From contig DASTWL010000033.1 of assembly GCA_035765895.1 (NCBI GenBank), positions 62,001 to 126,000 on the forward strand: a DNA stretch of 64,000 nucleotides, in the 5' to 3' direction. A program made the translations under genes and the position numbers. This document shows positions 1 to 64,000 of this stretch, one piece after another (positions within the stretch are counted from its first letter, which is position 1; every line of letters starts with the position of its first letter). The notes under the pieces are model-generated. The model saw only the letters and a list, made by a program, of their open reading frames with translations. It made no database searches and was not told the origin of the DNA. Source of the DNA: Verrucomicrobiia bacterium. GTDB lineage: Bacteria > Verrucomicrobiota > Verrucomicrobiia > Limisphaerales > DSYF01.

Positions 1-650
1 AATGATTCCCCCACCAGCAGATTGTCCACCGTCAACAGCCCCTTGTCCCCGCCTTGCCGCAGCGCAAACACGGTCACCGTGCTGCTGGCCACGCTTTCGG
101 TCGTGGTGATGGAGGGATCGGATTCCGCGACGGGATTCAGCCAGAGCGTTGCCGTGCCCGTGGCGTTGGTCAACCGCACCACGACACGGTAGTCGGTGTT
201 CAAACTGAGATCCGCCGGATACGTGGCATTGAGACCGGCAGCCGTGGAGGAAAGTCCCACCCGGAATTTTCCGCCCGCCGCACCGTTCGTCAGCGCCCAG
301 ACACGGGCCCGAAAGCCACTGCTCGTTCCCGTGTCCTTGAACAGCGCAAAGTAACTGCCACCACCCGGGGGCAGCGTGCTGAAACGGAGGGTGAAGCCCG
401 CGCACACCACGCCGGTTGCCGGTGGCGGCGACAACAGCGCCTGCACATCCTCGCCATCCGCCAGATTCAAACTCGCCCGCCCGGCGGCGACCGTGATTTG
501 CCCGGCGGTTCCGCTGAACGTCTGCCAGGCGCCGTCGCTCACCGTGACGAGTGAACCATCGGCGTAATCGAATGGCTCATTCAACAGCACGGCCGCCGGC
601 GTGGAGCCGGCCATCACCCCGAGCACCCAGGCAACAAACACTAATTTCAC
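1..650 (-). CDS. Exported protein, LamG/jellyroll-like N-terminal part (cut by window edge)
   Basis: About 216 residues are open on the minus strand and the gene continues past the left edge. A GTG start at 648-650 gives a short signal peptide (charged start, hydrophobic core, then AGSTPAA). An in-frame TTG at 660-662 is an alternative start. The mature part begins with LNEPFDYADGSL and alternates beta-rich stretches ending with VDNLLVG. This is the usual look of LamG/concanavalin-like folds in secreted proteins of this phylum. The gene starts just after the lipoate-ligase-family gene stops at 674, so the two may be cotranscribed. The function is unknown. The fold is my inference from the sequence pattern; the secretion signal is seen directly. 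Confidence 0.6.
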   Translation of the reverse strand, partial: MKLVFVAWVLGVMAGSTPAAVLLNEPFDYADGSLVTVSDGAWQTFSGTAGQITVAAGRASLNLADGEDVQALLSPPPATGVVCAGFTLRFSTLPPGGGSYFALFKDTGTSSGFRARVWALTNGAAGGKFRVGLSSTAAGLNATYPADLSLNTDYRVVVRLTNATGTATLWLNPVAESDPSITTTESVASSTVTVFALRQGGDKGLLTVDNLLVGES

Positions 651-673
651 AACTCGTCTCAAAACTCCCCCGG

Positions 674-1366
674 TCAGCGCTTCTGATTGTAATCCGCGCG
701 GGCGTATTTGGTTTCCTCCAGCTGTTCGGCGCGGGCGAGCAACGCACCCGCCACGACCAGCTCCTGCCAGCCGGCACAATACTGGCCGATGGCCGTGATG
801 CACATCGCCGCCTGCCAGTCCGCCTTGGCCAGTTTCAACGGCGGCGGCTGCACGGAGCCCTGGATCAGCAAGCCCGTTTTGGTCCGGCGCTGGGCCGCGC
901 CCGCAATCTTGCGCCCTTCCCATAGCACGTCGAATTTTTCATAGCCCACAAAGCACTGGCCGGGTGCGGATTTGCGGCAGCACGAGGCCAGTTCACTGGT
1001 TACCCCGACACGGCGGAAGGCGTTCCGCACCCATTCGTGCGCGCGCTGATAACTTTCCACCGCCGCCAGCGAATACCACTCATGCCCCGGCGGAAAGACG
1101 AGGCTGTAGGTCCAATCCGCATCGTGCGGCACCAGCCCGCCGCCGGTCGGCCGGCGCACCAATGGACGCAACCGCGTGGTCCGCTCAATCTCGGCGTAGT
1201 GTTGAAAGTAACCAAAGCTCGCCGCCGGCTGGCTCCAGCCATAAAAGCGCAGCACGGGGACCGCCAGTTGCGAGGCCTCCAGCAGCAGCGCCTCGTCCAG
1301 CGCCATGTTGAACGCCGGCTCACAGGCCCCGGAGTTGAAGAACAGCCAGTGCGGGCAGCCGGGCAT
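674..1366 (-). CDS. Lipoate-protein ligase A family protein
   Basis: Predicted biotin/lipoate ligase-fold enzyme of about 230 residues, attaching or transferring a lipoyl or octanoyl group to a carrier lysine. Visible family marks are the N-terminal FNSGACEPAFNMALDEALL, the nucleotide/lipoate loop RRPTGGG at about residues 71-77, and GRKIAGAAQRR with the family lysine near residue 153. I chose ATG 1366 because a GGAGG lies about 11 bases upstream. Other starts are ATG 1390 and GTG 1471, and the latter would overlap nth by about 31 bases. The protein is shorter than classical LplA, which has a C-terminal accessory domain, so an octanoyltransferase (LipM-like) role is also possible. It lies directly downstream of nth on the same strand. 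Confidence 0.8.
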   Translation of the reverse strand: MPGCPHWLFFNSGACEPAFNMALDEALLLEASQLAVPVLRFYGWSQPAASFGYFQHYAEIERTTRLRPLVRRPTGGGLVPHDADWTYSLVFPPGHEWYSLAAVESYQRAHEWVRNAFRRVGVTSELASCCRKSAPGQCFVGYEKFDVLWEGRKIAGAAQRRTKTGLLIQGSVQPPPLKLAKADWQAAMCITAIGQYCAGWQELVVAGALLARAEQLEETKYARADYNQKR

Positions 1367-1440
1367 GGCGGGCGCCACCTCCGGCGCCATCCCGGGCGCG
1401 GCGGTCGTGGTGCGTTGGTTGTTGGATGCGGAATGTTCTC

Positions 1441-2100
1441 TCACCGTTGACACTTTCCTGCGCTGGGACACAGCCCGACAATTTCACAGCCCGCACAATC
1501 CGGCTTGCGCGCGGAACAACGGCGCCGCCCGTGCCAGATCAGCCAGTGGCTGAACAGGGTCCAGTCCGCGCGCGGCACCAACGCCAGCAAATCCTGTTCG
1601 ATCTTTTCCGGATTCGTTTCGCGGGTGAGCCCGAGCCGCTGCGCCAGGCGCGTGACGTGCGTGTCCACCACCACGCCATCGTTGATGCCAAACGCATTGC
1701 CCAGCACCACATTGGCCGTCTTGCGTCCCACGCCGTCGAGATGGGTCAGCGCCGCCATCGTGCGTGGCACCTCGCCCCCGTGCAGTTCCAGCAATTTGGT
1801 GCAGCACGCCCGGATGTTCTTCGCCTTGTTGCGAAAAAAGCCCAGGCGCCGGAGGTCGCTTTCCAACTGCGCCTGTGTTGCCTGCGCGAAATCCGCCGCG
1901 GTGCGATACTTCCGGAACAACTCGGCCGTGACAAGGTTCACCTGTTTATCGGTGCATTGGGCGGACAGAATGGTGGCCACCAGCAACTCGAGCGGGTTGG
2001 TAAAGTTCAACTCGCAATGCGCGTCCGGGTAGGCGCGTTGCAACGCCGCGATGATTCGCTGGGTGCGGGCGGCGCGGGCGGCATGACTTTCACGCGGCAT
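1441..2100 (-). CDS. nth: Endonuclease III (DNA glycosylase/AP lyase)
   Basis: Base-excision repair enzyme that removes oxidised pyrimidines and cleaves the abasic site. The roughly 219-residue protein has the helix-hairpin-helix LDGVGRKTANVVLG with the catalytic lysine, then VVDTHVTRLAQRLGL with the catalytic aspartate. It ends with a complete [4Fe-4S] motif C-x6-C-x2-C-x5-C (CSARKPDCAGCEIVGLC). The ATG at 2098-2100 starts MPRESHAAR, where family similarity begins, although the frame stays open to 2175. Length and motifs are normal, so the enzyme should be active. Its end reaches the upstream region of the lipoate-ligase-family gene, which suggests cotranscription. Confidence 0.95.
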   Translation of the reverse strand: MPRESHAARAARTQRIIAALQRAYPDAHCELNFTNPLELLVATILSAQCTDKQVNLVTAELFRKYRTAADFAQATQAQLESDLRRLGFFRNKAKNIRACCTKLLELHGGEVPRTMAALTHLDGVGRKTANVVLGNAFGINDGVVVDTHVTRLAQRLGLTRETNPEKIEQDLLALVPRADWTLFSHWLIWHGRRRCSARKPDCAGCEIVGLCPSAGKCQR

Positions 2101-2616
2101 GGCGCCGCCAATCTGCGCGAGCCGCCCTCGCGGAGCAAGCGGGCGAATAAGGACGAGGGCGAGCCGGGTGCGCACCGGCAGGGAGCCGTCCGCCGGCAGC
2201 CTCGAAGATATTATCAGGCCACCCGGATGGGCTCAAAATTCAGGGTGGACAGCCCCAAAGCCCCGGCCTTCCGTTTCACAACCACGCCCGGTTCAACGCG
2301 CCTGGCTGCGCGGGCGGACGAGGTGTTGTCCCGCACCGCCCGCAACGCCCTGCGCCAAGGCGAAAGCCCGCCCCACGCCTCACGCCAGCACGTTCAGCGT
2401 GTCCCCGACCATGGCCCAACCGTTCCTGCCGAAGCCGAAGAAAGACCGCACGCCCCGGATCAGGGCCGGCACGGAAACACTTTCCCCAGTAAGGACCTCG
2501 CGGGTTCCGCGGCTCAGTTCAACGGCAGTGTATCCCGCCCCACCGCCCACAACATGCGACGCTTGCTCCCGGCGGACTGCGGGATAAACTGCTGGAAGTT
2601 CGGCAACAACCCTACA
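2101..2616. other. Gene-poor stretch between nth and the cassette-like genes
   Basis: I find no convincing gene here. A minus-strand open stretch runs across 2380-2760 and ends in GWAMVGDTLNVLA, but it lacks a good start, crosses the 5' end of the membrane-protein gene and resembles no family I can name. It could be a decayed C-terminal fragment. Base composition changes near 2590, from GC-rich to visibly more AT-rich sequence, which fits the left boundary of inserted DNA. Confidence 0.4.
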
Positions 2617-3219
2617 ATGACTGACACCGAATACCAACGGATCATGCAGGACGTCGAGTGTGGGAGGAAACGAATCAATTACCAGACGGCTGGCGCGAAA
2701 AACCTCTTCCTGCGGGTTTCGCCTCAGCTTTTTAAGGAGCGGACGGGGTGTTCGGTTCATCTCTCGTGTTACGTGACAAGAGCGGTTGTATTTATTCTTG
2801 ATCCGCTGCTAGTGGTTGCATCGGCCATTGTTGGCTTTTGGTGGCTGGGGCTTGCTGGCGTTCTCCTGGCCATACCCGCTGTGTTTCTATGGGGATGGAC
2901 CAAGACCTTCTTCAGCACGCGGCTTCCCACCGGATGGACTGTGCTTTTTGTTTGCGGTGGCATCTCGTTGCTCGGCTACGCGTATTTCAAAGGGCCGGCG
3001 CCGCTCGCGTATTTTGTATGCTTGGGTGTGCTGATATTTCAGAATTACCTGCTTTACGCCATCCCACTTGCGGAGGTGATGAAGTGCGTTCCCCAGAGCA
3101 AGATGGCATTTGAGATTTTCTACGAAGCCAGTAGGAACACGCTCATGCCAGTGCTTACGGTTCTTCAACTCGACGAGTATGTTGACGACGAGACGAGGAG
3201 ACAGGCCCATGAAAACTGA
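2617..3219 (+). CDS. Small multi-pass membrane protein in a cassette-like context
   Basis: Protein of 200 residues that I do not recognise. After a polar N-terminus (MTDTEYQRIMQDVECGRKR) there are about four hydrophobic spans: two close together around residues 50-90 (LLVVASAIVGFWW, GLAGVLLAIPAVFLWGW), one near residue 110 (VLFVCGGISLLGYAYF) and one near residue 135 (YFVCLGVLIFQNYLLYAIP). A charged tail of about 50 residues follows. The start ATG follows GGAAG at a somewhat long distance. Codon use is less GC-rich than in the flanking genes. The stop codon touches an attC-like palindrome (3219-3315), so this is probably a captured integron-type gene cassette. Such cassettes often carry proteins of unknown function. 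Confidence 0.65.
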   Translation: MTDTEYQRIMQDVECGRKRINYQTAGAKNLFLRVSPQLFKERTGCSVHLSCYVTRAVVFILDPLLVVASAIVGFWWLGLAGVLLAIPAVFLWGWTKTFFSTRLPTGWTVLFVCGGISLLGYAYFKGPAPLAYFVCLGVLIFQNYLLYAIPLAEVMKCVPQSKMAFEIFYEASRNTLMPVLTVLQLDEYVDDETRRQAHEN

Positions 3220-3315
3220 GCTGAACCAGATCACTGGACCGAACGCGGGCGGGCCGCGTCAGTTTCCAATTCGCACGCCACTGGCCGCCCGCGTCGCTAA
3301 GTTCTGGCGTTAGCC
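3219..3315 (+). repeat. attC-like recombination site (integron cassette site)
   Basis: The site begins at the stop codon of the preceding gene. Outer arms: GCTGAACCAG (from 3220) faces CTGGCGTTAGCC (ending 3315). Middle arms: GAAC (3241) faces GTTC (3301). The core CGCGGGCGGGCC pairs with GGCCGCCCGCG except for one unpaired base. A single-strand fold with an extrahelical base, a loop of about 20 bases and a terminal GTTAGCC close to the GTTRRRY core is the architecture of attC sites. The next gene starts 12 bases after the site. The R'' box GCTGAAC departs slightly from consensus, and I see no integrase gene in the window. Confidence 0.6.
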
Positions 3316-3326
3316 GACTTCGCGCC

Positions 3327-3686
3327 ATGAAAATCACATATCCAGCCGAGCGGACAGTTTCAGTTTGGATAGGCACGTTTCGCAGCGAGGACGATTTCGA
3401 CCGTTGCGTGGACAAGAGTGTGACTCCGGCTTTGGCATTGAATACCGACATTGCCTCGATTTGTGAGGTTGGATTTGAGCATGATCCAGTTGCAGTTCGG
3501 GATTTGCTCAATGGCTTTTCCGGCTCGGACACTTTCGTTGAGAGTGCCGTATCGGCAGCCTCAGCTCGCGACCTCTCGATGGCGAACTCCGCGCTCGTGT
3601 GTTACTACCTTCGGTGTAGTGACGCACCGGCAGATTGGGGAGCGTTGAGTTTTCTTGGCAGCTTTTCGGGACAGGATGTTGTATGA
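3327..3686 (+). CDS. Imm22-like immunity protein (putative gene cassette)
   Basis: A 119-residue acidic cytoplasmic protein with no signal or membrane segment. The start VSVWIGTFRSEDDFDRCVD, followed by FEHDPVAVRDLL and a Ser/Ala-rich middle, recalls the Imm22 family of polymorphic-toxin immunity proteins (pattern WIGxFxSexdFexY). This is family resemblance by eye, not a search result. No cognate toxin lies next to it, as is usual for orphan immunity genes in cassette arrays. It begins 12 bases after the attC-like site. It is flanked by inverted copies of a short sequence: TTAGCCGAC at 3310-3318 and GTCGGCTAA at 3694-3702. A second, truncated attC may therefore follow it. Confidence 0.55.
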   Translation: MKITYPAERTVSVWIGTFRSEDDFDRCVDKSVTPALALNTDIASICEVGFEHDPVAVRDLLNGFSGSDTFVESAVSAASARDLSMANSALVCYYLRCSDAPADWGALSFLGSFSGQDVV

Positions 3687-3796
3687 GATTCACGTCGGCT
3701 AATCATGCGCGAGCCCGTGTGAAAACTCCCGGCGGAGTTCAGGTTGGCAACGTGGCGGAGTGATTTTTCTGGGGGAGTCGGTGGGTGCTTCTCGCT

Positions 3797-3974
3797 TCAA
3801 CTCCCGTCCCAGTTCAAACGTGCTGAACCGATACGTCAGTTCATTCCCCGCCGGACACTGGTAAACATCCTTCGCCGCGGCGTAGTGAAACCGGCTATTT
3901 GCATACAACCCCCGCGCGGTGTTCGCGCTGGTCTCCGCCTTGGGAATGAACGGCGTCAGCCCCTGAGGCCCCAC
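3797..3974 (-). pseudogene. IS1182-family transposase remnant
   Basis: An internal fragment of about 59 codons is readable on the minus strand: FIPKAETSANTARGLYA, then FHYAAAKDVYQCPAGNELTY and RFSTFELGRELK. This order (PxPxTSxNxxRGL, YDAxxDVYxCPAG, LTYRF) is the stretch preceding the C-terminal Zn-binding part of IS1182-type DDE transposases. Beyond residue 59 the frame continues into unrelated sequence, and there is no N-terminal catalytic part. I see no terminal inverted repeats. The remnant lies just right of the cassette-like genes and shows that the 2.1-4.0 kb interval has taken insertions repeatedly. Confidence 0.65.
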
Positions 3975-4030
3975 GCGCGCGACACTGCCATCTTCAGGCC
4001 CCCGACCCGACCACGAAAGTGGTCACCTGT

Positions 4031-5800
4031 TTAGTGCACATGCGCATGCATGCCGATGTCGGCGCTCAGCTTGTCGGCAGCGGCGGCATCCACCCAGCGG
4101 ACCAGCGAAATGAAATTGAGCAGCGTCGCGCTGTCGGGCTTGGCTTTGAACATGTTCTTCAGGCTGTTCACCACCTTGGTGTAGGTCGCCGCGTATTTTT
4201 CGTGCATGAGCCGCACGACGTAGGATTCCAGCACGGGCTGGGCGATCGAATCCGTCCGCCCGTCCGGCAGATACGGCAACTGGCAGAACGTCCGGATCAG
4301 CGAGATGGCATCCGCCTCGGTGAGCATCAGCCAGCTTTGCTTGACCTCGTCGGAATCATACTTCGCGTGCAGCCGTTCGCGGATCGCGGCGGCAATCGCC
4401 GTCGGGTCCGCCCGGTTGACAATGAGGTCCTTGACCTTGCCCCACGCCATCTGGCGTTCCACCTCGGGCGGCACGGTCGTCTGGGCCTTCATCGTGGCTT
4501 CGAGCTTGCTCAGACCCAAATCCCTGGCGAGCGCCAGGCTCAGGGCCTCGGATTCCTCCTTGCCCAGGCGGTCGGAGGTCATGATGCCCTTGACGATCAC
4601 GCGTTGCATTTCCGGCGTGAGGAACCGCAGCAGCGCGGTCAACGCCTTTTGTTCCTCGGGTTTCTTCGGGGCCGGCGACACGAGGTGCTTGATGAATTCC
4701 GGCACGACCTCGTGCATGACGGACGGATTCTCGGTCGGCGATTTTTCCGAGCGCAGGCGCAGCACGAATTTGGCTGATTTGGCAAGGCCGCCACCCTTGC
4801 CCATGTTGTTGATGACGGAAAGCCGGTGGTCCGGGTTGATGATGAAGTTCAGCAACGTCTCGGCCTGCGCCACCTGTTTCTCGTCCAAACCATCCTGCGG
4901 ACCGGAGAGGGCCAGTTGCTCAATCACGGCGGGCAGGCGCTGGGCGAACACCACGTCGGGCGCCTCGGTGTTCTGGTGCTCATAGTAATGCAGCACCTCG
5001 AGCACGAACGACAGCCGCAGGAAGGCGTTTTTCTGCGCGCGCGCCTCGTCAGTGGCGGCCTTGCTGCGCTGCACGCGGTGGAACAGCCCCAGCAACTGCG
5101 GACGCTTGTCAGGGATCAAATCGGGATTTTGCTGGAAGGCGGCTTCAAAATTGTTGCTGAACACCAGCATGATGTCCTCGGGCTTCGGCCGCGGGTTCAG
5201 CTTGGGGTCCGTGGTGACGTCGGTGAAGAAGATCAACGCCGCCTCGCCGTATTGCCGCACGATGCGCTCGCGTGTCACCTGGCCTTTGACAAAGCCGCGG
5301 TTCGTGCGGACGAAGGCCGGCGTGAAAAACAGTTCGGGATCCTCCAGCAACGAACGCAGCAGGCCGGATTCATAGGGCGAATCGAGCCGGATCAATTCCT
5401 CCACCTCCGGCTTGATGGCCGCCCGCAGGTCGCGCTTGGTCTGGTCCAGCATCCGCAGCACCGCGGGCTGCAGCTGGTGCGCCTCCACCTTGCCCTTGAC
5501 CAGCGCGGCGCACACTTCGGCGACGTGCGCGTTGTGTTCCATCAGGCGGGCCACAACGACGCCGATGTCGTTGATGGGAAGTTTGCTGACGAGGCCGGAG
5601 AGCAGATTGATGAGTTCGGTGTGGGACTTCTGGCGGTGCTCGATGGCGCGTTCCAGCAATTGGCGCAGCTCCTTGTTCTCCGCCTCCAGCACGGTGCCTT
5701 CGGCTTCCAACTGTTCGACCCGCAACTTCAGGTCATGCCAGCCCTGCTGCACTTCCTGCACGGGAACCACCAGGGCTGTGTCCGAATCCGTCTGACTCAT
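4031..5800 (-). CDS. Conserved hypothetical protein with N-terminal coiled coil
   Basis: A 589-residue soluble protein that I cannot assign. Residues about 15-60 form a clear coiled coil (heptads in LKLRVEQLEAEGTVLEAENK and onward). The rest is mostly helical, with charged and Leu-rich segments such as PEVEELIRLDSPYESGLLRS and TPAFVRTNRGFVKGQVTRER. There is no signal peptide, membrane span or nucleotide-binding loop. It ends in a His-containing tail (GMHAHVH). The start ATG at 5798-5800 has no strong ribosome site. A GC hairpin (GGGGTGG/CCACCCC, about 5820-5840) lies in the presumed 5' leader and may affect translation. The large size and intact frame suggest a real, possibly scaffold-like, cytoplasmic protein. 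Confidence 0.75.
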   Translation of the reverse strand: MSQTDSDTALVVPVQEVQQGWHDLKLRVEQLEAEGTVLEAENKELRQLLERAIEHRQKSHTELINLLSGLVSKLPINDIGVVVARLMEHNAHVAEVCAALVKGKVEAHQLQPAVLRMLDQTKRDLRAAIKPEVEELIRLDSPYESGLLRSLLEDPELFFTPAFVRTNRGFVKGQVTRERIVRQYGEAALIFFTDVTTDPKLNPRPKPEDIMLVFSNNFEAAFQQNPDLIPDKRPQLLGLFHRVQRSKAATDEARAQKNAFLRLSFVLEVLHYYEHQNTEAPDVVFAQRLPAVIEQLALSGPQDGLDEKQVAQAETLLNFIINPDHRLSVINNMGKGGGLAKSAKFVLRLRSEKSPTENPSVMHEVVPEFIKHLVSPAPKKPEEQKALTALLRFLTPEMQRVIVKGIMTSDRLGKEESEALSLALARDLGLSKLEATMKAQTTVPPEVERQMAWGKVKDLIVNRADPTAIAAAIRERLHAKYDSDEVKQSWLMLTEADAISLIRTFCQLPYLPDGRTDSIAQPVLESYVVRLMHEKYAATYTKVVNSLKNMFKAKPDSATLLNFISLVRWVDAAAADKLSADIGMHAHVH

Positions 5801-5914
5801 GAACGCAATGTTTCACAAGGTGGGGTGGGTTTTCCACCCCTTTTTAATCCCAATTTGACTCCGGGGGAAAACCTTGTGCGGCCAGCCGTCGCGCGACGCG
5901 CGTTGAATCGCACG

Positions 5915-7156
5915 TCAGGCCAGCTCCGGCTCTTCGACACTGCGCGGCGCCTTGAACAGCGGCGTGCCGTCGTGCGCCTCGGGGTATTCGAAGATTTTGC
6001 CCTCGTAATTGCGGATCACCACGCGGTCGTTGTTGCGGCTCAGCACGTATTCCGGCGCCACCGGCACCTTGCCGCCGCCACCCGGTGCATCGATCACGTA
6101 TTGCGGCACCGCATAACCGGTCGTGTGCCCGCGCAACTGCTCCATGATCTCCAGCCCGCGCCGCACGCTCGCCCGCAGATGCGCCGAGCCCGCGATGAGG
6201 TCGCACTGGTAGAGGTAATACGGCCGCACGCGACACATGAGCAGCTTTTGCACGTGCGCCTTGGCGGTGACCGGGTCGTCGTTCACGTGGCGCAGCAGCA
6301 CGGACTGGTTCCCGAGCGGAATGCCGGCATCGGCCAGCCGGCCCAGCGCGTCGCGCACTTCCGTCGTCAATTCGCGCGGATGGTTTGAATGAATGCTGAT
6401 GAACAGCGGATGATACTTCTTCAGCCGCGCGCACAGTTCCGGCGTGATGCGCTGGGGTAGAAAGATGGGAATGCGGGTGCCAATGCGGATAAATTCCACA
6501 TGCGGGATGGCCCGCAACTGCGCCAGCAGGTGCTCCAGCTTCTCGTCACTGAACAGCAGCGGATCGCCGCCACTCAGCAGCACGTCGCGCACTTCGGGGT
6601 GCGACCGGATGTAGGCAATCTGCTTGTCGAACTCGGGATGGAAATCATAGCCGGTGGCGTTGCTGACCAGGCGCGAGCGCGTGCAGTAACGGCAATATGC
6701 CGCGCACCGGTCCGTCACCAGAAACAACACGCGGTCCGGATAACGATGCACAAGCCCGGGCACCGGCGAGTGCGCATCCTCGCCGCAGGGGTCCGTCATT
6801 TCCCACGGCGCGGTGTGGGTTTCCTCAACGCGCGGAATCATCTGGCGCCGGATGGGACAATTTTCGTCCGCGGGATCGATCAGGTTGAAGAAATAGGGCG
6901 TGATGGCCAGGGCGAGCTTGTGATTCGCCAGCTGGGCGCCGGCCAGTTCCTCCGGCGTCAGCGTGGGCATCAGCCGGCTCAACTGCTCCGGCGTCGAAAT
7001 GCGATGCTTGAGCTGCCAGTGCCAGTCGTTCCAGTCGGACTCGGAAACATTGGCCCAGAACCCGCGTCCCGCGGACTTGAATTCCTTCAGCGCCTGCTGG
7101 CGCGGCGGACACGAGCCAGGCTCGTCGGTGGTCCCCAATGAAGATTCAGTGTGCAT
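5915..7156 (-). CDS. kamA: L-lysine 2,3-aminomutase (KamA family radical SAM)
   Basis: Radical SAM, PLP-dependent enzyme interconverting L-lysine and beta-lysine. The 413-residue protein has the radical SAM cysteines CAAYCRYC (151, 155, 158), the KamA N-terminal signature WNDWHWQLKHRISTPEQL, the GGDPL loop, and the C-terminal VIDAPGGGGKVPV segment containing the PLP-binding lysine. It is clearly longer than EpmB (about 340), which favours KamA. I use ATG 7156 rather than the preceding in-frame TTG. Beta-lysine could serve as an osmolyte (via N-acetylation) or a catabolic intermediate. No ablB or other lysine-fermentation gene lies nearby, so the role is not settled by context. Confidence 0.9.
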   Translation of the reverse strand: MHTESSLGTTDEPGSCPPRQQALKEFKSAGRGFWANVSESDWNDWHWQLKHRISTPEQLSRLMPTLTPEELAGAQLANHKLALAITPYFFNLIDPADENCPIRRQMIPRVEETHTAPWEMTDPCGEDAHSPVPGLVHRYPDRVLFLVTDRCAAYCRYCTRSRLVSNATGYDFHPEFDKQIAYIRSHPEVRDVLLSGGDPLLFSDEKLEHLLAQLRAIPHVEFIRIGTRIPIFLPQRITPELCARLKKYHPLFISIHSNHPRELTTEVRDALGRLADAGIPLGNQSVLLRHVNDDPVTAKAHVQKLLMCRVRPYYLYQCDLIAGSAHLRASVRRGLEIMEQLRGHTTGYAVPQYVIDAPGGGGKVPVAPEYVLSRNNDRVVIRNYEGKIFEYPEAHDGTPLFKAPRSVEEPELA

Positions 7157-7216
7157 CAAAGTAAGCGGAAGATAGGCGCGAACCCCGGGCTGTCAAGGGA
7201 AGCAGCCGGACTTATC

Positions 7217-8353
7217 TCAACGCTCCGTAAGGCGCGCCGCGAGCACGCGTCGTGAGGGCACGTAGTTCGCGATGAACTCGCGGCGGAATTCACTGAATGT
7301 GCCCGCCGCCAGATGCGCACGGATGTCGCGCATCACGCGGAGAAACATGTGCGAGTTGTGGACGCTCAACATGCGCGCGCCAAGAATTTCGCCCACGTTG
7401 AACAAATGCCGCAGGTAGGCGCGGGTGAAGCGCTGGCACGCGAAACAGTCGCAGCCTTCCTCGATGGGCCGGAAGTCGGCCTTGTATTGCCCGCCCTTGA
7501 GCACGTAGGCGCCCTTGTAGGTGAACACCGTGCCGTTGCGCGCCACGCGGGTCGGCAGCACGCAGTCGAACATGTCCACGCCGCGCGCCACAATCTCGAC
7601 CAACTGCGCCGGGGTGCCGAGGCCCATCGCATAACGCGCCTTTTCAGCCGGCAGAAACGGCTCGGCGAGTTCAATGGCCTTCATCATTTCGGGCTCGGGC
7701 TCGCCCACGCTCACGCCGCCGATGGCGTAACCATCGAAGCCAAGCTTCGTGATTTCCTTCGCGCAATGTTCGCGGAGGTGCGCGTCGCTGCCGCCTTGCA
7801 CGATGCCGAACACGTGCTGCCCTTCCGCGCGCGGTTGCTCGCGACATTCCCGGGCCCAGCGGAGGGTCCGCTCGACGGCGGCCTTCATCTCCTTCGCCGG
7901 CGCGTCGTGCGGCGGACATTCGTCAAACACCATCGCGATGTCCGAACCGAGGATGCGTTGAATCTCCATGGATTCCTTCGGCCCGAGGAACAACAGCGAG
8001 CCGTCGAGGTGCGAGCGGAATTCCACGCCGTGCGCCTTCACCTTGCGGATGGAACCGAGGCTGAAGACCTGGAAGCCGCCGCTGTCGGTCAGGATCGGCT
8101 TGGGCCAGTTCATGAACCGGTGCAGGCCGCCGGCGGCGCGGATGATCTCCATGCCGGGGCGGATGTTGAGATGGTAGGTGTTGCCGAGGATGATCTGCGT
8201 GCCCATCTCGTCGAGCTCGCGCGGGTCAATCGCCTTCACGCTGGCCTGCGTGCCGACGGGCATGAACACGGGCGTCTCGATGACGCCATGCGCGGTGGTG
8301 AGCCGGCCGAGGCGCGCCTTCGAGGTGGAATCGGTTTTCAGCAGTTCGAACAC
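7217..8353 (-). CDS. tgt: tRNA-guanine(34) transglycosylase
   Basis: Exchanges G34 for preQ1 in tRNAs with GUN anticodons, the key step of queuosine formation. Family marks are the nucleophile region DSGGFQVFSL, GGVSVGEPEPEM, the second catalytic aspartate in DCVLPTRVARNGT, and the zinc site CDCFACQRFTRAYLRHLF with a later histidine. I place the start at GTG 8353 (VFELLKTDSTSKARLG), which gives about 378 residues, the family's normal length. The frame is open to 8419, but those extra 22 residues look unlike the family. No other queuosine genes are adjacent. Confidence 0.93.
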   Translation of the reverse strand: MFELLKTDSTSKARLGRLTTAHGVIETPVFMPVGTQASVKAIDPRELDEMGTQIILGNTYHLNIRPGMEIIRAAGGLHRFMNWPKPILTDSGGFQVFSLGSIRKVKAHGVEFRSHLDGSLLFLGPKESMEIQRILGSDIAMVFDECPPHDAPAKEMKAAVERTLRWARECREQPRAEGQHVFGIVQGGSDAHLREHCAKEITKLGFDGYAIGGVSVGEPEPEMMKAIELAEPFLPAEKARYAMGLGTPAQLVEIVARGVDMFDCVLPTRVARNGTVFTYKGAYVLKGGQYKADFRPIEEGCDCFACQRFTRAYLRHLFNVGEILGARMLSVHNSHMFLRVMRDIRAHLAAGTFSEFRREFIANYVPSRRVLAARLTER

Positions 8354-8613
8354 GCCGGGTTTATAGCGGGAGGCGGAGGAACATCCAACTTCGATGTTGT
8401 GAAGCCGAACCAGCGGCAAATGCAGAAAGGCTTACGAACCGAAAACAGGTGAAGAGCACAACAACCATTAAAAGTTATGGCCTTTTAAGGAGCAACCGGC
8501 TCAAAAACCTCCAATTCACCCGCCAAAAATGAATTGGATAAGCGAGAGAAGAAAACGCCAGGTTCCGTAGGCAGTTGAATCACAACGCCGCCCGTTAAGA
8601 AGCAAAATCGCAA

Positions 8614-9063
8614 TTACTGGCGGCGGCTACCATCAATGCAGGCATCGGCAATATCGACGAGCAGGGAGGCCAGCGGCTTGTAGAGCGCCACCCAGGCGAT
8701 GAAAATCCCGCCGGAGATCAGCGCCAATATGATTGATTCCATGCTCGTCCGGGCGGCCAGATAGATAAGCCACCCGATTAAATTACAGCAGAGCAGCACC
8801 GTGCCGATGATGTTGATCATATCAATCGCATCGCGGATCTCCGGATAGGCTGTGTGGGAACGGAGCGATTTCAATTGATCGCGGAGCGGTTGCTGGGCGG
8901 GCGGCATAAATGAGGCGTCGAGTCTCTCCTCCGCCAAAACCGGTCGCAGCTTAGCGGGCACAAATCCGGTCTGGCAGCTCGGACACTTGACGCCCTGGGC
9001 CATTATTTCACCGCCTTCGATCCGGTGGTTGCAAACAGGGCATTCGGTTTTGAATAGTTGCAT
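8614..9063 (-). CDS. Zinc-ribbon membrane protein
   Basis: Protein of 149 residues with an N-terminal zinc ribbon: CPVCNHRI then CPSC, two CxxC knuckles about 20 residues apart. A Pro/Gln-rich linker leads to two hydrophobic helices, IGTVLLCCNLIGWLIYLAA and IILALISGGIFIAWVALY. It ends with a short charged tail. The start is well defined by GGAGG six bases upstream of ATG 9063, although the frame is open further 5'. It probably sits in the inner membrane with the ribbon in the cytoplasm. No family assignment is possible by eye. It lies next to the tRNA-Arg gene on the same strand. Confidence 0.7.
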   Translation of the reverse strand: MQLFKTECPVCNHRIEGGEIMAQGVKCPSCQTGFVPAKLRPVLAEERLDASFMPPAQQPLRDQLKSLRSHTAYPEIRDAIDMINIIGTVLLCCNLIGWLIYLAARTSMESIILALISGGIFIAWVALYKPLASLLVDIADACIDGSRRQ

Positions 9064-9126
9064 AATCACCTCCAAAAATCGCGAAGTGGCGCGGCGGTCT
9101 CCGCTCGGACAAGAAGGAGCAAAGAC

Positions 9127-9203
9127 TGGTGCGCGGGGCGGGGGTCGAACCCACAACCTTCGGCTTCGGAGGCCGACGCTCTATCCAATTGAGCTACCCG
9201 CGC
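9127..9203 (-). tRNA. tRNA-Arg (anticodon CCG)
   Basis: On the minus strand the cloverleaf is complete. The acceptor stem is GCGCGGG/CCCGCGC, followed by a D arm (GCTC...GAGC) and an anticodon stem TCGGC/GCCGA with loop CTCCGAA, giving anticodon CCG (reads CGG). The T arm is GTGGG-TTCGACC-CCCGC. The discriminator is A and the CCA end is encoded in the DNA (9127-9129). Confidence 0.95.
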
Positions 9204-9272
9204 AAGGTGGGCGAACATTACGCCGCCCGGGCACGCCGCTCAATGCAATTTTCAATCCAAAACGAGCCCCGA

Positions 9273-9800
9273 TCAGGGCCGGGCGCCCGGCTCCCAGAAC
9301 CGGCGGTTCTCCGCCTGGAACTCGGCAAACCGCGCGCGCTGCTCATCGGTCAGCACCGCCCCCGCCCGCTGTTCGGCGTTGCTCATGATGGCGACAAACT
9401 GCGGCCGGAATTCGCCGCGCAGGGCATGCAGATCCTTTTGCGTGTCGACCAGAATCGCATGCACCTGCCCGCGCTGGGCCGCACTCAGGTCCAACTGCCG
9501 GACCAGCCGGTGTTCTATGACGTCGCGCACACGGTCGGGATTCGTCACGGCCTGCTGGATCAGATGGCGCACCGCGATGCGCGACAACCAGTGCGCGAAG
9601 GGCGCCCGCGCATCAAAGCTGGCCAACGCCCGCCACGCCTTGAGAAACGTGTCCTGCACGAGGTCGTCGCAAAGGTGAACGTCAAGTTCGTCGCGACCGA
9701 CGATGCGCCGCACCTGCGACTGATGGCGGCGGACCAGTTCGGCGAACTCGTCGGTCGCGCCATCGCGGATGCGCTGAACCAATTCGGCATCGTCATGCAC
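9273..9800 (-). CDS. Chimeric protein: ECF sigma region 2 fused to a Spy/LTxxQ-like domain
   Basis: A 175-residue continuous frame made of two unrelated parts. Residues 1 to about 80 are an ECF sigma-70 region 2: DDAELVQRIRDGATDEFAEL, then DDLVQDTFLKAWRALASF and FAHWLSRIAVRHLI. The expected region 4 helix-turn-helix is missing. From about residue 88 the protein is a helical Spy/CpxP-like domain with the LTxxQ-type boxes LSAAQ and LTDEQ. There is no signal peptide or membrane span, so the normally periplasmic domain would stay in the cytoplasm. The likely origin is an in-frame deletion joining a sigma gene to a neighbouring heavy-metal-sensor-like gene. It may be non-functional as a sigma factor. 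The frameshifted Spy-like gene lies immediately upstream. Confidence 0.6.
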   Translation of the reverse strand: MHDDAELVQRIRDGATDEFAELVRRHQSQVRRIVGRDELDVHLCDDLVQDTFLKAWRALASFDARAPFAHWLSRIAVRHLIQQAVTNPDRVRDVIEHRLVRQLDLSAAQRGQVHAILVDTQKDLHALRGEFRPQFVAIMSNAEQRAGAVLTDEQRARFAEFQAENRRFWEPGARP

Positions 9801-9860
9801 TGTTGGTGCGCCAATTAAGCCGTTCCGCCGCCCGGCGTCACGCTCTCAACAGGCCTCCGC

Positions 9861-10330
9861 TTATTCGACCAGCTTTTCGGCAAATTTGCCAATCGCACCA
9901 TCGACGAAGTCGTCGATTTTTTCCTGCACCTTCGCCAGCTGGTCCAGTTGCTCGGGCGTCAGGATGGGTTTGATTTGCCAAAGAGCCGGTGGCGTTCAAC
10001 CGCCATGTCCGCCTCGACCCTGGTCAGATCCGCGGCGGCGGCCCGGATGTCAGCGTCGGTCGCGTTGTCCTTCTGAATAGCGGCGCTCAGTTTGACGTGG
10101 CCATCGTGCAAGGCGTGTGCAAGTTGTCCGAGCGTTTCGCGCTCCTCCTTCAGCACCGCACGAATCCGCGCCGCCTGAACGTCGGTAATGCCAAGGCGTT
10201 CCTTGGCGCATTGCAGGAGCGCGCCCGGGGCGCGGCGCGCGCCTGGCGCCGGAACCTCGGCATGGACGACGAACCAGCCGCCCACCCCGAGAACGGCGGC
10301 CAACGTGAGAATCAGGATTTTAGGTTTCAT
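9861..10330 (-). pseudogene. Spy/LTxxQ-family exported protein, frameshifted near the C-terminus
   Basis: ATG 10330 opens a protein with a signal peptide (MKPKILILTLAAVLGVGGWF) followed by helical Spy/heavy-metal-resistance sequence (LGITDVQAARIRAVLKEER). After HRLFGK the frame runs into a stop near 9959. Adding one A at GGCAAATCAAACCC restores IKPILTPEQLDQLAKVQEK and a normal end at 9861-9863, including the diagnostic LTPEQ box. This is a one-base loss in an A run, so either a real recent mutation or a sequencing error. The intact protein would be about 155 residues and periplasmic. Proteins of this family sense metals or chaperone periplasmic proteins. Confidence 0.65.
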
Positions 10331-10599
10331 ACACGATTCATACGCATCCGCCCCTGGAAATGTTACCGCCAAAGCAGGCTCCCCGCGGATTGAACCAACG
10401 TTTGGCATGCCGCTGGAACCCTGCGCTTGACGCTCGCGTCCGCAATTCGTTACCTACCGCGCATCCGATGACATCCCACCCCTCCGTCCATCCGACGGCT
10501 GGCATCGAACCGGCCGGCACCGTCTGCCGGCCCGTGGCGGTTTAGAGTGCGCCACGCAGGTCAAACCAATGCGGTAACAATTCGGTGTTTCAACATGTT

Positions 10600-11985
10600 A
10601 TGAGTGAAAAAAAACAAGGCATGTTCGTTGGTGAGAACGGGAAAAGCCTGCTGTTCACGTTTTTGCTGGTCAGCTCGCTGTTCTTCCTGTGGGGCGTTTG
10701 CAACGGGATGATTGACGTGATGGACAAACACTTTCAAACCGAGCTCGGCCTGAGCAAATCCCAATCCGCCTGGGTGCAGTTCGCGCACTACCTCGGGTAT
10801 TTCCTGATGGCCATGCCGGCCGGCATGCTGGCCAGCCGGCTCGGCTACAAGGGCGGCATCATCGCGGGCCTGCTGCTCGTCGCGGTGGGCGGCTTCTGGT
10901 TTCTGCCCGCCACACACATCAACGCGCTGGCCCAGGCCGGGAGCGTGTCCCCCAAGACCGCCTTCGTCGGTTACCTGGCCGGCGTATGTGCCATCGCCGC
11001 CGGGTTGACCTTTCTGGAAACCGTGGCGAATCCCTACACCACGGTGCTGGGGCCGACGCGCTACGCCGCCACGCGCATCAATCTCGCGCAGTCCTGCAAC
11101 GGCGTGGGCTGGATCTTCGGCCCCATCATTGGCGGCATGTTCTTTTACTCCAAGGACGCCGTGACGGGCCGCAGCACCGGCAGTGAAACGCTTTACATTC
11201 CTTACGTCATCGTGGCCGTGGTGGTGCTCGTGCTCGCCGTGGTGTTTTATTTCGCCTACATCCCCGACATCAAAACGGAGGACGATTATCACCTCGATGA
11301 CACCACACCCAATGTGTCGCATTCGATTTGGAAACATCCCCACTTCGTGGCGGCCGTGGTGGCGCAATTCCTTTACGTCGCGGCGCAGGCGGGCATTTTC
11401 AGTTTCTTCATCAACTACATGACGGCGGAGACGCCGGCGATTCCGGAATCCATCACGGCCAACCTGCTGAAGAGCTGGTTTGAAACAAATGCCAACGGCG
11501 TCGTCATCCTCAGCGACAAAGGCGCCGCCAACCTCGCCTCGGTGGGCTTCTTCTGCTTCCTCGTCGGCCGCTTCAGTGGGGCCGCCATCTTGAAGAAATT
11601 CTCCGCCCACAAGGTGCTCGGCATTTACGGCATCATGAACGTGCTGATGTGCCTGCTGGTCTTCCTCAAACTGGGCTGGCTCTCGGTCACCTGCGTGTTC
11701 CTGAGCTATTTCTTCATGAGCATCATGTTTCCGACGATTTTCGCGCTCGGCATTTTTGGTCTGGGCGTCCGGGCAAAAAAGGCGTCCGCCTACATTGTCA
11801 TGGCCATCATGGGCGGTGCGGTGCTGCCCAAGCTGATGGGCTACGTGGCCGATCAATACGACATGTCGCGCGGCTTCATCGTGCCGCTGTTCTGCTTCGC
11901 ATTCGTGGCCTTATACGGCTGGATGTGGCCGAAGTTCAGCGGCGCGGAATCGCTGCACGGCGTGAAAACCGCCGGCGGCCACTGA
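10600..11985 (+). CDS. Sugar MFS transporter, FucP (fucose:H+ symporter) family
   Basis: Inner-membrane sugar/proton symporter of about 461 residues with roughly twelve hydrophobic helices. Family marks are the first-helix region FFLWGVCNGMIDVMDKHFQ, the loop AGMLASRLGYKGGI, the ETVANPYTTVLGP segment typical of the FHS family, and GIFGLGVRAKKASAYIVM late in the protein. ATG 10600 (MSEKKQGMFVGENGK) is preferred over the upstream in-frame start at 10585. The substrate could be L-fucose, glucose/galactose or another hexose; no catabolic genes lie beside it. A strong terminator follows the gene, so it is probably monocistronic. Confidence 0.85.
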   Translation: MSEKKQGMFVGENGKSLLFTFLLVSSLFFLWGVCNGMIDVMDKHFQTELGLSKSQSAWVQFAHYLGYFLMAMPAGMLASRLGYKGGIIAGLLLVAVGGFWFLPATHINALAQAGSVSPKTAFVGYLAGVCAIAAGLTFLETVANPYTTVLGPTRYAATRINLAQSCNGVGWIFGPIIGGMFFYSKDAVTGRSTGSETLYIPYVIVAVVVLVLAVVFYFAYIPDIKTEDDYHLDDTTPNVSHSIWKHPHFVAAVVAQFLYVAAQAGIFSFFINYMTAETPAIPESITANLLKSWFETNANGVVILSDKGAANLASVGFFCFLVGRFSGAAILKKFSAHKVLGIYGIMNVLMCLLVFLKLGWLSVTCVFLSYFFMSIMFPTIFALGIFGLGVRAKKASAYIVMAIMGGAVLPKLMGYVADQYDMSRGFIVPLFCFAFVALYGWMWPKFSGAESLHGVKTAGGH

Positions 11986-12000
11986 GCAGCGACGGCATTC

Positions 12001-12041
12001 AAAAAGGCCGGACGGGTTCAACCCATCCGGCCTTTCGTTTT
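12001..12041. terminator. Bidirectional intrinsic terminator
   Basis: A stem AAGGCCGGACGGG / CCCATCCGGCCTT with one mismatch is flanked by an A run on the left and TTTCGTTTT on the right. It lies between the convergent transporter and Spy-like genes and can end both transcripts. Confidence 0.85.
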
Positions 12042-12061
12042 GAAACAATCAACCGGCGGCG

Positions 12062-12463
12062 TTACTTCGCGGCGGCGGCGGACTTTTCCTTCGCCGGACC
12101 GTGACCGCGCCGTTCCTTGCGCAGGTCCTCGAGCTTCTTCTGCTGGTCCGGCGTGAGAATCTCTTTGACCTTTTTCTGCGTGTCTTCCGCGATGGCCTTG
12201 CCCTTTTCGCGCCGTTGCTCCTGCGTCAGGCTGGTGTCGTCGCGCAGCGCCTTGCGCTTCTCCGCCGCGTCTTTCATCACGGCTTCAAACTTCGTCTTCT
12301 GCTCGGCGCTCAGGCCGAGTTCCTCTGCGATGCGACCGCCGCCGGGCCGGATGGCCCCCGCGCGCGGACGCCGTTCAGCCTTGTTCGCATTGTCCTGGGC
12401 GGATGCGTTCACGGCCATCAACGCGGCCAGCGCCGCCACGGCCATCAGTTGTTTTGCTTTCAT
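12062..12463 (-). CDS. Periplasmic Spy/LTxxQ-family protein
   Basis: A 133-residue exported protein with a clean signal peptide (MKAKQLMAVAALAALMAVNA, cleavage after ASA). The mature part is highly charged and helical, with three LTxxQ-type boxes: LSAEQ, LTQEQ and LTPDQ. This matches the Spy/CpxP-like heavy-metal-resistance family, whose members are periplasmic chaperones or metal sensors. The C-terminus is a KEKSAAAAK low-complexity tail. It is monocistronic, convergent with the sugar transporter. It is the third member of the family within 3 kb and the only intact one. Confidence 0.8.
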   Translation of the reverse strand: MKAKQLMAVAALAALMAVNASAQDNANKAERRPRAGAIRPGGGRIAEELGLSAEQKTKFEAVMKDAAEKRKALRDDTSLTQEQRREKGKAIAEDTQKKVKEILTPDQQKKLEDLRKERRGHGPAKEKSAAAAK

Positions 12464-12565
12464 GGATGTCTATGCTTTGGGTTTGGCGCGGGCGCGCCGG
12501 CCGATGGACGGATCGCCCACGCGATGTTACGAAAACCAAGACGGGGCCGGGCGTGGAAAGGTTTC

Positions 12566-12603
12566 AGCAAAAGCAAAACGGCGGGAGCCATGGCCCCCGC
12601 CGT
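12566..12603 (-). terminator. Intrinsic terminator
   Basis: Near-perfect palindrome ACGGCGGG-GCCATGGC-CCCGCCGT followed on the minus strand by TTTGCTTTTGC. It lies just downstream of the RG/PA-rich protein gene. Confidence 0.75.
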
Positions 12604-12620
12604 CATGCGGATAAACTCAC

Positions 12621-14330
12621 TCAACTTTGCGTCGGCGCCGGGTCGGGGGCGGGCACCACCGGTTCAGCGGTGGCCGCCGGTTCTAACGGTTCCGCCGGCT
12701 CTGCAACAGGCGCGGTGGTTTCGCCCGCAGCCTGGGCTTCGGCCGGCGTCGGAACCGCATCCTCCGGCTTCGCTTCAACCGTCGCCGCGGCGGCCGGCGC
12801 GGGCGTCGTCCCGGCGGGCTTGGCTTCCGCCTTCGCCGGCTTCGGCGGCTTGGGCGCGGGTTTCTTGGCCGTTTCCAAAAAGCCCGTCGTCGCAAACTCA
12901 ATGACGTGCCCCTGGTGGATGAGCCAGTGCAAATCGGACACCACTGCCGTCTGTTCCGGCGTGGGTTCCGGAGCCGGCTCGGGCTTGGCGGATTGCGCCG
13001 CGGGAGCCGCGCCCTCGGCGGACGCATCCGGAGCGGGCGCGGGAGTCGCCGCGGCGGGCGTGGGTGCGAGGGCCTCCACGAGGTCGCGCCGCGTGCATTT
13101 GGCATGCGCGTTGATGAAGTCCACAATCCGCCTCACACCATCCGAAACCGGCGTGGTTTCGAGGTCGAGATACTTCGGGCGCGCCACCCAGACGTGCGTC
13201 ACGGTCTTGTTGACCTTGAAGAACTGCAGGCCGTGCTGGGCAAACTGCTGGCTCAACACGGTGGCGATCTGCAACGGGAACCGCCGCTGATCCTCCACCG
13301 CGATGCGGTAGAGCCGCGCGAGGCCGGGGCAACGCAGGTTGCGGCAGGTCTTGCCGCTGATCGTGATGGTCTCCACCGGCTTCACGATGTTCGCCGCGTG
13401 CACGGCGCGAAAGTGGTTTTCCACATCCTCCATGGATCCGAGCTTCGGCGCGTCGGGGATGTTCAGGCAGATGTATTCGGTCTTCCAGCTCTGGTCTTCG
13501 ATCCATTTCGCGACGACCGCCTCGTCCTTCACAATCTTCACGCGCGCCTTGAAGGCGTCGAACGGCAGGCGCGGGAAACGTTGCGCGTGGAGTTCCTGGA
13601 GCTTCTTCTGATAGTCGTGGTGGTTGGGCGGGCCGAGGATGACGCCGCTCATGCCGCACTGCGCGACGAAGGTGTATTTGCCCTTGGGCGGATCGGACTG
13701 GGTGCGTTCGGCCTGGTAAAACGTGGCGAGGTGCTGGCTCAAAATGTGTTTGACCACGTCGTCCTCGGAGAGCCAGAGCGATTCGTCGAGCGCGCAGCCG
13801 AACAACGGCTGAACCGGCTGGCCCTCGGCATTTTTCTTCACCGCGAACGTGGCGGCGTGGCGCTCGGGCTTTTCCAGAATCATCAGCGCGATTTGGAACA
13901 GCGGATACGCGCGGCCGGTCATCTTGATCTGGCGCGCGAGCAGATCCACGCCGTTCGCGTCGGGCACGAGCGCCAGCGTCACCTCGGGCAACGGCTGCGG
14001 CTCGGGCCGTTCGCGACGCTCGCCCTGCGGCGCCCGGTCGTCCCGCCGGAAGCCACCCCGCCCGGCTGGCCGGCGATCCCCGCCGGGACGTGGACCACCG
14101 AACCGTCCGCCCGGTCCACCCGCCCCGCCAGGGCCACGCGGGGGCCGCGGGCCGCCCTCGCGGCGTGGGCCGCCGAAGCCGGGTCGTCCGCCCCGGCGTT
14201 CGCCGCGGTCGGAGGTTTCATCGCGCCCCTCGTATTTTGCGTAGCGATTGGCCTCAGTCGGCTCTTTCGCCCAAGCGGGTGCGAACAGATTGTCCAGGTT
14301 GAACAAGTCGTTCTCGGGTTGGTTGCTCAT
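12621..14330 (-). CDS. Large conserved hypothetical with RG-rich N-terminus and Pro/Ala-rich C-terminus
   Basis: A 569-residue cytoplasmic protein in three parts. Residues about 35-115 are Gly/Arg/Pro-rich with RGG-like repeats (GGPRREGGPRPPRGPGG), a composition typical of RNA-binding disordered tails. Residues about 120-425 form a folded globular core, with segments such as LFGCALDESLWLSEDDVV, CGMSGVILGPPNHHDYQKK and TITISGKTCRNLRCPGL. The remainder is an Ala/Pro/Glu linker with one short conserved island (SDLHWLIHQGHVIEFATTGF). I do not recognise the core. The RG tail and the helical island suggest a nucleic-acid or ribonucleoprotein role, which is only inference. A terminator follows directly. 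Confidence 0.75.
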   Translation of the reverse strand: MSNQPENDLFNLDNLFAPAWAKEPTEANRYAKYEGRDETSDRGERRGGRPGFGGPRREGGPRPPRGPGGAGGPGGRFGGPRPGGDRRPAGRGGFRRDDRAPQGERRERPEPQPLPEVTLALVPDANGVDLLARQIKMTGRAYPLFQIALMILEKPERHAATFAVKKNAEGQPVQPLFGCALDESLWLSEDDVVKHILSQHLATFYQAERTQSDPPKGKYTFVAQCGMSGVILGPPNHHDYQKKLQELHAQRFPRLPFDAFKARVKIVKDEAVVAKWIEDQSWKTEYICLNIPDAPKLGSMEDVENHFRAVHAANIVKPVETITISGKTCRNLRCPGLARLYRIAVEDQRRFPLQIATVLSQQFAQHGLQFFKVNKTVTHVWVARPKYLDLETTPVSDGVRRIVDFINAHAKCTRRDLVEALAPTPAAATPAPAPDASAEGAAPAAQSAKPEPAPEPTPEQTAVVSDLHWLIHQGHVIEFATTGFLETAKKPAPKPPKPAKAEAKPAGTTPAPAAAATVEAKPEDAVPTPAEAQAAGETTAPVAEPAEPLEPAATAEPVVPAPDPAPTQS

Positions 14331-14498
14331 GGCTCTAAAACATCAGGCGCGGGCTCCCCGCGCCTCGAAATGAATACAGTTTGAGCATGACTGGACGGCC
14401 TCTCCTTGGCAAGCCCGGCTTGGCCGCCTCAACAGGCCGTTCCGGGGCCAATTGGGGCGCGCGTCAAGGCGATTTACAAGACGTCTGCGCGCCGGTCC

Positions 14499-15635
14499 TC
14501 ATGCGTTTACGTGGATGACCCTGGCCGGCGGGAAGCCATTGAAGTGGGTGGCCGAGGCGTTCGAGTAGGCGCCGATGTTCTCGGAGTAAACCAGGTCATC
14601 GACCTCGAGGTTGGGCAGCAGCTCTGATTGCGAAATCACATCCAGCCCGTCGCAGGTCTGGCCGAACACGGCGCACACCTCGGGCTTGCCCGTCTTGAAC
14701 GCCTTCAGCGGATACTGGCAGTGATCGAAAATGATCCCGCTGTAGGTGTGATAGACGCTGTCGTTGACGTAATAACAGCGCTTGCCTTCGCGCACGGCCT
14801 TGCCGGTGATGCGTGCAATGGACGTGGCGGCCGTCGCCACAAGGAAGCGGCCCGGCTCGGCGATGATCTGGATGTGCTTGTCAAACAAACGGTCAATCTC
14901 GGCGTTGATGACGCGCGCCAGTTCGCCGAACGGCTTCACGTGCGGATTGTAGGGCGCGGGGAAACCGCCGCCGATGTCGAGAATCTTGATTTCGTGCCCG
15001 CCGCGTTCGCGCGCCTCCTTGATGACGGCGGCGGCCATGTTCAGCGCTTGGACGAAGTTCTGGAAGTTGGTGCACTGGCTGCCGACGTGGAAGCTGATGC
15101 CTTCCACCACCAAACCCATTTTGAAGGCGGCCAGGATCAAGTCCACCGCCTCGCCGGGCGAGCAGCCGAACTTGTTCGAGAGTTCGCACTGCGAACCCGT
15201 GTTCGCCACCGCCAGCCGCACGACCACGCCCGCGTGCGGCGCGAATTGTTTGATCTTCTCCAGCTCGGTCAGGTTGTCGAACGTCACCAGCGGCTTGTAT
15301 TTGTCGAGGGCGATCAGCGTCTCGCGCGGCTTGACCGGATTGGCGTAGATGATCTTGTCCCAGATGAAATCCTGCCGCGCCTTGGCCGGGAGCTTTTTGA
15401 TGTTCTCATAAACCAGCATGAACTCGGGCAAGGACGCGACATCGAAGCTCGCGCCCGCCTTGAACAGCGTGCGAATGATGGCCGGCTCGGCGTTGGCCTT
15501 CACGGCGAAGTAGCATTGCACCTTGGGCAGATGTTTGCGGAACAGGGCGTGGTTCCGGCGGATTTCGGCGTGGTCAATCACCACGAGCGGCGTGCCGTGT
15601 TGCTTCGCGAGCGCTTGGAGCTGGGTCTTCGTCAT
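14499..15635 (-). CDS. Fold-III PLP decarboxylase (ornithine/lysine decarboxylase type)
   Basis: Alanine-racemase-fold decarboxylase of 378 residues. The PLP lysine lies in YFAVKANAEP (K46), followed by GASFDVASLPEF, the phosphate loop LDIGGGFP, the acidic active-site motif FGQTCDGLD (C328 corresponds to the mobile-loop cysteine of eukaryotic ornithine decarboxylase) and a terminal HFNGFPP. These match ornithine/lysine decarboxylases and the related carboxynorspermidine decarboxylases. TCDGLD favours the ODC/LDC branch. It would supply putrescine or cadaverine to the deoxyhypusine-synthase-like enzyme encoded 1.5 kb upstream on the same strand. A phosphofructokinase gene lies between them. 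Confidence 0.82.
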   Translation of the reverse strand: MTKTQLQALAKQHGTPLVVIDHAEIRRNHALFRKHLPKVQCYFAVKANAEPAIIRTLFKAGASFDVASLPEFMLVYENIKKLPAKARQDFIWDKIIYANPVKPRETLIALDKYKPLVTFDNLTELEKIKQFAPHAGVVVRLAVANTGSQCELSNKFGCSPGEAVDLILAAFKMGLVVEGISFHVGSQCTNFQNFVQALNMAAAVIKEARERGGHEIKILDIGGGFPAPYNPHVKPFGELARVINAEIDRLFDKHIQIIAEPGRFLVATAATSIARITGKAVREGKRCYYVNDSVYHTYSGIIFDHCQYPLKAFKTGKPEVCAVFGQTCDGLDVISQSELLPNLEVDDLVYSENIGAYSNASATHFNGFPPARVIHVNA

Positions 15636-15728
15636 GGCAAAACAAAAATGCAGACGCGGCTTTAGGGTCTTTGCCGCGGGCGCACAAGTTAATTCTCAAT
15701 CAAGAAAGCGAAACGGGCCGGCCGCACG

Positions 15729-16988
15729 TCAACGGAACTGCGCCGGCTGGCCGGTGGTGGCCAGCACCGAACGCCACTCCGGACCGTGCGGATCCACCCG
15801 TTTGCGATGTGCGCCCAGCAATTCAATCGGCACGTGAATAAACTGATCGTGCAGCAGCCCAATCACCAGGCCCGTCTTGCCCGCCATCGCGGCATGCACG
15901 GCGTTGCGCGCGAACTGGTCGCACAGGATGGCGTCCTCCGCGTCGGCCGGCACGCTGCGAATGGTGTAGCTCGGGTCCAGGTAACGCACCGTCACCGGGA
16001 TCCGCTCCGCCGCGAAGAACTCCGTCACGCGCGCTTTAAGAAACAGCCCGCTATCCCTCAACTTCACGTTACCGGAGGCGTCGCGTTCCCCGCTGGCGCC
16101 CACCCAATCCTGCCCCGCGCCTTCCGCCACGACGATGACAGCATGGGCGCGCCGCAACACGCGCTGCTTCAGCGCCGCCAGGAAACCGCGTTCGCCCTCC
16201 AGCGTGAACGGCACTTCCGGCACGAGACAAAAATTCACGTCCTGGCTCGCCACCGTGGCGCTCGCGGCAATGAACCCCGCGTGACGTCCCATGAGCTTGA
16301 CGATGCTGACGCCGTTCTGAACGCTGTGCGCCTCCATGTGCGCGCAGGTAATCACCTTCACGGCCTCTTCGACGGCGGTCAGGTAGCCGAACGTGCGCGA
16401 AACGAACGGCACGTCGTTGTCGATCGTCTTGGGAATGCCCACCACGGACAACGCGTGCCCGCGCCGCTGCGCCTCGCGAAAGAGATCCGCCGCACCCCGC
16501 TGCGTGCCATCGCCGCCCACGGTGAACAGGATGTTCACCCCGCGCCGGATGAGATGCTCGACGGCCACCGCACAATCCACCGGACCGCGCGACGTGTTGA
16601 GCACCGTGCCGCCTTCCTTGTGAATGTCCTCGACGAATTCCGGCGTGAGCACGACGGGCTCCCGACCGTGCCCCGGGTCGAGCCCGCGGTATCCATCACG
16701 AAACCCCAGCACTTCCTTGACGCCGTAAAGATGATGCAGCTCCAGAAATGCCGACCGGATGACATTGTTCAGCCCCGGACACAAGCCGCCGCAGGTCACG
16801 ATGCCCGCGCGCGTCTGCTTCGGATCGAAAAACAGCTTCGCGCGCGGACCGGCCAGTTCGAATTCCAGATCGCCGGCCGGTGAAGCGTCCGCGTCACGGA
16901 GGATGTGAAAGGGCACGCGGACGCGATCACTGACAGCATGTGAAATCGGAGAGGGAAAACGCACCTCACCCAGAGGGGTGACGTTCAT
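15729..16988 (-). CDS. 6-phosphofructokinase (PfkA superfamily, ATP-type loop)
   Basis: Glycolytic kinase converting fructose 6-phosphate to fructose 1,6-bisphosphate. The roughly 419-residue protein has TCGGLCPGLNNVIR near the N-terminus, the donor loop GGDGTQRGA (GGDGT is expected of ATP users, GGDDS of pyrophosphate users), the substrate motif PKTIDNDVPF, and MGRHAGFIAASA. The N-terminal extension of about 70 residues before the first core strand and the overall length match the long group-III phosphofructokinases. I prefer ATG 16988 (MNVTPLGEV) to the in-frame TTG at 17015, although neither has a good ribosome site. The fructose-bisphosphate aldolase for the next step is encoded far away at 60 kb. 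Confidence 0.88.
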   Translation of the reverse strand: MNVTPLGEVRFPSPISHAVSDRVRVPFHILRDADASPAGDLEFELAGPRAKLFFDPKQTRAGIVTCGGLCPGLNNVIRSAFLELHHLYGVKEVLGFRDGYRGLDPGHGREPVVLTPEFVEDIHKEGGTVLNTSRGPVDCAVAVEHLIRRGVNILFTVGGDGTQRGAADLFREAQRRGHALSVVGIPKTIDNDVPFVSRTFGYLTAVEEAVKVITCAHMEAHSVQNGVSIVKLMGRHAGFIAASATVASQDVNFCLVPEVPFTLEGERGFLAALKQRVLRRAHAVIVVAEGAGQDWVGASGERDASGNVKLRDSGLFLKARVTEFFAAERIPVTVRYLDPSYTIRSVPADAEDAILCDQFARNAVHAAMAGKTGLVIGLLHDQFIHVPIELLGAHRKRVDPHGPEWRSVLATTGQPAQFR

Positions 16989-17034
16989 GCTCCCATGAGC
17001 GGGGGAAGTGAACAAGGTGTCAAGCTTGTCGGCA

Positions 17035-17071
17035 CTTCAAAAAGCAAACGAGCCGGGAACCTCCCGGCTCG
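17035..17071 (-). terminator. Intrinsic terminator
   Basis: Perfect 10-base stem CGAGCCGGGA / TCCCGGCTCG with a three-base loop, followed on the minus strand by TTTGCTTTTTG. It ends the transcript of the deoxyhypusine-synthase-like gene. Confidence 0.9.
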
Positions 17072-17098
17072 TCGCGTGAAACGTAATTCCTTGTCGGC

Positions 17099-18307
17099 TC
17101 AGAACACCGGATCGCTGCCGTCGAGCATCTTCACCTGGTTGTGCTTGAAGTATTCCTTCTTGAGCAGCGTCATGGTCTTGTCGCGCTGATCGTAAAGGCG
17201 CTTCAGCTTGCGCGGCTTGTGCTTGGCCAGCGCGTAGTGCGTGAGCAACGGCATGGCAATCGTCGTGTCCGTGTAGCAAACGACCGCGTCGGGCAGCTTG
17301 GTCGGATCCACCTTGCCCCAACTGACCGCTTCGCCCGGCGTCGCGCCGGAAAGACCGCCGGTGTCCGGCCGCGCGTCGGTGACCTGGATGAAATAATCCT
17401 GGCCGACTTCGTTGATGCGGAGCACTTCCTGGATTTGCGGTTCGGTCTGGAGCATGAAGTTCTTCGGACTGCCGCCGCCCCAGAGCAACACGCCCGTCTT
17501 GCCACCCGCGCGCTTGGCTGCGAGCACGAACGAGGTCGTTTCATTCACGTCGATGGACGGATTCACCCGCAGCTTGTTGCCGCGCAGTTCCACGCCGGCA
17601 AAGTTCATGCCGATGGTGGAGTCGCCGGGCGAGCTGGTGTAGCACGGCACGCCCGCGCGATACGCGGCGGCAAGCACGGAAACGTCCTTCAGCTTGTGCT
17701 TGCGTTCCCATTCGGCGCAATACTTGCCGAGCTTGTAGTGCAGTTCCGCCGTGCCCATTTCCTTCTGGAATTCCGGCTGAATCAGCATGTCGCGGAGCAA
17801 TTCGTCCGTGGCCATCAAACCGTCGGAATAAGGGATCACCACGTCGTAAATGCGGACGAGGTCGTTGTTGCGGAGATCCACGTCGTCGAAGCGGAAACTG
17901 CCCGTGTGCACTGGATAGTTCAGCGCGAAGTGCATGTCGTGATACAGATTCGCGCCCGTCGAAACGATCCAGTCCACGAAGCCCGCCTTGATGAGCGGGA
18001 TGACGCTGGAACAGCCGAGGCCCGCCGGCGTGAGCGCACCCGTCAACGTCATGCCGATGGTCACGTCATTGCCGAGCATCTTCTCCGTGAACAACTGGCA
18101 GGCTTCCTTCAAGCGCGCCGAGTTGTAGGCGAGGAAGCATTCATCGATGACGTAGGTCAGCTTTTCCTTGCCGGTGAGATTCTTCGGCTGGATGCGCTTG
18201 CCCGCCATGTATTTCTTCTTGTTCGGGCAATGCTGTTCCTTCAGCCACGCAGGCATGTCGGCAACTTCTTCGCGATTCCGGATTTTTGCTCGTTCAGTTC
18301 TGGCCAT
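17099..18307 (-). CDS. Deoxyhypusine-synthase-like protein (probable homospermidine synthase)
   Basis: NAD-dependent aminobutyl-transferase family protein of 402 residues. Visible are [13 protein letters not shown] near the N-terminus, [31 protein letters not shown], the GGGSPKNF loop holding the lysine (about K282) that aligns with the catalytic lysine of deoxyhypusine synthase, and [10 protein letters not shown] near the end. Bacteria lack eIF5A, so the known alternative for such proteins is making homospermidine or a related polyamine from putrescine. That fits the decarboxylase gene nearby. The start is ATG 18307 ([14 protein letters not shown]). The frame is open to 18373, but those residues are not family-like. 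Confidence 0.85.
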
Positions 18308-18624
18308 AAAATCAATCAGGGTTTTGTCGAAAACGACGTGGGGCAACGATACGCAAGCAGCGGGCCTTGCCAATGCTTATTTGCTCACCGTTGCAGGCGA
18401 CCGCGGAAACACACCCCGTGCACGGCTGGCGGCTGACCCCTGCGCGATGGGGAGCGATGGTGAGACTTGCGGGCTGCCCGATACGGCCGGGGTGGTCCGG
18501 AAAAGTTGTCCGTGCGCCGCCTGCTCAAATGCCCGGCCGTGCCAAAGCCCAAAACCGGCTGCCGTTTTCCAATATTGAAAACGCATTTCCGAAATTCCAG
18601 ACTCAGAGAAATCAGACAAGGGAA
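18308..18624. promoter_or_regulatory. Divergent intergenic region upstream of the defence operon
   Basis: No gene seen. The left part is GC-rich and featureless. About 40 bases before the hsdM start lies a palindrome CGTTTTC-CAATATT-GAAAACG (18564-18584) in AT-richer sequence. It could be an operator for a controller protein or a leader hairpin. The hsdM start is preceded by AAGGGAA. I see no confident -35/-10 pair. Confidence 0.45.
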
Positions 18625-20265
18625 ATGGCACGCAAAGCTTCCTCCACCAAAGACTCCACCGCCAACCTCGGCTTCGAGGCCAAGCTCTGGCTCGCCGCCG
18701 ACAAGTTGCGAAACAACATGGACGCGGCGGAATACAAGCACGTCGTCCTCGGACTCATCTTTCTCAAATACATCTCCGACAGCTTCGAGGAGCACCACGC
18801 GAAGCTGGTGGCAGGCCAAGGCGACTACGCCGGGGCCAATCCCGAGGACCCGGACGAATACCGCGCCGAAAACATCTTCTGGGTGCCGCCCGCCGCGCGC
18901 TGGAGCTACCTGCAAAACAGCGCCAAGCAGCCCACCATCGGCAAGATCGTGGACGACGCCATGGTCGCCATCGAGCGCGACAACCCGCGCCTCAAAGGCG
19001 TCCTGCCCAAGGACTACGCCCGCCCCGCGCTCGACAAGCACCGCCTCGGCGAACTCATCGACCTCATCGGCACCATCGGCCTCGGCGACAAGGAGAGCCG
19101 CAGCAAGGACATCCTCGGCCGCGTCTATGAATACTTCCTCACCCAGTTCGCCAGCGCGGAGGGAAAGAACGGCGGGCAGTTCTACACGCCGTCCTGCGTC
19201 GTGCGCCTGCTCGTCGAGATGCTCGCGCCCTACAAGGGCCGCATCTACGACCCCGCCTGCGGCTCCGGCGGCATGTTCGTGCAGTCGGAAAAATTCGTCG
19301 AATCCCACGGCGGAAAGCTCGGCGACATCTCGGTTTACGGCCAGGAATCGAACGCCACCACGCGCCGCCTGGCCATCATGAACCTCGCTATCCGCGGCAT
19401 CGAGGCCGACTTCGGGGAAGAACACGCCGATACCTTCCGCCGCGACCTCCATCCCGACCTCCGCGCCGACTACGTCCTCGCCAATCCGCCCTTCAACGAC
19501 TCCGACTGGTTCCGCAAGGACGACGACGTGCGCTGGCAGTTCGGCGTCCCGCCGAAGGGCAATGCCAACTTCGCCTGGGTGCAGCACTTCATCCACCACC
19601 TCGCCCCGCAGGGCATGGCTGGCTTCGTCCTCGCCAATGGCAGCATGTCGTCGAACCAGTCCGGTGAGGGAGAGATTCGCAAAGCCCTCATCGAGGCCGA
19701 CCTCGTGGACTGCATGGTCGCCCTCCCCGGCCAGCTCTTCTACAGCACGCAGATTCCCGTCTGCCTCTGGTTCCTCACGAAGTCGAAGGGAGCGCGGACA
19801 CTCCTGTCCGCCTCAGGGCAAAAAGAATTCATCCGCGCCCGCAAAGGCCAGACCCTCTTCATCGATGCGCGGAAGATGGGCACGCTCATCGACCGCGTGC
19901 ATCGCGAGCTCACGGATGCCGACATCGAAAAGATCGTCTCCACCTATCACACATGGAAGGACGATGACCTCGCGTGGCGTCGTGCCATGGAAAAGGAAGG
20001 ATGCACGCTGCCTGCGGAACCCGGCTCCGGCTACGCCGACATCCCCGGCTTCTGCAAATCCGCCACCACCGCCGAAATCGCCGCGCACGGCCACGTTCTC
20101 ACGCCCGGCCGCTACGTCGGCGCCGAGGAAGTCGAAGACGACGGCGACCCCTTCGAGGAAAAGATGCCGCGCCTCGTCGCCGAACTGCACGCCCAGTTCG
20201 CCGAGTCCGCGAAACTGGAGCAGGCCATCCAAGCAAACCTGAGGGGGCTGGGTTATGGCGGGTAG
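18625..20265 (+). CDS. hsdM: Type I restriction-modification system, methyltransferase subunit HsdM
   Basis: N6-adenine DNA methyltransferase subunit of 546 residues. The helical HsdM N-domain ([20 protein letters not shown]) is followed by [13 protein letters not shown], the AdoMet loop [10 protein letters not shown] (about residue 210) and the catalytic NPPF motif (about residue 287). The C-terminal part includes [21 protein letters not shown] 18625 follows AAGGGAA; upstream frame extensions are not family-like. A short foreign-looking segment ([19 protein letters not shown]) sits just before RKGQTLF and corresponds to an inserted hairpin repeat. All catalytic motifs are intact, so methylation activity is plausible. 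It overlaps hsdS by 11 bases. Confidence 0.95.
19794..19811 (+). repeat. Hairpin repeat inserted in frame within hsdM
   Basis: Perfect palindrome GCGGACA-CTCC-TGTCCGC inside hsdM. The residues it encodes (ARTLLSA) interrupt the usual spacing between WFLTKSK and the [10 protein letters not shown] block of HsdM. Short hairpins of this sort recur as interspersed repeats in related genomes, as far as I recall; copy number cannot be seen here. Confidence 0.55.
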
Positions 20266-21551
20266 AGACTTTCTGCCATTCGCGGAGCTGTTTGAAACTC
20301 CGCTGCGCAATGGACTTACCAAGCCAAAAGCCGTCCGCGGTGAAGGCATGAAAATGGTGAACATGGGAGAGGTCTTTGCTCATCGACGGATTCATAACAT
20401 CGACATGGATCGCGTCCCGATGGACAGCAGAGAGCGGGAGAGCAGCTTACTGCGTGGGGGTGACTTGCTCTTCGCCCGGCAATCACTCGTGCTATCTGGC
20501 GCAGGGAAATGCGTTTTGTTCCAAGGAGACAAAGAGGATGTCACCTTTGAGTCACACATCATTCGTTGCCGTCTTGACCAGCGAAAGGCGGAACCAGTTT
20601 TCTACTTCTACCTTTTTCAATCGTCGCTGGGGCGTTCGCTCATTGAATCAATTGTCGAGCAAGTTGCCGCAGCGGGCATTCGCGGAAGCGATTTGGGCCG
20701 CTTGGCAGTCCCAGTCCCACCCCTCGCCGAGCAGAAAGCCATCGCGGCGGTGCTTGGGGCGCTGGACGACAAGATCGAGTTGAACCGCCGGATGAACGCG
20801 ACGCTCGAGGCGATGGCGCGGGCGCTGTTCCAGAGCTGGTTCGTGGATTTCGACCCCGTCCGCGCCAAACTCGACGGCCGCCCCCCCCGCCGCCCTCGAC
20901 CCCGCCACCGCCGCCCTCTTCCCCGCCTCCTTCCAAGACTCCGAACTCGGCCCGATTCCCAAAGGCTGGACTGCAAAGCCGCTTCCCGAAGCCATCGAAG
21001 TGAATCCGCGCCGCACGTTGAAGGCAGGAACCATCGCGCCCTACCTCGACATGAAGAACCTGCCGACCCAGGGCCATTCCGCCGAGGAAGTCATCGACCG
21101 CGAGTTCAGCTCCGGCACCAAGTTCCAAAACGGCGACACGCTCCTCGCCCGCATCACGCCGTGCCTAGAGAACGGCAAGACCGGCTACGTTGATTTCCTC
21201 GAAGACGGCCAAGTTGGCTGGGGCTCCACCGAATACATCGTCCTCGCCCCGAAGCCGCCGCTCCCGCCGCAGTTCGGCTACCTCCTCGCCCGCTCCGACG
21301 CATTGCGCTCCCACGCCATCCAAAACATGACAGGCACCAGCGGACGCCAGCGCGTCCCCTCCGAGTGCTTCAACACCTTCTGGCTCGCCGTCCCGCCGCC
21401 AGACATCGCCGAACGCTTCGACGAACTCACCGCGCCGCTGATGGCGAAAATCAAAGCCAACTCCACCCAATCTCGCACCCTCGCCACCCTGCGCGACACG
21501 CTGCTGCCGAAGCTGCTGAGCGGGGAGTTGCAACCAAACTCAATAACCTGA
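20255..21551 (+). CDS. hsdS: Type I restriction system specificity subunit HsdS, frameshifted at a C8 tract
   Basis: DNA-recognition subunit with two target-recognition halves. The first half runs to the central conserved helices [20 protein letters not shown] and [20 protein letters not shown]. At 20881-20888 a run of eight C shifts the frame. As sequenced, translation continues out of frame to 21193 (about 209 native plus 103 altered residues). With seven C the frame reads [20 protein letters not shown], then [13 protein letters not shown] and the second half, which ends [18 protein letters not shown] at 21551. Both halves are otherwise intact. The break lies exactly between the two recognition domains, which fits slipped-strand phase variation; a sequencing error is the alternative. 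ATG 20255 overlaps the end of hsdM. Confidence 0.85.
20881..20888 (+). repeat. Poly-C tract (C8) in hsdS
   Basis: Eight consecutive C at the junction of the two recognition halves. C7 (or C10) would restore the HsdS frame. Gain or loss of one base by slippage would toggle between a half-length and a full-length specificity subunit. Confidence 0.7.
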
Positions 21552-21553
21552 CC

Positions 21554-22645
21554 ATGGAATACGAAATCGATTTTTTACCAGTTGGAGAGGAGTCGAAAGG
21601 CGGAGACGCGATTTGCTTCCGTTATTGGGACGCCACGACTCCTCAATTTGTGGGCATCATCGATGGCGGGACCGCAGACGCAGGAGAGGCGCTCGTCACC
21701 CACGTTCAGAAATACTACGGCACGAAGCGCGTGGACGTCGTCATTAACACCCATCCGCATGCTGACCACACGTCTGGGCTCTACACGGTGGTTGAGAAGC
21801 TCGATGTGCAACTCCTCATGATGCACAAGCCGTGGGACCATGCGGTTGCTTTGAAGAACGTCTTTCAAGACGGGCGGATCACTTCAACGAGTATTGATGA
21901 ACGTGTGCGGAATGCTTTGCAGCACGCCCACGACCTCCATGAGCTCGCGACGAAGAAGCGGATACCTATCGTTGAACCCTTTGCTGAAGGGAACCAGCCC
22001 TCCCCGCATATCCAGTTCCTGAGTCCGACAGTGAAATACTACCAGCAGCTTTTGCTGGAGTTCACTGCGACGCCGAAGGCCCCGACGTTGGAATCAATCT
22101 ACGAGGCAATGATGAAGAAGGCGCAGAAGGCTGTGCAATGGGCGAAAGAAAACTGGAACACTGAAAGCCTCGTTGAACCGGTGGAAGGCACTAACGCCGA
22201 GAATAATTCTAGCGTAGTCACCTTGTTGTCGTTCGGCGACGAACGCTTTCTGTTTACGGCAGACGCTGGTGTTCCGACCTTGGAGTTGAGCTGCGCTGTC
22301 GCCGAAATCCTGAAAATTCCTCTCGCCTCATTCAAACTCGTTCAAATTCCGCACCACGGCAGCAAACGGAACGTAGGCCCAAGTGTTCTGAACAAACTGG
22401 TTGGTGTTCCAGTAGCTGAGGGGACAAAGAAATTCTCTGCCTACGTCTCGGTTCCAAAGAAGGGAGAGCCAAAGCACCCATCGAAGCGAGTCTGCAACGC
22501 GTTCACGCGCCGGGGTGGGAAGGTGGTCGAGACCAAGGGAACCATCAAATACCTGCACTCTAATGGAGTTCCCCTTCGCCCAGGTTGGGTGACTGTCGAA
22601 CCGATGCCACTCCATCCCAACGTAGAAGAAGATGACTCCGATTAA
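21554..22645 (+). CDS. Metallo-beta-lactamase-fold hydrolase, ComEC-type, in defence operon
   Basis: Soluble 363-residue MBL-fold protein. It shows the metal motif HPHADH (67-72) after VDVVINT, an early GIIDGGTADAGEAL loop, and a late IPHHGSKRN (about residue 265) like the C-terminal nuclease domain of ComEC/Rec2. No membrane span or signal is present. ATG 21554 lies two bases after the hsdS stop and the gene overlaps the next by 14 bases, so it is translated with its neighbours. Likely activities are a phosphodiesterase or nuclease. In this context it could degrade invading DNA or hydrolyse the cyclic nucleotide made by the cyclase two genes down. Its codon use is less GC-biased than in hsdM and hsdR. 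Confidence 0.8.
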   Translation: MEYEIDFLPVGEESKGGDAICFRYWDATTPQFVGIIDGGTADAGEALVTHVQKYYGTKRVDVVINTHPHADHTSGLYTVVEKLDVQLLMMHKPWDHAVALKNVFQDGRITSTSIDERVRNALQHAHDLHELATKKRIPIVEPFAEGNQPSPHIQFLSPTVKYYQQLLLEFTATPKAPTLESIYEAMMKKAQKAVQWAKENWNTESLVEPVEGTNAENNSSVVTLLSFGDERFLFTADAGVPTLELSCAVAEILKIPLASFKLVQIPHHGSKRNVGPSVLNKLVGVPVAEGTKKFSAYVSVPKKGEPKHPSKRVCNAFTRRGGKVVETKGTIKYLHSNGVPLRPGWVTVEPMPLHPNVEEDDSD

Positions 22646-23393
22646 CATTATTACCGACGGCTACGAACGCAAGGCGCGGCTATACCCCGCGCTCTTGTTG
22701 ATTGCACCTGTAGTCGGAACGGCGGTTGCCATGCTCACCGCGAAGTTCACAGGGCTTCAATCGCTGGCCGCGGGTGTAGTCGGGTGCGGCGGTGCGTTCC
22801 TTCTGACACAACTCGCGCGGGACTCCGGCAAGAAACACGAAGCCTCTTTGTTCGCGAAGTGGGGAGGATTGCCGTCCATCGCTATTTTCAGGCATCGCGA
22901 CGTTCGCCTCGATGCCATCACTAAAGCCCGCTACCACAAAAGGCTGGCGGGACTCGTGAAGGAGGCGAAAGCCCCAACGCCTGAGCAAGAACAGGCGGAC
23001 CCAGCCGCCGCCGATGCGGTCTATGCCGCTTGGTCGAACTATCTTCGCGTGAACACGCGAGACACGAAGAAGTTTGGGCTGCTGTTTCAGGAAAACGTGG
23101 CCTACGGCTATCGGCGCAACGTTTGGGGGCTGCGTGCCTTCGGCATCATGCTATCCCTTCTCAGCTTAGTTGCCTGCGGGATCCGGCTCTACTTTGTTCA
23201 CTCCTCGACTGGCAAGATTGACGAGGCTTTAGGTGGTGCGGCGGCATTCGCGGCAATCATGCTCCTGCTGTGGCTCCTCCGATTTAATGCAGACTGGGTC
23301 CGCGTTCCCGCTGATGCGTATGCTGAACGTCTGGCGGAGTGCGCTGAGTCATTCGGAAAACCAACTGGAGCTAAGGAGGGCACCAAGAAATGA
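22632..23393 (+). CDS. Four-helix membrane protein, candidate Pycsar-type effector
   Basis: A 253-residue inner-membrane protein with a 2+2 topology. Spans lie near residues 18-37 (PALLLIAPVVGTAVAMLTAK), 43-62, 169-189 (FGIMLSLLSLVACGIRLYFV) and 199-218 (GAAAFAAIMLLLWLLRF). A charged cytoplasmic domain of about 105 residues separates the pairs (for example RHRDVRLDAITKARYHKRLA). I recognise no catalytic motif. Placed directly before a Pycsar-like cyclase and overlapping it by four bases, it fits the role of a membrane-disrupting effector activated by a cyclic nucleotide (PycTM type). That role is inferred from context and topology only. It overlaps the MBL gene by 14 bases. Confidence 0.65.
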   Translation: MTPINIITDGYERKARLYPALLLIAPVVGTAVAMLTAKFTGLQSLAAGVVGCGGAFLLTQLARDSGKKHEASLFAKWGGLPSIAIFRHRDVRLDAITKARYHKRLAGLVKEAKAPTPEQEQADPAAADAVYAAWSNYLRVNTRDTKKFGLLFQENVAYGYRRNVWGLRAFGIMLSLLSLVACGIRLYFVHSSTGKIDEALGGAAAFAAIMLLLWLLRFNADWVRVPADAYAERLAECAESFGKPTGAKEGTKK

Positions 23394-24195
23394 GCGCTGA
23401 TAAGAAACCCGTTATTCTCTTCGTGGACGTTCTTGGTGTGCGCTCCAAGTGGCTCAGCGGCGGGCAGCCCGCCGCGGAAGCGGCATTTCAGGAGTTCCGA
23501 ACCCTGATTGCTGCTTCTATGAAGGGGACTGTGTCCGAATCGCTCGTTCGCGGCGTGGTTGAATCGGACTCTGCTGCTTTGACGTTTTCGAGTCTTCTCC
23601 CAGCGCTGGAGGCAGCAAAAGCACTTTATTCTGCGGCTTTCCGCCGCAAGCACGGCCGCGTCTGGCTGCGAGGCTGCATAGTAAGCCTCGATGGACAAGA
23701 TGCGCTGAGAACATCGACCACATTCTCGGGGAAGCTGAAAAGCATTGAACTCAACCTTTACAGCAAACCGTTGTTGGAGGCGATTGCCGTGGAGAAATCC
23801 GGGTTTAAAGGAATGAGGCTTTTGGTGGAGAGCAGTTTGATTACTGCCGAGGTGCGGGCGGCCGTGAAACAGCCAATAGGCCACCTCAATTTCATCCCGT
23901 TGTGCAAGCTCAAGGCGATGCGCTATCCCAAACGTATCGACGGACTCTTCGTCGACTACCTGTGGATGGCAACCGTTGAACGCGACGAGTTTGATGATAT
24001 GAGAAGCATCATGGCCGTGCGCCTGCGTGGAGCTGCGGGCGACCCCGAAGAGTTCAGCCAAGCGGCGGCTACTCAGGTCGTTTTTCACGAGTGTGGTGCC
24101 ATTCTTGGTTCGCTGGGCGGAAAGGTGCACTACAGGACGCTCCGAGACGCTGAACGAGCAGTTGAGGAAGGAACGCCCAACTCAAACCCCGAAGA

Positions 24196-24199
<4 letters not shown>
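23390..24199 (+). CDS. Class III nucleotide cyclase, Pycsar (PycC)-like
   Basis: A 269-residue protein with the order of motifs seen in pyrimidine cyclases of the Pycsar anti-phage system. The first metal aspartate lies in [13 protein letters not shown] (D13), the second in the hairpin [11 protein letters not shown] (D60), and the following strand has [11 protein letters not shown] (R94, G95). The F-x-D-x-L-G / S-D-S / R-G-x-I pattern is the Pycsar cyclase signature as I know it. There are no sensor or membrane domains. The protein probably makes cCMP or cUMP on infection, activating the preceding membrane protein. Start and stop each overlap neighbours by four bases (ATGA). The base-recognition residues that decide C versus U cannot be read by eye. 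Confidence 0.7.
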
Positions 24200-26859
<2,660 letters not shown>

Positions 26860-26887
26860 ACCGCGCGCTTCGTGGTCAAAGCATCGC

Positions 26888-27946
26888 TCAAAACAACGTC
26901 ATCTGCACGCCGGCCGGACGCCGGTAATGCGCCGTGGATAGTCCGGCCCCGCGCTCGTTCAGCCCGAGCCGGCGCGTCATCACGTCGAACATTTGCCGCA
27001 ACTGTTCCGCCCACACGCCTTCGCCGGTCATGCGCGAACCGAAATCGGCGTTGTTCAACTTGCCACCGCGCAGCGAGCGCACGCGATTCAGCACGTTGTC
27101 CTTGCGATCGGGAAAATGCCGCGTCAGCCAGTCGGCGAAGAGATCCTTCACCGCAAAGGGCAGCCGCAGTGGCACGAGTCCGGCAAACCGCGCGCCCGCG
27201 TCGGCGGCGGCCGCCAGAATCTTCGCCAGCTCGTGGTCGTTCAGCCCGGGAATCATTGGTGCCGTCATCACGCCGACCGGCACGCCGGCCTCGCTCAGCT
27301 TGCGGATGGCCGCCAGCCGCAGCGCGGGCAGCGAGGCGCGCGGTTCCAGCTTCGGCGTGAGTGCGGCATCGAGCGTGGTGATGGAGATGTAAACCGCCGC
27401 GCAGTTGAACCGCGCCAGTTCGGCGAGCAGGTCAAGATCGCGTGTTACCAAATAGTTCTTCGTCACGATACCGACGGGATTGCGGAACTCGGCAAAGACT
27501 TCCAGGCAACGCCGGGTCAGTTGCAGCCGCCGCTCGATGGGCTGGTAACAATCCGTCACGCCGCTCATCGCGATGGTCTGCGGCTGCCACTTCGGCGACG
27601 ACAATTCCTGCCGCAGCAGTTCCGGCGCGTGGTATTTCACGACGATTTTCGTCTCGAAATCCAGGCCGGGCGAGAAGCCGAGATATTCATGAAACGGACG
27701 CGCGTAGCAATAAGCGCAGCCGTGCTCGCAACCGCGATAGACGTTGATGCTCGCGTCGAACGGGATGTCCGGGCTGTCGTTGTAGTTGATGAGCGTGGCG
27801 CTGGCGTCGGGGATGAACTGCGTGCGCGGCGCCGGGTCTTCGCTCGGATCATAATCCTCGAATTGCTCGCTGAACGTGGACACAAAGCGGTTCGCCGGAT
27901 TCTCCGGCACACCGCGCCCGCGAAACTTGTCCACTCGTTCTGGCAC
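26888..27946 (-). CDS. PA0069-family radical SAM protein (SplB-like)
   Basis: A 352-residue radical SAM enzyme. The cluster motif is CEHGCAYC (73, 77, 80) in the family context NVYRGCEHGCAYCYARP, preceded by RTQFIPDASATLINYNDSPD. It continues with SGVTDCYQPIERRLQLTR, VTKNYLVTRDLDLL and APMIPGLNDHEL. These are the hallmarks of the PA0069/Rv2578c-type relatives of spore photoproduct lyase, whose reaction is not established. A role in DNA repair is only suggested by the SplB relationship. The gene is convergent with hsdR, 28 bases apart. The start ATG 27946 fits the family N-terminus (KFRGRGVPENPANRF). Confidence 0.88.
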   Translation of the reverse strand: MPERVDKFRGRGVPENPANRFVSTFSEQFEDYDPSEDPAPRTQFIPDASATLINYNDSPDIPFDASINVYRGCEHGCAYCYARPFHEYLGFSPGLDFETKIVVKYHAPELLRQELSSPKWQPQTIAMSGVTDCYQPIERRLQLTRRCLEVFAEFRNPVGIVTKNYLVTRDLDLLAELARFNCAAVYISITTLDAALTPKLEPRASLPALRLAAIRKLSEAGVPVGVMTAPMIPGLNDHELAKILAAAADAGARFAGLVPLRLPFAVKDLFADWLTRHFPDRKDNVLNRVRSLRGGKLNNADFGSRMTGEGVWAEQLRQMFDVMTRRLGLNERGAGLSTAHYRRPAGVQMTLF

Positions 27947-28030
27947 AGGCGCAATCTAATGGGAGGCGGAGAAAATGCGAATCGTGACTGAGACCAGGCG
28001 CATGCTGGAGCAATGACGTGGCGATATCTG

Positions 28031-28153
28031 AACCGCAGAGACACGGAGACGCAGAGATTGGAACAACAGCCCATTAGCAAAATGTCAGCGGATTGACCAT
28101 TGGGATGACGCGCTCTCCCAGCTTGATCCCGGCGTCTCTGCGCCTCCGCGGTT
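28031..28153. repeat. MITE-like inverted repeat pair
   Basis: AACCGCAGAGACACGGAGAC (from 28031) faces the reverse complement of GCGTCTCTGCGCCTCCGCGG (to 28153). The arms are about 22 bases with four transition-type differences, separated by about 76 bases with no open frame. The unit lies between the radical SAM gene and aguA and ends about 55 bases before the aguA start. Confidence 0.6.
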
Positions 28154-28208
28154 GATAATGGTTTCCTGTTTTCAAATCGTGTCTGGTCACTATCCTCCAC
28201 AGACCGTT

Positions 28209-29312
28209 ATGGCGAAGATTGAATTGATCACGAACCAGTCACCGGCGGAACTCGGCTATTCCATGCCCGCCGAATGGGAACCGCACGCCGCCACCTGGCT
28301 CGGCTGGCCGCACAACGAATCCGACTGGCCCGACAAGATTGACACCATCCGCTGGGTCTATGGCGAAATGGTCCGCAAAATCACGCAGGGCGAGATCGTC
28401 CGCCTGCTCGTGCGCAGCAAAGCCGAGGCAAAATTCGCCGCCAGCTATCTCAAGCGCGCCCATTGCGATCTGAAGCAGGTCCAGTTTGTTGTGCATCCGA
28501 CCAACCGCGGCTGGACGCGCGACAGCGGGCCGATCCATGTAACCCGCCCCGCTCCGCGTTCCGCATTCCGCACTCCGCGTTCAGAAAAGGCGATCGTCCA
28601 TTTCCATTTCAACGCCTGGGCCAAATACCGCAACTGGCAGCTCGACACCAAAGTTCCGGAGACCGCGGCGGCCCTGCTCAAACGCCCGTTGTTTGACGCG
28701 CAGTTCAACGGGAAGAAGTTCGTCATCGAGGGTGGCGGCATCGAGGTGAATGGCCGCGGCACGTTGCTCACCACCGAGGAATGCTATCAGCATCCGACGA
28801 TTCAGGTGCGCAACAAGGGCATGACCAAGGCGCAATATGACGCGCAGTTCAAAAAGTATCTCGGCGTGAAGAACGTCCTTTGGCTCGTCGCGGGCCCCGT
28901 GGGCGACGACACGCATGGCCACATTGACGACATCTGCCGCTTCACGGACCCCAGGACGCTCGTGCTCATCAAGGAGACGAACACGAAGGATCCGAACTAC
29001 CAGCCGCTCGCCGAAAACTGGGAGCGCATTCAGGATTTGCGCCTCGAAGACGGCTCGAAGCCCGAGGTCATCGCGCTGCCAATGCCCGCTCCGGTCCACT
29101 ACAAGAACTGGCGGCTGCCGGCGAGCTACGCGAATTTCTACATCGCGAATTCCTGCGTCATCGTCCCGACGTTCAACGACCCGAACGACCGCGTCGCGCT
29201 CGGCATCCTCGGCGACTTGTTCAAGGACCGCCCCGTTGTCGGCATCCACGCGGTGGATTTGGTGCTGGGCTTCGGTTCGTTGCACTGCCTGACGCAGCAG
29301 GAGCCGGCGTAG
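28209..29312 (+). CDS. aguA: Agmatine deiminase
   Basis: Hydrolyses agmatine to N-carbamoylputrescine, a route to putrescine. The 367-residue protein shows the amidinotransferase-fold marks EWEPHAATWLGWPHNESDW, RDSGPIHV, FVIEGGGIEVNGRGTLL, and the catalytic cysteine in FGSLHCLTQQEP (C360). ATG 28209 (MAKIELITNQSPAEL) gives the family's length. After RDSGPIHV an unusual stretch, TRPAPRSAFRTPRSEKAI, replaces the shorter family loop; it is encoded by a repetitive CCGCRTTCCGC insertion. The partner aguB is not adjacent. The enzyme links to the polyamine genes at 14-18 kb. Confidence 0.9.
   Translation: MAKIELITNQSPAELGYSMPAEWEPHAATWLGWPHNESDWPDKIDTIRWVYGEMVRKITQGEIVRLLVRSKAEAKFAASYLKRAHCDLKQVQFVVHPTNRGWTRDSGPIHVTRPAPRSAFRTPRSEKAIVHFHFNAWAKYRNWQLDTKVPETAAALLKRPLFDAQFNGKKFVIEGGGIEVNGRGTLLTTEECYQHPTIQVRNKGMTKAQYDAQFKKYLGVKNVLWLVAGPVGDDTHGHIDDICRFTDPRTLVLIKETNTKDPNYQPLAENWERIQDLRLEDGSKPEVIALPMPAPVHYKNWRLPASYANFYIANSCVIVPTFNDPNDRVALGILGDLFKDRPVVGIHAVDLVLGFGSLHCLTQQEPA
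28552..28582 (+). repeat. Short tandem-like repeat inserted in aguA
   Basis: Repeating units CTCCGCGTTC, CGCATTCCGC and ACTCCGCGTTC in about 31 bases, coding for an extra loop (PRSAFRTPRS) next to an active-site motif of agmatine deiminase. It probably came from an interspersed repeat. Confidence 0.5.
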
Positions 29313-29324
29313 AGCAGAACCCGT

Positions 29325-30887
29325 TCAGTCCTGCCACGCGGGCAGCTCCAGAATGAAGGTGGCGCCCTCGCCGAGACGGCTTTCGCACCGCACCGAGCCG
29401 TGCATGGCTTCAGCGAGGCGCTTGACGATGGAGAGCCCCAGCCCGTTGGACGATTCGCCGCCCGTGGGCCGGGCGCTGAGCCGGGTGAACTTGCCGAACA
29501 GTTTGCGCTGATCCGCCTCGCTGAGGCCCGGCCCTTCGTCACGGACGGAAACCATTGCCGTGGAGCCGTTCATCGTCACGCGGAGGTGAACGGTGGTCTT
29601 GAACGGCGAATACTTCACGGCGTTGGACAAAAGGTTGTCGAGAATTTGCATCGTGGCGTTACGATCGGCCCGGCACCAGCACGGCGAGTCCGTCTCCAGG
29701 CGCAGTTGGATTTCCTTGCGCGTGGCCGACGGCCGGTTGTGCTCCAAACATTCATGCGTCAGTGCGTGAAGGTCACAGCGTTCGAGGTTCGAGGTGAACC
29801 TGCCCTGTTCGATGGCGTTGGCGTCGAGCAGGTTTTTGATCAGGTGCAGCATGCGGGTGCCGGCGCCGACGATGTTGCCGAGCAACTGTTCCCGTTTCGT
29901 TTCATCGCGGCTGAACTTGAGCAGCTCCGCCGTGCCGATGACCACCGTGAGCGGATTCTTCAAGTCGTGCGCCGCAATGCCGAGGAATTCGTTCTTCTCC
30001 TGATTCAGGTGGACCAGCTCGGTGTTGGACCTTTCGAGTTCGGCGAGCGCCTGCTGCATTTTGCCGAAGGCCTGCTCGCGGCTGGTTTCAAAAATCACCC
30101 CGAGCAGAAACATGAACAGAATGAACCCGAGATAGCCGGCGGCGGACACCAGGCCCTCCCAGCGCGGGTCATACGCGGGCGGCAACGGCACGCCGGCGAG
30201 ATTCAGGCCCACAATGCCGGCGCACGCCGCGAAGCTGGCCACCATCCACCGCCCCGCCGCCCCGCGGCCGAGCAGCAACAACGCGCACAGCGGCACGCTT
30301 GCCAGCCAGGCCAGGGCGTGTCCGGTCATGCCGCCTTCGAGACAGCACAACGCCGCAAAGCCGAGAATCAGAATCAGCACCAGCGCGTTCCCCGCGATGT
30401 CCATCGAGCCCGTGCGCCGCAGCAACGCGGGCATCGTCGCAAAGCCGGAGCTGCAAATCACAATCACCAGCGCACCCCAGTCGTGGCCGATCAGCAAATA
30501 GAACGTGGCGTAAATGAGTCCGAAGAACGCGCCCAGAAACCCGAACCGGCAAATCAGCCGCGCCCGCCGGGCCGCGTCCGGATTCTGGTCGCACGCCGCG
30601 GGAATGAAACGATCCGTCTGCCGCGCCAGTTGCCGGCTGAGGGCGCCCCACACCCGCCCCCCCAGGCGCACCGGCCGGTCCGGCCGGCCTGAAATCTCTG
30701 GAGCGGCCGACGGCGCGAAAGCTGAATCAAGATCGGGCATGGGCAATCGGGTTTTGAGACGTTGCCGGGCACAGGTGTCCAAGAATGATTCACGGGCCAC
30801 CTGCACGGGCACGTTGCCGACAAGTCCAGCAAGGTCCATTCCGCCACCGCCGGAAGTCATTTCTGCTCCGCCGCCAGCGTCTGACAT
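29325..30887 (-). CDS. Membrane-bound sensor histidine kinase
   Basis: A 520-residue hybrid-free histidine kinase. The N-terminal 110 residues are cytoplasmic and low in known motifs. A multi-span sensor of about five to six helices follows (LGAFFGLIYATFYLLIG, ALVLILILGFAALCCLEGG, LGFILFMFLLGVIF), then a short coiled linker (MQQALAELERSNTELVHLNQ). The H box is FLGIAAHDLKNPLTVVIGT, the N box DNLLSNAVKYSPF, and the G boxes DEGPGL and GLGLSIVKRLAEAM. Its start overlaps the stop of the SET-domain gene (TGATG), implying translational coupling. No response regulator is adjacent, so its partner is unknown. Confidence 0.88.
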   Translation of the reverse strand: MSDAGGGAEMTSGGGGMDLAGLVGNVPVQVARESFLDTCARQRLKTRLPMPDLDSAFAPSAAPEISGRPDRPVRLGGRVWGALSRQLARQTDRFIPAACDQNPDAARRARLICRFGFLGAFFGLIYATFYLLIGHDWGALVIVICSSGFATMPALLRRTGSMDIAGNALVLILILGFAALCCLEGGMTGHALAWLASVPLCALLLLGRGAAGRWMVASFAACAGIVGLNLAGVPLPPAYDPRWEGLVSAAGYLGFILFMFLLGVIFETSREQAFGKMQQALAELERSNTELVHLNQEKNEFLGIAAHDLKNPLTVVIGTAELLKFSRDETKREQLLGNIVGAGTRMLHLIKNLLDANAIEQGRFTSNLERCDLHALTHECLEHNRPSATRKEIQLRLETDSPCWCRADRNATMQILDNLLSNAVKYSPFKTTVHLRVTMNGSTAMVSVRDEGPGLSEADQRKLFGKFTRLSARPTGGESSNGLGLSIVKRLAEAMHGSVRCESRLGEGATFILELPAWQD

Positions 30888-31282
30888 CACGCACCACCGG
30901 ACAACTTTTGCGCTGCCGCCGCATCAAACGCGAAATAGTCGCAGGTCAGCTCCTCGCCTGCGCCTATGTCACGCAAGGCCACGGTGGTCACCGGCAAAAC
31001 TGCAGCCGGCGGCGCGCCCGTGTTGGGCTGCACCGCGTGGTTCATGAAGATGGAACCGTCGCCACCGAGCACCCAGCAGTCACGGGCGGCGTCGCGGAAG
31101 GCGAACCATTGCACGTGCCGTTGCGCCGGGAGTGGAAGGGCGGCGACCTGGGGGGGCGTGAATTCGCGGTCCCATTCGTGCACGAAGCGCCACACCGGCG
31201 TGCCACGCGGCACGAATTCCTCCGCGAACAATCCCAGCCCGTGAATGGCGCTGGGCCGCACGCGCGTTTGAATGAGCATCAT
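30887..31282 (-). CDS. SET-domain protein-lysine methyltransferase
   Basis: A small 131-residue SET protein that probably methylates a lysine of some protein with S-adenosylmethionine. It shows the whole minimal SET order: IHGLGLFAEEFVPRGTPVW, the pseudoknot motif FMNHAVQPNTG (NHxxxPN type), and GEELTCDYFAFD. No post-SET cysteines are seen. ATG 31282 starts MMLIQTRVRPSAIHGLG; the frame extends to 31312 but that part is not family-like. It is translationally coupled to the histidine kinase downstream. Such bacterial SET proteins usually have unknown substrates. Confidence 0.85.
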   Translation of the reverse strand: MMLIQTRVRPSAIHGLGLFAEEFVPRGTPVWRFVHEWDREFTPPQVAALPLPAQRHVQWFAFRDAARDCWVLGGDGSIFMNHAVQPNTGAPPAAVLPVTTVALRDIGAGEELTCDYFAFDAAAAQKLSGGA

Positions 31283-31396
31283 GGCACGCAATCTAGCAGC
31301 CCGCCGCCACAATGCCAGACGGCGGAGAGCTTTCGCCCAAACGCACCCGCAGTAGTCGCTGACAAATCATGATTACCCGGCTATGCTCTGGCTCAC

Positions 31397-33922
31397 TTGA
31401 ATCAGCGGAGCAGCCATCTCAAACGGTTGACCGGGCTCGTTGGCCGGTGGGCAAACCTGCTGGTCTGGCTGGGATTCGGCGGAGCTGTCCTGCTCGGACA
31501 GGCGGGCGGGCCGCCGTGGGTGCGGTCTACAAGTGCGGTGGACGTGTTCACGAACTTGTCCACCCGGCTGCTGGCCGCGGACGGCCATCCTTTTGGCGCC
31601 GGCAACATTCCGGTTTACACGAACGGCACGTTCGCCTTCTCGCCCGACGTGCATCGCGTGCTGCAGGTGGCCGCGAACATCTATGATGCTTCGACCAACC
31701 GCACGGATCGCGGCGGGCCCGATGCGCCGTTTCTGCCCAGCGTGTTTCGCCCCACTTTCGCTGTCGCAACCAACGGCGACATTTTCATCAACAACTGGCT
31801 GGAAGTGACGAATGCCGGCGACGCCGAGCTGGCCCAGCCGCTGGACTTGAACGAGCCCGATGAGCTGGCCCAGGTCCGCGCGGCAGGATTTTTCAGCGGC
31901 AACCTCTACGACGTGCCCTGGATTATTGGCGCCAAGAAGGGTTTTCCCAATTTCAACGAATTCGCCCTGCAAAGCGTGGCACAGATCACCCGCCGGCTGC
32001 AATTGCGCCGGCTGACGCCCCTGACACGGCCGATGGCCACCAACCAGATGTTCCTCGTCGGCATCTCGAACATCCTGGGCGTGGAATTGTGGCATCCCTA
32101 CGTGTCAAACTATTCACGCGCGGTGCAGGTCATCGTGGCGGATGATCTCACCATCACCTTGAGCGCCACCAATGACGCGACGTTCGATTTCCGAGGCACG
32201 CAGCAGGTGAGCCGCATGACGATTGGCGGGGTCACCAACTTGGAGGCCGGAACCTGGCCCGGCACCGGCAATGATTTAATCAATGGCACCCGTCTCAGGC
32301 TAAGCTTCGTGATTCCGCTGCTGACCAATCTGGTCGTGCTGCAGGATTCCATTTACCGGACGGACTCAGGCCCCACGCCCTATTTCACAACGCAGACCAA
32401 TTCGGGCGTCAACCTTTTGGACGGCTTCGAGCAAACCGGCCGTTTCCCGTTGCCGCAATTCCAACTCGCCGTCACCAACCGGATCCGCGTGCTGCTGATT
32501 GACACCGACACGCAGCGCGTCATTGATTGCGTGCAACTGGGCGGACTGATGAGCCTTCGCAATCTGAGTGAAGAACTCGGTGATCAAACCATTTTTCCAG
32601 TAGACTCAACCGAAGCTGCCCTTTGGGCTACAAACCGAGTCGGCGGGGACAGCATCTCCAATGCTCCGGCGGGCGTTATCAACCAGCTTCAAGCTGGCTT
32701 GGGCAACATCAATATTGTCAACTGGAATTCTTACGGCATCGCTCAACCATCCGGACAGACCAAACAAAAGGCCATCGACTCTTTCCGCGTTTTCTGCCGC
32801 CTGACACCGATTTATTTTCCCAACACGGTCAACACAAACCTGATCGTGACCGCGCCCTTCACGCCCACCCGCAAGACGTCGCTTTACCAGACGTGGCAGG
32901 CCAACGATCCGTTCGTGCATTTTCAGCGCGCCGACCTCCAGTCGATCACGGGCAGTTGGGGCCTGCGCCGCGAATCACCGAACGGCCCGGTCCTCGCCGT
33001 TCCGAACCTCGGTTCGCTAAACAACCGCTTCGAGCCCTGGGGTGGCAACCCAAGCAGCTCGCAATCTCTCGGCATCGTTCCGCCGTATGACCTGACGGTC
33101 AAAGACCCGCTGATCCGCTCTGCGGAAAACTGGCAATTCGGCGAGCCCGCTCCACTGGCGGTAGCCTGGCTCGGCCGCGTGCATCGCGGCACCCCGTGGC
33201 AGACGCTGTATTTGAAGGCGGCGAATGTTTCGCCAACGACATGGCAACAGTGGCTGGGCTTGTGGGATGCCGAGACAGCACAGCGCGCCCGTCCGGTCAC
33301 TGACCGGGCATTGATCAACTCGCTCGTCGCCCTGCTAAACACGAATACGCCCGCTACCCTGCTCTCCCTCAACACCAGCGACAACAATGCGTGGCGGCAG
33401 GCGTTCGACGGATTGACCGCCATCACCAACACCGCCACGGAGGCGGAGCTGAATTATAGCCCACCGGCTCCACGCTTTGAAACCAACCTCATGACCGCCG
33501 CTTCGCCGCAGGCGGCCGTGCTGGCCGACGCCATCCTGCAGGCGCGGGCCGGTGTTGAGTGGCAGGCAGTCACCGACGTGCTCCGCACACCAGCGCTCAC
33601 CGAGGACTCACCCTGGCTGAACCAGAGTTCGGCGGCGCAATTGCAATATGGCCTGTCGGACGAGGCCTACGAAACGCTGGCGGCCCAACTGCTGCCGCGT
33701 TTGCGCCCGGATTCAATCGGCGCGGTGCGGAGCCGTCCAACCGGCTTGGTGCTGACGTTCACAGGCTGCGACGCATTTTTCTACGTCGTCGAAGCCAGCG
33801 AGGATCTGGCGCATTGGTCTTCGTTGAGCACCAATTCACCGGAGAACGGCGTGATTGAACTCCCGCTGCCCGAAGTTCGCGATCTGCCTCGTCGCTTTTA
33901 TCGCTCGCGGCTTCTGCCGTGA
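31397..33922 (+). CDS. Large exported protein with C-terminal RFYR module
   Basis: An 841-residue protein. The best start is TTG 31397, because no ATG in this frame precedes the signal-like segment WANLLVWLGFGGAVLLGQAG; the start is therefore uncertain. The mature protein is rich in Thr, Asn and beta-type sequence (SPDVHRVLQVAANIYDAST, GVELWHPYVSNYSRAVQVIV) and contains no enzyme motif I know. It ends with VVEASEDLAHWSSLSTNSP and DLPRRFYRSRLLP, the tail pattern also seen in the Ig-domain protein at 52 kb. It is probably secreted or displayed. No surrounding operon gives a role. Confidence 0.7.
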   Translation: MNQRSSHLKRLTGLVGRWANLLVWLGFGGAVLLGQAGGPPWVRSTSAVDVFTNLSTRLLAADGHPFGAGNIPVYTNGTFAFSPDVHRVLQVAANIYDASTNRTDRGGPDAPFLPSVFRPTFAVATNGDIFINNWLEVTNAGDAELAQPLDLNEPDELAQVRAAGFFSGNLYDVPWIIGAKKGFPNFNEFALQSVAQITRRLQLRRLTPLTRPMATNQMFLVGISNILGVELWHPYVSNYSRAVQVIVADDLTITLSATNDATFDFRGTQQVSRMTIGGVTNLEAGTWPGTGNDLINGTRLRLSFVIPLLTNLVVLQDSIYRTDSGPTPYFTTQTNSGVNLLDGFEQTGRFPLPQFQLAVTNRIRVLLIDTDTQRVIDCVQLGGLMSLRNLSEELGDQTIFPVDSTEAALWATNRVGGDSISNAPAGVINQLQAGLGNINIVNWNSYGIAQPSGQTKQKAIDSFRVFCRLTPIYFPNTVNTNLIVTAPFTPTRKTSLYQTWQANDPFVHFQRADLQSITGSWGLRRESPNGPVLAVPNLGSLNNRFEPWGGNPSSSQSLGIVPPYDLTVKDPLIRSAENWQFGEPAPLAVAWLGRVHRGTPWQTLYLKAANVSPTTWQQWLGLWDAETAQRARPVTDRALINSLVALLNTNTPATLLSLNTSDNNAWRQAFDGLTAITNTATEAELNYSPPAPRFETNLMTAASPQAAVLADAILQARAGVEWQAVTDVLRTPALTEDSPWLNQSSAAQLQYGLSDEAYETLAAQLLPRLRPDSIGAVRSRPTGLVLTFTGCDAFFYVVEASEDLAHWSSLSTNSPENGVIELPLPEVRDLPRRFYRSRLLP

Positions 33923-33953
33923 CGGTTTGCGGCGTGGTTCGCTTTCCGCCCGG

Positions 33954-34703
33954 CTACAACTGATTTCCCAGCGCGGCGCGGTAGTGCGAAGGGGACAGGC
34001 CCGCCGTCTGGCGGAACTGGCGGGTGAAGGCGCTCTGGTCGGAATAACCGCAGTCCAGCGCGATGACGGCAATGGGATCGTTGGTCTCGCGCAGGCGCTT
34101 GACGGCGGCTTCCATGCGGATTTTCTGAATCAGCTGTCCCGCGGTGAGCTGGAAGATCCGCCGAATCCGCTGTTCGAACTGGTAGCTGGACAGCCCGGCC
34201 TGGCGCGCGAGTTCCTTCACGCGCAGGGTGCTGCCAAAATTTTGCTGCATGTGCTGCACCACCTTCGCCACCGCCGAGTAATCCTCGCCCCGCTCGTTCG
34301 CCGCGCGCAAATCCTTGGAAATCCCCACGAGCCCGACGACCTGGCCTGCGCGGTTCCGCAACGGAAGTTTGTTGGTCAGGCACCAGCCGCGGCCGCCGGT
34401 CGGATAGAAATGAAGTTCCAGTTGATTCAGGATGGGCGTGCCGTTTCGCAGCACACTTTCGTCCTGTGCGCGGTAACCTTCCCCCAGTGGCAGGGGAAAG
34501 AGTTCATCCGCGCGCCGGCCAATCAACTCCCGTTTGTCCCGCCGCCCGCAGCGTTCCACCAGCGTGCGGTTGACCACCACGTATTCGCAGCGGCGGTTCT
34601 TGATGAAAAAGACCAGGTCGGCCAGACAGTCGAACAAGGCTTCGCCGGTGAACGGCTCGGCCAGTTGGGAGAAAAGCTCGGTTTGGAGTTGCGCCGGGGT
34701 CAT
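33954..34703 (-). CDS. AraC-family transcriptional regulator with PAS domain
   Basis: A 249-residue regulator. A PAS-like sensory domain occupies residues about 20-130 (FDCLADLVFFIKNRRCEYVV, LIGRRADELFPLPLGEGYRA, GLVGISKDLRAANE). It is followed by a double helix-turn-helix of the AraC type (VKELARQAGLSSYQFEQRIR and IAVIALDCGYSDQSAFTRQF). It is divergent from the hydroxyproline operon starting at 34797, with 93 bases between, so it most likely controls that operon in response to hydroxyproline or a derivative. This assignment rests on position. PAS input replaces the usual cupin ligand domain. Confidence 0.85.
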   Translation of the reverse strand: MTPAQLQTELFSQLAEPFTGEALFDCLADLVFFIKNRRCEYVVVNRTLVERCGRRDKRELIGRRADELFPLPLGEGYRAQDESVLRNGTPILNQLELHFYPTGGRGWCLTNKLPLRNRAGQVVGLVGISKDLRAANERGEDYSAVAKVVQHMQQNFGSTLRVKELARQAGLSSYQFEQRIRRIFQLTAGQLIQKIRMEAAVKRLRETNDPIAVIALDCGYSDQSAFTRQFRQTAGLSPSHYRAALGNQL

Positions 34704-34796
34704 GGTTCAACCGTTGTGCCGAAATGTTAGCCGGGGCTCCACCGCCCGACAAGACACCAAGGGCGATGCCGGGCAGAATGTCAGTCGTTTCAGACC

Positions 34797-35738
34797 ATGC
34801 CCATGCGCAAGGTAACCATCATCGATTCCCATACGGGCGGCGAACCGACCCGCGTCGTGACAGCCGGCGGCCCGGACCTCGGCCGCGGCCCGCTCGCGGA
34901 ACGCCGCGACGCCTTCCGCCGCGAGCACGACCATTTCCGCTCGGCCGTCGTCAATGAACCGCGCGGTTCGGACGTCGTCGTGGGCGCGTTGCTGGTGGAG
35001 CCCACCGACCCGGCGTGCGCAGCGGGCGTCATCTTCTTCAACAACGTCGGTTACCTCGGCATGTGCGGGCACGGCACCATCGGACTCATGGTGACGCTGG
35101 CGCATCTGGGCCGCATTCAACCGGGCGAACACCGGATTGAAACCCCCGTCGGCATCGTCACGGCGACCTTGCACGCGAACGGTGAAGTGTCCGTGGGCAA
35201 CGTGCCCAGCTGGCGCGCACAGGCCGGCGTAACCGTGGACGTGCCCGGATTCGGACCCGTGACCGGCGACGTGGCGTGGGGCGGCAACTGGTTTTTCCTC
35301 GTCGAAAAGCACGGTCAGGAATTGACGCTGGCGAACGCGGACCGGCTCACGGATTTTTGCTGGCGGGTGCGCCAGGCCGTCAACGCCCAGGGCTTTCCGG
35401 ACGTGGATCACGTCGAGCTGTTCGGTCCGCCCACTTTGGCGGGCGCGCATTCGCGGAATTTTGTGCAATGCCCGGGCAAGGCTTACGACCGGTCGCCGTG
35501 CGGCACGGGCACCAGCGCCAAGCTGGCGTGCCTCGCCGCCGCCGGCAAATTGCCACCCGGCGAAACCTGGGTGCAGGAAAGCATCATCGGCAGCACGTTT
35601 GCCGGAAAATTCACCTGGCTCGACCGCGCCGCCGGTCAGATCGCACCGGTCATCACCGGCGCGGCGTTTGTAAATGCCGAGGCCACCCAGCTCCTCGACG
35701 AAAGCGACCCGTTCTGCTGGGGCATCCGGACGTTATGA
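34797..35738 (+). CDS. 4-hydroxyproline 2-epimerase (proline racemase family)
   Basis: Converts trans-4-hydroxy-L-proline to cis-4-hydroxy-D-proline, the first step of bacterial hydroxyproline use. The 313-residue protein has both catalytic cysteines of a true epimerase: MCGHGTIG (C90) and [10 protein letters not shown] (about C235). A dehydratase relative would have Thr at the second position. Other marks are [12 protein letters not shown] at the start and [10 protein letters not shown] late. Either ATG 34797 or ATG 34803 may be the start. It overlaps the next gene by four bases (ATGA). Proline racemase itself is the alternative, but the following genes point to hydroxyproline. Confidence 0.87.
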
Positions 35739-36991
35739 GCAAACGCATCCTCATCGTGGGCGCCGGCGTCGTCGGACTGAGCACGGCTTACTACTGCGCC
35801 CGCCGCGGATTCAACGTCACAGTGGTCGAGCGCAAGCCGGCCGAGCGCGACGGCACGTCGTTTGGCAACGCCGGCATGGTGGTGCCGAGCCATTTCATTC
35901 CGCTCGCGGCGCCCGGCATGGTCGCGCTGGGCCTGAAATGGATGTGGAATCCCGCCTCGCCGTTCTTCATCAAGCCGCGCCTGGATGCGGGTCTGCTGAG
36001 CTGGGGCCTGAAGTTCTGGCGCGCCGCCAGCCCCGGGCACGTCCGCCGCGCCGCGCCGTTGATTCGCGATCTTTCGCTCGCCAGCCGCGCGTGCTTTGAG
36101 GAAATCGCCGCGCTGCCCGGCGTGGACTTTGGCCTGGTGAAACGCGGACTGCTCATGCTCTGCCAGACGGAACACACGCTGCACGAAGAAGCCGGCACCG
36201 CGGAACGCGCCCGGGCGCTGGGCATTCCGGCGGACGTGCTCGACGCGCGGCAGACGACCGCCCTCGATCCGGCGGCGCGCATGAACATTGCCGGTGCGGT
36301 GCATTTTCCGCTGGATTGCCACCTCGACCCGGCGCGGTTCATGGCGGCGTTGCAGGCGCAGTCGGCCGCGCTCGGCGTGCAATTCCTCTGGCAGTCCGAG
36401 GGGCTGGATTTCCGGGTCGAAAACCGCCGCCTCCGGGCGCTCACCACGGCATCGGGCGACGCCTTGGAAGCCGACGAATTCGTTCTCTGTGGCGGATCCT
36501 GGACGCCCGCGCTGGCACGCCGGCTCGGCCTCAAACTGCCGATGGAAGCAGGCAAAGGCTACAGCCTCACCCTGTCGCGGCCCCGGCGCGCGCTGCAACT
36601 CTGCTCCATCCTGACCGAGGCACGCGTGGCCGTGACGCCGATGGGCGACACATTGCGTGTGGGCGGCACCATGGAACTCGCCGGCCTGAACGAGCGCATC
36701 AGCCCGATTCGCGTGCGCAGCATCATCGAATCGTTCTGCCGCTATTACCCGGAATTTGAGCCTGCGGATTTTGACGGGATCCAGCCGTGGGTTGGCCTGC
36801 GACCGTGCTCGCCCGACGGGCTGCCGTATGTGGGGCGCACGGCGAGCTTCGCCAACGTTTCGCTGGCCACCGGCCACGCCATGATGGGCATGAGCCTCGG
36901 TCCGGTAACAGGCCAGCTCATGGCACAGGTGCTCGCCGGCGAACCCCCGGCCTGCGAGCTGACGCAGCTTTCGCCCGACCGTTATCAATGA
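35735..36991 (+). CDS. FAD-dependent D-hydroxyproline dehydrogenase (DadA-like oxidoreductase)
   Basis: Oxidises cis-4-hydroxy-D-proline to 1-pyrroline-4-hydroxy-2-carboxylate. The 418-residue protein begins with the dinucleotide fold [20 protein letters not shown] and the acidic [20 protein letters not shown]. It contains [19 protein letters not shown] and ends with the FAD-contacting [18 protein letters not shown] and [18 protein letters not shown]. This is the DadA/glycine-oxidase class of single-chain D-amino-acid dehydrogenases, probably attached to the membrane side. Translational coupling to the epimerase gene and position before the deaminase support the substrate. Confidence 0.87.
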
Positions 36992-37022
36992 TTACAACCC
37001 CAACCGAATCCATTCTAAATTC

Positions 37023-37925
37023 ATGAAGAAAATGAAATGGGCCGGCGTCATGCCGGCCATCACCACCGCGTTCAAACCTGATTACAGCGTGGACCACGCG
37101 TTCATCGCGCGCCACGCCCAATGGCTGGTCAAAAACGGCTGCACCGGCATCGTCGCGCTCGGTTCGCTCGGCGAAAGCGCCACGCTGCGGTTCGACGAGA
37201 AAGTGGCCATTTTGAAAACCCTCGTGGCCGCCGTGGGCGACCAGGTGCCGGTGGTGGCGGGCATCGCCTCACTGAGCACGCTGGAGGCGGTGGACCTCGC
37301 GAAAGCCGCGGCTGGCGCGGGCTGCTCCGGTTTGATGGTTCTGCCGCCCTACGTGTATTCGAGCGACTGGCGCGAAATGAAGGCGCACCTGCAACCGGTC
37401 TTCCGCGCAACGAAGCTGTCGTGCATGCTTTACAACAACCCGGTTTCCTACAAAACGGATTTCCTGCCGGAGCAAATCGCGGAGCTGGCCCGGGCCCACG
37501 CCAACCTGCACGCCGTGAAGGAATCCAGCGCCGACGCCCGCCGCGTGACCGCGCTGAAGGCGTTGTGCGGGGACCGGCTGGCGCTGTTCGTGGGCGTGGA
37601 TGATTTGATCGTGGAAGGCATCCGGGCCGGCGCCACCGGCTGGGTGGCCGGGCTCGTCAATGCGTTCCCCCGCGAATCCGTGGCCCTTTACAATTACGCG
37701 CTGCGGGGCGAAAACAAGAAGGCCGACGCGTTGTATCGCTGGTTCCTGCCCCTGCTGCGCATGGACACCGTTCCGAAGTTCGTCCAGCTCATCAAGCTGG
37801 TGCAGCAGGAAATCGGCATGGGTCACGAGCGCGTCCGGGCGCCGCGCTGCGTGATGGCGGGCGCCGAACGCAAGGCCGCGCTGGCCACCTTGAAAGCCGC
37901 CCTGGCCAAACGTCCAAAGCTGTAA
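37023..37925 (+). CDS. 1-pyrroline-4-hydroxy-2-carboxylate deaminase (DapA/NAL superfamily)
   Basis: A 300-residue class I aldolase-fold protein with GVMPAITTAFKPDYSVDHAF, the GSLGESATL loop, YNNPVSYKTDF and the Schiff-base lysine in HAVKESSADARR (K166). In this operon the likely reaction is hydrolytic deamination of pyrroline-4-hydroxy-2-carboxylate to 2,5-dioxopentanoate. Dihydrodipicolinate synthase is less likely because the neighbours are hydroxyproline enzymes. It starts 31 bases after the dehydrogenase stop and ends five bases before the aldehyde dehydrogenase start, so it is clearly in the operon. Confidence 0.85.
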   Translation: MKKMKWAGVMPAITTAFKPDYSVDHAFIARHAQWLVKNGCTGIVALGSLGESATLRFDEKVAILKTLVAAVGDQVPVVAGIASLSTLEAVDLAKAAAGAGCSGLMVLPPYVYSSDWREMKAHLQPVFRATKLSCMLYNNPVSYKTDFLPEQIAELARAHANLHAVKESSADARRVTALKALCGDRLALFVGVDDLIVEGIRAGATGWVAGLVNAFPRESVALYNYALRGENKKADALYRWFLPLLRMDTVPKFVQLIKLVQQEIGMGHERVRAPRCVMAGAERKAALATLKAALAKRPKL

Positions 37926-37930
37926 ACACC

Positions 37931-39523
37931 ATGAATCTGACGGGTCTCTCCATCCTCGGTCAAAGTCGCGTGCCGGCGGCCGGCGCGCCCAAAACCGCCC
38001 TCAACCCCGCCACGGGCCGCCCGCTCGGGCCGGATTTTTTCTGGGCCACCAACGTCGATGTGGATGCGGCGGCGCACCTCGCGGCGCAGGCGTTCAGCGA
38101 ATTCCGACGCTGGTCCGGCGCGCAGCGGCAGCGGTTGTTGCAACGCGTGGCCGAGCTGCTGGAAGCGAACGGCCCGGCGATTGTGGAGCGCGCGCAACAG
38201 GAAACCGCCCTGCCCGCCGCGCGGTTGCAGGGCGAACTCGCGCGGACCTGCTTTCAGCTCCGCCTCTACGGTGAGGCGGCCGCAACGGGCCTGTGCGCGG
38301 GAGCCCGCATCGACCACGCCGACCCAAACCGCAAACCGCTGCCGAAGCCGGATCTGCGTTCAATGCTCGTGCCGCTGGGACCAGTGGTGGTGTTCAGCGC
38401 CAGCAATTTCCCGCTCGCCTTTTCCGTGGCGGGCGGCGACACGGCGGCCGCATTTGCCGCCGGTTGTCCCGTGATCGTAAAACCCCACCAGGGACACCTC
38501 GGCACTTCTGAAATGGTCGGGCTGCTCGTGCAGCAGGCGGCGCGCGAGACTGGCGCGCCGGACGGCGTCTTTTCCCTGCTTTACGGCGACGGGGCGAACC
38601 TGGGCATCGCGCTGGTAAAGCATCCGCTCATCAAGGCCGTGGGCTTCACCGGTTCGCGCCGTGGCGGCCGGGCGTTGATGGATGCCGCCGCCGCGCGGCC
38701 TGAGCCCATTCCGGTCTATGCCGAGATGGGCAGCATCAATCCGGTTTTCGTGTTCACCAACGCGCTGGCCCAGCGGGCCGGGGAAATCGCCACCGGACTG
38801 CACGGCTCGGTGACCTTGGGCGTCGGCCAGTTCTGCACCAATCCGGGCCTCGTGTTCATCGAAGCCGGCGCGGCGGCGCAGGAATGCATCGCCAAGCTCG
38901 CTGATCTGATCCGCGGCACCGCGCCAGGCACGATGTTGACGGCGGGACTGTGTGCGGCCTACCGGCAGGGCGTGGAAAAATTCACCCAGACCGCCGGCGT
39001 GAAATTGCTGGCCCGCGCGGAGGCCGAGGCCGGTCCGGGCGGCGCCCAGGCCGGGGCCGCGCTGTTCAGCACGACCGCGGAAACCTTCCTGAATCATCAC
39101 AGCCTGATGGACGAGGTGTTTGGCCCGTCCACGCTGATCGTGGAATGCACCTCCCGCGCGCAGATGCTGGCGGCGGCGCGGCAAATCGAGGGCCAACTGA
39201 CCGCCACCATTCACGCCACGCCCGAGGAACTCGGCGCCAATCAGGAGCTGGTTGACGTCCTGAGCCAGAAAGCCGGCCGGCTCCTGTTCAACGGTTTTCC
39301 CACCGGCGTGGAAGTGGCCCACGCCATGACGCATGGCGGGCCGTATCCCGCGACGTCCGACGGCCGTTCCACGTCCGTGGGCACGCGCGCCATCGAACGC
39401 TTTCTGCGGCCGGTCAGCTACCAGAATTTTCCCGACGCCGCGCTGCCGCCGGAATTGCAGGAGGCAAATCCACTGCGTCTCGTGCGGCTGTGCGATGGAA
39501 AGATGCAACTCCCGAACGGCTAG
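37931..39523 (+). CDS. 2,5-dioxovalerate (alpha-ketoglutarate semialdehyde) dehydrogenase
   Basis: NADP-linked aldehyde dehydrogenase, the last hydroxyproline step, yielding 2-oxoglutarate. The 530-residue protein has FSASNFPLAFSVAGGDTAAA, VGFTGSRRGGRALMDAA, the catalytic cysteine in GQFCTNPGLV (C302) and a C-terminal FNGFPTGVEVAHAMTHGG, which is typical of the ketoglutarate semialdehyde group. ATG 37931 lies five bases after the previous stop. Its stop shares the palindrome CTAG with the stop of the convergent amidohydrolase gene, so the two coding ends overlap by four bases (39520-39523). Confidence 0.88.
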   Translation: MNLTGLSILGQSRVPAAGAPKTALNPATGRPLGPDFFWATNVDVDAAAHLAAQAFSEFRRWSGAQRQRLLQRVAELLEANGPAIVERAQQETALPAARLQGELARTCFQLRLYGEAAATGLCAGARIDHADPNRKPLPKPDLRSMLVPLGPVVVFSASNFPLAFSVAGGDTAAAFAAGCPVIVKPHQGHLGTSEMVGLLVQQAARETGAPDGVFSLLYGDGANLGIALVKHPLIKAVGFTGSRRGGRALMDAAAARPEPIPVYAEMGSINPVFVFTNALAQRAGEIATGLHGSVTLGVGQFCTNPGLVFIEAGAAAQECIAKLADLIRGTAPGTMLTAGLCAAYRQGVEKFTQTAGVKLLARAEAEAGPGGAQAGAALFSTTAETFLNHHSLMDEVFGPSTLIVECTSRAQMLAAARQIEGQLTATIHATPEELGANQELVDVLSQKAGRLLFNGFPTGVEVAHAMTHGGPYPATSDGRSTSVGTRAIERFLRPVSYQNFPDAALPPELQEANPLRLVRLCDGKMQLPNG

Positions 39524-40770
39524 CCGCGCGCCTGAATCCAGCGCATCACCTTTTCCGCCAGCTTGTCGAGGGCGATCACGCTGAGGGCCAGGTGCTCCTC
39601 CCGCGTGTCCTCAATCTTGTTGTGACTGATGCCGTGCAGGCTTTGCACGAACATCATGACGGTGGGAATGCCGGCCGCCGCGACTTCCGCCGCGTCGTGC
39701 AACGGTCCGCTCGGCAGGCGGTGTGAACGGCCGCAGGTTTCCCGGATCGCCTCATCGCACAGTTCGATCAGTTCCGGCGCGAACGGCCGCGGGGCAATCT
39801 GCCAGAGACGTTCCCAGGAAACGTCAACCCGGCCCTCCCGGGCGAAGCGTTCACTGGCTGCCTTTGCCTCGGCCAGCATTTGGGCCAGTTGGGCGGCGTC
39901 CAGATGGCGCTGATCCAGCGTGATGCGGCATTGTTCCACCACGCTGGTGACAATTCCCGGCTTGGTGCTGCACGAGCCGATGGTGCAGACACCGGCGCCG
40001 CTGCGTTCGGCGATGCGGTAAATTTCCGGACTCATCCGGGCCGCCGCCAGAAGCGCATCCTTGCGCCGGTTCATCGGCGTGCTGCCTGAATGCGCCGCCT
40101 GGCCGTGGAACGTGATGGCGTGACGTTCCACCCCGAACGTCCCCAGCACGGCGCCCAGCGGCAGGTCCAGATCCAGCAGCACGGGACCTTGCTCGATGTG
40201 CAGCTCGAGGTAGGCCGCCGCACCGCGGAGTTCCCGCCCGCTGTCCTTCAAGCGCTCAAAATCAATGCCCACCTGCTTCAGCGCGTCCGGCAGGCGAATG
40301 CCGTCCTTGTCCTGAAGCCCGCGCGCTTCCGCCATGTCCAGATGGCCGGAACAGGCGGACGAACCGAACAGGCTTTTGCCAAAGCGCGCCCCTTCCTCGT
40401 CTGCCCAATCGACGAGCCGCACGGTGACAGGCGGACGGCCGTGATATTGCGCGTTGAGGCGCCGCAGAATTTCCACGCCTGCCAGCACGTTCAGGCAGCC
40501 GTCCAGCCAGCCGCCGTTGGGCACCGAATCCATGTGCCCGCCGATGAGCAGCGCGCGGTCCGACTCCCCGCGCAAGGTGAACCACGTGTTGCCCGCGGCG
40601 TCGTCGTGGATTTCGAGCGGCAGTCCCGCGACCTTCTCGCGCAGCCAGGCGCGCGCCCGCACCCACGTGGGTGTGAAGGCGACGCGCTGGGCGCCGTTGG
40701 CGTCGGCGGTCAGCGTGCGCAGTTCCTTGAGTTCGGCGATGGTGCGTTCGGGATGAAGCGGAGCGTTCAT
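39520..40770 (-). CDS. N-carbamoyl-beta-alanine / N-carbamoyl-amino-acid hydrolase (M20 family)
   Basis: Zn-dependent amidohydrolase of 416 residues. Metal-site motifs are GGHMDSVPNGGWLDGCLNVL, DEEGARFGKSLFGSSA and LHIEQGPVL; a late GPLHDAAEVA with histidine completes the set. The family includes beta-ureidopropionase, allantoate amidohydrolase and L-carbamoylase. Divergence from preA and closeness to hydA make beta-ureidopropionase (third step of reductive pyrimidine breakdown, releasing beta-alanine, CO2 and ammonia) most likely. ATG 40770 begins MNAPLHPERTIAELKEL. Confidence 0.85.
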   Translation of the reverse strand: MNAPLHPERTIAELKELRTLTADANGAQRVAFTPTWVRARAWLREKVAGLPLEIHDDAAGNTWFTLRGESDRALLIGGHMDSVPNGGWLDGCLNVLAGVEILRRLNAQYHGRPPVTVRLVDWADEEGARFGKSLFGSSACSGHLDMAEARGLQDKDGIRLPDALKQVGIDFERLKDSGRELRGAAAYLELHIEQGPVLLDLDLPLGAVLGTFGVERHAITFHGQAAHSGSTPMNRRKDALLAAARMSPEIYRIAERSGAGVCTIGSCSTKPGIVTSVVEQCRITLDQRHLDAAQLAQMLAEAKAASERFAREGRVDVSWERLWQIAPRPFAPELIELCDEAIRETCGRSHRLPSGPLHDAAEVAAAGIPTVMMFVQSLHGISHNKIEDTREEHLALSVIALDKLAEKVMRWIQARG

Positions 40771-40851
40771 GCGTCGGCAAGTTTCTAGTGGCGGACCCGT
40801 TTGCCGCGGGATTATGCTGCCGCGTTAAATTAAAATTGGGAGGGTAAAGTT

Positions 40852-41976
40852 ATGCCGACGCTGGCCACGACTGTTGATGGCTTGAAACTACCGAACCCGT
40901 TTGTGATCGGTTCGGGACCGCCCGGAACCAATCTCAACGTCATCACGAAAGCCTTTCAGGAAGGCTGGGGCGCCGTCATCGCCAAGACGGTCAGCCTTGA
41001 TGCTGCCAAGGTCATCAACGTGACACCGCGCTACGCCAAGCTCCACTCGGCCGACGGCCAGGAAGTCATCGGCTGGGAAAACATCGAGCTGATCAGCGAC
41101 CGGCCGTTCAAGCTGTGGGAGGGCGAATTCAAGAAGTGCAAGGATCTGTTCCCCGACCGCGTGCTCATCGCCTCGGTCATGGAGGAATACCGCAAGGACG
41201 CGTGGGTGGAAATCATCGAGCGGTGCCAGGCCTGCGGCGTGGACGGCTTCGAGTTGAACTTTTCCTGCCCGCACGGGCTGCCCGAACGCAAGATGGGCGC
41301 CGCCATGGGTGAAAACCCCGAAATCCTTCACGAGGTGGTGGGCTGGGTCATGAGCGTCGCGAAGAAGCCCGTCTGGGCAAAGATGACCCCCAACGTGACG
41401 CACATCGAAGATCCCAGCCGCGCCGCATTGCAGGCCGGCGCCACGGGTATCAGCGCCATCAACACCATCCGCAGCGTCATGGGTGTGAACCTCGACACCC
41501 TGCGGCCCGAGCCCAATGTCGAAGGCTACACGACGCCGGGCGGCTATTCGAGCCGCGCCATCAAACCCATCGCACTCCGCATGGTCATGGAAGCGGCCCA
41601 GCTTATCCGGCGGGAATTCCCGGGCCGCTCTCTGTCCGCCATCGGCGGCGTGGAGTCCGGCCACGACGCGGCCGAGTTCATTTTGCTGGGCGCGGACACG
41701 GTTCAGGTTTGCACCGGCGTCATGAAATTCGGCTACGCGCACGTGAGGCCGATGTGCGACCAGTTGCTCGCGTTCATGGCGAAACACAACTTTGCCACGC
41801 TGGCGGACTTCAAAGGCCGCAGCCTGGATTATTTCACCACCCACGCCGACCTCGTCAGGCGCCAGGCCGAGCGCAAAGCGGCGCAAAAGGCTGCCGCCGG
41901 GGGCAAGGCGGTCAGGAGCGACGCCGAATGGACCGGCGACGAGTTCGTGAAACAATCCAACGCGTTGTCGCGTTGA
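40852..41976 (+). CDS. preA: NAD-dependent dihydropyrimidine dehydrogenase, PreA-type subunit
   Basis: FMN enzyme that reduces uracil or thymine to the dihydro form. The 374-residue protein has IGSGPPGTNLNVITKAFQ, the catalytic cysteine region NFSCPHGLPERKMG (C139), INTIRSVMGVNLDTLRP and GGVESGHDAAEFILLGA. E. coli PreA has a C-terminal two-[4Fe-4S] ferredoxin domain. Here the C-terminus ends in a Lys/Ala-rich tail with no cysteine clusters, so electron transfer must differ or a separate partner is needed. No preT is present in the window. A clear GGGAGG precedes ATG 40852. It heads the pyrimidine degradation operon. Confidence 0.88.
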   Translation: MPTLATTVDGLKLPNPFVIGSGPPGTNLNVITKAFQEGWGAVIAKTVSLDAAKVINVTPRYAKLHSADGQEVIGWENIELISDRPFKLWEGEFKKCKDLFPDRVLIASVMEEYRKDAWVEIIERCQACGVDGFELNFSCPHGLPERKMGAAMGENPEILHEVVGWVMSVAKKPVWAKMTPNVTHIEDPSRAALQAGATGISAINTIRSVMGVNLDTLRPEPNVEGYTTPGGYSSRAIKPIALRMVMEAAQLIRREFPGRSLSAIGGVESGHDAAEFILLGADTVQVCTGVMKFGYAHVRPMCDQLLAFMAKHNFATLADFKGRSLDYFTTHADLVRRQAERKAAQKAAAGGKAVRSDAEWTGDEFVKQSNALSR

Positions 41977-42020
41977 GCCGGACGTCATCCGCCGCGCACA
42001 CACCGACCCCGGGGAAGCTT

Positions 42021-43517
42021 ATGGCCGCAACACTTGAACCGTGTCCGTTCTTCATCGGCGGCGAATGGGTGCAACCCCGCCTTGCCGGCACGCCCGTTTT
42101 CAACCCTTCCGTGGGCGAGGTCATCGCCGAATGTCCCGCCGGCACGGCAGCCGAGGTCAACGCCGCCGTGGAGGCCGCGCAGGCGGCTTTTCCCGCGTGG
42201 ATGCAGACACCCGTGGTCGAACGGGTGCGGATTCTGGCGAGGTTCAAGATGTTGCTCGAAGAAAACTTTGAAGCCATTGTCCGCTGCAACACGCGGGAAC
42301 ACGGCAAGACACTCGTGGAATCGCGCGGCGACGTGAAGCGCGGCCTGGAGGTCATTGAATTTGCCCTCGGCGTCCCGTCCTTGATGATGGGCGAGGTGCT
42401 GGAAAACGTGGCGCGGGGCATTGATTGCGAAGCCATCCGCCAGCCGCTGGGCGTGTGTGCGGGCATCACGCCGTTCAACTTTCCGGCAATGGTGCCGTTG
42501 TGGATGTATCCCATCGCCATCGCCTGCGGCAATACGTTCGTCCTCAAGCCGAGCGAAAAGGTTCCGCTCACCGCGCTCAAAATCGCGCGGCTGCTGGAGC
42601 AGGCCGGGCTGCCCAAGGGCGTGCTGAACATTGTCCACGGCGGCCGCGAGGTCGTGGACGCCCTGCTCACGCATCCCAAGGTCCGGGCGATTTCCTTCGT
42701 TGGTTCCACGCCGATCGCGCGTTACATCTACGAAGTCGGCACCCGGCACGGCAAACGCGTCCAGGCCAACGGCGGCGCCAAGAATTACGTGATCATCATG
42801 CCCGATGCCGATGTGGAAAACACCACGCGCGGAGTGATTGAGGCCGCTTTTGGCTGCGCCGGCGAACGGTGCATGGCCGGGTCCACCGCCGTGCTGGTTC
42901 GCGGCGCCGAGCAGACCGTTTTGCCCACGCTGGTCGAAGCCACCCAACGCCTCAAGGTCGGCCCGACGGACCGCGACGCCCAGCCGGACATGGGCGCGGT
43001 CATCACCCGGCAGCACCGTGACCGCGTGGTGCAACTGATTGAAGCCGGCGTGGCGGAAGGCGCGAAAATTCCAGCGGACGGACGACGGGTGAAGATTCCC
43101 GAAGCGCCAAAGGGATTTTATGTGGGCCCAACCATTCTCGATCACGTGGATCACCAGATGACCGTGGCGCGTGAGGAGATTTTCGGCCCCGTGTTGAACG
43201 TGATGCACATGGAAGATCTGAACGACGCCATCGACCTGGCGAACCGCTCCTGCTACGGCAACGGGGCGTCCATCTTCACGCGCTCCGGCAAGGCGGCGCG
43301 CGAATTCAAGCACCGCGTAAAGGCGGGCATGGTGGGCATCAACATTGGCGTGCCGGCGTCGATGGCGTGGTTCCCGTTCAACGGGTGGGACGAATCCTTC
43401 TTTGGCGACCTGCATATGCAGGGCAAGGAGGGCGTGCAGTTCTTCACACAACTGAAGGTGACCACGAGCCGCTGGTTCAGCTACGGCGAAGAGGACATCT
43501 GGCACAGAGAAAAGTGA
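42021..43517 (+). CDS. mmsA: Methylmalonate/malonate-semialdehyde dehydrogenase (CoA-acylating)
   Basis: CoA-dependent aldehyde dehydrogenase of 498 residues, converting malonate semialdehyde to acetyl-CoA (or methylmalonate semialdehyde to propionyl-CoA). Family marks are ITPFNFPAMVPLWMYPIAIA, SFVGSTPIARYIY, the catalytic FGCAGERCMAGSTAV (C284) and NIGVPASMAWFPFNGW, with TTSRWFSYGEEDIW near the end. ATG 42021 gives the standard length; the frame is open far upstream but that is antisense or out-of-frame noise. Here it completes uracil and thymine breakdown after the aminotransferase. Its stop codon lies inside the left repeat of the four-helix-bundle unit. Confidence 0.93.
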   Translation: MAATLEPCPFFIGGEWVQPRLAGTPVFNPSVGEVIAECPAGTAAEVNAAVEAAQAAFPAWMQTPVVERVRILARFKMLLEENFEAIVRCNTREHGKTLVESRGDVKRGLEVIEFALGVPSLMMGEVLENVARGIDCEAIRQPLGVCAGITPFNFPAMVPLWMYPIAIACGNTFVLKPSEKVPLTALKIARLLEQAGLPKGVLNIVHGGREVVDALLTHPKVRAISFVGSTPIARYIYEVGTRHGKRVQANGGAKNYVIIMPDADVENTTRGVIEAAFGCAGERCMAGSTAVLVRGAEQTVLPTLVEATQRLKVGPTDRDAQPDMGAVITRQHRDRVVQLIEAGVAEGAKIPADGRRVKIPEAPKGFYVGPTILDHVDHQMTVAREEIFGPVLNVMHMEDLNDAIDLANRSCYGNGASIFTRSGKAAREFKHRVKAGMVGINIGVPASMAWFPFNGWDESFFGDLHMQGKEGVQFFTQLKVTTSRWFSYGEEDIWHREK

Positions 43518-43992
43518 CAAGTGATCGGCGATGAGTGACGAGCCGAAACATCGAACGGCGAGCGCCGATGGCAAGGTGCAGAGCTGTCGCGATTTGCTCG
43601 TTTGGCAAAAGGGCATTTCGCTCGCGAAGATGATTTGCAGAATTACGGCTGAATTTCCGCCAGAAGAAAAGTTCGGGCTCATTTCGCAAATGCGACGGGC
43701 TGCTGTTTCTGTCCCTTCAAACATTGCTGAAGGACAGGCTCGGCACACAAGCGGAGGATTTGTTCAATTTATTTCTCACGCCGAGGGTTCGCTTGCCGAA
43801 CTCGACACCCAATTAACTCTCGCGGCGGGACTCGGTTTTCTTTCGACGCAAGAATCCCTGCCATGTGCAGATTCCATCCACGAACAGCGGCGCATGCTGA
43901 ATGGCCTGCGCCGTGTTGTTAGTGGGCAGAAACCTGCTGCCCCAAGCGGCCAGAGATGACAACTTGTCACGCATCACACATCACATGTCACT
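43513..43992 (+). mobile_element. Inverted-repeat unit carrying a four-helix-bundle (S23/IVS) gene
   Basis: Left arm (43513-43542) starts AGTGACAAGTGATCGGCGAT. The right arm (43963-43992), read in reverse complement, starts AGTGACATGTGATGTGTGAT. They match at 24 of 30 positions counted by eye. The passenger gene begins inside the left arm and ends four bases before the right arm. The unit sits exactly between mmsA and hydA: the mmsA stop lies in the left arm and the hydA ATG in the right arm. Confidence 0.65.
43531..43959 (+). CDS. Four-helix-bundle protein (23S rRNA IVS / TIGR02436 family)
   Basis: A 142-residue helical protein with the family marks DLLVWQKGISLAKMICRIT, FGLISQMRRAAVSVPSNIAE, the GQARHTSGGFVQFISHAEGS block, and LAELDTQLTLAAGLGF. 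Homologues are encoded in intervening sequences of 23S rRNA genes and elsewhere; their function is unknown. Here the gene is free-standing within an inverted-repeat unit that interrupts the pyrimidine operon, and it is unrelated to its neighbours' pathway. ATG 43531 lies inside the left repeat arm (ATGAGTGACGAG), so the repeat supplies the N-terminus. It probably does not block downstream expression, because it is on the same strand. Confidence 0.85.
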   Translation: MSDEPKHRTASADGKVQSCRDLLVWQKGISLAKMICRITAEFPPEEKFGLISQMRRAAVSVPSNIAEGQARHTSGGFVQFISHAEGSLAELDTQLTLAAGLGFLSTQESLPCADSIHEQRRMLNGLRRVVSGQKPAAPSGQR

Positions 43993-45367
43993 CCTCATCA
44001 AAAACGGTGAAATCGTCACGGCGAGCGAACGCTACGTGGCCGATATCCTCTGCGAGAACGAAACCATCGCGCGCATCGACCGCGGCATCACGCCGCCGAA
44101 GGGGGCGGAAGTGATCGACGCGCGGGGCAAATTCGTTTTCCCCGGCTTCATCGACCCGCACGTCCACATTTACCTGCCCTTCATGGGAACGTTCGCCAAG
44201 GACGACTACCGCACGGGCAGCCAGGCGGCGCTGGTGGGCGGCACCACGACGCTGATCGAGATGTGCTGCCCGGCCCGTTCGGACGATGCACTGAAGAGCT
44301 TCGAGCTTTGGCGGGGCAAGGCCGAGGGCAAATCCGCGTGCGACTTCACGTTCCACATGGGCGTGACAAGATTTGACGCCCGCACAGAGCGGCAGCTGCG
44401 TGAAATCGTCCGGCGCGGCATCAGCTCCTTCAAAATCTTTCTCGCTTACAAAGGCGCGTTTGGCATCGACGACACGGAGCTGTATCGCACGCTGAAGCTG
44501 GCAAAGGAGCTGGGCGTCATCGTCACGGCGCACTGCGAAAACGAGACGCTCGTGACCGAACGCTGCCGCGAGCTGCTGGCTGCGGGCAAAACCGGCCCGG
44601 GTTTCCACGAACCGAGCCGGCCCGTGCAGGTTGAAGCCGAAGGCGTGCATCATTTGATGACCTTTGCCGAACTCACCGGCGCGGCGACCTACATCGTCCA
44701 CCTCAGTTGCCGGGAAGCCCTGGCCGAAGCCGTCGCCGCGCGGCAACGTGGCGTGCGCGTTGCGGTGGAAACGCTCATCCAATACCTGACGCTCGACAAA
44801 ACCTACGCCGAGAAGCCGCGCTTCGAGGGCGCCAAGTATGTGATGTCGCCGCCCCTGCGCGACAAATGCAACCAGGACATCCTCTGGCACGGCCTGCGCG
44901 ACGGGCTCATTCAAACGGTCGCCACCGACCATGCGCCGTTTGATTTCCGGAAGCAAAAGGCGATGGGCAAAAATGATTTCACCAAAATCCCCAACGGCAT
45001 CCCCTCGCTCGAGGACCGCATCAACCTGCTTTACACCCACGGCGTGAAGGCCGGCCGGATTGACCTGCACACGTTCGTGAATGTCGCCAGCACCCAGGCC
45101 GCCAAACTCTTCGGCCTTTTCCCGCGCAAAGGTGCCATCCAACCGGGCGCGGACGCGGACCTCGTCGTTTATGACCCGCGTTACCGCAGCCGAATCTCGG
45201 TGAAAACACAGCACATGAATCTTGATTACAGCGCGTTTGAAGGCTGGAAGATTGCGGGCCGGCCCAGCGTGGTGACGGTGCGCGGTCAGATTGCCGTTCG
45301 CGATGGGAAGTTTGTCGGCAAGATTGGTCACGGCAAATTCCTCGCGCGCCAACCGGGACATTTCTGA
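43985..45367 (+). CDS. hydA: Dihydropyrimidinase (D-hydantoinase)
   Basis: Binuclear-zinc amidohydrolase opening dihydrouracil to N-carbamoyl-beta-alanine. The 460-residue protein begins MSLLIKNGEIVTASERYVAD, has the metal histidines in GFIDPHVHIYLPF, the carbamylated lysine in SSFKIFLAYKG (K150), VTAHCENE, YIVHLSC and the late aspartate in VATDHAPF. ATG 43985 is convincing because MSLLIKNG is the usual family start, yet it lies inside the right inverted repeat of the four-helix-bundle unit. It has no strong ribosome site of its own. It is the second step of the pathway encoded with preA, the M20 hydrolase, the class III aminotransferase and mmsA. Confidence 0.94.
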   Translation: MSLLIKNGEIVTASERYVADILCENETIARIDRGITPPKGAEVIDARGKFVFPGFIDPHVHIYLPFMGTFAKDDYRTGSQAALVGGTTTLIEMCCPARSDDALKSFELWRGKAEGKSACDFTFHMGVTRFDARTERQLREIVRRGISSFKIFLAYKGAFGIDDTELYRTLKLAKELGVIVTAHCENETLVTERCRELLAAGKTGPGFHEPSRPVQVEAEGVHHLMTFAELTGAATYIVHLSCREALAEAVAARQRGVRVAVETLIQYLTLDKTYAEKPRFEGAKYVMSPPLRDKCNQDILWHGLRDGLIQTVATDHAPFDFRKQKAMGKNDFTKIPNGIPSLEDRINLLYTHGVKAGRIDLHTFVNVASTQAAKLFGLFPRKGAIQPGADADLVVYDPRYRSRISVKTQHMNLDYSAFEGWKIAGRPSVVTVRGQIAVRDGKFVGKIGHGKFLARQPGHF

Positions 45368-45469
45368 ACATGCCTCCCGTGTCAGTTCCATGCGTGGTTC
45401 ATCGATTTTGCGGTGTCATTTGTCCTTTACCTGGGGCCGCGCAAAGCGTTTCCCCGAGCCTGAAATCAC

Positions 45470-46810
45470 ATGAAAACTCCCGTGCTGCCCGCGTGCCCGC
45501 ATCAACCCAAACCCTACACCGGCCCTTCGGCCGAGGAGGTGCTGGCCACGCGCCGGCAATTTCTAAATCCGGCCATTTTTCATTACTACAAGCGGCCGCT
45601 GATGATTGTGGAAGGCAAGGGCCAGTGGCTCTTTGACGAACAGGGCCGGCGCTATCTGGACGGCTTCGGCGGCATTGTCACCGTCAGCGTCGGGCATTGT
45701 CACCCGCACGTCGTGGCCGCCGCGCACGCGCAGAACGAAACCATCCAGCACACCACGACGATCTACCTGCACCCGGGCATTGCGCTTTATGCGAGGGAGC
45801 TGGCCGCCAAGATGCCGGGCGACCTCAAGGTGGTTTACTTCGTCAATTCCGGTTCCGAGGCGAACGACCTCGCGCTGCTGATGGCCCGCGCCTACACGGG
45901 CAATTACGACGTGATCGCCCTGCGCAACGCCTATCACGGCGGCAGCCAGGCCACGATGGGACTCACCTCGCATCACACGTGGAAATTCAACGTGCCGCAC
46001 GGCTTTGGGGTGCAGCACGCCATCATGCCGGATACGTATCGCGGTCCTTACGGGAAGGACGACGCGGAGGCGGGCCGCAAATACGCAGACGATGTGAAGA
46101 ACCTCATTCAATTCGGCACCTCCGGACAGGTGGCCGGCTTCATCGCCGAATCCATCCAGGGCGTGGGCGGTTCGGTGGTGTTTCCCGACGGCTATCTCCG
46201 CCACGCCTACGCCCACGTGCGCGCCGCCGGCGGTATTTGCATCGCCGACGAAGTGCAGACCGGATTCGGCCGCACCGGCACGCATTACTGGGGCTTTGAA
46301 ACCCAGGGTGTCATTCCGGACATGGTCACCATGGCCAAGGGCATCGGCAACGGCTGTCCGCTGGCCGCCGTGGTCACCACACCGACCGTCGCCCGGGCCA
46401 TCGCGACCCGCATCCATTTCAACACCTTTGGCGGAAACCCCGTCTCCTGCGCACAGGGACGGGCAGTGCTGGAAGTCATCGAACGCGAGGGCTTGCAGGC
46501 CAACGCGCTTAAGATTGGCCATCACCTCAAGACAGGACTCCAACGGCTGGCCGGCAAGCACCCGCTCATCGGCGACGTCCGGGGCCTCGGGCTCATGCTC
46601 GGCGTCGAACTCGTGAAAGACCGCACCACGAAAGAGCCAGCCCGCGACGAATGCGCCGCCGTATTTGAAAAGGCGCGCGACCTCGGCCTGCTCATTGGCA
46701 AGGGCGGACTCTGGGGCAACACGCTGCGCATCAAGCCGCCCATGTGCCTCACGCCGGCCGATGCCGATTTCCTGCTGGACGTTTTGGATTGCGCCCTCGC
46801 CAGCGTTTGA
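45470..46810 (+). CDS. Class III aminotransferase (beta-alanine/alanine-glyoxylate, AGT2-like)
   Basis: PLP-dependent transaminase of 446 residues. It shows [39 protein letters not shown], the cofactor-stacking [15 protein letters not shown], the aspartate in [14 protein letters not shown] and the PLP lysine in [12 protein letters not shown] (K290). It closely resembles the AGXT2-type alanine-glyoxylate/beta-alanine aminotransferases. In this operon it should turn beta-alanine (or beta-aminoisobutyrate) into malonate semialdehyde for mmsA. It lies 102 bases after hydA on the same strand. Other omega-amino acids are possible substrates. Confidence 0.88.
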
Positions 46811-46866
46811 TCCCCCAGCAGGAAGTCAGACCAATTTGTCCGGCGCCGGAAGGAAATGCGGTTTGG

Positions 46867-48387
46867 CTAAACCGGCAACCGCACCTTGAATGAACTTCCC
46901 CGGCCGGGTTCGCTGGTGACTTCGATGGTTCCGCCGTGCACCTCGACGATGGATTTGGTGATGGCCAGGCCCAGGCCGGTTCGGCCTTGCGCCGCCGTGC
47001 GGGCCGCGTCCGCCCGATAAAACCGCCCGAAAATGTGCGGCACGTGTTCCGCCGCAATGCCAATCCCCGTATCCGCAACAGTGACCACCGCGTGCCGATC
47101 TTCAAGGGCCGTGATGATGCGCACCTCGCCACCCTCGCGGTTATAGTGAATCGCATTCGTCAGCAGGTTCGTCACAACCAGCGTCAAGTGATCCGCGTTG
47201 CCGTGACACGGTGCCGGCGACAATGCAACGTGCAGGCGGACACGCCGATCTGCCGCAAGCGACTGCACCAGCGCCACGGATTCTTCCACCACCTGGGCCA
47301 GGTCCAACGGCTGGCGCCGATCCACGTCCGGGCCGGCATCGAGACGCGCCAGTTCGAGCAACGATTCGATGAGCTTGCGCATGCGCTGGGCCGCCCGCTG
47401 ACAGGCTTCGAGGGTTTCCCGATATTCCGCCGGCGGACGTTCACGGCTCAACGTGGATTGCGTCTGGGTGAGAATCACCGAAACAGGCGTGCGCAACTCA
47501 TGAGCGGCGTCGGAGGTGAACTGTTGCTGCCGGGCAAACGCCGCTTCGAGCCGGGCAAAGGTGTCATTCAAAACGGCAGCCAGGCGGCCCAGTTCACTCC
47601 CGGCCCCGCTGATGTCGATTCGTTGCGATAAATCGCCACGCGAAATGCGCGCGGCCGTTTCGCTGATGCGGTCGATGGGCCGGATGGCCCGCGTCGCAAT
47701 CCACCAGCCGCCGGCCAGCCCGAGAAGCCAGACGCCGCCGCCCATGCCGGCGAGCTTCCACGCCGTGCGCCGCAACTCCAACAATTCCGCCACCACGGAA
47801 CGACCGATGCGGATGATTTCTCCCGGCGGGGTCACGACCGTGACTTCACGGAATGTTCCCCGCAACTGCGCCGGCTCAGGTTCGCCCGGAAACCGCCGTC
47901 GCCCGTCCGCCGGCAGCGCCTCCCGTTCAGGCGCCGCCACCGGTCCGCGCACCGGCAACACCAACGCCTGTTCGGGCGCATTCGTGGAGTGGCTCAACTC
48001 ATGGCCATCGCGCGCCCAGACGACGTAATAAAATCCGTTTGGGCCGGATTCATCGAAGAGATGCGCCTGCGGTTCCGGCAGCTGGAACGTCCGGCGACGC
48101 ATTCGCTCCCACGGCGGCAACGGACCATCATCCGGCAGCGCCGGTTCCGCTGATCCGGCCGGGGGCGGCTGCGGAAAAGGCGGCTGGCCGGCCGCATTAC
48201 GCAATGCCGCCGGAGGTCGCAGCGCACCGGCGATGGCGCTGACCCGCCGCTGCAGTTCGCCATCGATGCGCTGGAACAGCCGGCCGCGTTCCTGTTGAAA
48301 CGCCAGCACGCCAAACCCGGCCAGCACGGCCAGCAAAATCAGGCCATACCAGAGCTGCAGCCGCCACTTGATGGAGGGCACGATCAT
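46867..48387 (-). CDS. Sensor histidine kinase (HAMP-type, partner of the OmpR-family regulator)
   Basis: A 506-residue kinase of the classical design. A first membrane helix (LWYGLILLAVLAGFGVLAFQ) precedes a periplasmic domain of about 160 residues rich in Pro, Arg and Glu. A second helix (GMGGGVWLLGLAGGWWIA) leads to a HAMP linker (RISETAARISRGDLSQRID). Next come the H box QQFTSDAAHELRTPVSVILT, the N box VVTNLLTNAIHYN and DTGIGIAAEHVPHIFGRFYR with GLGLAITKSIVEVHGG. It overlaps the response regulator gene by four bases. The signal is unknown. Position near Spy-like/EF-hand type exported proteins hints at metal or envelope stress. Confidence 0.92.
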   Translation of the reverse strand: MIVPSIKWRLQLWYGLILLAVLAGFGVLAFQQERGRLFQRIDGELQRRVSAIAGALRPPAALRNAAGQPPFPQPPPAGSAEPALPDDGPLPPWERMRRRTFQLPEPQAHLFDESGPNGFYYVVWARDGHELSHSTNAPEQALVLPVRGPVAAPEREALPADGRRRFPGEPEPAQLRGTFREVTVVTPPGEIIRIGRSVVAELLELRRTAWKLAGMGGGVWLLGLAGGWWIATRAIRPIDRISETAARISRGDLSQRIDISGAGSELGRLAAVLNDTFARLEAAFARQQQFTSDAAHELRTPVSVILTQTQSTLSRERPPAEYRETLEACQRAAQRMRKLIESLLELARLDAGPDVDRRQPLDLAQVVEESVALVQSLAADRRVRLHVALSPAPCHGNADHLTLVVTNLLTNAIHYNREGGEVRIITALEDRHAVVTVADTGIGIAAEHVPHIFGRFYRADAARTAAQGRTGLGLAITKSIVEVHGGTIEVTSEPGRGSSFKVRLPV

Positions 48388-49034
48388 TCGATGCAGTAGC
48401 CGTGGCCGCGCCGGGTGGTGATGAAGCCCGCGCCCAGTTTTTTGCGCACATTGGAAACGTGCACGTCAAGCAGGTTGGACAACGTGCTGTCGTTCTCATC
48501 GAACAGGTGCTCGTAAAGCTGCGTGCGCGTCACCACCTCGCCCCGATGCAGCGCGAGAAACTCGACGAGCGCATATTCGCGGGCGGTAAGCTCGACCCCC
48601 CGGCCCACCACCGTCACCGTGCGCGCGGCCGTGTCGATGGTGATGTCACCGAGAACGATGGTGTTTGTGGTTCTGCCGGCGCCGCGGCGAATGAGCGCAC
48701 GTAACCGGGCCAGCAGTTCGGGCAGGTCAAATGGTTTGACGACGTAATCATCCGCCCCCGTGTCGAGCCCCTTCACCCGGTCGCGCGATTGATCGCGGGC
48801 GGTTAGCATGAGCACCGGAGTTTGTTTGGAGCGGCGAAGCCGGCGCAACACCTCCCAACCGTCGAGCCGCGGCAGCATGACATCCAGAATCACGGCGTCG
48901 TAACCGGTGCTTTCCGCGTTGAAGAGACCGTCCTCGCCGTTGTCCACGGCGTCGACCGCGTAACCCTCATCGCGCAAGGCGCGCGTCAAACCGCTGCGCA
49001 GGTCGGGTTCATCTTCCACAATCAGGAGTCGCAT
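48384..49034 (-). CDS. OmpR/PhoB-family response regulator
   Basis: A 216-residue transcription factor. The receiver has MRLLIVEDEPDLRSGLTRAL, the phospho-acceptor in YDAVILDVMLPRLDGWEVLR and KPFDLPELLARLRALIRR. It is followed by a winged-helix domain ending TLSNLLDVHVSNVRKKLGAG and TTRRGHGYCIE. ATG 49034 matches the family start exactly, with AGGAG-like sequence close upstream. It is translationally coupled to the kinase. The divergently transcribed EF-hand protein gene, 248 bases away, is a good candidate target, and interleaved inverted repeats lie between them. Confidence 0.94.
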   Translation of the reverse strand: MRLLIVEDEPDLRSGLTRALRDEGYAVDAVDNGEDGLFNAESTGYDAVILDVMLPRLDGWEVLRRLRRSKQTPVLMLTARDQSRDRVKGLDTGADDYVVKPFDLPELLARLRALIRRGAGRTTNTIVLGDITIDTAARTVTVVGRGVELTAREYALVEFLALHRGEVVTRTQLYEHLFDENDSTLSNLLDVHVSNVRKKLGAGFITTRRGHGYCIE

Positions 49035-49117
49035 GCGTCGCTTGAAGCATAGCGCGGACCGGCCGCGTCCGCAGTTGAATTTCCGCCCGCAGCGTGTCAC
49101 CCGCCACCTTAAGTTGC

Positions 49118-49175
49118 GATGAAGCCGGCAACCAAGACTTTCGCCCGCGCTTCATCATCCCTAAAGGTTGCCGGC
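49118..49175. promoter_or_regulatory. Interleaved inverted repeats between regulator and EF-hand gene
   Basis: GATGAAGC (49118-49125) pairs with GCTTCATC (49149-49156), and GCCGGCAACC (49124-49133) pairs with GGTTGCCGGC (49166-49175). The order A-B-A'-B' allows either of two hairpins or a pseudoknot. The pairs lie in the divergent promoter region and could be operators or a leader RNA fold. Confidence 0.5.
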
Positions 49176-49282
49176 GGTAAGCTGGCGGCGTGAAAAATGA
49201 ATTACCTGAACCCGCCGCCAAAGTTGCCGCGTCACCGTTGACGCGGCCGGAAGGGGTTCGGCGATTCGTGGAAAGGACAAAC

Positions 49283-49738
49283 ATGAAACTGCAAAGCAAA
49301 CTCTGGATGGCGGCGCTGGTGCTCGCCGGCACCGCCTTGTGCGCCACGGCTCAAGACGCCGGCGGCCCGCCCAACGAGGGGCCGGGCGGTCCCGGCGGCC
49401 CGGGCGGACGTGGCATGGGCCGCCGCATGATGCCGCCCCCGCCGGTGATCGCGGTGCTGGATGCCAATCACGATGGCGTGATTGACGCCGATGAAATTGC
49501 CAACGCCTCCGCCGCGCTGAAGAAGCTCGACAAAAACGGCGACGGCAAGCTGACCCAGGATGAACTGCGCCCGCCTCGTCCTGCGGGTGCCGGCCCCGGC
49601 GCCGCCGAAGGACGGGACGGAATGAACGGACCGCGTGGTCCGCGCGGCCCCCGCGGCCCGGGTGGATTTGGCGGACCGCGTCCGCCGGGCGATGGCCCGG
49701 ACGGCCAGGCCCCTCCGGACCAAGCGCCGGAGAACTGA
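49283..49738 (+). CDS. Exported EF-hand protein, Gly/Pro-rich
   Basis: A 151-residue secreted or periplasmic protein. A signal peptide ([20 protein letters not shown], cleavage after ATA) is followed by a Gly/Pro-rich stretch. Two canonical calcium-binding loops come next, [12 protein letters not shown] and [12 protein letters not shown], then a long Pro/Gly/Arg-rich tail ([11 protein letters not shown]). ATG 49283 follows GGAAAGGAC at good spacing; the upstream open frame is not needed. The function is unknown. Calcium-dependent structure or sensing is likely. A strong terminator follows. It is divergent from the two-component genes, which may regulate it. Confidence 0.82.
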
Positions 49739-49755
49739 TCCGCATCTGACCCACC

Positions 49756-49787
49756 GCCGGACTGTTCAACAGTCCGGCGTTTTTATT
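49756..49787 (+). terminator. Intrinsic terminator of the EF-hand gene
   Basis: Perfect 10-base stem GCCGGACTGT / ACAGTCCGGC with loop TCA, followed by GTTTTTATTT. Confidence 0.92.
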
Positions 49788-49839
49788 TGCACCGGCGCGA
49801 CGCAAGGCCGGCAGCACGCCGGCAGGAAATGGATGACGC

Positions 49840-49884
49840 AAAAAAAACCGGGCCAATCTGCCAGAGGGTGGCGGATTGGCCCGG
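49840..49884 (-). terminator. Strong minus-strand terminator without an upstream gene
   Basis: CCGGGCCAATC / GATTGGCCCGG, extended inward by GCCA/TGGC, is followed on the minus strand by eight T. No minus-strand protein gene lies within the 260 bases before it, so it may end a small RNA transcribed from about 50.1 kb leftward. Confidence 0.7.
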
Positions 49885-50144
49885 GGAATTTCGATTGGTT
49901 CAATAGCAAGCTTGTGTAGGACATCGACGCCAAACAGAACCAGCATCCGGCGTCAAAATCTTCAAAGAACGTCCCGGCTTGGCCGGAGGCAAACTTCCAC
50001 GAGGGAAATTGCGCTTATGGAGGTTCGACTGCGGGCGCGAGGATTTGTTCAAAGTATTTTCAGGTATTTGCCCCCGCCGCCACAGTCCGGCCCGGGCTGC
50101 GGCGGTGGACGTGCATTGGCGGTGGTTCTCGCCTACACTGCGGC
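49885..50144 (-). ncRNA. Candidate small RNA region (unassigned)
   Basis: This stretch, part of a 400-base gap without genes, precedes a strong minus-strand terminator. On the minus strand it contains a GACGCC...GGCGTC hairpin (about 49925-49955) and an imperfect GCAATTTCC/GGAAGTTTGC hairpin (about 49990-50012). It does not match tRNA, SRP, tmRNA or RNase P RNA as I know them; I cannot exclude 6S RNA. The right-hand part also holds the upstream region of the MFS gene. Confidence 0.25.
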
Positions 50145-51440
50145 ATGCGTTTGCCGGCTTTGTTAAGCGCCTTGGAGTCCCGCAACTACCGCCTGTTCTT
50201 CGGCGGGCAGATTGTGTCGCTCATCGGCACCTGGATGACGCAAACGGCCTCGCTGTGGCTCGTGTATCACCTGAGTTCCTCGCCGTTTCTGCTCGGGGTG
50301 GTGGGGTTTGCCAGCCAGATTCCCATTTTCTTTCTGGCCCCGTTTGCCGGCGTGTGGATCGACCGCGTCAACCGACACCGGCTCCTGGTCGGCACGCAGG
50401 CCGCGGCCATGCTGCAGTCCTTTGCGCTGGCGGCGTTCGCGCTCACGGGCACGATCACGGTGACGCATCTCGTTGTGCTGAGCCTGGTGCAGGGAATCAT
50501 CAACGCGCTCGACATGCCCACCCGCCAGGCCCTGGTGGTGGAGTTTGTCGAGCGCAAGGAACATCTGGGCAATGCCATCGCGTTGAATTCGTCGTTGTTC
50601 AACCTGGCCCGGCTCGTGGGCCCGGCCCTGGCGGGCTTTGTGGTCGCCGCGCGCGGGCCGGGATTCTGTTACCTCGTGGACGGCTTGAGCTACGTGGCGG
50701 TCATCGCGGCGCTGCTGGCGATGCGCCTGCGGGAACGGCCGCCCCGCAAGGTGGCGCAGCATCCGTTGATCGAGCTGCGACAGGGATTTCATTATGCCTT
50801 TGGCTTCACCCCCATCGCGGCGCTCATCGGCCTGGTGGCGGCGATCAGCGCGGTGGGCTTCTCCTACACGGTGCTCACGCCGATTTTTGCCCGGGACGTG
50901 TTCCAAGGTGATGCCCGGACGCTGGGGGCGCTCATGTCCGCCTCGGGCGTCGGCGCATTGAGCGGGGCGTTGTATTTGAGCACCCGCCGGACCGTGCGCG
51001 GGCTGGGCAATGTAATTACGTTTGGCGGTGCCGCGATGGGTCTGGGATTGATCGGTTTTGCTCTTTCGCGCTGGCTGCCATTGTCGCTCGCATGCCTCAC
51101 CTTGACGGGCATGGGCGGCGTGCTCCTGATGGCCTCCTGCAATACGCTGGTGCAAACCCTGGTGGACGACGACAAGCGCGGCCGGGTGATGAGCATTTAT
51201 TCGATGGCGTTCACCGGCACGATGCCGGTGGGCAATCTGCTCGTAGGATTTGGCGCCGGCCGCGCGGGCACGGCCATCACACTGGCCACTTGCGGTGCGC
51301 TGTGCATCTTCGTGGCGGGACTGTTTTTCCGGTCACTCCCGCGATTGCGGGCCGTGGCTGCGCCCATTCTGGCCAGGCTGGACACCTCGGAAATCGAGCC
51401 GGTGGTGACGCCCGCGGCCAAACCAGAGGCGCCTCGCTGA
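50145..51440 (+). CDS. MFS exporter (EntS/MFS_3 type)
   Basis: Inner-membrane major facilitator of 431 residues with about twelve helices. The N-terminus LESRNYRLFFGGQIVSLIGT and WMTQTASLWLVYHLSSSPF, the loop APFAGVWIDRVNRHRLLV and LSLVQGIINALDMPTRQALV, with ALNSSLFNLARLVGPALAGF, are typical of the enterobactin exporter/macrolide-efflux (MFS_3) group. The substrate is unknown; drug or siderophore export is the family norm. ATG 50145 has no strong ribosome site. The gene stands alone, about 100 bases before an unrelated exported protein gene. Confidence 0.88.
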   Translation: MRLPALLSALESRNYRLFFGGQIVSLIGTWMTQTASLWLVYHLSSSPFLLGVVGFASQIPIFFLAPFAGVWIDRVNRHRLLVGTQAAAMLQSFALAAFALTGTITVTHLVVLSLVQGIINALDMPTRQALVVEFVERKEHLGNAIALNSSLFNLARLVGPALAGFVVAARGPGFCYLVDGLSYVAVIAALLAMRLRERPPRKVAQHPLIELRQGFHYAFGFTPIAALIGLVAAISAVGFSYTVLTPIFARDVFQGDARTLGALMSASGVGALSGALYLSTRRTVRGLGNVITFGGAAMGLGLIGFALSRWLPLSLACLTLTGMGGVLLMASCNTLVQTLVDDDKRGRVMSIYSMAFTGTMPVGNLLVGFGAGRAGTAITLATCGALCIFVAGLFFRSLPRLRAVAAPILARLDTSEIEPVVTPAAKPEAPR

Positions 51441-51582
51441 CGCCGGATAAATTAATACGGCGTAAACAGCACAACACACCGACAAAAGCGATTGGCCCGC
51501 ATTCATCCGGTGCGCATCTGAGTCGGCTGTTGTGCGGCTGGAGCGGATGGTCAATACTCCGCGCGTGAAGACGACACGTTGG

Positions 51583-52971
51583 ATGAATTTCTGTCAGTTC
51601 GTGCAGCGGACACGGCGGGCCCTGGATGTGCCGACGATGCTTCAGGCCAGGACCGGACTGGGCGTCGGCTTGATGCTGTTGGCCATCGGCGCCGGCGCCG
51701 CGCCCACCATCACCGTTCAGCCCGTGGGTGGGCAGGCGGCCACCAATGAATCGTTTGCGATGAGCGTGCAGGCCACCGGCACGGCCACGGTCACCTACCA
51801 ATGGACCCGGAACGGCGGCGACCTCAGTGCCGCCACCAACGCCACGTTGTTGCTGACCAATCTCACCACCAGTCAGGCCGGAACGTATGCCGTCCGCGTG
51901 ACCGACAGCGGCACCACGGTAACCAGCTCGAACGCCTTTTTGGTGATCAGGTCCCAACCGCGCCTCCTGACGACCGGCGTGATTTCCGGCGGCGGCCAGG
52001 CCCAGGTGGAAATCCAGTTGCGCGCCAACGGCCGGGAGCATGCCGTGTCTTTCTCGCTGGGCTACCTCACCAACGTGCTTGCGAATCCGGTGTTCACGCC
52101 CACCTATCCGGGAGCCGGGGCCACCGTCGATGCTACGGCAGCAAGCAACGGACTCGTTGGCGTGACCTGGCAACTGCCCGCAGGCGTCATGCTGACCAAC
52201 GGCCCGGTTTCACTCGGCTACTTCACCTTCGATTTCACCGGTGGCAACAATCCGTTCGCCGGCGGATTGTATTTCACCAATGCACCAACCGATCTGGCCG
52301 CCACGGACACCAACGGGCTGGACTTGGTGCTGCCCGCCGCCGTCCTGCCCTCGGCCGAAGTGCTCGGCACGCCCACGCTGAACCGGCAGTCCGGCCTGTT
52401 CGAGCAATCAGTGATGCTGGGCAACGGCGGACCGGTGTTGTTGACGAACGCTCAACTGCTCGTTTACGGGCTGGGCAACGATTCGCTCTCGAACGCGATC
52501 ACCTTGTTCAACGCGCAACGCTACGCCAGCCAGGACTGGAACGCGGACGGCGCTTTTGAACCGGTTCCTTTTGTGCAGGTCAGCAGTTTGACCAACGGCG
52601 AAACGCGGCTGCTCACGCTGGAATACTACGTGGGCGATCACATCACGATCCCGGCACCGGGGGTGCTGACGCTGGCGAGCAACGCGTGGACATTTGTGCC
52701 ACCAGCGGGAAACCCACTGGCCGTAACCCGCGCACTCTATACGAATGGCGTGTTCCTGATTGAGTTCAACACGTTGACGAACCGGCACTACTTCATCCAA
52801 TACGCCGACACGCCCGCGGATTTGATGGACAGCGCCACCGTGCAGACGGCCTTTCCCGCCGTAACCGGCACCGGCAGCCGCATGCAATGGATCGACAACG
52901 GGCCGCCGAAGACGGCTTCGCCGCCCACCAACGGCAGCCGGTTTTATCGCGTGCTGCTCCAAGGCCAGTGA
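51583..52971 (+). CDS. Exported Ig-like domain protein with C-terminal RFYR module
   Basis: About 462 residues. A hydrophobic signal segment, ARTGLGVGLMLLAIGAGAA, is followed by PTITVQPVGGQAATNESFAM and an immunoglobulin-like domain (TYQWTRNGGDLSAATNATLL, SQAGTYAVRVTDSG). A second beta-rich domain resembling a cohesin/dockerin-type fold may follow (QVEIQLRANGREHAVSFSLG). The protein ends in NRHYFIQYADTPADLMDSAT and NGSRFYRVLLQGQ. The start is uncertain: ATG 51547, 51583 and 51637 are all in frame, and 51637 would give the tidiest signal peptide. It lies 20 bases before the beta-barrel gene, so both are probably exported together. The function is unknown. Confidence 0.72.
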   Translation: MNFCQFVQRTRRALDVPTMLQARTGLGVGLMLLAIGAGAAPTITVQPVGGQAATNESFAMSVQATGTATVTYQWTRNGGDLSAATNATLLLTNLTTSQAGTYAVRVTDSGTTVTSSNAFLVIRSQPRLLTTGVISGGGQAQVEIQLRANGREHAVSFSLGYLTNVLANPVFTPTYPGAGATVDATAASNGLVGVTWQLPAGVMLTNGPVSLGYFTFDFTGGNNPFAGGLYFTNAPTDLAATDTNGLDLVLPAAVLPSAEVLGTPTLNRQSGLFEQSVMLGNGGPVLLTNAQLLVYGLGNDSLSNAITLFNAQRYASQDWNADGAFEPVPFVQVSSLTNGETRLLTLEYYVGDHITIPAPGVLTLASNAWTFVPPAGNPLAVTRALYTNGVFLIEFNTLTNRHYFIQYADTPADLMDSATVQTAFPAVTGTGSRMQWIDNGPPKTASPPTNGSRFYRVLLQGQ

Positions 52972-52991
52972 ACCCGCTTCGCTCTGAATCC

Positions 52992-54023
52992 ATGAAGAAG
53001 ACATTTTGCCTCTCCCCTCACCTGCCGATGACCCTGGCCGCCCTGGCGTTGGCCGGAACCGCCGCGCACGCCCAGGACGATCCTGAACCGTCCTGGACGG
53101 ACGGCTGGTTCGTGCGCGCCGGGGCGCGCCTCCTGCTCAACGCAAAGGCATCCGTCTCACTGTCCGCGCCGCCGGCCGCCGCCACGATGTATGACAACGG
53201 CTATGTGCTGCCGGACAGCAGCGGCAACAGCGGTTCGACGTGGAACTGGGGTTATACGGCCGCCAGCCAGGTCAACGGAAGCCAGTTGAATTACACGCGG
53301 CTCGACAACACCGCGGCCGGCACGTTGAACGGCGGTAAAAGTGATGCCTCTCTGGGCGGCGAAGTGATTTTGGGATCCGAGCTGGTCCGGTTCGACATGG
53401 GCGAACGCGAGGCCCGGCTCGGATTCGAAATCGGTTATGGCTACAATCCCTTTTCCCTGACTTACAGCGGCATCGCCACCGGCACCGCCGCTTACACGCA
53501 AGCCAGTTACGACTTGGGCGGCATCGTGCCGCCGGAAGCGCCCTATTCCGGAACCTACGCCGGTCCGGGACCGCTGATCAGCACCGCGCCGTCGAGCAGC
53601 ACGACCATCAATTCCGCGAGCCAGTCGGCGTATTCGGGCAAACTCGACAGTTCGCTGCACAACATGAAGCTCGGGCTGTGGCTGGATGTTCCGCTCAGCA
53701 AGCGGTTCCTGGCGGGCGTCAGCGTGGGTTATTCAGCGCTATATGCCGACACACAATTGACATTCACCGAGAACACCACCTACGCCGACGGCGGCATTCC
53801 GGTCACGGGCCCGGTCACGCGCAAGATTGGCGGGCGCGATTGGAATCCAGGTGGCTATGCGGAACTGCGGGTCAGCTACCAAATCACGTCGCACATTGCC
53901 GCCTATGTGAGCGGCGACTACCAATACAATGGCCGGTTCAATTTCTCCGGCGCCGGACGCGACGTGGAATTGGACTTCACGTCGCTATTTTCGGTCGGGC
54001 TGGGCGCGAGCTACACCTTCTAA
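52992..54023 (+). CDS. Outer-membrane beta-barrel protein
   Basis: A 343-residue protein with a signal peptide (LPMTLAALALAGTAAHA, cleavage before QDDPEP). The mature part is alternating amphipathic strands typical of an outer-membrane barrel (ARLGFEIGYGYNPFSLTY, SKRFLAGVSVGYSALYAD, GGYAELRVSYQITSHIAAYV). It ends SVGLGASYTF with the terminal phenylalanine used by the barrel assembly machinery. Long Ser/Thr/Gly-rich loops suggest surface exposure. ATG 52992 gives a clean signal peptide. It follows the Ig-domain protein after 20 bases. The specific function is unknown. Confidence 0.8.
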   Translation: MKKTFCLSPHLPMTLAALALAGTAAHAQDDPEPSWTDGWFVRAGARLLLNAKASVSLSAPPAAATMYDNGYVLPDSSGNSGSTWNWGYTAASQVNGSQLNYTRLDNTAAGTLNGGKSDASLGGEVILGSELVRFDMGEREARLGFEIGYGYNPFSLTYSGIATGTAAYTQASYDLGGIVPPEAPYSGTYAGPGPLISTAPSSSTTINSASQSAYSGKLDSSLHNMKLGLWLDVPLSKRFLAGVSVGYSALYADTQLTFTENTTYADGGIPVTGPVTRKIGGRDWNPGGYAELRVSYQITSHIAAYVSGDYQYNGRFNFSGAGRDVELDFTSLFSVGLGASYTF

Positions 54024-54067
54024 CAACCAGCCGCCTCGCGCCAGGACACCGCACGCCGGTTGCCGGT

Positions 54068-54982
54068 CTATGCCAGCGCCAGGTTTTTCAGGATGGCCGT
54101 CGTGGCCGCGGCCTTGTTGAGCGTGTAGAAGTGGATGCCGGGCGCACCGTTCCGCAGCAAATCGGCGCATTGGCGGGTGGCGTATTCGATGCCAAACGCG
54201 GCGCACGCCTCGTCGTCATCAACACGTTTCTCCAGTTCAGCCAGCAATGGTGCCGGCAGTTTCGCCCCACACAGTGCCGTAAAGCGTTTGATTTGCGCCG
54301 CGCTGCCGATGGGAATGATTCCTGGCACGATGGGAACCTTCACCCCGGACCGGGTCAGGTAATCTCGAAATTCATAGAAATCCGTGTTGTCGAAGAACAA
54401 CTGCGTGATGACGAAGTCAGCACCACAGTCGATTTTGTGTTTCAGCCGCTGCCAATCCACCCGCTTGCCTTCTTTGCAGGCGATGTGCCCCTCGGGAAAT
54501 CCTGCCACGCCGACGCAAAATCCGCCGAGTTCACGGAGCAATTGCACCAACTGATGGGAATATTCGAAGCCGCCCTCGGTTTTTTGGAACTCGCCCACGC
54601 CGCCCGGAGGATCCCCCCGAAGCGCCAGGATGTTGCTGATCCCCAAAGCCCGGGCCTGCGCCAAAATGTCCTTGGTTTGTGGCGCCGTCGCATTGACGCA
54701 GGTCAGGTGGGCCATGGTTGTCAGGCCATGATCCTGTTGGATGCGGGCCACAATCCCCAACGTCTTTTCGCGCGTGCCGCCGCCCGCACCGTAGGTCACG
54801 GAGCAAAAATCCGGCTGCAATTGACAAAGGGCCGGAATGGTTTTTTCCATCAGCGTGCGCTCGCCCTCGTCCGTCTTGGTGGGGAAAAACTCGAAGGAAA
54901 CGACCGGCCGCCCCGCGGCCTGTTTCGCGGCGAAGATGTCGCGGATGAATTGCACGGGGCTGATACTGTCACAATGAGCCAC
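54068..54982 (-). CDS. metF: Methylenetetrahydrofolate reductase
   Basis: FAD enzyme reducing 5,10-methylene-THF to 5-methyl-THF for methionine synthesis. The 304-residue protein has RPVVSFEFFPTKTDEGERTL, the FAD/folate segment DFCSVTYGAGGGTREKTL, AHLTCVNATAPQTKDIL, and NILALRGDPPGG. It continues with DFVITQLFFDNTDFYEF and PIVPGIIPIGSAAQIKRF. Length and motifs are normal. ATG 54982 starts MAHCDSISPVQFIRD. It is convergent with the beta-barrel gene. No riboswitch is visible upstream. Confidence 0.94.
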   Translation of the reverse strand: MAHCDSISPVQFIRDIFAAKQAAGRPVVSFEFFPTKTDEGERTLMEKTIPALCQLQPDFCSVTYGAGGGTREKTLGIVARIQQDHGLTTMAHLTCVNATAPQTKDILAQARALGISNILALRGDPPGGVGEFQKTEGGFEYSHQLVQLLRELGGFCVGVAGFPEGHIACKEGKRVDWQRLKHKIDCGADFVITQLFFDNTDFYEFRDYLTRSGVKVPIVPGIIPIGSAAQIKRFTALCGAKLPAPLLAELEKRVDDDEACAAFGIEYATRQCADLLRNGAPGIHFYTLNKAAATTAILKNLALA

Positions 54983-55058
54983 AAAATCCAGCGCGGTTGA
55001 AGCGGAGCGGAAGAAATCGCGGCTGGATTTATGCGCCGGCCGGAACTAATGGTGGCGC

Positions 55059-55361
55059 ATGGCCATGACGAAGCATTGTTGGAAGTGCGGCGCGGAATGG
55101 ACGTTCGCCCGCGCCCCCGGACGCAGCGAAACCTGTGTCAGCTGCGGCGCCGACTTGAAGGTGTGTCTGAACTGTGTGAGCTACGACAAAACGGTGGCCT
55201 ACCAATGCCGGGACCGGCGGGCGGACGAGGTGGTGGAGAAGGCCGCGGCGAATTATTGCGAATACTTTGACCTTGCCCGACGCGAATACATGCCTGTGAC
55301 CGAAGGTCTGGCACGTGAGGCCAAGGCGAAGGACGCCCTGCGCAAACTGTTGGGCGATTGA
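55059..55361 (+). CDS. Small double zinc-knuckle protein
   Basis: A 100-residue soluble protein with two CxxC knuckles in the first 35 residues (CWKCGAEW and CVSCGADL), a further CLNC, and then a helical tail (ADEVVEKAAANYCEYFDLAR, AREAKAKDALRKLLGD). The start is ATG 55059 or ATG 55065. It is divergent from metF with a short gap. A compact zinc ribbon plus helical C-terminus suggests a nucleic-acid or protein-binding adaptor, but I recognise no named family. Confidence 0.7.
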   Translation: MAMTKHCWKCGAEWTFARAPGRSETCVSCGADLKVCLNCVSYDKTVAYQCRDRRADEVVEKAAANYCEYFDLARREYMPVTEGLAREAKAKDALRKLLGD

Positions 55362-55398
55362 CACGCCTTTGCCATGGGCATTACCACGCCGCCGGCAA

Positions 55399-55440
55399 CA
55401 AAAAAAAAGCCCCTCCCAGTTTTCCCGGGAGGGGTTTTGC
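55399..55440. terminator. Bidirectional intrinsic terminator
   Basis: CCCCTCCC / GGGAGGGG stem with an A run on its left and TTTTGCTT on its right, between the convergent zinc-knuckle and porin genes. Confidence 0.88.
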
Positions 55441-55457
55441 TTAAGCGATCAATCCGC

Positions 55458-56633
55458 TTAGAACTTGTAGATCAAGTTGGCGAACAATCCGACGCTGGAG
55501 TCGGTAGAATCGTTCTTGACATAAGCTTCATCCCACCGGAGTTCCACGCGGCTGATGACGTTCTTCCACAGGTCGTATTGAACGGTGCCCGTGATTTCAG
55601 TCAGGTTGCCATCGGTGTGCTCATCCATCGCAACCGCTTTGCCATATTCGGCGCGGCCGTGGAGGCTGAGTTTCTCCGTCGCCTGGAAGGAGGCGTAAGC
55701 ACCAAGCATCCATTGGTTGGACTTGTCGATGCCGCCCGCGTTTTTGACGTAATCAAACGCCAAACCAGCCTTCAGGCCGGTAACGGGCGTATTGAGCGTG
55801 GCACCGGCATAGTAGTTGACTTGGTCGGCGCCAGACTCTTCAACATCGCCGCCATTGTTCAAACCACCCACGACGCCCGCATACAGTGTCGATCCAGAGA
55901 GGAAGCCCAAGTCCTGCGGAGCGGTCAACGCGACCGACGCCAAGTAGGTCTTGTGCCAGGTCTCACCCGAAACGTATTCAGGGTCAGGGCGGTTATTGAT
56001 GCCGGGCGACAGGGTGTTGGCCACACCAGCGGCAACCGAAACGATGTCATTCACGCGATAGGTCGCGAGAATACCGGTGTGTTCAGTGGGTTCAATGGCA
56101 TAGCCCCAAGAACGGCTGAAGTTGGGGTTATTGCCCGACTCGAAGGTTTCGTAGCCAATCGTCGTGTCAAACACGCCGACCTTCCAGTCAATGCCGTTAC
56201 CGACGGGCGTGCGCAGGGCAACATAGGCCTGCTTGATGCCGAAATCGGACGCACTGTAACCAATACGATAGTTGTCCTGACGTTGGCTGGAGTCCAAAGA
56301 GGCATTATAGCCAACCGCGTCCGGTCCGAAGAGCAGATCCACCTTGTAACCAGCGGCCCATTCGGACTCATCCATCGGCTTTTCGATGGTGAGCTTGACG
56401 ACGTTCAGGTTAAAACCGTCGCTCTTGCCGTTGCGGAACGGAATGGCATTGTGAAGGCTGTTATCCTTGTCACCGACGTTCCATTCCACTGACGTATCGA
56501 CGTAACCGCTGATGGTGGTTGAGGACAGGGCCGTCTGCACTGCGTTCATCGTGCTCTCGTCTGCCTTCACGGCCGAAGCGAGGCTGACAACGCCGACCGC
56601 AGCCAGACCCAAGGTCCATTGGTTAATCTTCAT
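55458..56633 (-). CDS. Outer-membrane porin-like beta-barrel
   Basis: A 391-residue exported barrel. The signal peptide is MKINQWTLGLAAVGVVSLAS with cleavage near AVKA. The mature protein opens with SSTTISGYVDTSVEWNVGDK and runs through strand/turn repeats (AAGYKVDLLFGPDAVGYNAS, IKQAYVALRTPVGNGIDWKV, WGYAIEPTEHTGILATYRV). It ends in VGLFANLIYKF with terminal phenylalanine. This resembles the putative beta-barrel porin-2 type found in this phylum. GGAGGAAC before ATG 56633 is a strong ribosome site, and the codon usage looks like that of a highly expressed gene. The substrate is unknown. Confidence 0.83.
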   Translation of the reverse strand: MKINQWTLGLAAVGVVSLASAVKADESTMNAVQTALSSTTISGYVDTSVEWNVGDKDNSLHNAIPFRNGKSDGFNLNVVKLTIEKPMDESEWAAGYKVDLLFGPDAVGYNASLDSSQRQDNYRIGYSASDFGIKQAYVALRTPVGNGIDWKVGVFDTTIGYETFESGNNPNFSRSWGYAIEPTEHTGILATYRVNDIVSVAAGVANTLSPGINNRPDPEYVSGETWHKTYLASVALTAPQDLGFLSGSTLYAGVVGGLNNGGDVEESGADQVNYYAGATLNTPVTGLKAGLAFDYVKNAGGIDKSNQWMLGAYASFQATEKLSLHGRAEYGKAVAMDEHTDGNLTEITGTVQYDLWKNVISRVELRWDEAYVKNDSTDSSVGLFANLIYKF

Positions 56634-57053
56634 TAGTTCCTCCGATTTTTATGGTTGTATGTCCGTGCACTTGCACTGTTCTGGAGTAAAAACAGTTTAC
56701 CCCACACACCCCAAAAGGTGTAGATGGGCGCATCAATAGGAGAGAATCCCCGGTTTGACAACTAAAAATTAAGAATTGGGCAGGGTGCAGGCGATTGAAT
56801 GACCCATAAAATATTCATTATGAACGACATTACCAACAATTGGCCAGCCTGTCCGTAGTTTAGGCAGCGGGAAGCCCGGTCAATCTGGCATCGCCGGAAT
56901 GAGAAGCCGGATTTGGCCGGAATTCTCATCGCCTTGAATGGCTGGAACACCGTCTGCTAGAGGGGCAGCAGGGAATTTGAGGCTTGGCTGGCACCGCCGT
57001 CGAAGGGCGGCTGAGGGCCAGCGCGTGAGCCCGCAAAGAACCCGAGAACGATT
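56634..57053. promoter_or_regulatory. Divergent intergenic region between porin and pilC-type genes
   Basis: A gap of 420 bases with no gene seen. Reading leftward toward the porin, TTGTCA and TATTGA are 17 bases apart (about 56765-56737), a weak sigma-70-like pair. A hairpin ACACC-TTTT-GG(G)TGT lies in the presumed 5' leader. An AT-rich patch (about 56800-56830) contains CATAAAATATTCATTATG. The right third is GC-rich without visible motifs. Confidence 0.4.
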
Positions 57054-58259
57054 ATGCCTTCTTTTGTTTATACAGCACGCGAAACGGCTTCGGGCCGGGA
57101 AATCAGGAGCTCGCTCGAGGCCGCCACGGAGCAGGCAGCCATAGCGGCGCTTTTGAACCGCAACCTTCTGGTCGTCTCCATCCAAGAGAAGGTCGGCAAG
57201 AAGGGCAAGACCAGCGGCGGCAAGGTGGCCCTCCAAGATTTGGTCATTTTCACCCGCCAGCTGGCCACCATGATCGACGCCGGTCTGGCGATGGTTCAAT
57301 GTCTGCAAGCGCTGGCCGATCAGACGCAAAACAAGGTCATGCGCGACGTCATCAAGGACGTGTGCACGCGCGTCGAAGGTGGCGACAGTTTTTCCGAGGC
57401 CCTCCAAAAACACCCCAAGGTGTTCAACCGGCTCTACTTCAGCATGGTGTCCGCGGGTGAAAAGGGCGGTCTGCTGGCGGAGATTCTCGCCCGCCTGGCC
57501 ACCTATCTCGAAAACACCGCCCGCCTGCGGAAAAAGGTCAAATCCGCCCTGATGTATCCCACCATCGTCACCGTGGTGGCCATCGGCATCACGACCTTTT
57601 TGCTGGTGAAGGTGATTCCGGTGTTCGGGGAAATTTACAGCGGCTTCGGCGCGAAACTGCCCGGCCCCACGCAATTCCTGATCAACTTGAGCAATTTCGT
57701 GAAGAGTTACTTCCTGCTCATCTTTGCCGCACTGGGCGGACTGATTTACGCGTGGCTCTATTTCATCAAAACCAAGTCCGGCCGGGAATTCTGGGACGCC
57801 AAACGCATCAAGCTGCCGATTTTTGGGCCGATTGCCCACAAGATCTGCCTGGCCCGCTTCAGCCGCACCCTCTCCTCGCTGATCCGGAGCGGTGTGCCAA
57901 TTCTGGAAGTGCTGCAAATTGTCTCCCAGACAGTGGGCAATGTGGTCATGGAAAAGGCCATCCGGAGCGCCGCTTCCGATATTGAGCGAGGCGAGGGCAT
58001 TTCCACGGCACTGAGCCGGCATCCGGTCTTCCCGAACATGCTGATTCGCATGTGCACGGCCGGTGAGCAAACCGGCAAAATGGACGCCATGTTGGAGCGC
58101 ATCTCGGACTTTTTGGACGAAGAGATCGAAACCACCCTTTCGGGCCTCACTTCGCTAATTGAACCGTTGTTGATCGTGTTCCTGGGCGTGGTGATTGGCG
58201 GCATGGTGATTTGCATGTTCCTGCCCATCTTCAAGCTGAGCGAGGTGGTCAGCAAATAG
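57054..58259 (+). CDS. Type II secretion/type IV pilus inner-membrane platform protein (GspF/PilC)
   Basis: A 401-residue platform protein of the pilus or type II secretion machine. It has the two-copy GspF layout: LVIFTRQLATMIDAGLAMVQ in the first copy and LARFSRTLSSLIRSGVPILE in the second. Each is followed by a long helix pair, with membrane spans near TIVTVVAIGITTFLLVKVIP, YFLLIFAALGGLIYAWLYF and PLLIVFLGVVIGGMVICMF. The first 50 residues are the short N-terminal domain (YTARETASGREIRSSLEAAT). It stands alone here except for the NtrC-type regulator 98 bases downstream, which may regulate pilus genes. Confidence 0.92.
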   Translation: MPSFVYTARETASGREIRSSLEAATEQAAIAALLNRNLLVVSIQEKVGKKGKTSGGKVALQDLVIFTRQLATMIDAGLAMVQCLQALADQTQNKVMRDVIKDVCTRVEGGDSFSEALQKHPKVFNRLYFSMVSAGEKGGLLAEILARLATYLENTARLRKKVKSALMYPTIVTVVAIGITTFLLVKVIPVFGEIYSGFGAKLPGPTQFLINLSNFVKSYFLLIFAALGGLIYAWLYFIKTKSGREFWDAKRIKLPIFGPIAHKICLARFSRTLSSLIRSGVPILEVLQIVSQTVGNVVMEKAIRSAASDIERGEGISTALSRHPVFPNMLIRMCTAGEQTGKMDAMLERISDFLDEEIETTLSGLTSLIEPLLIVFLGVVIGGMVICMFLPIFKLSEVVSK

Positions 58260-58357
58260 CCTCGGATCCGGGGCCGTCCCGGAAGTTGCAACAACCGCCC
58301 TGCAACCGTTGGTGGGAGCGAAGAAATCGATCCATTCCAAGTGATTGAATTGAAATT

Positions 58358-59833
58358 ATGGCAAAAGTGCTTCTCGTTGATGATGAGCTGACCATGGTTC
58401 AAATGGTCGCCGACCTTCTTCGGGAAGACGGCCATGAGGTATTCCCCTTTACCAACCTCGCGGCAGCCGTGGCGGGTTTGACGACCCACCAGCCGGACTT
58501 GGTGGTGACCGACCTTTACCTCGACAAGACCAACGCCCACGGCTTGGAAATCATCAAAAAAGCCCGGGCGCTCAGCCCACCGGCGGTCGTCATCGTCATC
58601 ACCGGCTACGGTTCCATTGACACCGCGGTGGATGCGATGCGGAACGGTGCATTCGACTACTTGGAGAAACCGTTCAAGGTCGATGAACTGCGGATGTGCA
58701 TTCAGCGGGGACTGTCTTACAGCACGGCCGTCAGCGAAACCACCTTCCTGCGGCGCCAGCTCAAAAAGAAATACCATTTCAGCCAGATCGTGGGTGCTTC
58801 GGCCCCCATGCAGGATGTGTTCAAGCTTATCGAACGGGTGGCCAACACAGACAGCACCGTGTTGGTGCTGGGCGAAAGCGGCACCGGCAAAGAACTCGTC
58901 GCCCGCTCCCTCCACTTCAACAGCCGCCGCCAGCACGCGCCGTTCGTCCCCATCAACTGCTCGGCCCTGCCCGAAGCGCTGCTGGAATCGGAATTGTTCG
59001 GCCACCGGCGCGGTGCGTTCACCGGCGCGATTGCAGATAAAAAGGGACTTTTCCAAGAGGCGGATGGGGGAACGATTTTCTTGGACGAAGTCGGCTCCAT
59101 GTCACCGTTGCTGCAAAGCCGTTTGCTGCGCGTCCTGCAGGAAAAGGAAGTCCGCCGGGTGGGCGACAACGTGCCCGCCTATGTCGATGTGCGGGTCGTG
59201 GCCGCCGCCAACGAGCCGCTCGAAATCCGCATCAAAGAAGGCACTTTTCGGGAGGATCTTTATTACCGCCTGAATGTGATTCCCATTCATCTGCCCGCCC
59301 TGCGCGAGCGCACGGATGACATCCCGCTCCTCGTCGCCCATTTTCTCAAGCAAAAGGCCCGGGGCGCCATCGGTGAGCCCTTCAAAGTTTCCCGGCGGGC
59401 CATGGAAGTGTTGCTGGCCCACCAATGGCCCGGCAACGTGCGCGAACTGGAGAACGCCATCGAGCGCGCCACAACCCTTTGCGAGACAAACATCCTCCGG
59501 CTGGGCGATCTCCCGCCCTCGCTGCTGGCCAAAACCGGCGCCTCTCCCGAACAAGACACGGACTTGGAAACGGCGACGCTCCCGCAGGTGAACGAGCCGA
59601 CCGCCTCACTCCAAACGGCAGGTGGCACCAACGGTTCGCTGACAGAAACAGCCACCACCCGGCCGCTGGACGCGATCAAACCCCTGAAAAACTACCTGCG
59701 CGAACAGGAGCAGTCGTATCTAAATCGCGTCATGGAAGCCACCGGCGGCGATAAGGAACAGGCCGCCCTAGTTTTGGGGGTCAGCCTGGCAACGCTCTAC
59801 CGCAAGCTCTCCGGCGACGACCGGGAACCGTGA
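58358..59833 (+). CDS. Sigma-54-dependent NtrC-family response regulator
   Basis: A 491-residue activator in three parts. The receiver domain is MAKVLLVDDELTMVQMVADL, with the acceptor in LVVTDLYLDKT (D52) and YLEKPFKVDEL. The AAA+ domain has the Walker A GESGTGKELVARSLH, the sigma-54 contact loop GAFTGA and FREDLYYRLNVIPIHLPALR. The C-terminal Fis-type helix-turn-helix is GGDKEQAALVLGVSLATLYR. It activates sigma-54 promoters on phosphorylation; the partner kinase is not adjacent. It follows the pilC-type gene and resembles PilR-class regulators, which suggests but does not prove control of pili. Confidence 0.94.
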   Translation: MAKVLLVDDELTMVQMVADLLREDGHEVFPFTNLAAAVAGLTTHQPDLVVTDLYLDKTNAHGLEIIKKARALSPPAVVIVITGYGSIDTAVDAMRNGAFDYLEKPFKVDELRMCIQRGLSYSTAVSETTFLRRQLKKKYHFSQIVGASAPMQDVFKLIERVANTDSTVLVLGESGTGKELVARSLHFNSRRQHAPFVPINCSALPEALLESELFGHRRGAFTGAIADKKGLFQEADGGTIFLDEVGSMSPLLQSRLLRVLQEKEVRRVGDNVPAYVDVRVVAAANEPLEIRIKEGTFREDLYYRLNVIPIHLPALRERTDDIPLLVAHFLKQKARGAIGEPFKVSRRAMEVLLAHQWPGNVRELENAIERATTLCETNILRLGDLPPSLLAKTGASPEQDTDLETATLPQVNEPTASLQTAGGTNGSLTETATTRPLDAIKPLKNYLREQEQSYLNRVMEATGGDKEQAALVLGVSLATLYRKLSGDDREP

Positions 59834-59967
59834 AGCCGGGGTAATTTCCCGCGTTAGCACGGTTACAAACTGTCATTTTGTGTTTCCCTCCCCCCCGCGG
59901 TTTCCTAGTATCCCCAACGCCGCCGCGTCGCGCGCGACGGCGCACAATCCGCAACTGAACTTGAATT

Positions 59968-60930
59968 ATGCCATTGACTCATACTCGCGACCTGTTCGCC
60001 AAGGCGCTTAAAGGCAAATACGCCCTCGGTGCTTTCAACGTCAACAACATGGAGCTCATCCAGGCGATCGTCGAAGCCTGCGAGGAGGAAAAGGCACCGC
60101 TCATTCTCCAGATTTCGAAGGGGGCACGACAATACGCCAACCCGGTTTACCTCAAAAAGTTGATCGAAGCGGCCGTCAGTCTCTCCACCGTCCCGATTGC
60201 GGTTCACCTGGACCATGGCGACACGTTCGATCTCTGCAAGCAGTGCATCGACGAAGGCTTTACCAGCGTCATGATCGACGCCTCCCACGAGCCGTTTGAG
60301 AAAAATGCGGAAATCACCCGCAAAGTCGTGGAATACGCTCACAAGCACAATTGCTCCGTCGAGTCTGAACTCGGCCACCTGGTCGGCGCCCAGTTCGACG
60401 AAGGCGAAGAGGGCGGCGCCCATTCCACCAGCGGCCATTACACCGAACCTGATGAAGCCGTCAAATTCGTCAAGGAAACGGGCTGCGATTCGCTGGCCGT
60501 CGCCATCGGCAACAGCCACGGCGCTTACAAGTTCAAGGGCACCCAGCACCTCGACTTGGAGCGCCTCAAGCTCATCAAAAAAGCATTAATGGATGCCGGC
60601 ATGGGCGATTATCCGCTCGTTTTGCACGGTGCCTCCAGCGTCCCGCAACACCTTGTCACCGAGGTCAACAAATACGGCGGCAAAATGCCCGACGCGCAAG
60701 GCGTGCCCGAAGCCGACATCGAAGTCGCCCGCCGGGTCGGTTGCACCAAGGTCAACATCGACACCGACTTGCGTATCGCGATGACGGCGGGCATCCGCAA
60801 GGTGTTCTCCGAAAACCCGAAGGAATTCGATCCGCGCAAGTATCTCGGCCCCGCCCGCCAAGCCGTGAAGGATCTGGTTCGCCACAAGGTGAAGAATGTC
60901 CTGTGCTGCGCTGGCCACGCCTTCGACTGA
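59968..60930 (+). CDS. fba: Class II fructose-bisphosphate aldolase
   Basis: Zn-dependent glycolytic/gluconeogenic aldolase of 320 residues. Metal and substrate motifs are GAFNVNNMELIQAIVEACEE, the histidine pair in AVHLDHGDTFDLC, SVMIDASHEPFEKN, VESELGHLVGAQFDEGEEGG, ALMDAGMGDYPLVLHGASSV and CTKVNIDTDLRIAMTAGI. ATG 59968 gives the family start (MPLTHTRDLFAKALKGKYAL). It is followed by a strong terminator and is monocistronic. It acts after the phosphofructokinase encoded at 15.7-17.0 kb. Confidence 0.94.
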   Translation: MPLTHTRDLFAKALKGKYALGAFNVNNMELIQAIVEACEEEKAPLILQISKGARQYANPVYLKKLIEAAVSLSTVPIAVHLDHGDTFDLCKQCIDEGFTSVMIDASHEPFEKNAEITRKVVEYAHKHNCSVESELGHLVGAQFDEGEEGGAHSTSGHYTEPDEAVKFVKETGCDSLAVAIGNSHGAYKFKGTQHLDLERLKLIKKALMDAGMGDYPLVLHGASSVPQHLVTEVNKYGGKMPDAQGVPEADIEVARRVGCTKVNIDTDLRIAMTAGIRKVFSENPKEFDPRKYLGPARQAVKDLVRHKVKNVLCCAGHAFD

Positions 60931-60947
60931 TCATTTCGACGCCCACC

Positions 60948-60977
60948 AAGCCCGCTTCCCAGAAGCGGGCTTTTTTG
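60948..60977 (+). terminator. Intrinsic terminator of fba
   Basis: Perfect stem AAGCCCGCTTC / GAAGCGGGCTT with a three-base loop, then a T run. Confidence 0.93.
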
Positions 60978-61004
60978 TTGCCGGAATCCACCCGGAATCG
61001 GGCT

Positions 61005-61196
61005 ATTATGACCCATATAGGCCGCGCACTATTCGCCACAATGCGCCATTATTGCCCTTTTTATCCAATCCGTTGCACGTCGAATTTTATACAAATACTT
61101 TCCCTTAAACATTTTATCGAGCGTGATGTCGTTTGGCATGCCTAAAGCAATTGGATTGAGGTGAGATTTGTTTAACAACAACGAAAGGATCAAATC
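61005..61196 (+). promoter_or_regulatory. AT-rich promoter region of the Hsp20 genes
   Basis: Markedly AT-rich leader in an otherwise GC-rich window. TTGCAC (61073-61078) and TACTTT are 17 bases apart, a possible sigma-70 pair. Neither a CIRCE element nor a clear sigma-32 site is visible. GAAAGGATC lies just before the first Hsp20 start. Confidence 0.4.
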
Positions 61197-61664
61197 ATGA
61201 AACTAGTTCGCTTCCAAAGTCCGTTGCTGGCCGCGTGGCCGGCATTCAATCGTTTGTCTGATCTCCGCCAAGAGATCGACCGCCTCTTCGAATCGCCATT
61301 GGCGGAACTGGCGGAAACCCCTTCCTTGTTCGCCGGATGGACACCGGCCATTGATGTGTATGAAAACAAGGAAAACATCGTCATCGTTGCCGAGTTGCCC
61401 GGCATGAAGAAGGAGGACATTGACGTCACGCTGCACGAAGGGACGTTGAGCATTTCCGGTGAACGCAAGAGCGAGAGCAAAGCCGAAGCCGGCGAGACGT
61501 ATCGCACCGAACGGTTCTTCGGCCGCTTCCAGCGCACCGTCAGCCTGCCCACGCCCGTTGCCGCGGACAAGGTGAAGGCTGATTACAAGGATGGCATCCT
61601 GACCGTAACCCTGCCAAAGACCGAAGAGGCCAAGCCGAAGCAGATCAATGTCAACGTGAATTGA
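61197..61664 (+). CDS. Small heat shock protein, Hsp20/alpha-crystallin family
   Basis: ATP-independent holdase of 155 residues. A hydrophobic N-arm (LVRFQSPLLAAWPAFNRL) precedes the alpha-crystallin domain: WTPAIDVYENKENIVIVAEL, PGMKKEDIDVTLHEGTLSIS, GERKSESKAEAGETYRTERF, the FGRFQRTVSLPTPV strand and DYKDGILTVTLPKTEEAKPK. It ends with a short tail, IKV/IxI-like (INVNVN). GAAAGGATC before ATG 61197 is a good ribosome site. It is cotranscribed with a second Hsp20 gene 59 bases downstream and lies upstream of htpG, so the region is a heat-shock cluster. Confidence 0.92.
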   Translation: MKLVRFQSPLLAAWPAFNRLSDLRQEIDRLFESPLAELAETPSLFAGWTPAIDVYENKENIVIVAELPGMKKEDIDVTLHEGTLSISGERKSESKAEAGETYRTERFFGRFQRTVSLPTPVAADKVKADYKDGILTVTLPKTEEAKPKQINVNVN

Positions 61665-61723
61665 AGAAGACACTGCCAGGCTGGCCATCCAGCAAACGCC
61701 AACTCTTAAAGAAAGGAATCGTC

Positions 61724-62104
61724 ATGAGCAACGTGATGCAAAAGGAAAAGAATGAGGTTTCTTCACAGCCGAAACGGCAGGAATACGTTCTGCCCGAGGT
61801 GAACATCTACGAGGAAAAGGACGGCTACACGCTGGAAGCCGAAATGCCCGGCGTGAACAAGGATGGGCTCGAAATCCTGTTGGAAGGCACGGAACTGACC
61901 CTTGTCGGCCATCGCAATCCGCCCGCCATCGTGGGCGGCGTCATCCTCCACGAAAGCCGCACGGCTGATTACCGTCGCGTGTTCGAACTGGATCCCGCCA
62001 TCGACACCGCACGGATCGCCGCCAAAATGAATCAGGGCGTGCTGACCCTGACTTTGCCCAAGTCGGAACGCGTGAAGCCGCGCAAGATCACCGTGAACGA
62101 CTGA
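61724..62104 (+). CDS. Small heat shock protein, Hsp20 family (second copy)
   Basis: A 126-residue alpha-crystallin protein with a shorter, polar N-arm (MSNVMQKEKNEVSSQPKRQE). Core motifs are LPEVNIYEEKDGYTLEAEMP, GVNKDGLEILLEGTELTLVG, YRRVFELDPAIDTARIAAKM and NQGVLTLTLPKSERVKPRKI. GAAAGGAATC before ATG 61724 fixes the start, although the frame is open upstream. It is a diverged partner of the preceding gene, and the two may form mixed oligomers. A terminator separates it from htpG. Confidence 0.91.
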   Translation: MSNVMQKEKNEVSSQPKRQEYVLPEVNIYEEKDGYTLEAEMPGVNKDGLEILLEGTELTLVGHRNPPAIVGGVILHESRTADYRRVFELDPAIDTARIAAKMNQGVLTLTLPKSERVKPRKITVND

Positions 62105-62117
62105 ACGCGGTTGACAT

Positions 62118-62160
62118 CGCCCTTCCAGATGGCAAGAGCGGTCCGGAAGGGCGTTTTGTT
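62118..62160 (+). terminator. Intrinsic terminator after the Hsp20 pair
   Basis: CGCCCTTCC / GGAAGGGCG stem with an 18-base loop, followed by TTTTGTT. Confidence 0.8.
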
Positions 62161-62244
62161 GGTGCCATCCGGATGTTCAAACGCCGGACGTTCCCGCCCT
62201 TGTCCTTGACGCAAACCTTTTCCGCCGGAAACCTGCCGAACTTT

Positions 62245-64000
62245 ATGAGCCAAACTGAAAACCACCATTTTCAAGCCGAGATTCAGCAGTTGCTGAACAT
62301 CGTCATCCATTCACTCTACACCGACAAAGAGATTTTCATCCGGGAACTGATTTCCAACGCGGCCGACGCCTGTGAAAAGCTGCGCTTCAAACAATCGTCC
62401 GGTCACACCGTGCACCAGTCAGACATCCCGCCCACCATCGCCGTAACGACCGATGACAAGGCCGGCACCATCACAATCACCGACACGGGCATCGGCATGA
62501 CCCACGGTGAACTGGTTGAAAACCTCGGCACCATCGCGCATTCAGGCACGAAGGCATTCTTGAAACAATTGGCTGAAAACCAGCAGCCGGACGTCAACCT
62601 GATCGGCCAGTTCGGCGTAGGCTTCTACTCGGCATTCATGGTGGCGCGGCGCGTCACGGTGTCGAGCCGCTCCTTTGCGCCGGAGGAACAAGGCTGGCAA
62701 TGGACCAGCGAAGGCGTCGGCGGTTACGAACTGGCCCCGGGCGGCGATTTGCCGCGCGGCACGCAAATCACCCTCCAGCTCAAGGACGAAGCGAAGGAAT
62801 TCGCCCAGGCCCACACCATCGAACGCGTCATTCAACGCTATTCCAGCTTCGTGCCGTTTCCGATTGAGTTGAACGGCAAGCGGCTGAACACCGTGCAGGC
62901 GATCTGGGCGCGGAACAAGAGCGAGATCAAAGAGGAGGAATACAACGAATTCTACACCTTCGTCGGCCACGACCACGATCAGCCGCGGTTCCGCCTGCAC
63001 TTCACGGCCGACGCACCCCTGGCAATTCAAGCCCTGCTGTTTGTCCCCCAACGCAATTTGGAAACGCTGGGCATGGGGCGGATGGATTCCGAGGTGAATC
63101 TGTATTGCCGCAAGGTGCTCATTCAGGCCAAGGCGAAAGGGCTGTTCCCCGAATGGCTGCGCTTCCTCAAGGGCGTGGTGGACAGCGAAGACCTGCCCCT
63201 GAACATCTCGCGCGAAACAATGCAGGACTCGTCGTTGTTGCAAAAGCTGAACAAGGTTCTCACCGGACGCTTCCTGAAATTTCTGGAGGAGCAGGCCGAA
63301 AAGGACGCGGAGACCTACGCAAAATTCTACCACGAATACCAGCGCTTCCTGAAGGAGGGGGTCGTCACCGATTTCAGCCACCGGGAAGCCCTTGGCAAAC
63401 TGCTCCGTTACGAGTCTTCCACCCTTGACGCGGGCAGCCTGACCTCGCTGGCCGATTACGTGAAACGCATGCCCTCGGAACAAAAGGAGATTTACTGCCT
63501 GCTCGCCCCCAACCGGGCCGCCGCGGAAAGCAGCCCCTATTTTGAGGTGTTTCGCGAACGCAAATTCGAGGTGCTCTTCCTTTACGACCCCTGGGACGAA
63601 TTCGTCATGGAGCATCTGAGCACATTCGACGGCAAGGGCATCACCCTGGCCGAGAAGGCGGACCTCCAGCTTGAGGACACCACGAAGGACGGTGCGCTGT
63701 CGCGGGAAACCGCCCAGGCGCTCGCGGCCTGGCTCAAGGAAACGCTCGGCGAAAAAGTCGGTGCCGTGCGTCCCTCACAACGATTGGTGGAAAGCCCCGC
63801 CGTGGTGGTGGACCCGGACAAGTTCATGACTTCCAGCATGCGCCGCCTCATGAAGGCGATGAAGCAGGGCGACAACGAGGCGGCCCCCGCAAAATACGAC
63901 CTCGAAATCAATCCGGCTCACCCGGTCATCGTGCGGCTCGAAGCCATGCGTCAAAAGGATGCCGCACTTGCCGGCAGCGTGGCTGAACAGGTTCACGACA
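62245..64000 (+). CDS. htpG: Molecular chaperone HtpG (Hsp90), cut by window edge
   Basis: At least 585 residues are open and the gene continues past the right edge. The GHKL ATPase domain is complete: EIQQLLNIVIHSLYTDKEIF, FIRELISNAADACEKLRF, ITDTGIGMTHGELVENLGTI, SGTKAFLKQL and LIGQFGVGFYSAFMV. The middle domain includes QALLFVPQRNLETLGMG and DSEDLPLNISRETMQDSSLL. The dimerisation domain starts near KFMTSSMRRLMKAMK. ATG 62245 matches the family start (MSQTENHHFQAEIQQ). It follows the Hsp20 pair on the same strand but has its own transcript after a terminator. Roughly the last 25-40 residues are missing from the window. Confidence 0.95.
   Translation, partial: MSQTENHHFQAEIQQLLNIVIHSLYTDKEIFIRELISNAADACEKLRFKQSSGHTVHQSDIPPTIAVTTDDKAGTITITDTGIGMTHGELVENLGTIAHSGTKAFLKQLAENQQPDVNLIGQFGVGFYSAFMVARRVTVSSRSFAPEEQGWQWTSEGVGGYELAPGGDLPRGTQITLQLKDEAKEFAQAHTIERVIQRYSSFVPFPIELNGKRLNTVQAIWARNKSEIKEEEYNEFYTFVGHDHDQPRFRLHFTADAPLAIQALLFVPQRNLETLGMGRMDSEVNLYCRKVLIQAKAKGLFPEWLRFLKGVVDSEDLPLNISRETMQDSSLLQKLNKVLTGRFLKFLEEQAEKDAETYAKFYHEYQRFLKEGVVTDFSHREALGKLLRYESSTLDAGSLTSLADYVKRMPSEQKEIYCLLAPNRAAAESSPYFEVFRERKFEVLFLYDPWDEFVMEHLSTFDGKGITLAEKADLQLEDTTKDGALSRETAQALAAWLKETLGEKVGAVRPSQRLVESPAVVVDPDKFMTSSMRRLMKAMKQGDNEAAPAKYDLEINPAHPVIVRLEAMRQKDAALAGSVAEQVHD

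Follow-up and report, generated by a model that had tools for sequence, protein, structure and literature searches.

S23 four-helix-bundle genes lie between inverted, locus-specific heptanucleotide arrays that apparently delimit a widespread minimal mobile element

Free-standing genes of the S23 four-helix-bundle family are very common, and to our knowledge no function has been assigned to them. Heptanucleotide repeats are likewise abundant in bacteria, and we know of no accepted cause for this abundance. Both matters are brought together by a small locus in a 64,000-nucleotide stretch of DNA from a Verrucomicrobiia bacterium (contig DASTWL010000033.1, positions 62,001 to 126,000; hereafter the window, with positions counted from its first letter), in which an S23 gene stands between inverted repeats that reach into the metabolic genes on either side. 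The question that this arrangement raises is whether gene and repeats belong together as a unit and, if so, of what kind. The features concerned are the following.

42003..43517, + strand: mmsA-like aldehyde dehydrogenase gene, the upstream neighbour (TIGR01722, 637 bits, above the cut-off; start approximate)
43513..43542, + strand: left arm, a degenerate 7-nt array, AGTGACA AGTGATC GGCGATG AGTGACG AG
43531..43959, + strand: S23/four-helix-bundle gene, 142 aa (PF05635, E = 1.3e-33; TIGR02436, 106 bits)
43963..43992, - strand: right arm, an inverted heptad array reading inward AGTGACA TGTGATG TGTGATG CGTGACA AG
43985..45367, + strand: hydA-like dihydropyrimidinase gene, the downstream neighbour (TIGR02033, 545 bits, above the cut-off; N-terminus MSLLIK in common with relatives)

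The inverted repeat that the initial annotation described around the S23 gene is real, its two 30-nt arms being complementary at 24 of 30 positions (80%) across a spacing of 420 nt. A feature absent from that annotation can be read directly from the sequence: both arms are degenerate tandem arrays of a 7-nt unit, and in the right arm Tandem Repeats Finder reports 2.7 copies of TCACACA. The left arm overlaps the mmsA stop codon (TGA, 43515-43517) and the S23 start codon (43531), and the right arm overlaps the hydA start codon (ATG, 43985). The encoded protein is a member of its family above the curated cut-offs (115.8 against 33.8 bits for PF05635 and 106.4 against 24 bits for TIGR02436), with structure-solved relatives in 2gsc and 2rld. 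Profile searches found PF05635 as its sole domain and no recognised catalytic domain, and the protein had no match among phage records.

A search of the source genome yielded six S23 genes, each of which, judged by eye, has its own inverted short-period unit (GTGAC, GCGGAGT, AACATCG, AAAGGGAG, GGTTGAT, and AGGAGCG types); four of the six loci pass an automatic arm test, with L001 and L004 falling under its threshold. Matched inverted flanks are present at 75% of 99 S23 loci from the same order, against 2.8% for flanks paired across loci, and at 76% of 79 S23 loci from many phyla and one archaeon, against 3.0% for mismatched controls, these 79 being the best matches to the query and not a random draw. 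Identity at a lag of 7 nt within the arms is 0.58 against 0.26 in the same-order set and 0.66 against 0.27 in the set from many phyla; period 7 predominates, and a minority of loci have 6- or 8-nt units. Flanks of this kind are found at 2.0% of random intervals and at 1.5% of other ORFs of similar size, and clear arms are absent from about a quarter of S23 loci. The combination of an S23 gene with inverted heptads is general. A search for AGTGACAAGTGATCGG-like pairs around other S23 genes had been suggested, with an absence of arms there counting against the unit: arms do surround most of them, but a AGTGACAAGTGATCGG-like sequence is not common to them. A shared motif of the AGTGAC type was rejected, the heptad being specific to the locus, and what S23 loci have in common is an inverted, locus-specific 7-nt array with no fixed sequence.

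How the two arms of a locus stay alike is illustrated by an S23 locus conserved between genera. Its orthologues differ in heptad (AAAGGGAG, GTGAGTG, GTGAGCC, and AGCAGGTG types), yet the two arms still match each other within each orthologue, with a mean score of 19.5 within loci and 12.5 between them. The arms of one locus evolve in concert, and their likeness in place, despite heptad differences among orthologues, indicates that they are kept alike by pairing selection or by copying from arm to arm. Since some S23 loci are vertically conserved, not all S23 genes have been recently transferred.

Comparison of the mmsA-hydA junction in relatives had been suggested as a means of finding an empty site, and one was found. 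hydA is present in five relatives at 73-84% identity, with mmsA upstream in four of the five. The junction is empty in G033 (87 nt), and three others contain different cargo: in G020 the gene is S23-like and its repeats are of the GAATGAC type, in G028 there is an apparent toxin-antitoxin pair of the VapBC type (identified by eye), and G025 has an unrelated ORF. The nearest empty relative is of the same order only, and the exact boundaries of the window unit are unreadable there. L005 in the source genome (G000) and L030 in G002 have homologous flanks, yet different S23 genes and heptads. Junctions of the mmsA-hydA kind are turnover sites. It had also been held that the unit supplies the stop and start codons of its neighbours. 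HydA begins with MSLLIK throughout, including in relatives without the window unit, and the C-terminus of MmsA falls at nearly the same residue, so that both codons seem to be native ones onto which the arms extend; the claim is therefore doubtful for the window, although in some plasmid insertions the upstream stop codon is indeed completed by the unit.

Cyanobacterial plasmids provide exact empty sites whose flanks are up to 98% identical to those of occupied ones. An S23 unit is either there or missing as one block delimited by the arms, and the empty sites lack arms and gene alike. On plasmid C of T. variabilis, the unit lies in an operon adjoining a virB10-like gene and is bounded by a GTAAT duplication, and plasmids 97-98% identical to this one are without it. 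A Nostoc plasmid operon carries a unit with GGGAAAA heptads (L405) at one junction and, at the next, a different unit with TCAGAAG heptads and a TTCTA duplication (L418/L419); its sister plasmids are empty at both junctions. Target duplications measure 5 nt in two cases and 3 nt in one and are lacking in three, with no sign so far of the constant length that marks a classical insertion sequence; at L408, L407, and L403, which have no duplication, some target bases are lost or replaced. Related units also stand at new sites: L406, L407, and L418 occupy three unrelated sites and are 78-84% alike. The homology of L407 and L418 stops at the outer arm ends, and in the other pairs it continues past one end by as much as about 25 nt. 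G007 has three S23 units that are 85-91% alike at different sites. Judged from these sequence comparisons, S23 units insert as blocks on plasmids. The proposal of the initial annotation that the S23 gene and its inverted arms form a transferable unit is thus upheld by the layout across many phyla, by related units at unrelated sites, by clean empty sites on plasmids, and by the differing cargo at mmsA-hydA junctions. Acquisition of the heptads from the target at insertion is not supported, as related units retain their heptads at new sites.

Several further observations were made on these loci. The three G007 units (L082, L096, and L098) have 6-nt repeats instead of 7-nt ones, and some of their S23 copies contain stop codons, which resembles a recent burst. 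Two loci, L402 and L404, place an S23 gene inside a CRISPR operon, with cas6 on one side and cas4 on the other; the plasmids concerned are from Anabaena sp. 90 (type I-D) and Pseudanabaena galeata. Four elements of about 190 nt that lack the gene (at about positions 297-490 of L426-L429) occur on other cyanobacterial plasmids, with arms as in the S23 unit and a conserved, hairpin-rich interior; Rfam gave no match for the three of these that were searched, nor for S23 units.

Arrays of the same kind are also distributed through whole genomes. In Xanthomonas, GGGAATC heptad repeats form 70-75 convergent inverted pairs per genome (PMC4692102). Inverted arms are present at 93% of 28 Xanthomonadaceae S23 loci, although mismatched pairs also reach 26% because the arms are alike between genomes; about half are GGGAATC-type heptads and several are of the GGGACC type. 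Among 60 Xanthomonadaceae genomes, those with S23 hold far more GGGAWTS and GGGACC arrays than those without, and 70 or more hits of any of three heptad patterns occur in 15 of the 29 genomes with S23 and in none of the 31 without, in counts that ignore phylogeny and in which long arrays are inflated by overlapping hits. Where S23 is present in this family, the type of its arms predicts the type of the arrays; genome-wide heptad arrays accompany both S23 presence and S23 arm type. Of 24 pairs of neighbouring arrays on opposite strands, 23 are directed inward (G083, G100, and G051; counted by hand). The heptad arms of these three genomes (L381-L390) often share an inner tail resembling CGGAARAGC, judged by eye, as if the inner end were fixed.

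The solo arrays of G000, G028, and G016 fit the S23 arms of their own genome better than those of other genomes (p <= 0.0006). Gene-less doublets with the repeats of the gene were found in Xanthomonadaceae and on cyanobacterial plasmids, and the solo arrays of G000, from a scan that covered 462 kb of this genome, resemble its S23 arms, a likeness shown for types other than the GTGAC heptad of the window unit. One solo array lies in the window itself.

28545..28582, - strand: solo heptad array of the GCGGARY type, as in the L005 arms, inside an ORF that resembles agmatine deiminase (by eye)

S23 may not be the only gene family to reside within inverted arrays of short repeats. GxxExxY genes (PDDEXK_3, PF13366; L102-L131) have inverted degenerate arrays at 89% of 18 loci, against 5.9%, with an ACGCGAA/ACACGGA motif and a period, by eye, of about 9-11 nt, longer than the S23 heptads. 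The window also contains a gene-less inverted pair of the GxxExxY array type (28033-28060 and 28133-28156).

On balance, the window unit probably belongs to a widespread class of autonomous, heptad-bounded mobile S23 elements in which the S23 protein drives or guides copying and of which solo pairs are the non-autonomous members. Such a unit would consist of one S23 gene of about 120-150 codons and its inverted degenerate 7-nt arrays, some 430-480 bp in all, and would enter gene junctions, usually codirectionally with the host genes. The S23 protein would bind nucleic acid, recognising the heptad ends when paired in RNA or in a single-stranded DNA hairpin, and would drive or guide copying of the sequence between them, with S23 units as the autonomous form and solo heptad pairs as a MITE- or REPIN-like non-autonomous form. 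The arrays would lengthen by slippage, and their inverted match would be kept by copying one arm from the other. That the S23 protein is the mover is suggested by its being encoded by the only gene enclosed, by its link with heptad type, and by its kinship with Avd. A wider proposal, which is offered tentatively as a possibility, is that S23 proteins act as the mobility factor for a class of mobile DNA that has no transposase and ends in locus-specific 7-nt arrays evolving in concert, that these proteins create many of the genome-wide heptads of bacteria, and that rRNA intervening sequences and Avd are specialised relatives.

The main rival to mobility driven by S23 holds that the gene is a privileged guest and drives nothing: arrays would arise by slippage and be inverted by template switching at hairpins, and S23 would be tolerated in the harmless intergenic loops. 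Heptad arrays without S23 are indeed common, and same-order G025, which has no S23, gives 97 GCGGARY hits; the correlation between S23 and arrays in this order is weak (p = 0.052), and a strict dependence of the arrays on S23 is not seen there. In G083, hairpin arms bracket a terminator that its relative G107 has bare, as though arms could form about a sequence already in place, which fits a guest better than a driver, and the loops of the gene-less pairs in G083, G100, and G051, some of which contain a terminator, are unrelated to each other. A guest would not, however, be expected at flanks that occur at three quarters of S23 loci across many phyla and at 1.5% of ORFs of similar size, and both the joint absence of arms and gene from empty plasmid sites and the agreement of array type with S23 arm type argue against it, so that this explanation appears unlikely.

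Alternatively, the arms may act in RNA, folding out the S23 message for cutting by RNase III or bringing the neighbouring stop and start together, with the match kept by selection for pairing. A precedent exists in the S23-bearing intervening sequence of Coxiella, whose 28-bp terminal stem is cut by RNase III (PMC4990558), and when positions 43500-44005 are folded as RNA, the outermost long helix of the predicted structure is built from the two arms of the window unit (z = -3.4 relative to shuffled sequences). Co-orientation is also strong: between two codirectional genes, S23 is codirectional in 103 cases and opposed in 11 (by longest open frame, not annotation), which implies either dependence of the units on transcription from the host or a strand-aware insertion, for example via RNA. 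Pairing alone, however, needs neither a 7-nt periodicity nor heptads that recur as solo arrays at other genomic positions, and gene-less pairs are numerous; an effect confined to RNA is accordingly judged quite improbable, while looping or RNase III excision at the RNA level may operate alongside mobility. A last notion is chance, the mere proximity of a weak inverted repeat to an unremarkable gene. Taken alone, the window pair could lend itself to this notion, although its match is stronger than chance: the inverted match score is 16.8, and scores as high were obtained for 0.47% of 3000 random intervals and for 0.44% of 454 ORFs from the source genome. The recurrence of period-7 arms at three quarters of S23 loci refutes it.

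The preferred reading, a mobile element moved with the help of its S23 protein, can be set beside several known systems. The Coxiella 23S rRNA intervening sequence measures about 430 nt, contains an S23-family ORF, and has complementary ends, and an earlier hypothesis regarded the ORF as a mobility component (PMC4990558). The window unit shares the trait of RNA-pairing ends, with arms complementary at 24 of 30 positions and predicted to fold into the outer helix, but it lies in a protein-coding mmsA/hydA operon and ends in heptad arrays; an Rfam search gave no rRNA match in L002, and the window S23 gene is not within a 23S rRNA gene. Like S23 units, the REPIN/RAYT system (PMC3116915) combines one gene in inverted repeats with many gene-less, hairpin-forming inverted doublets in the same genome. 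It differs in that the RAYT gene encodes a Y1 (IS200-like) tyrosine transposase, whereas the S23 protein shows PF05635 only, and in that its repeat is a fixed palindromic 20-mer or thereabouts, whereas that of S23 units is a tandem 7-nt array varying by locus. The heptameric SSRs of Xanthomonas and Nostoc are GGGAATC-type heptads as here, but their description (PMC4692102) makes no mention of S23, and here heptads also form the ends of S23 units. The gene-less plasmid elements of about 190 nt recall MITEs in having ends in common with a gene-bearing unit, but no transposase is known for the heptad ends of S23 units. Avd, an accessory protein of diversity-generating retroelements, is the partner of a reverse transcriptase and a related four-helix bundle (NF033474, E = 2.8e-5); the window protein differs in scoring 24.4 bits against a cut-off of 80, and its gene has metabolic genes as immediate neighbours and no reverse transcriptase.

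No paper linking S23 or four-helix-bundle proteins to heptads, repeats, or mobility was found in a literature search to which subscription journals were mostly closed, and S23-plus-repeat units apparently represent a widespread, undescribed kind of minimal mobile element. These units connect to the rRNA intervening sequences and to the Avd proteins of diversity-generating retroelements, and they suggest a mobile element without a recognised recombinase. The plasmid comparisons supply exact pairs of occupied and empty sites for experiments. The link between S23 and heptads gives both the S23 genes and the heptad repeats a testable role, and mobility of the units would explain the scattered distribution of S23.
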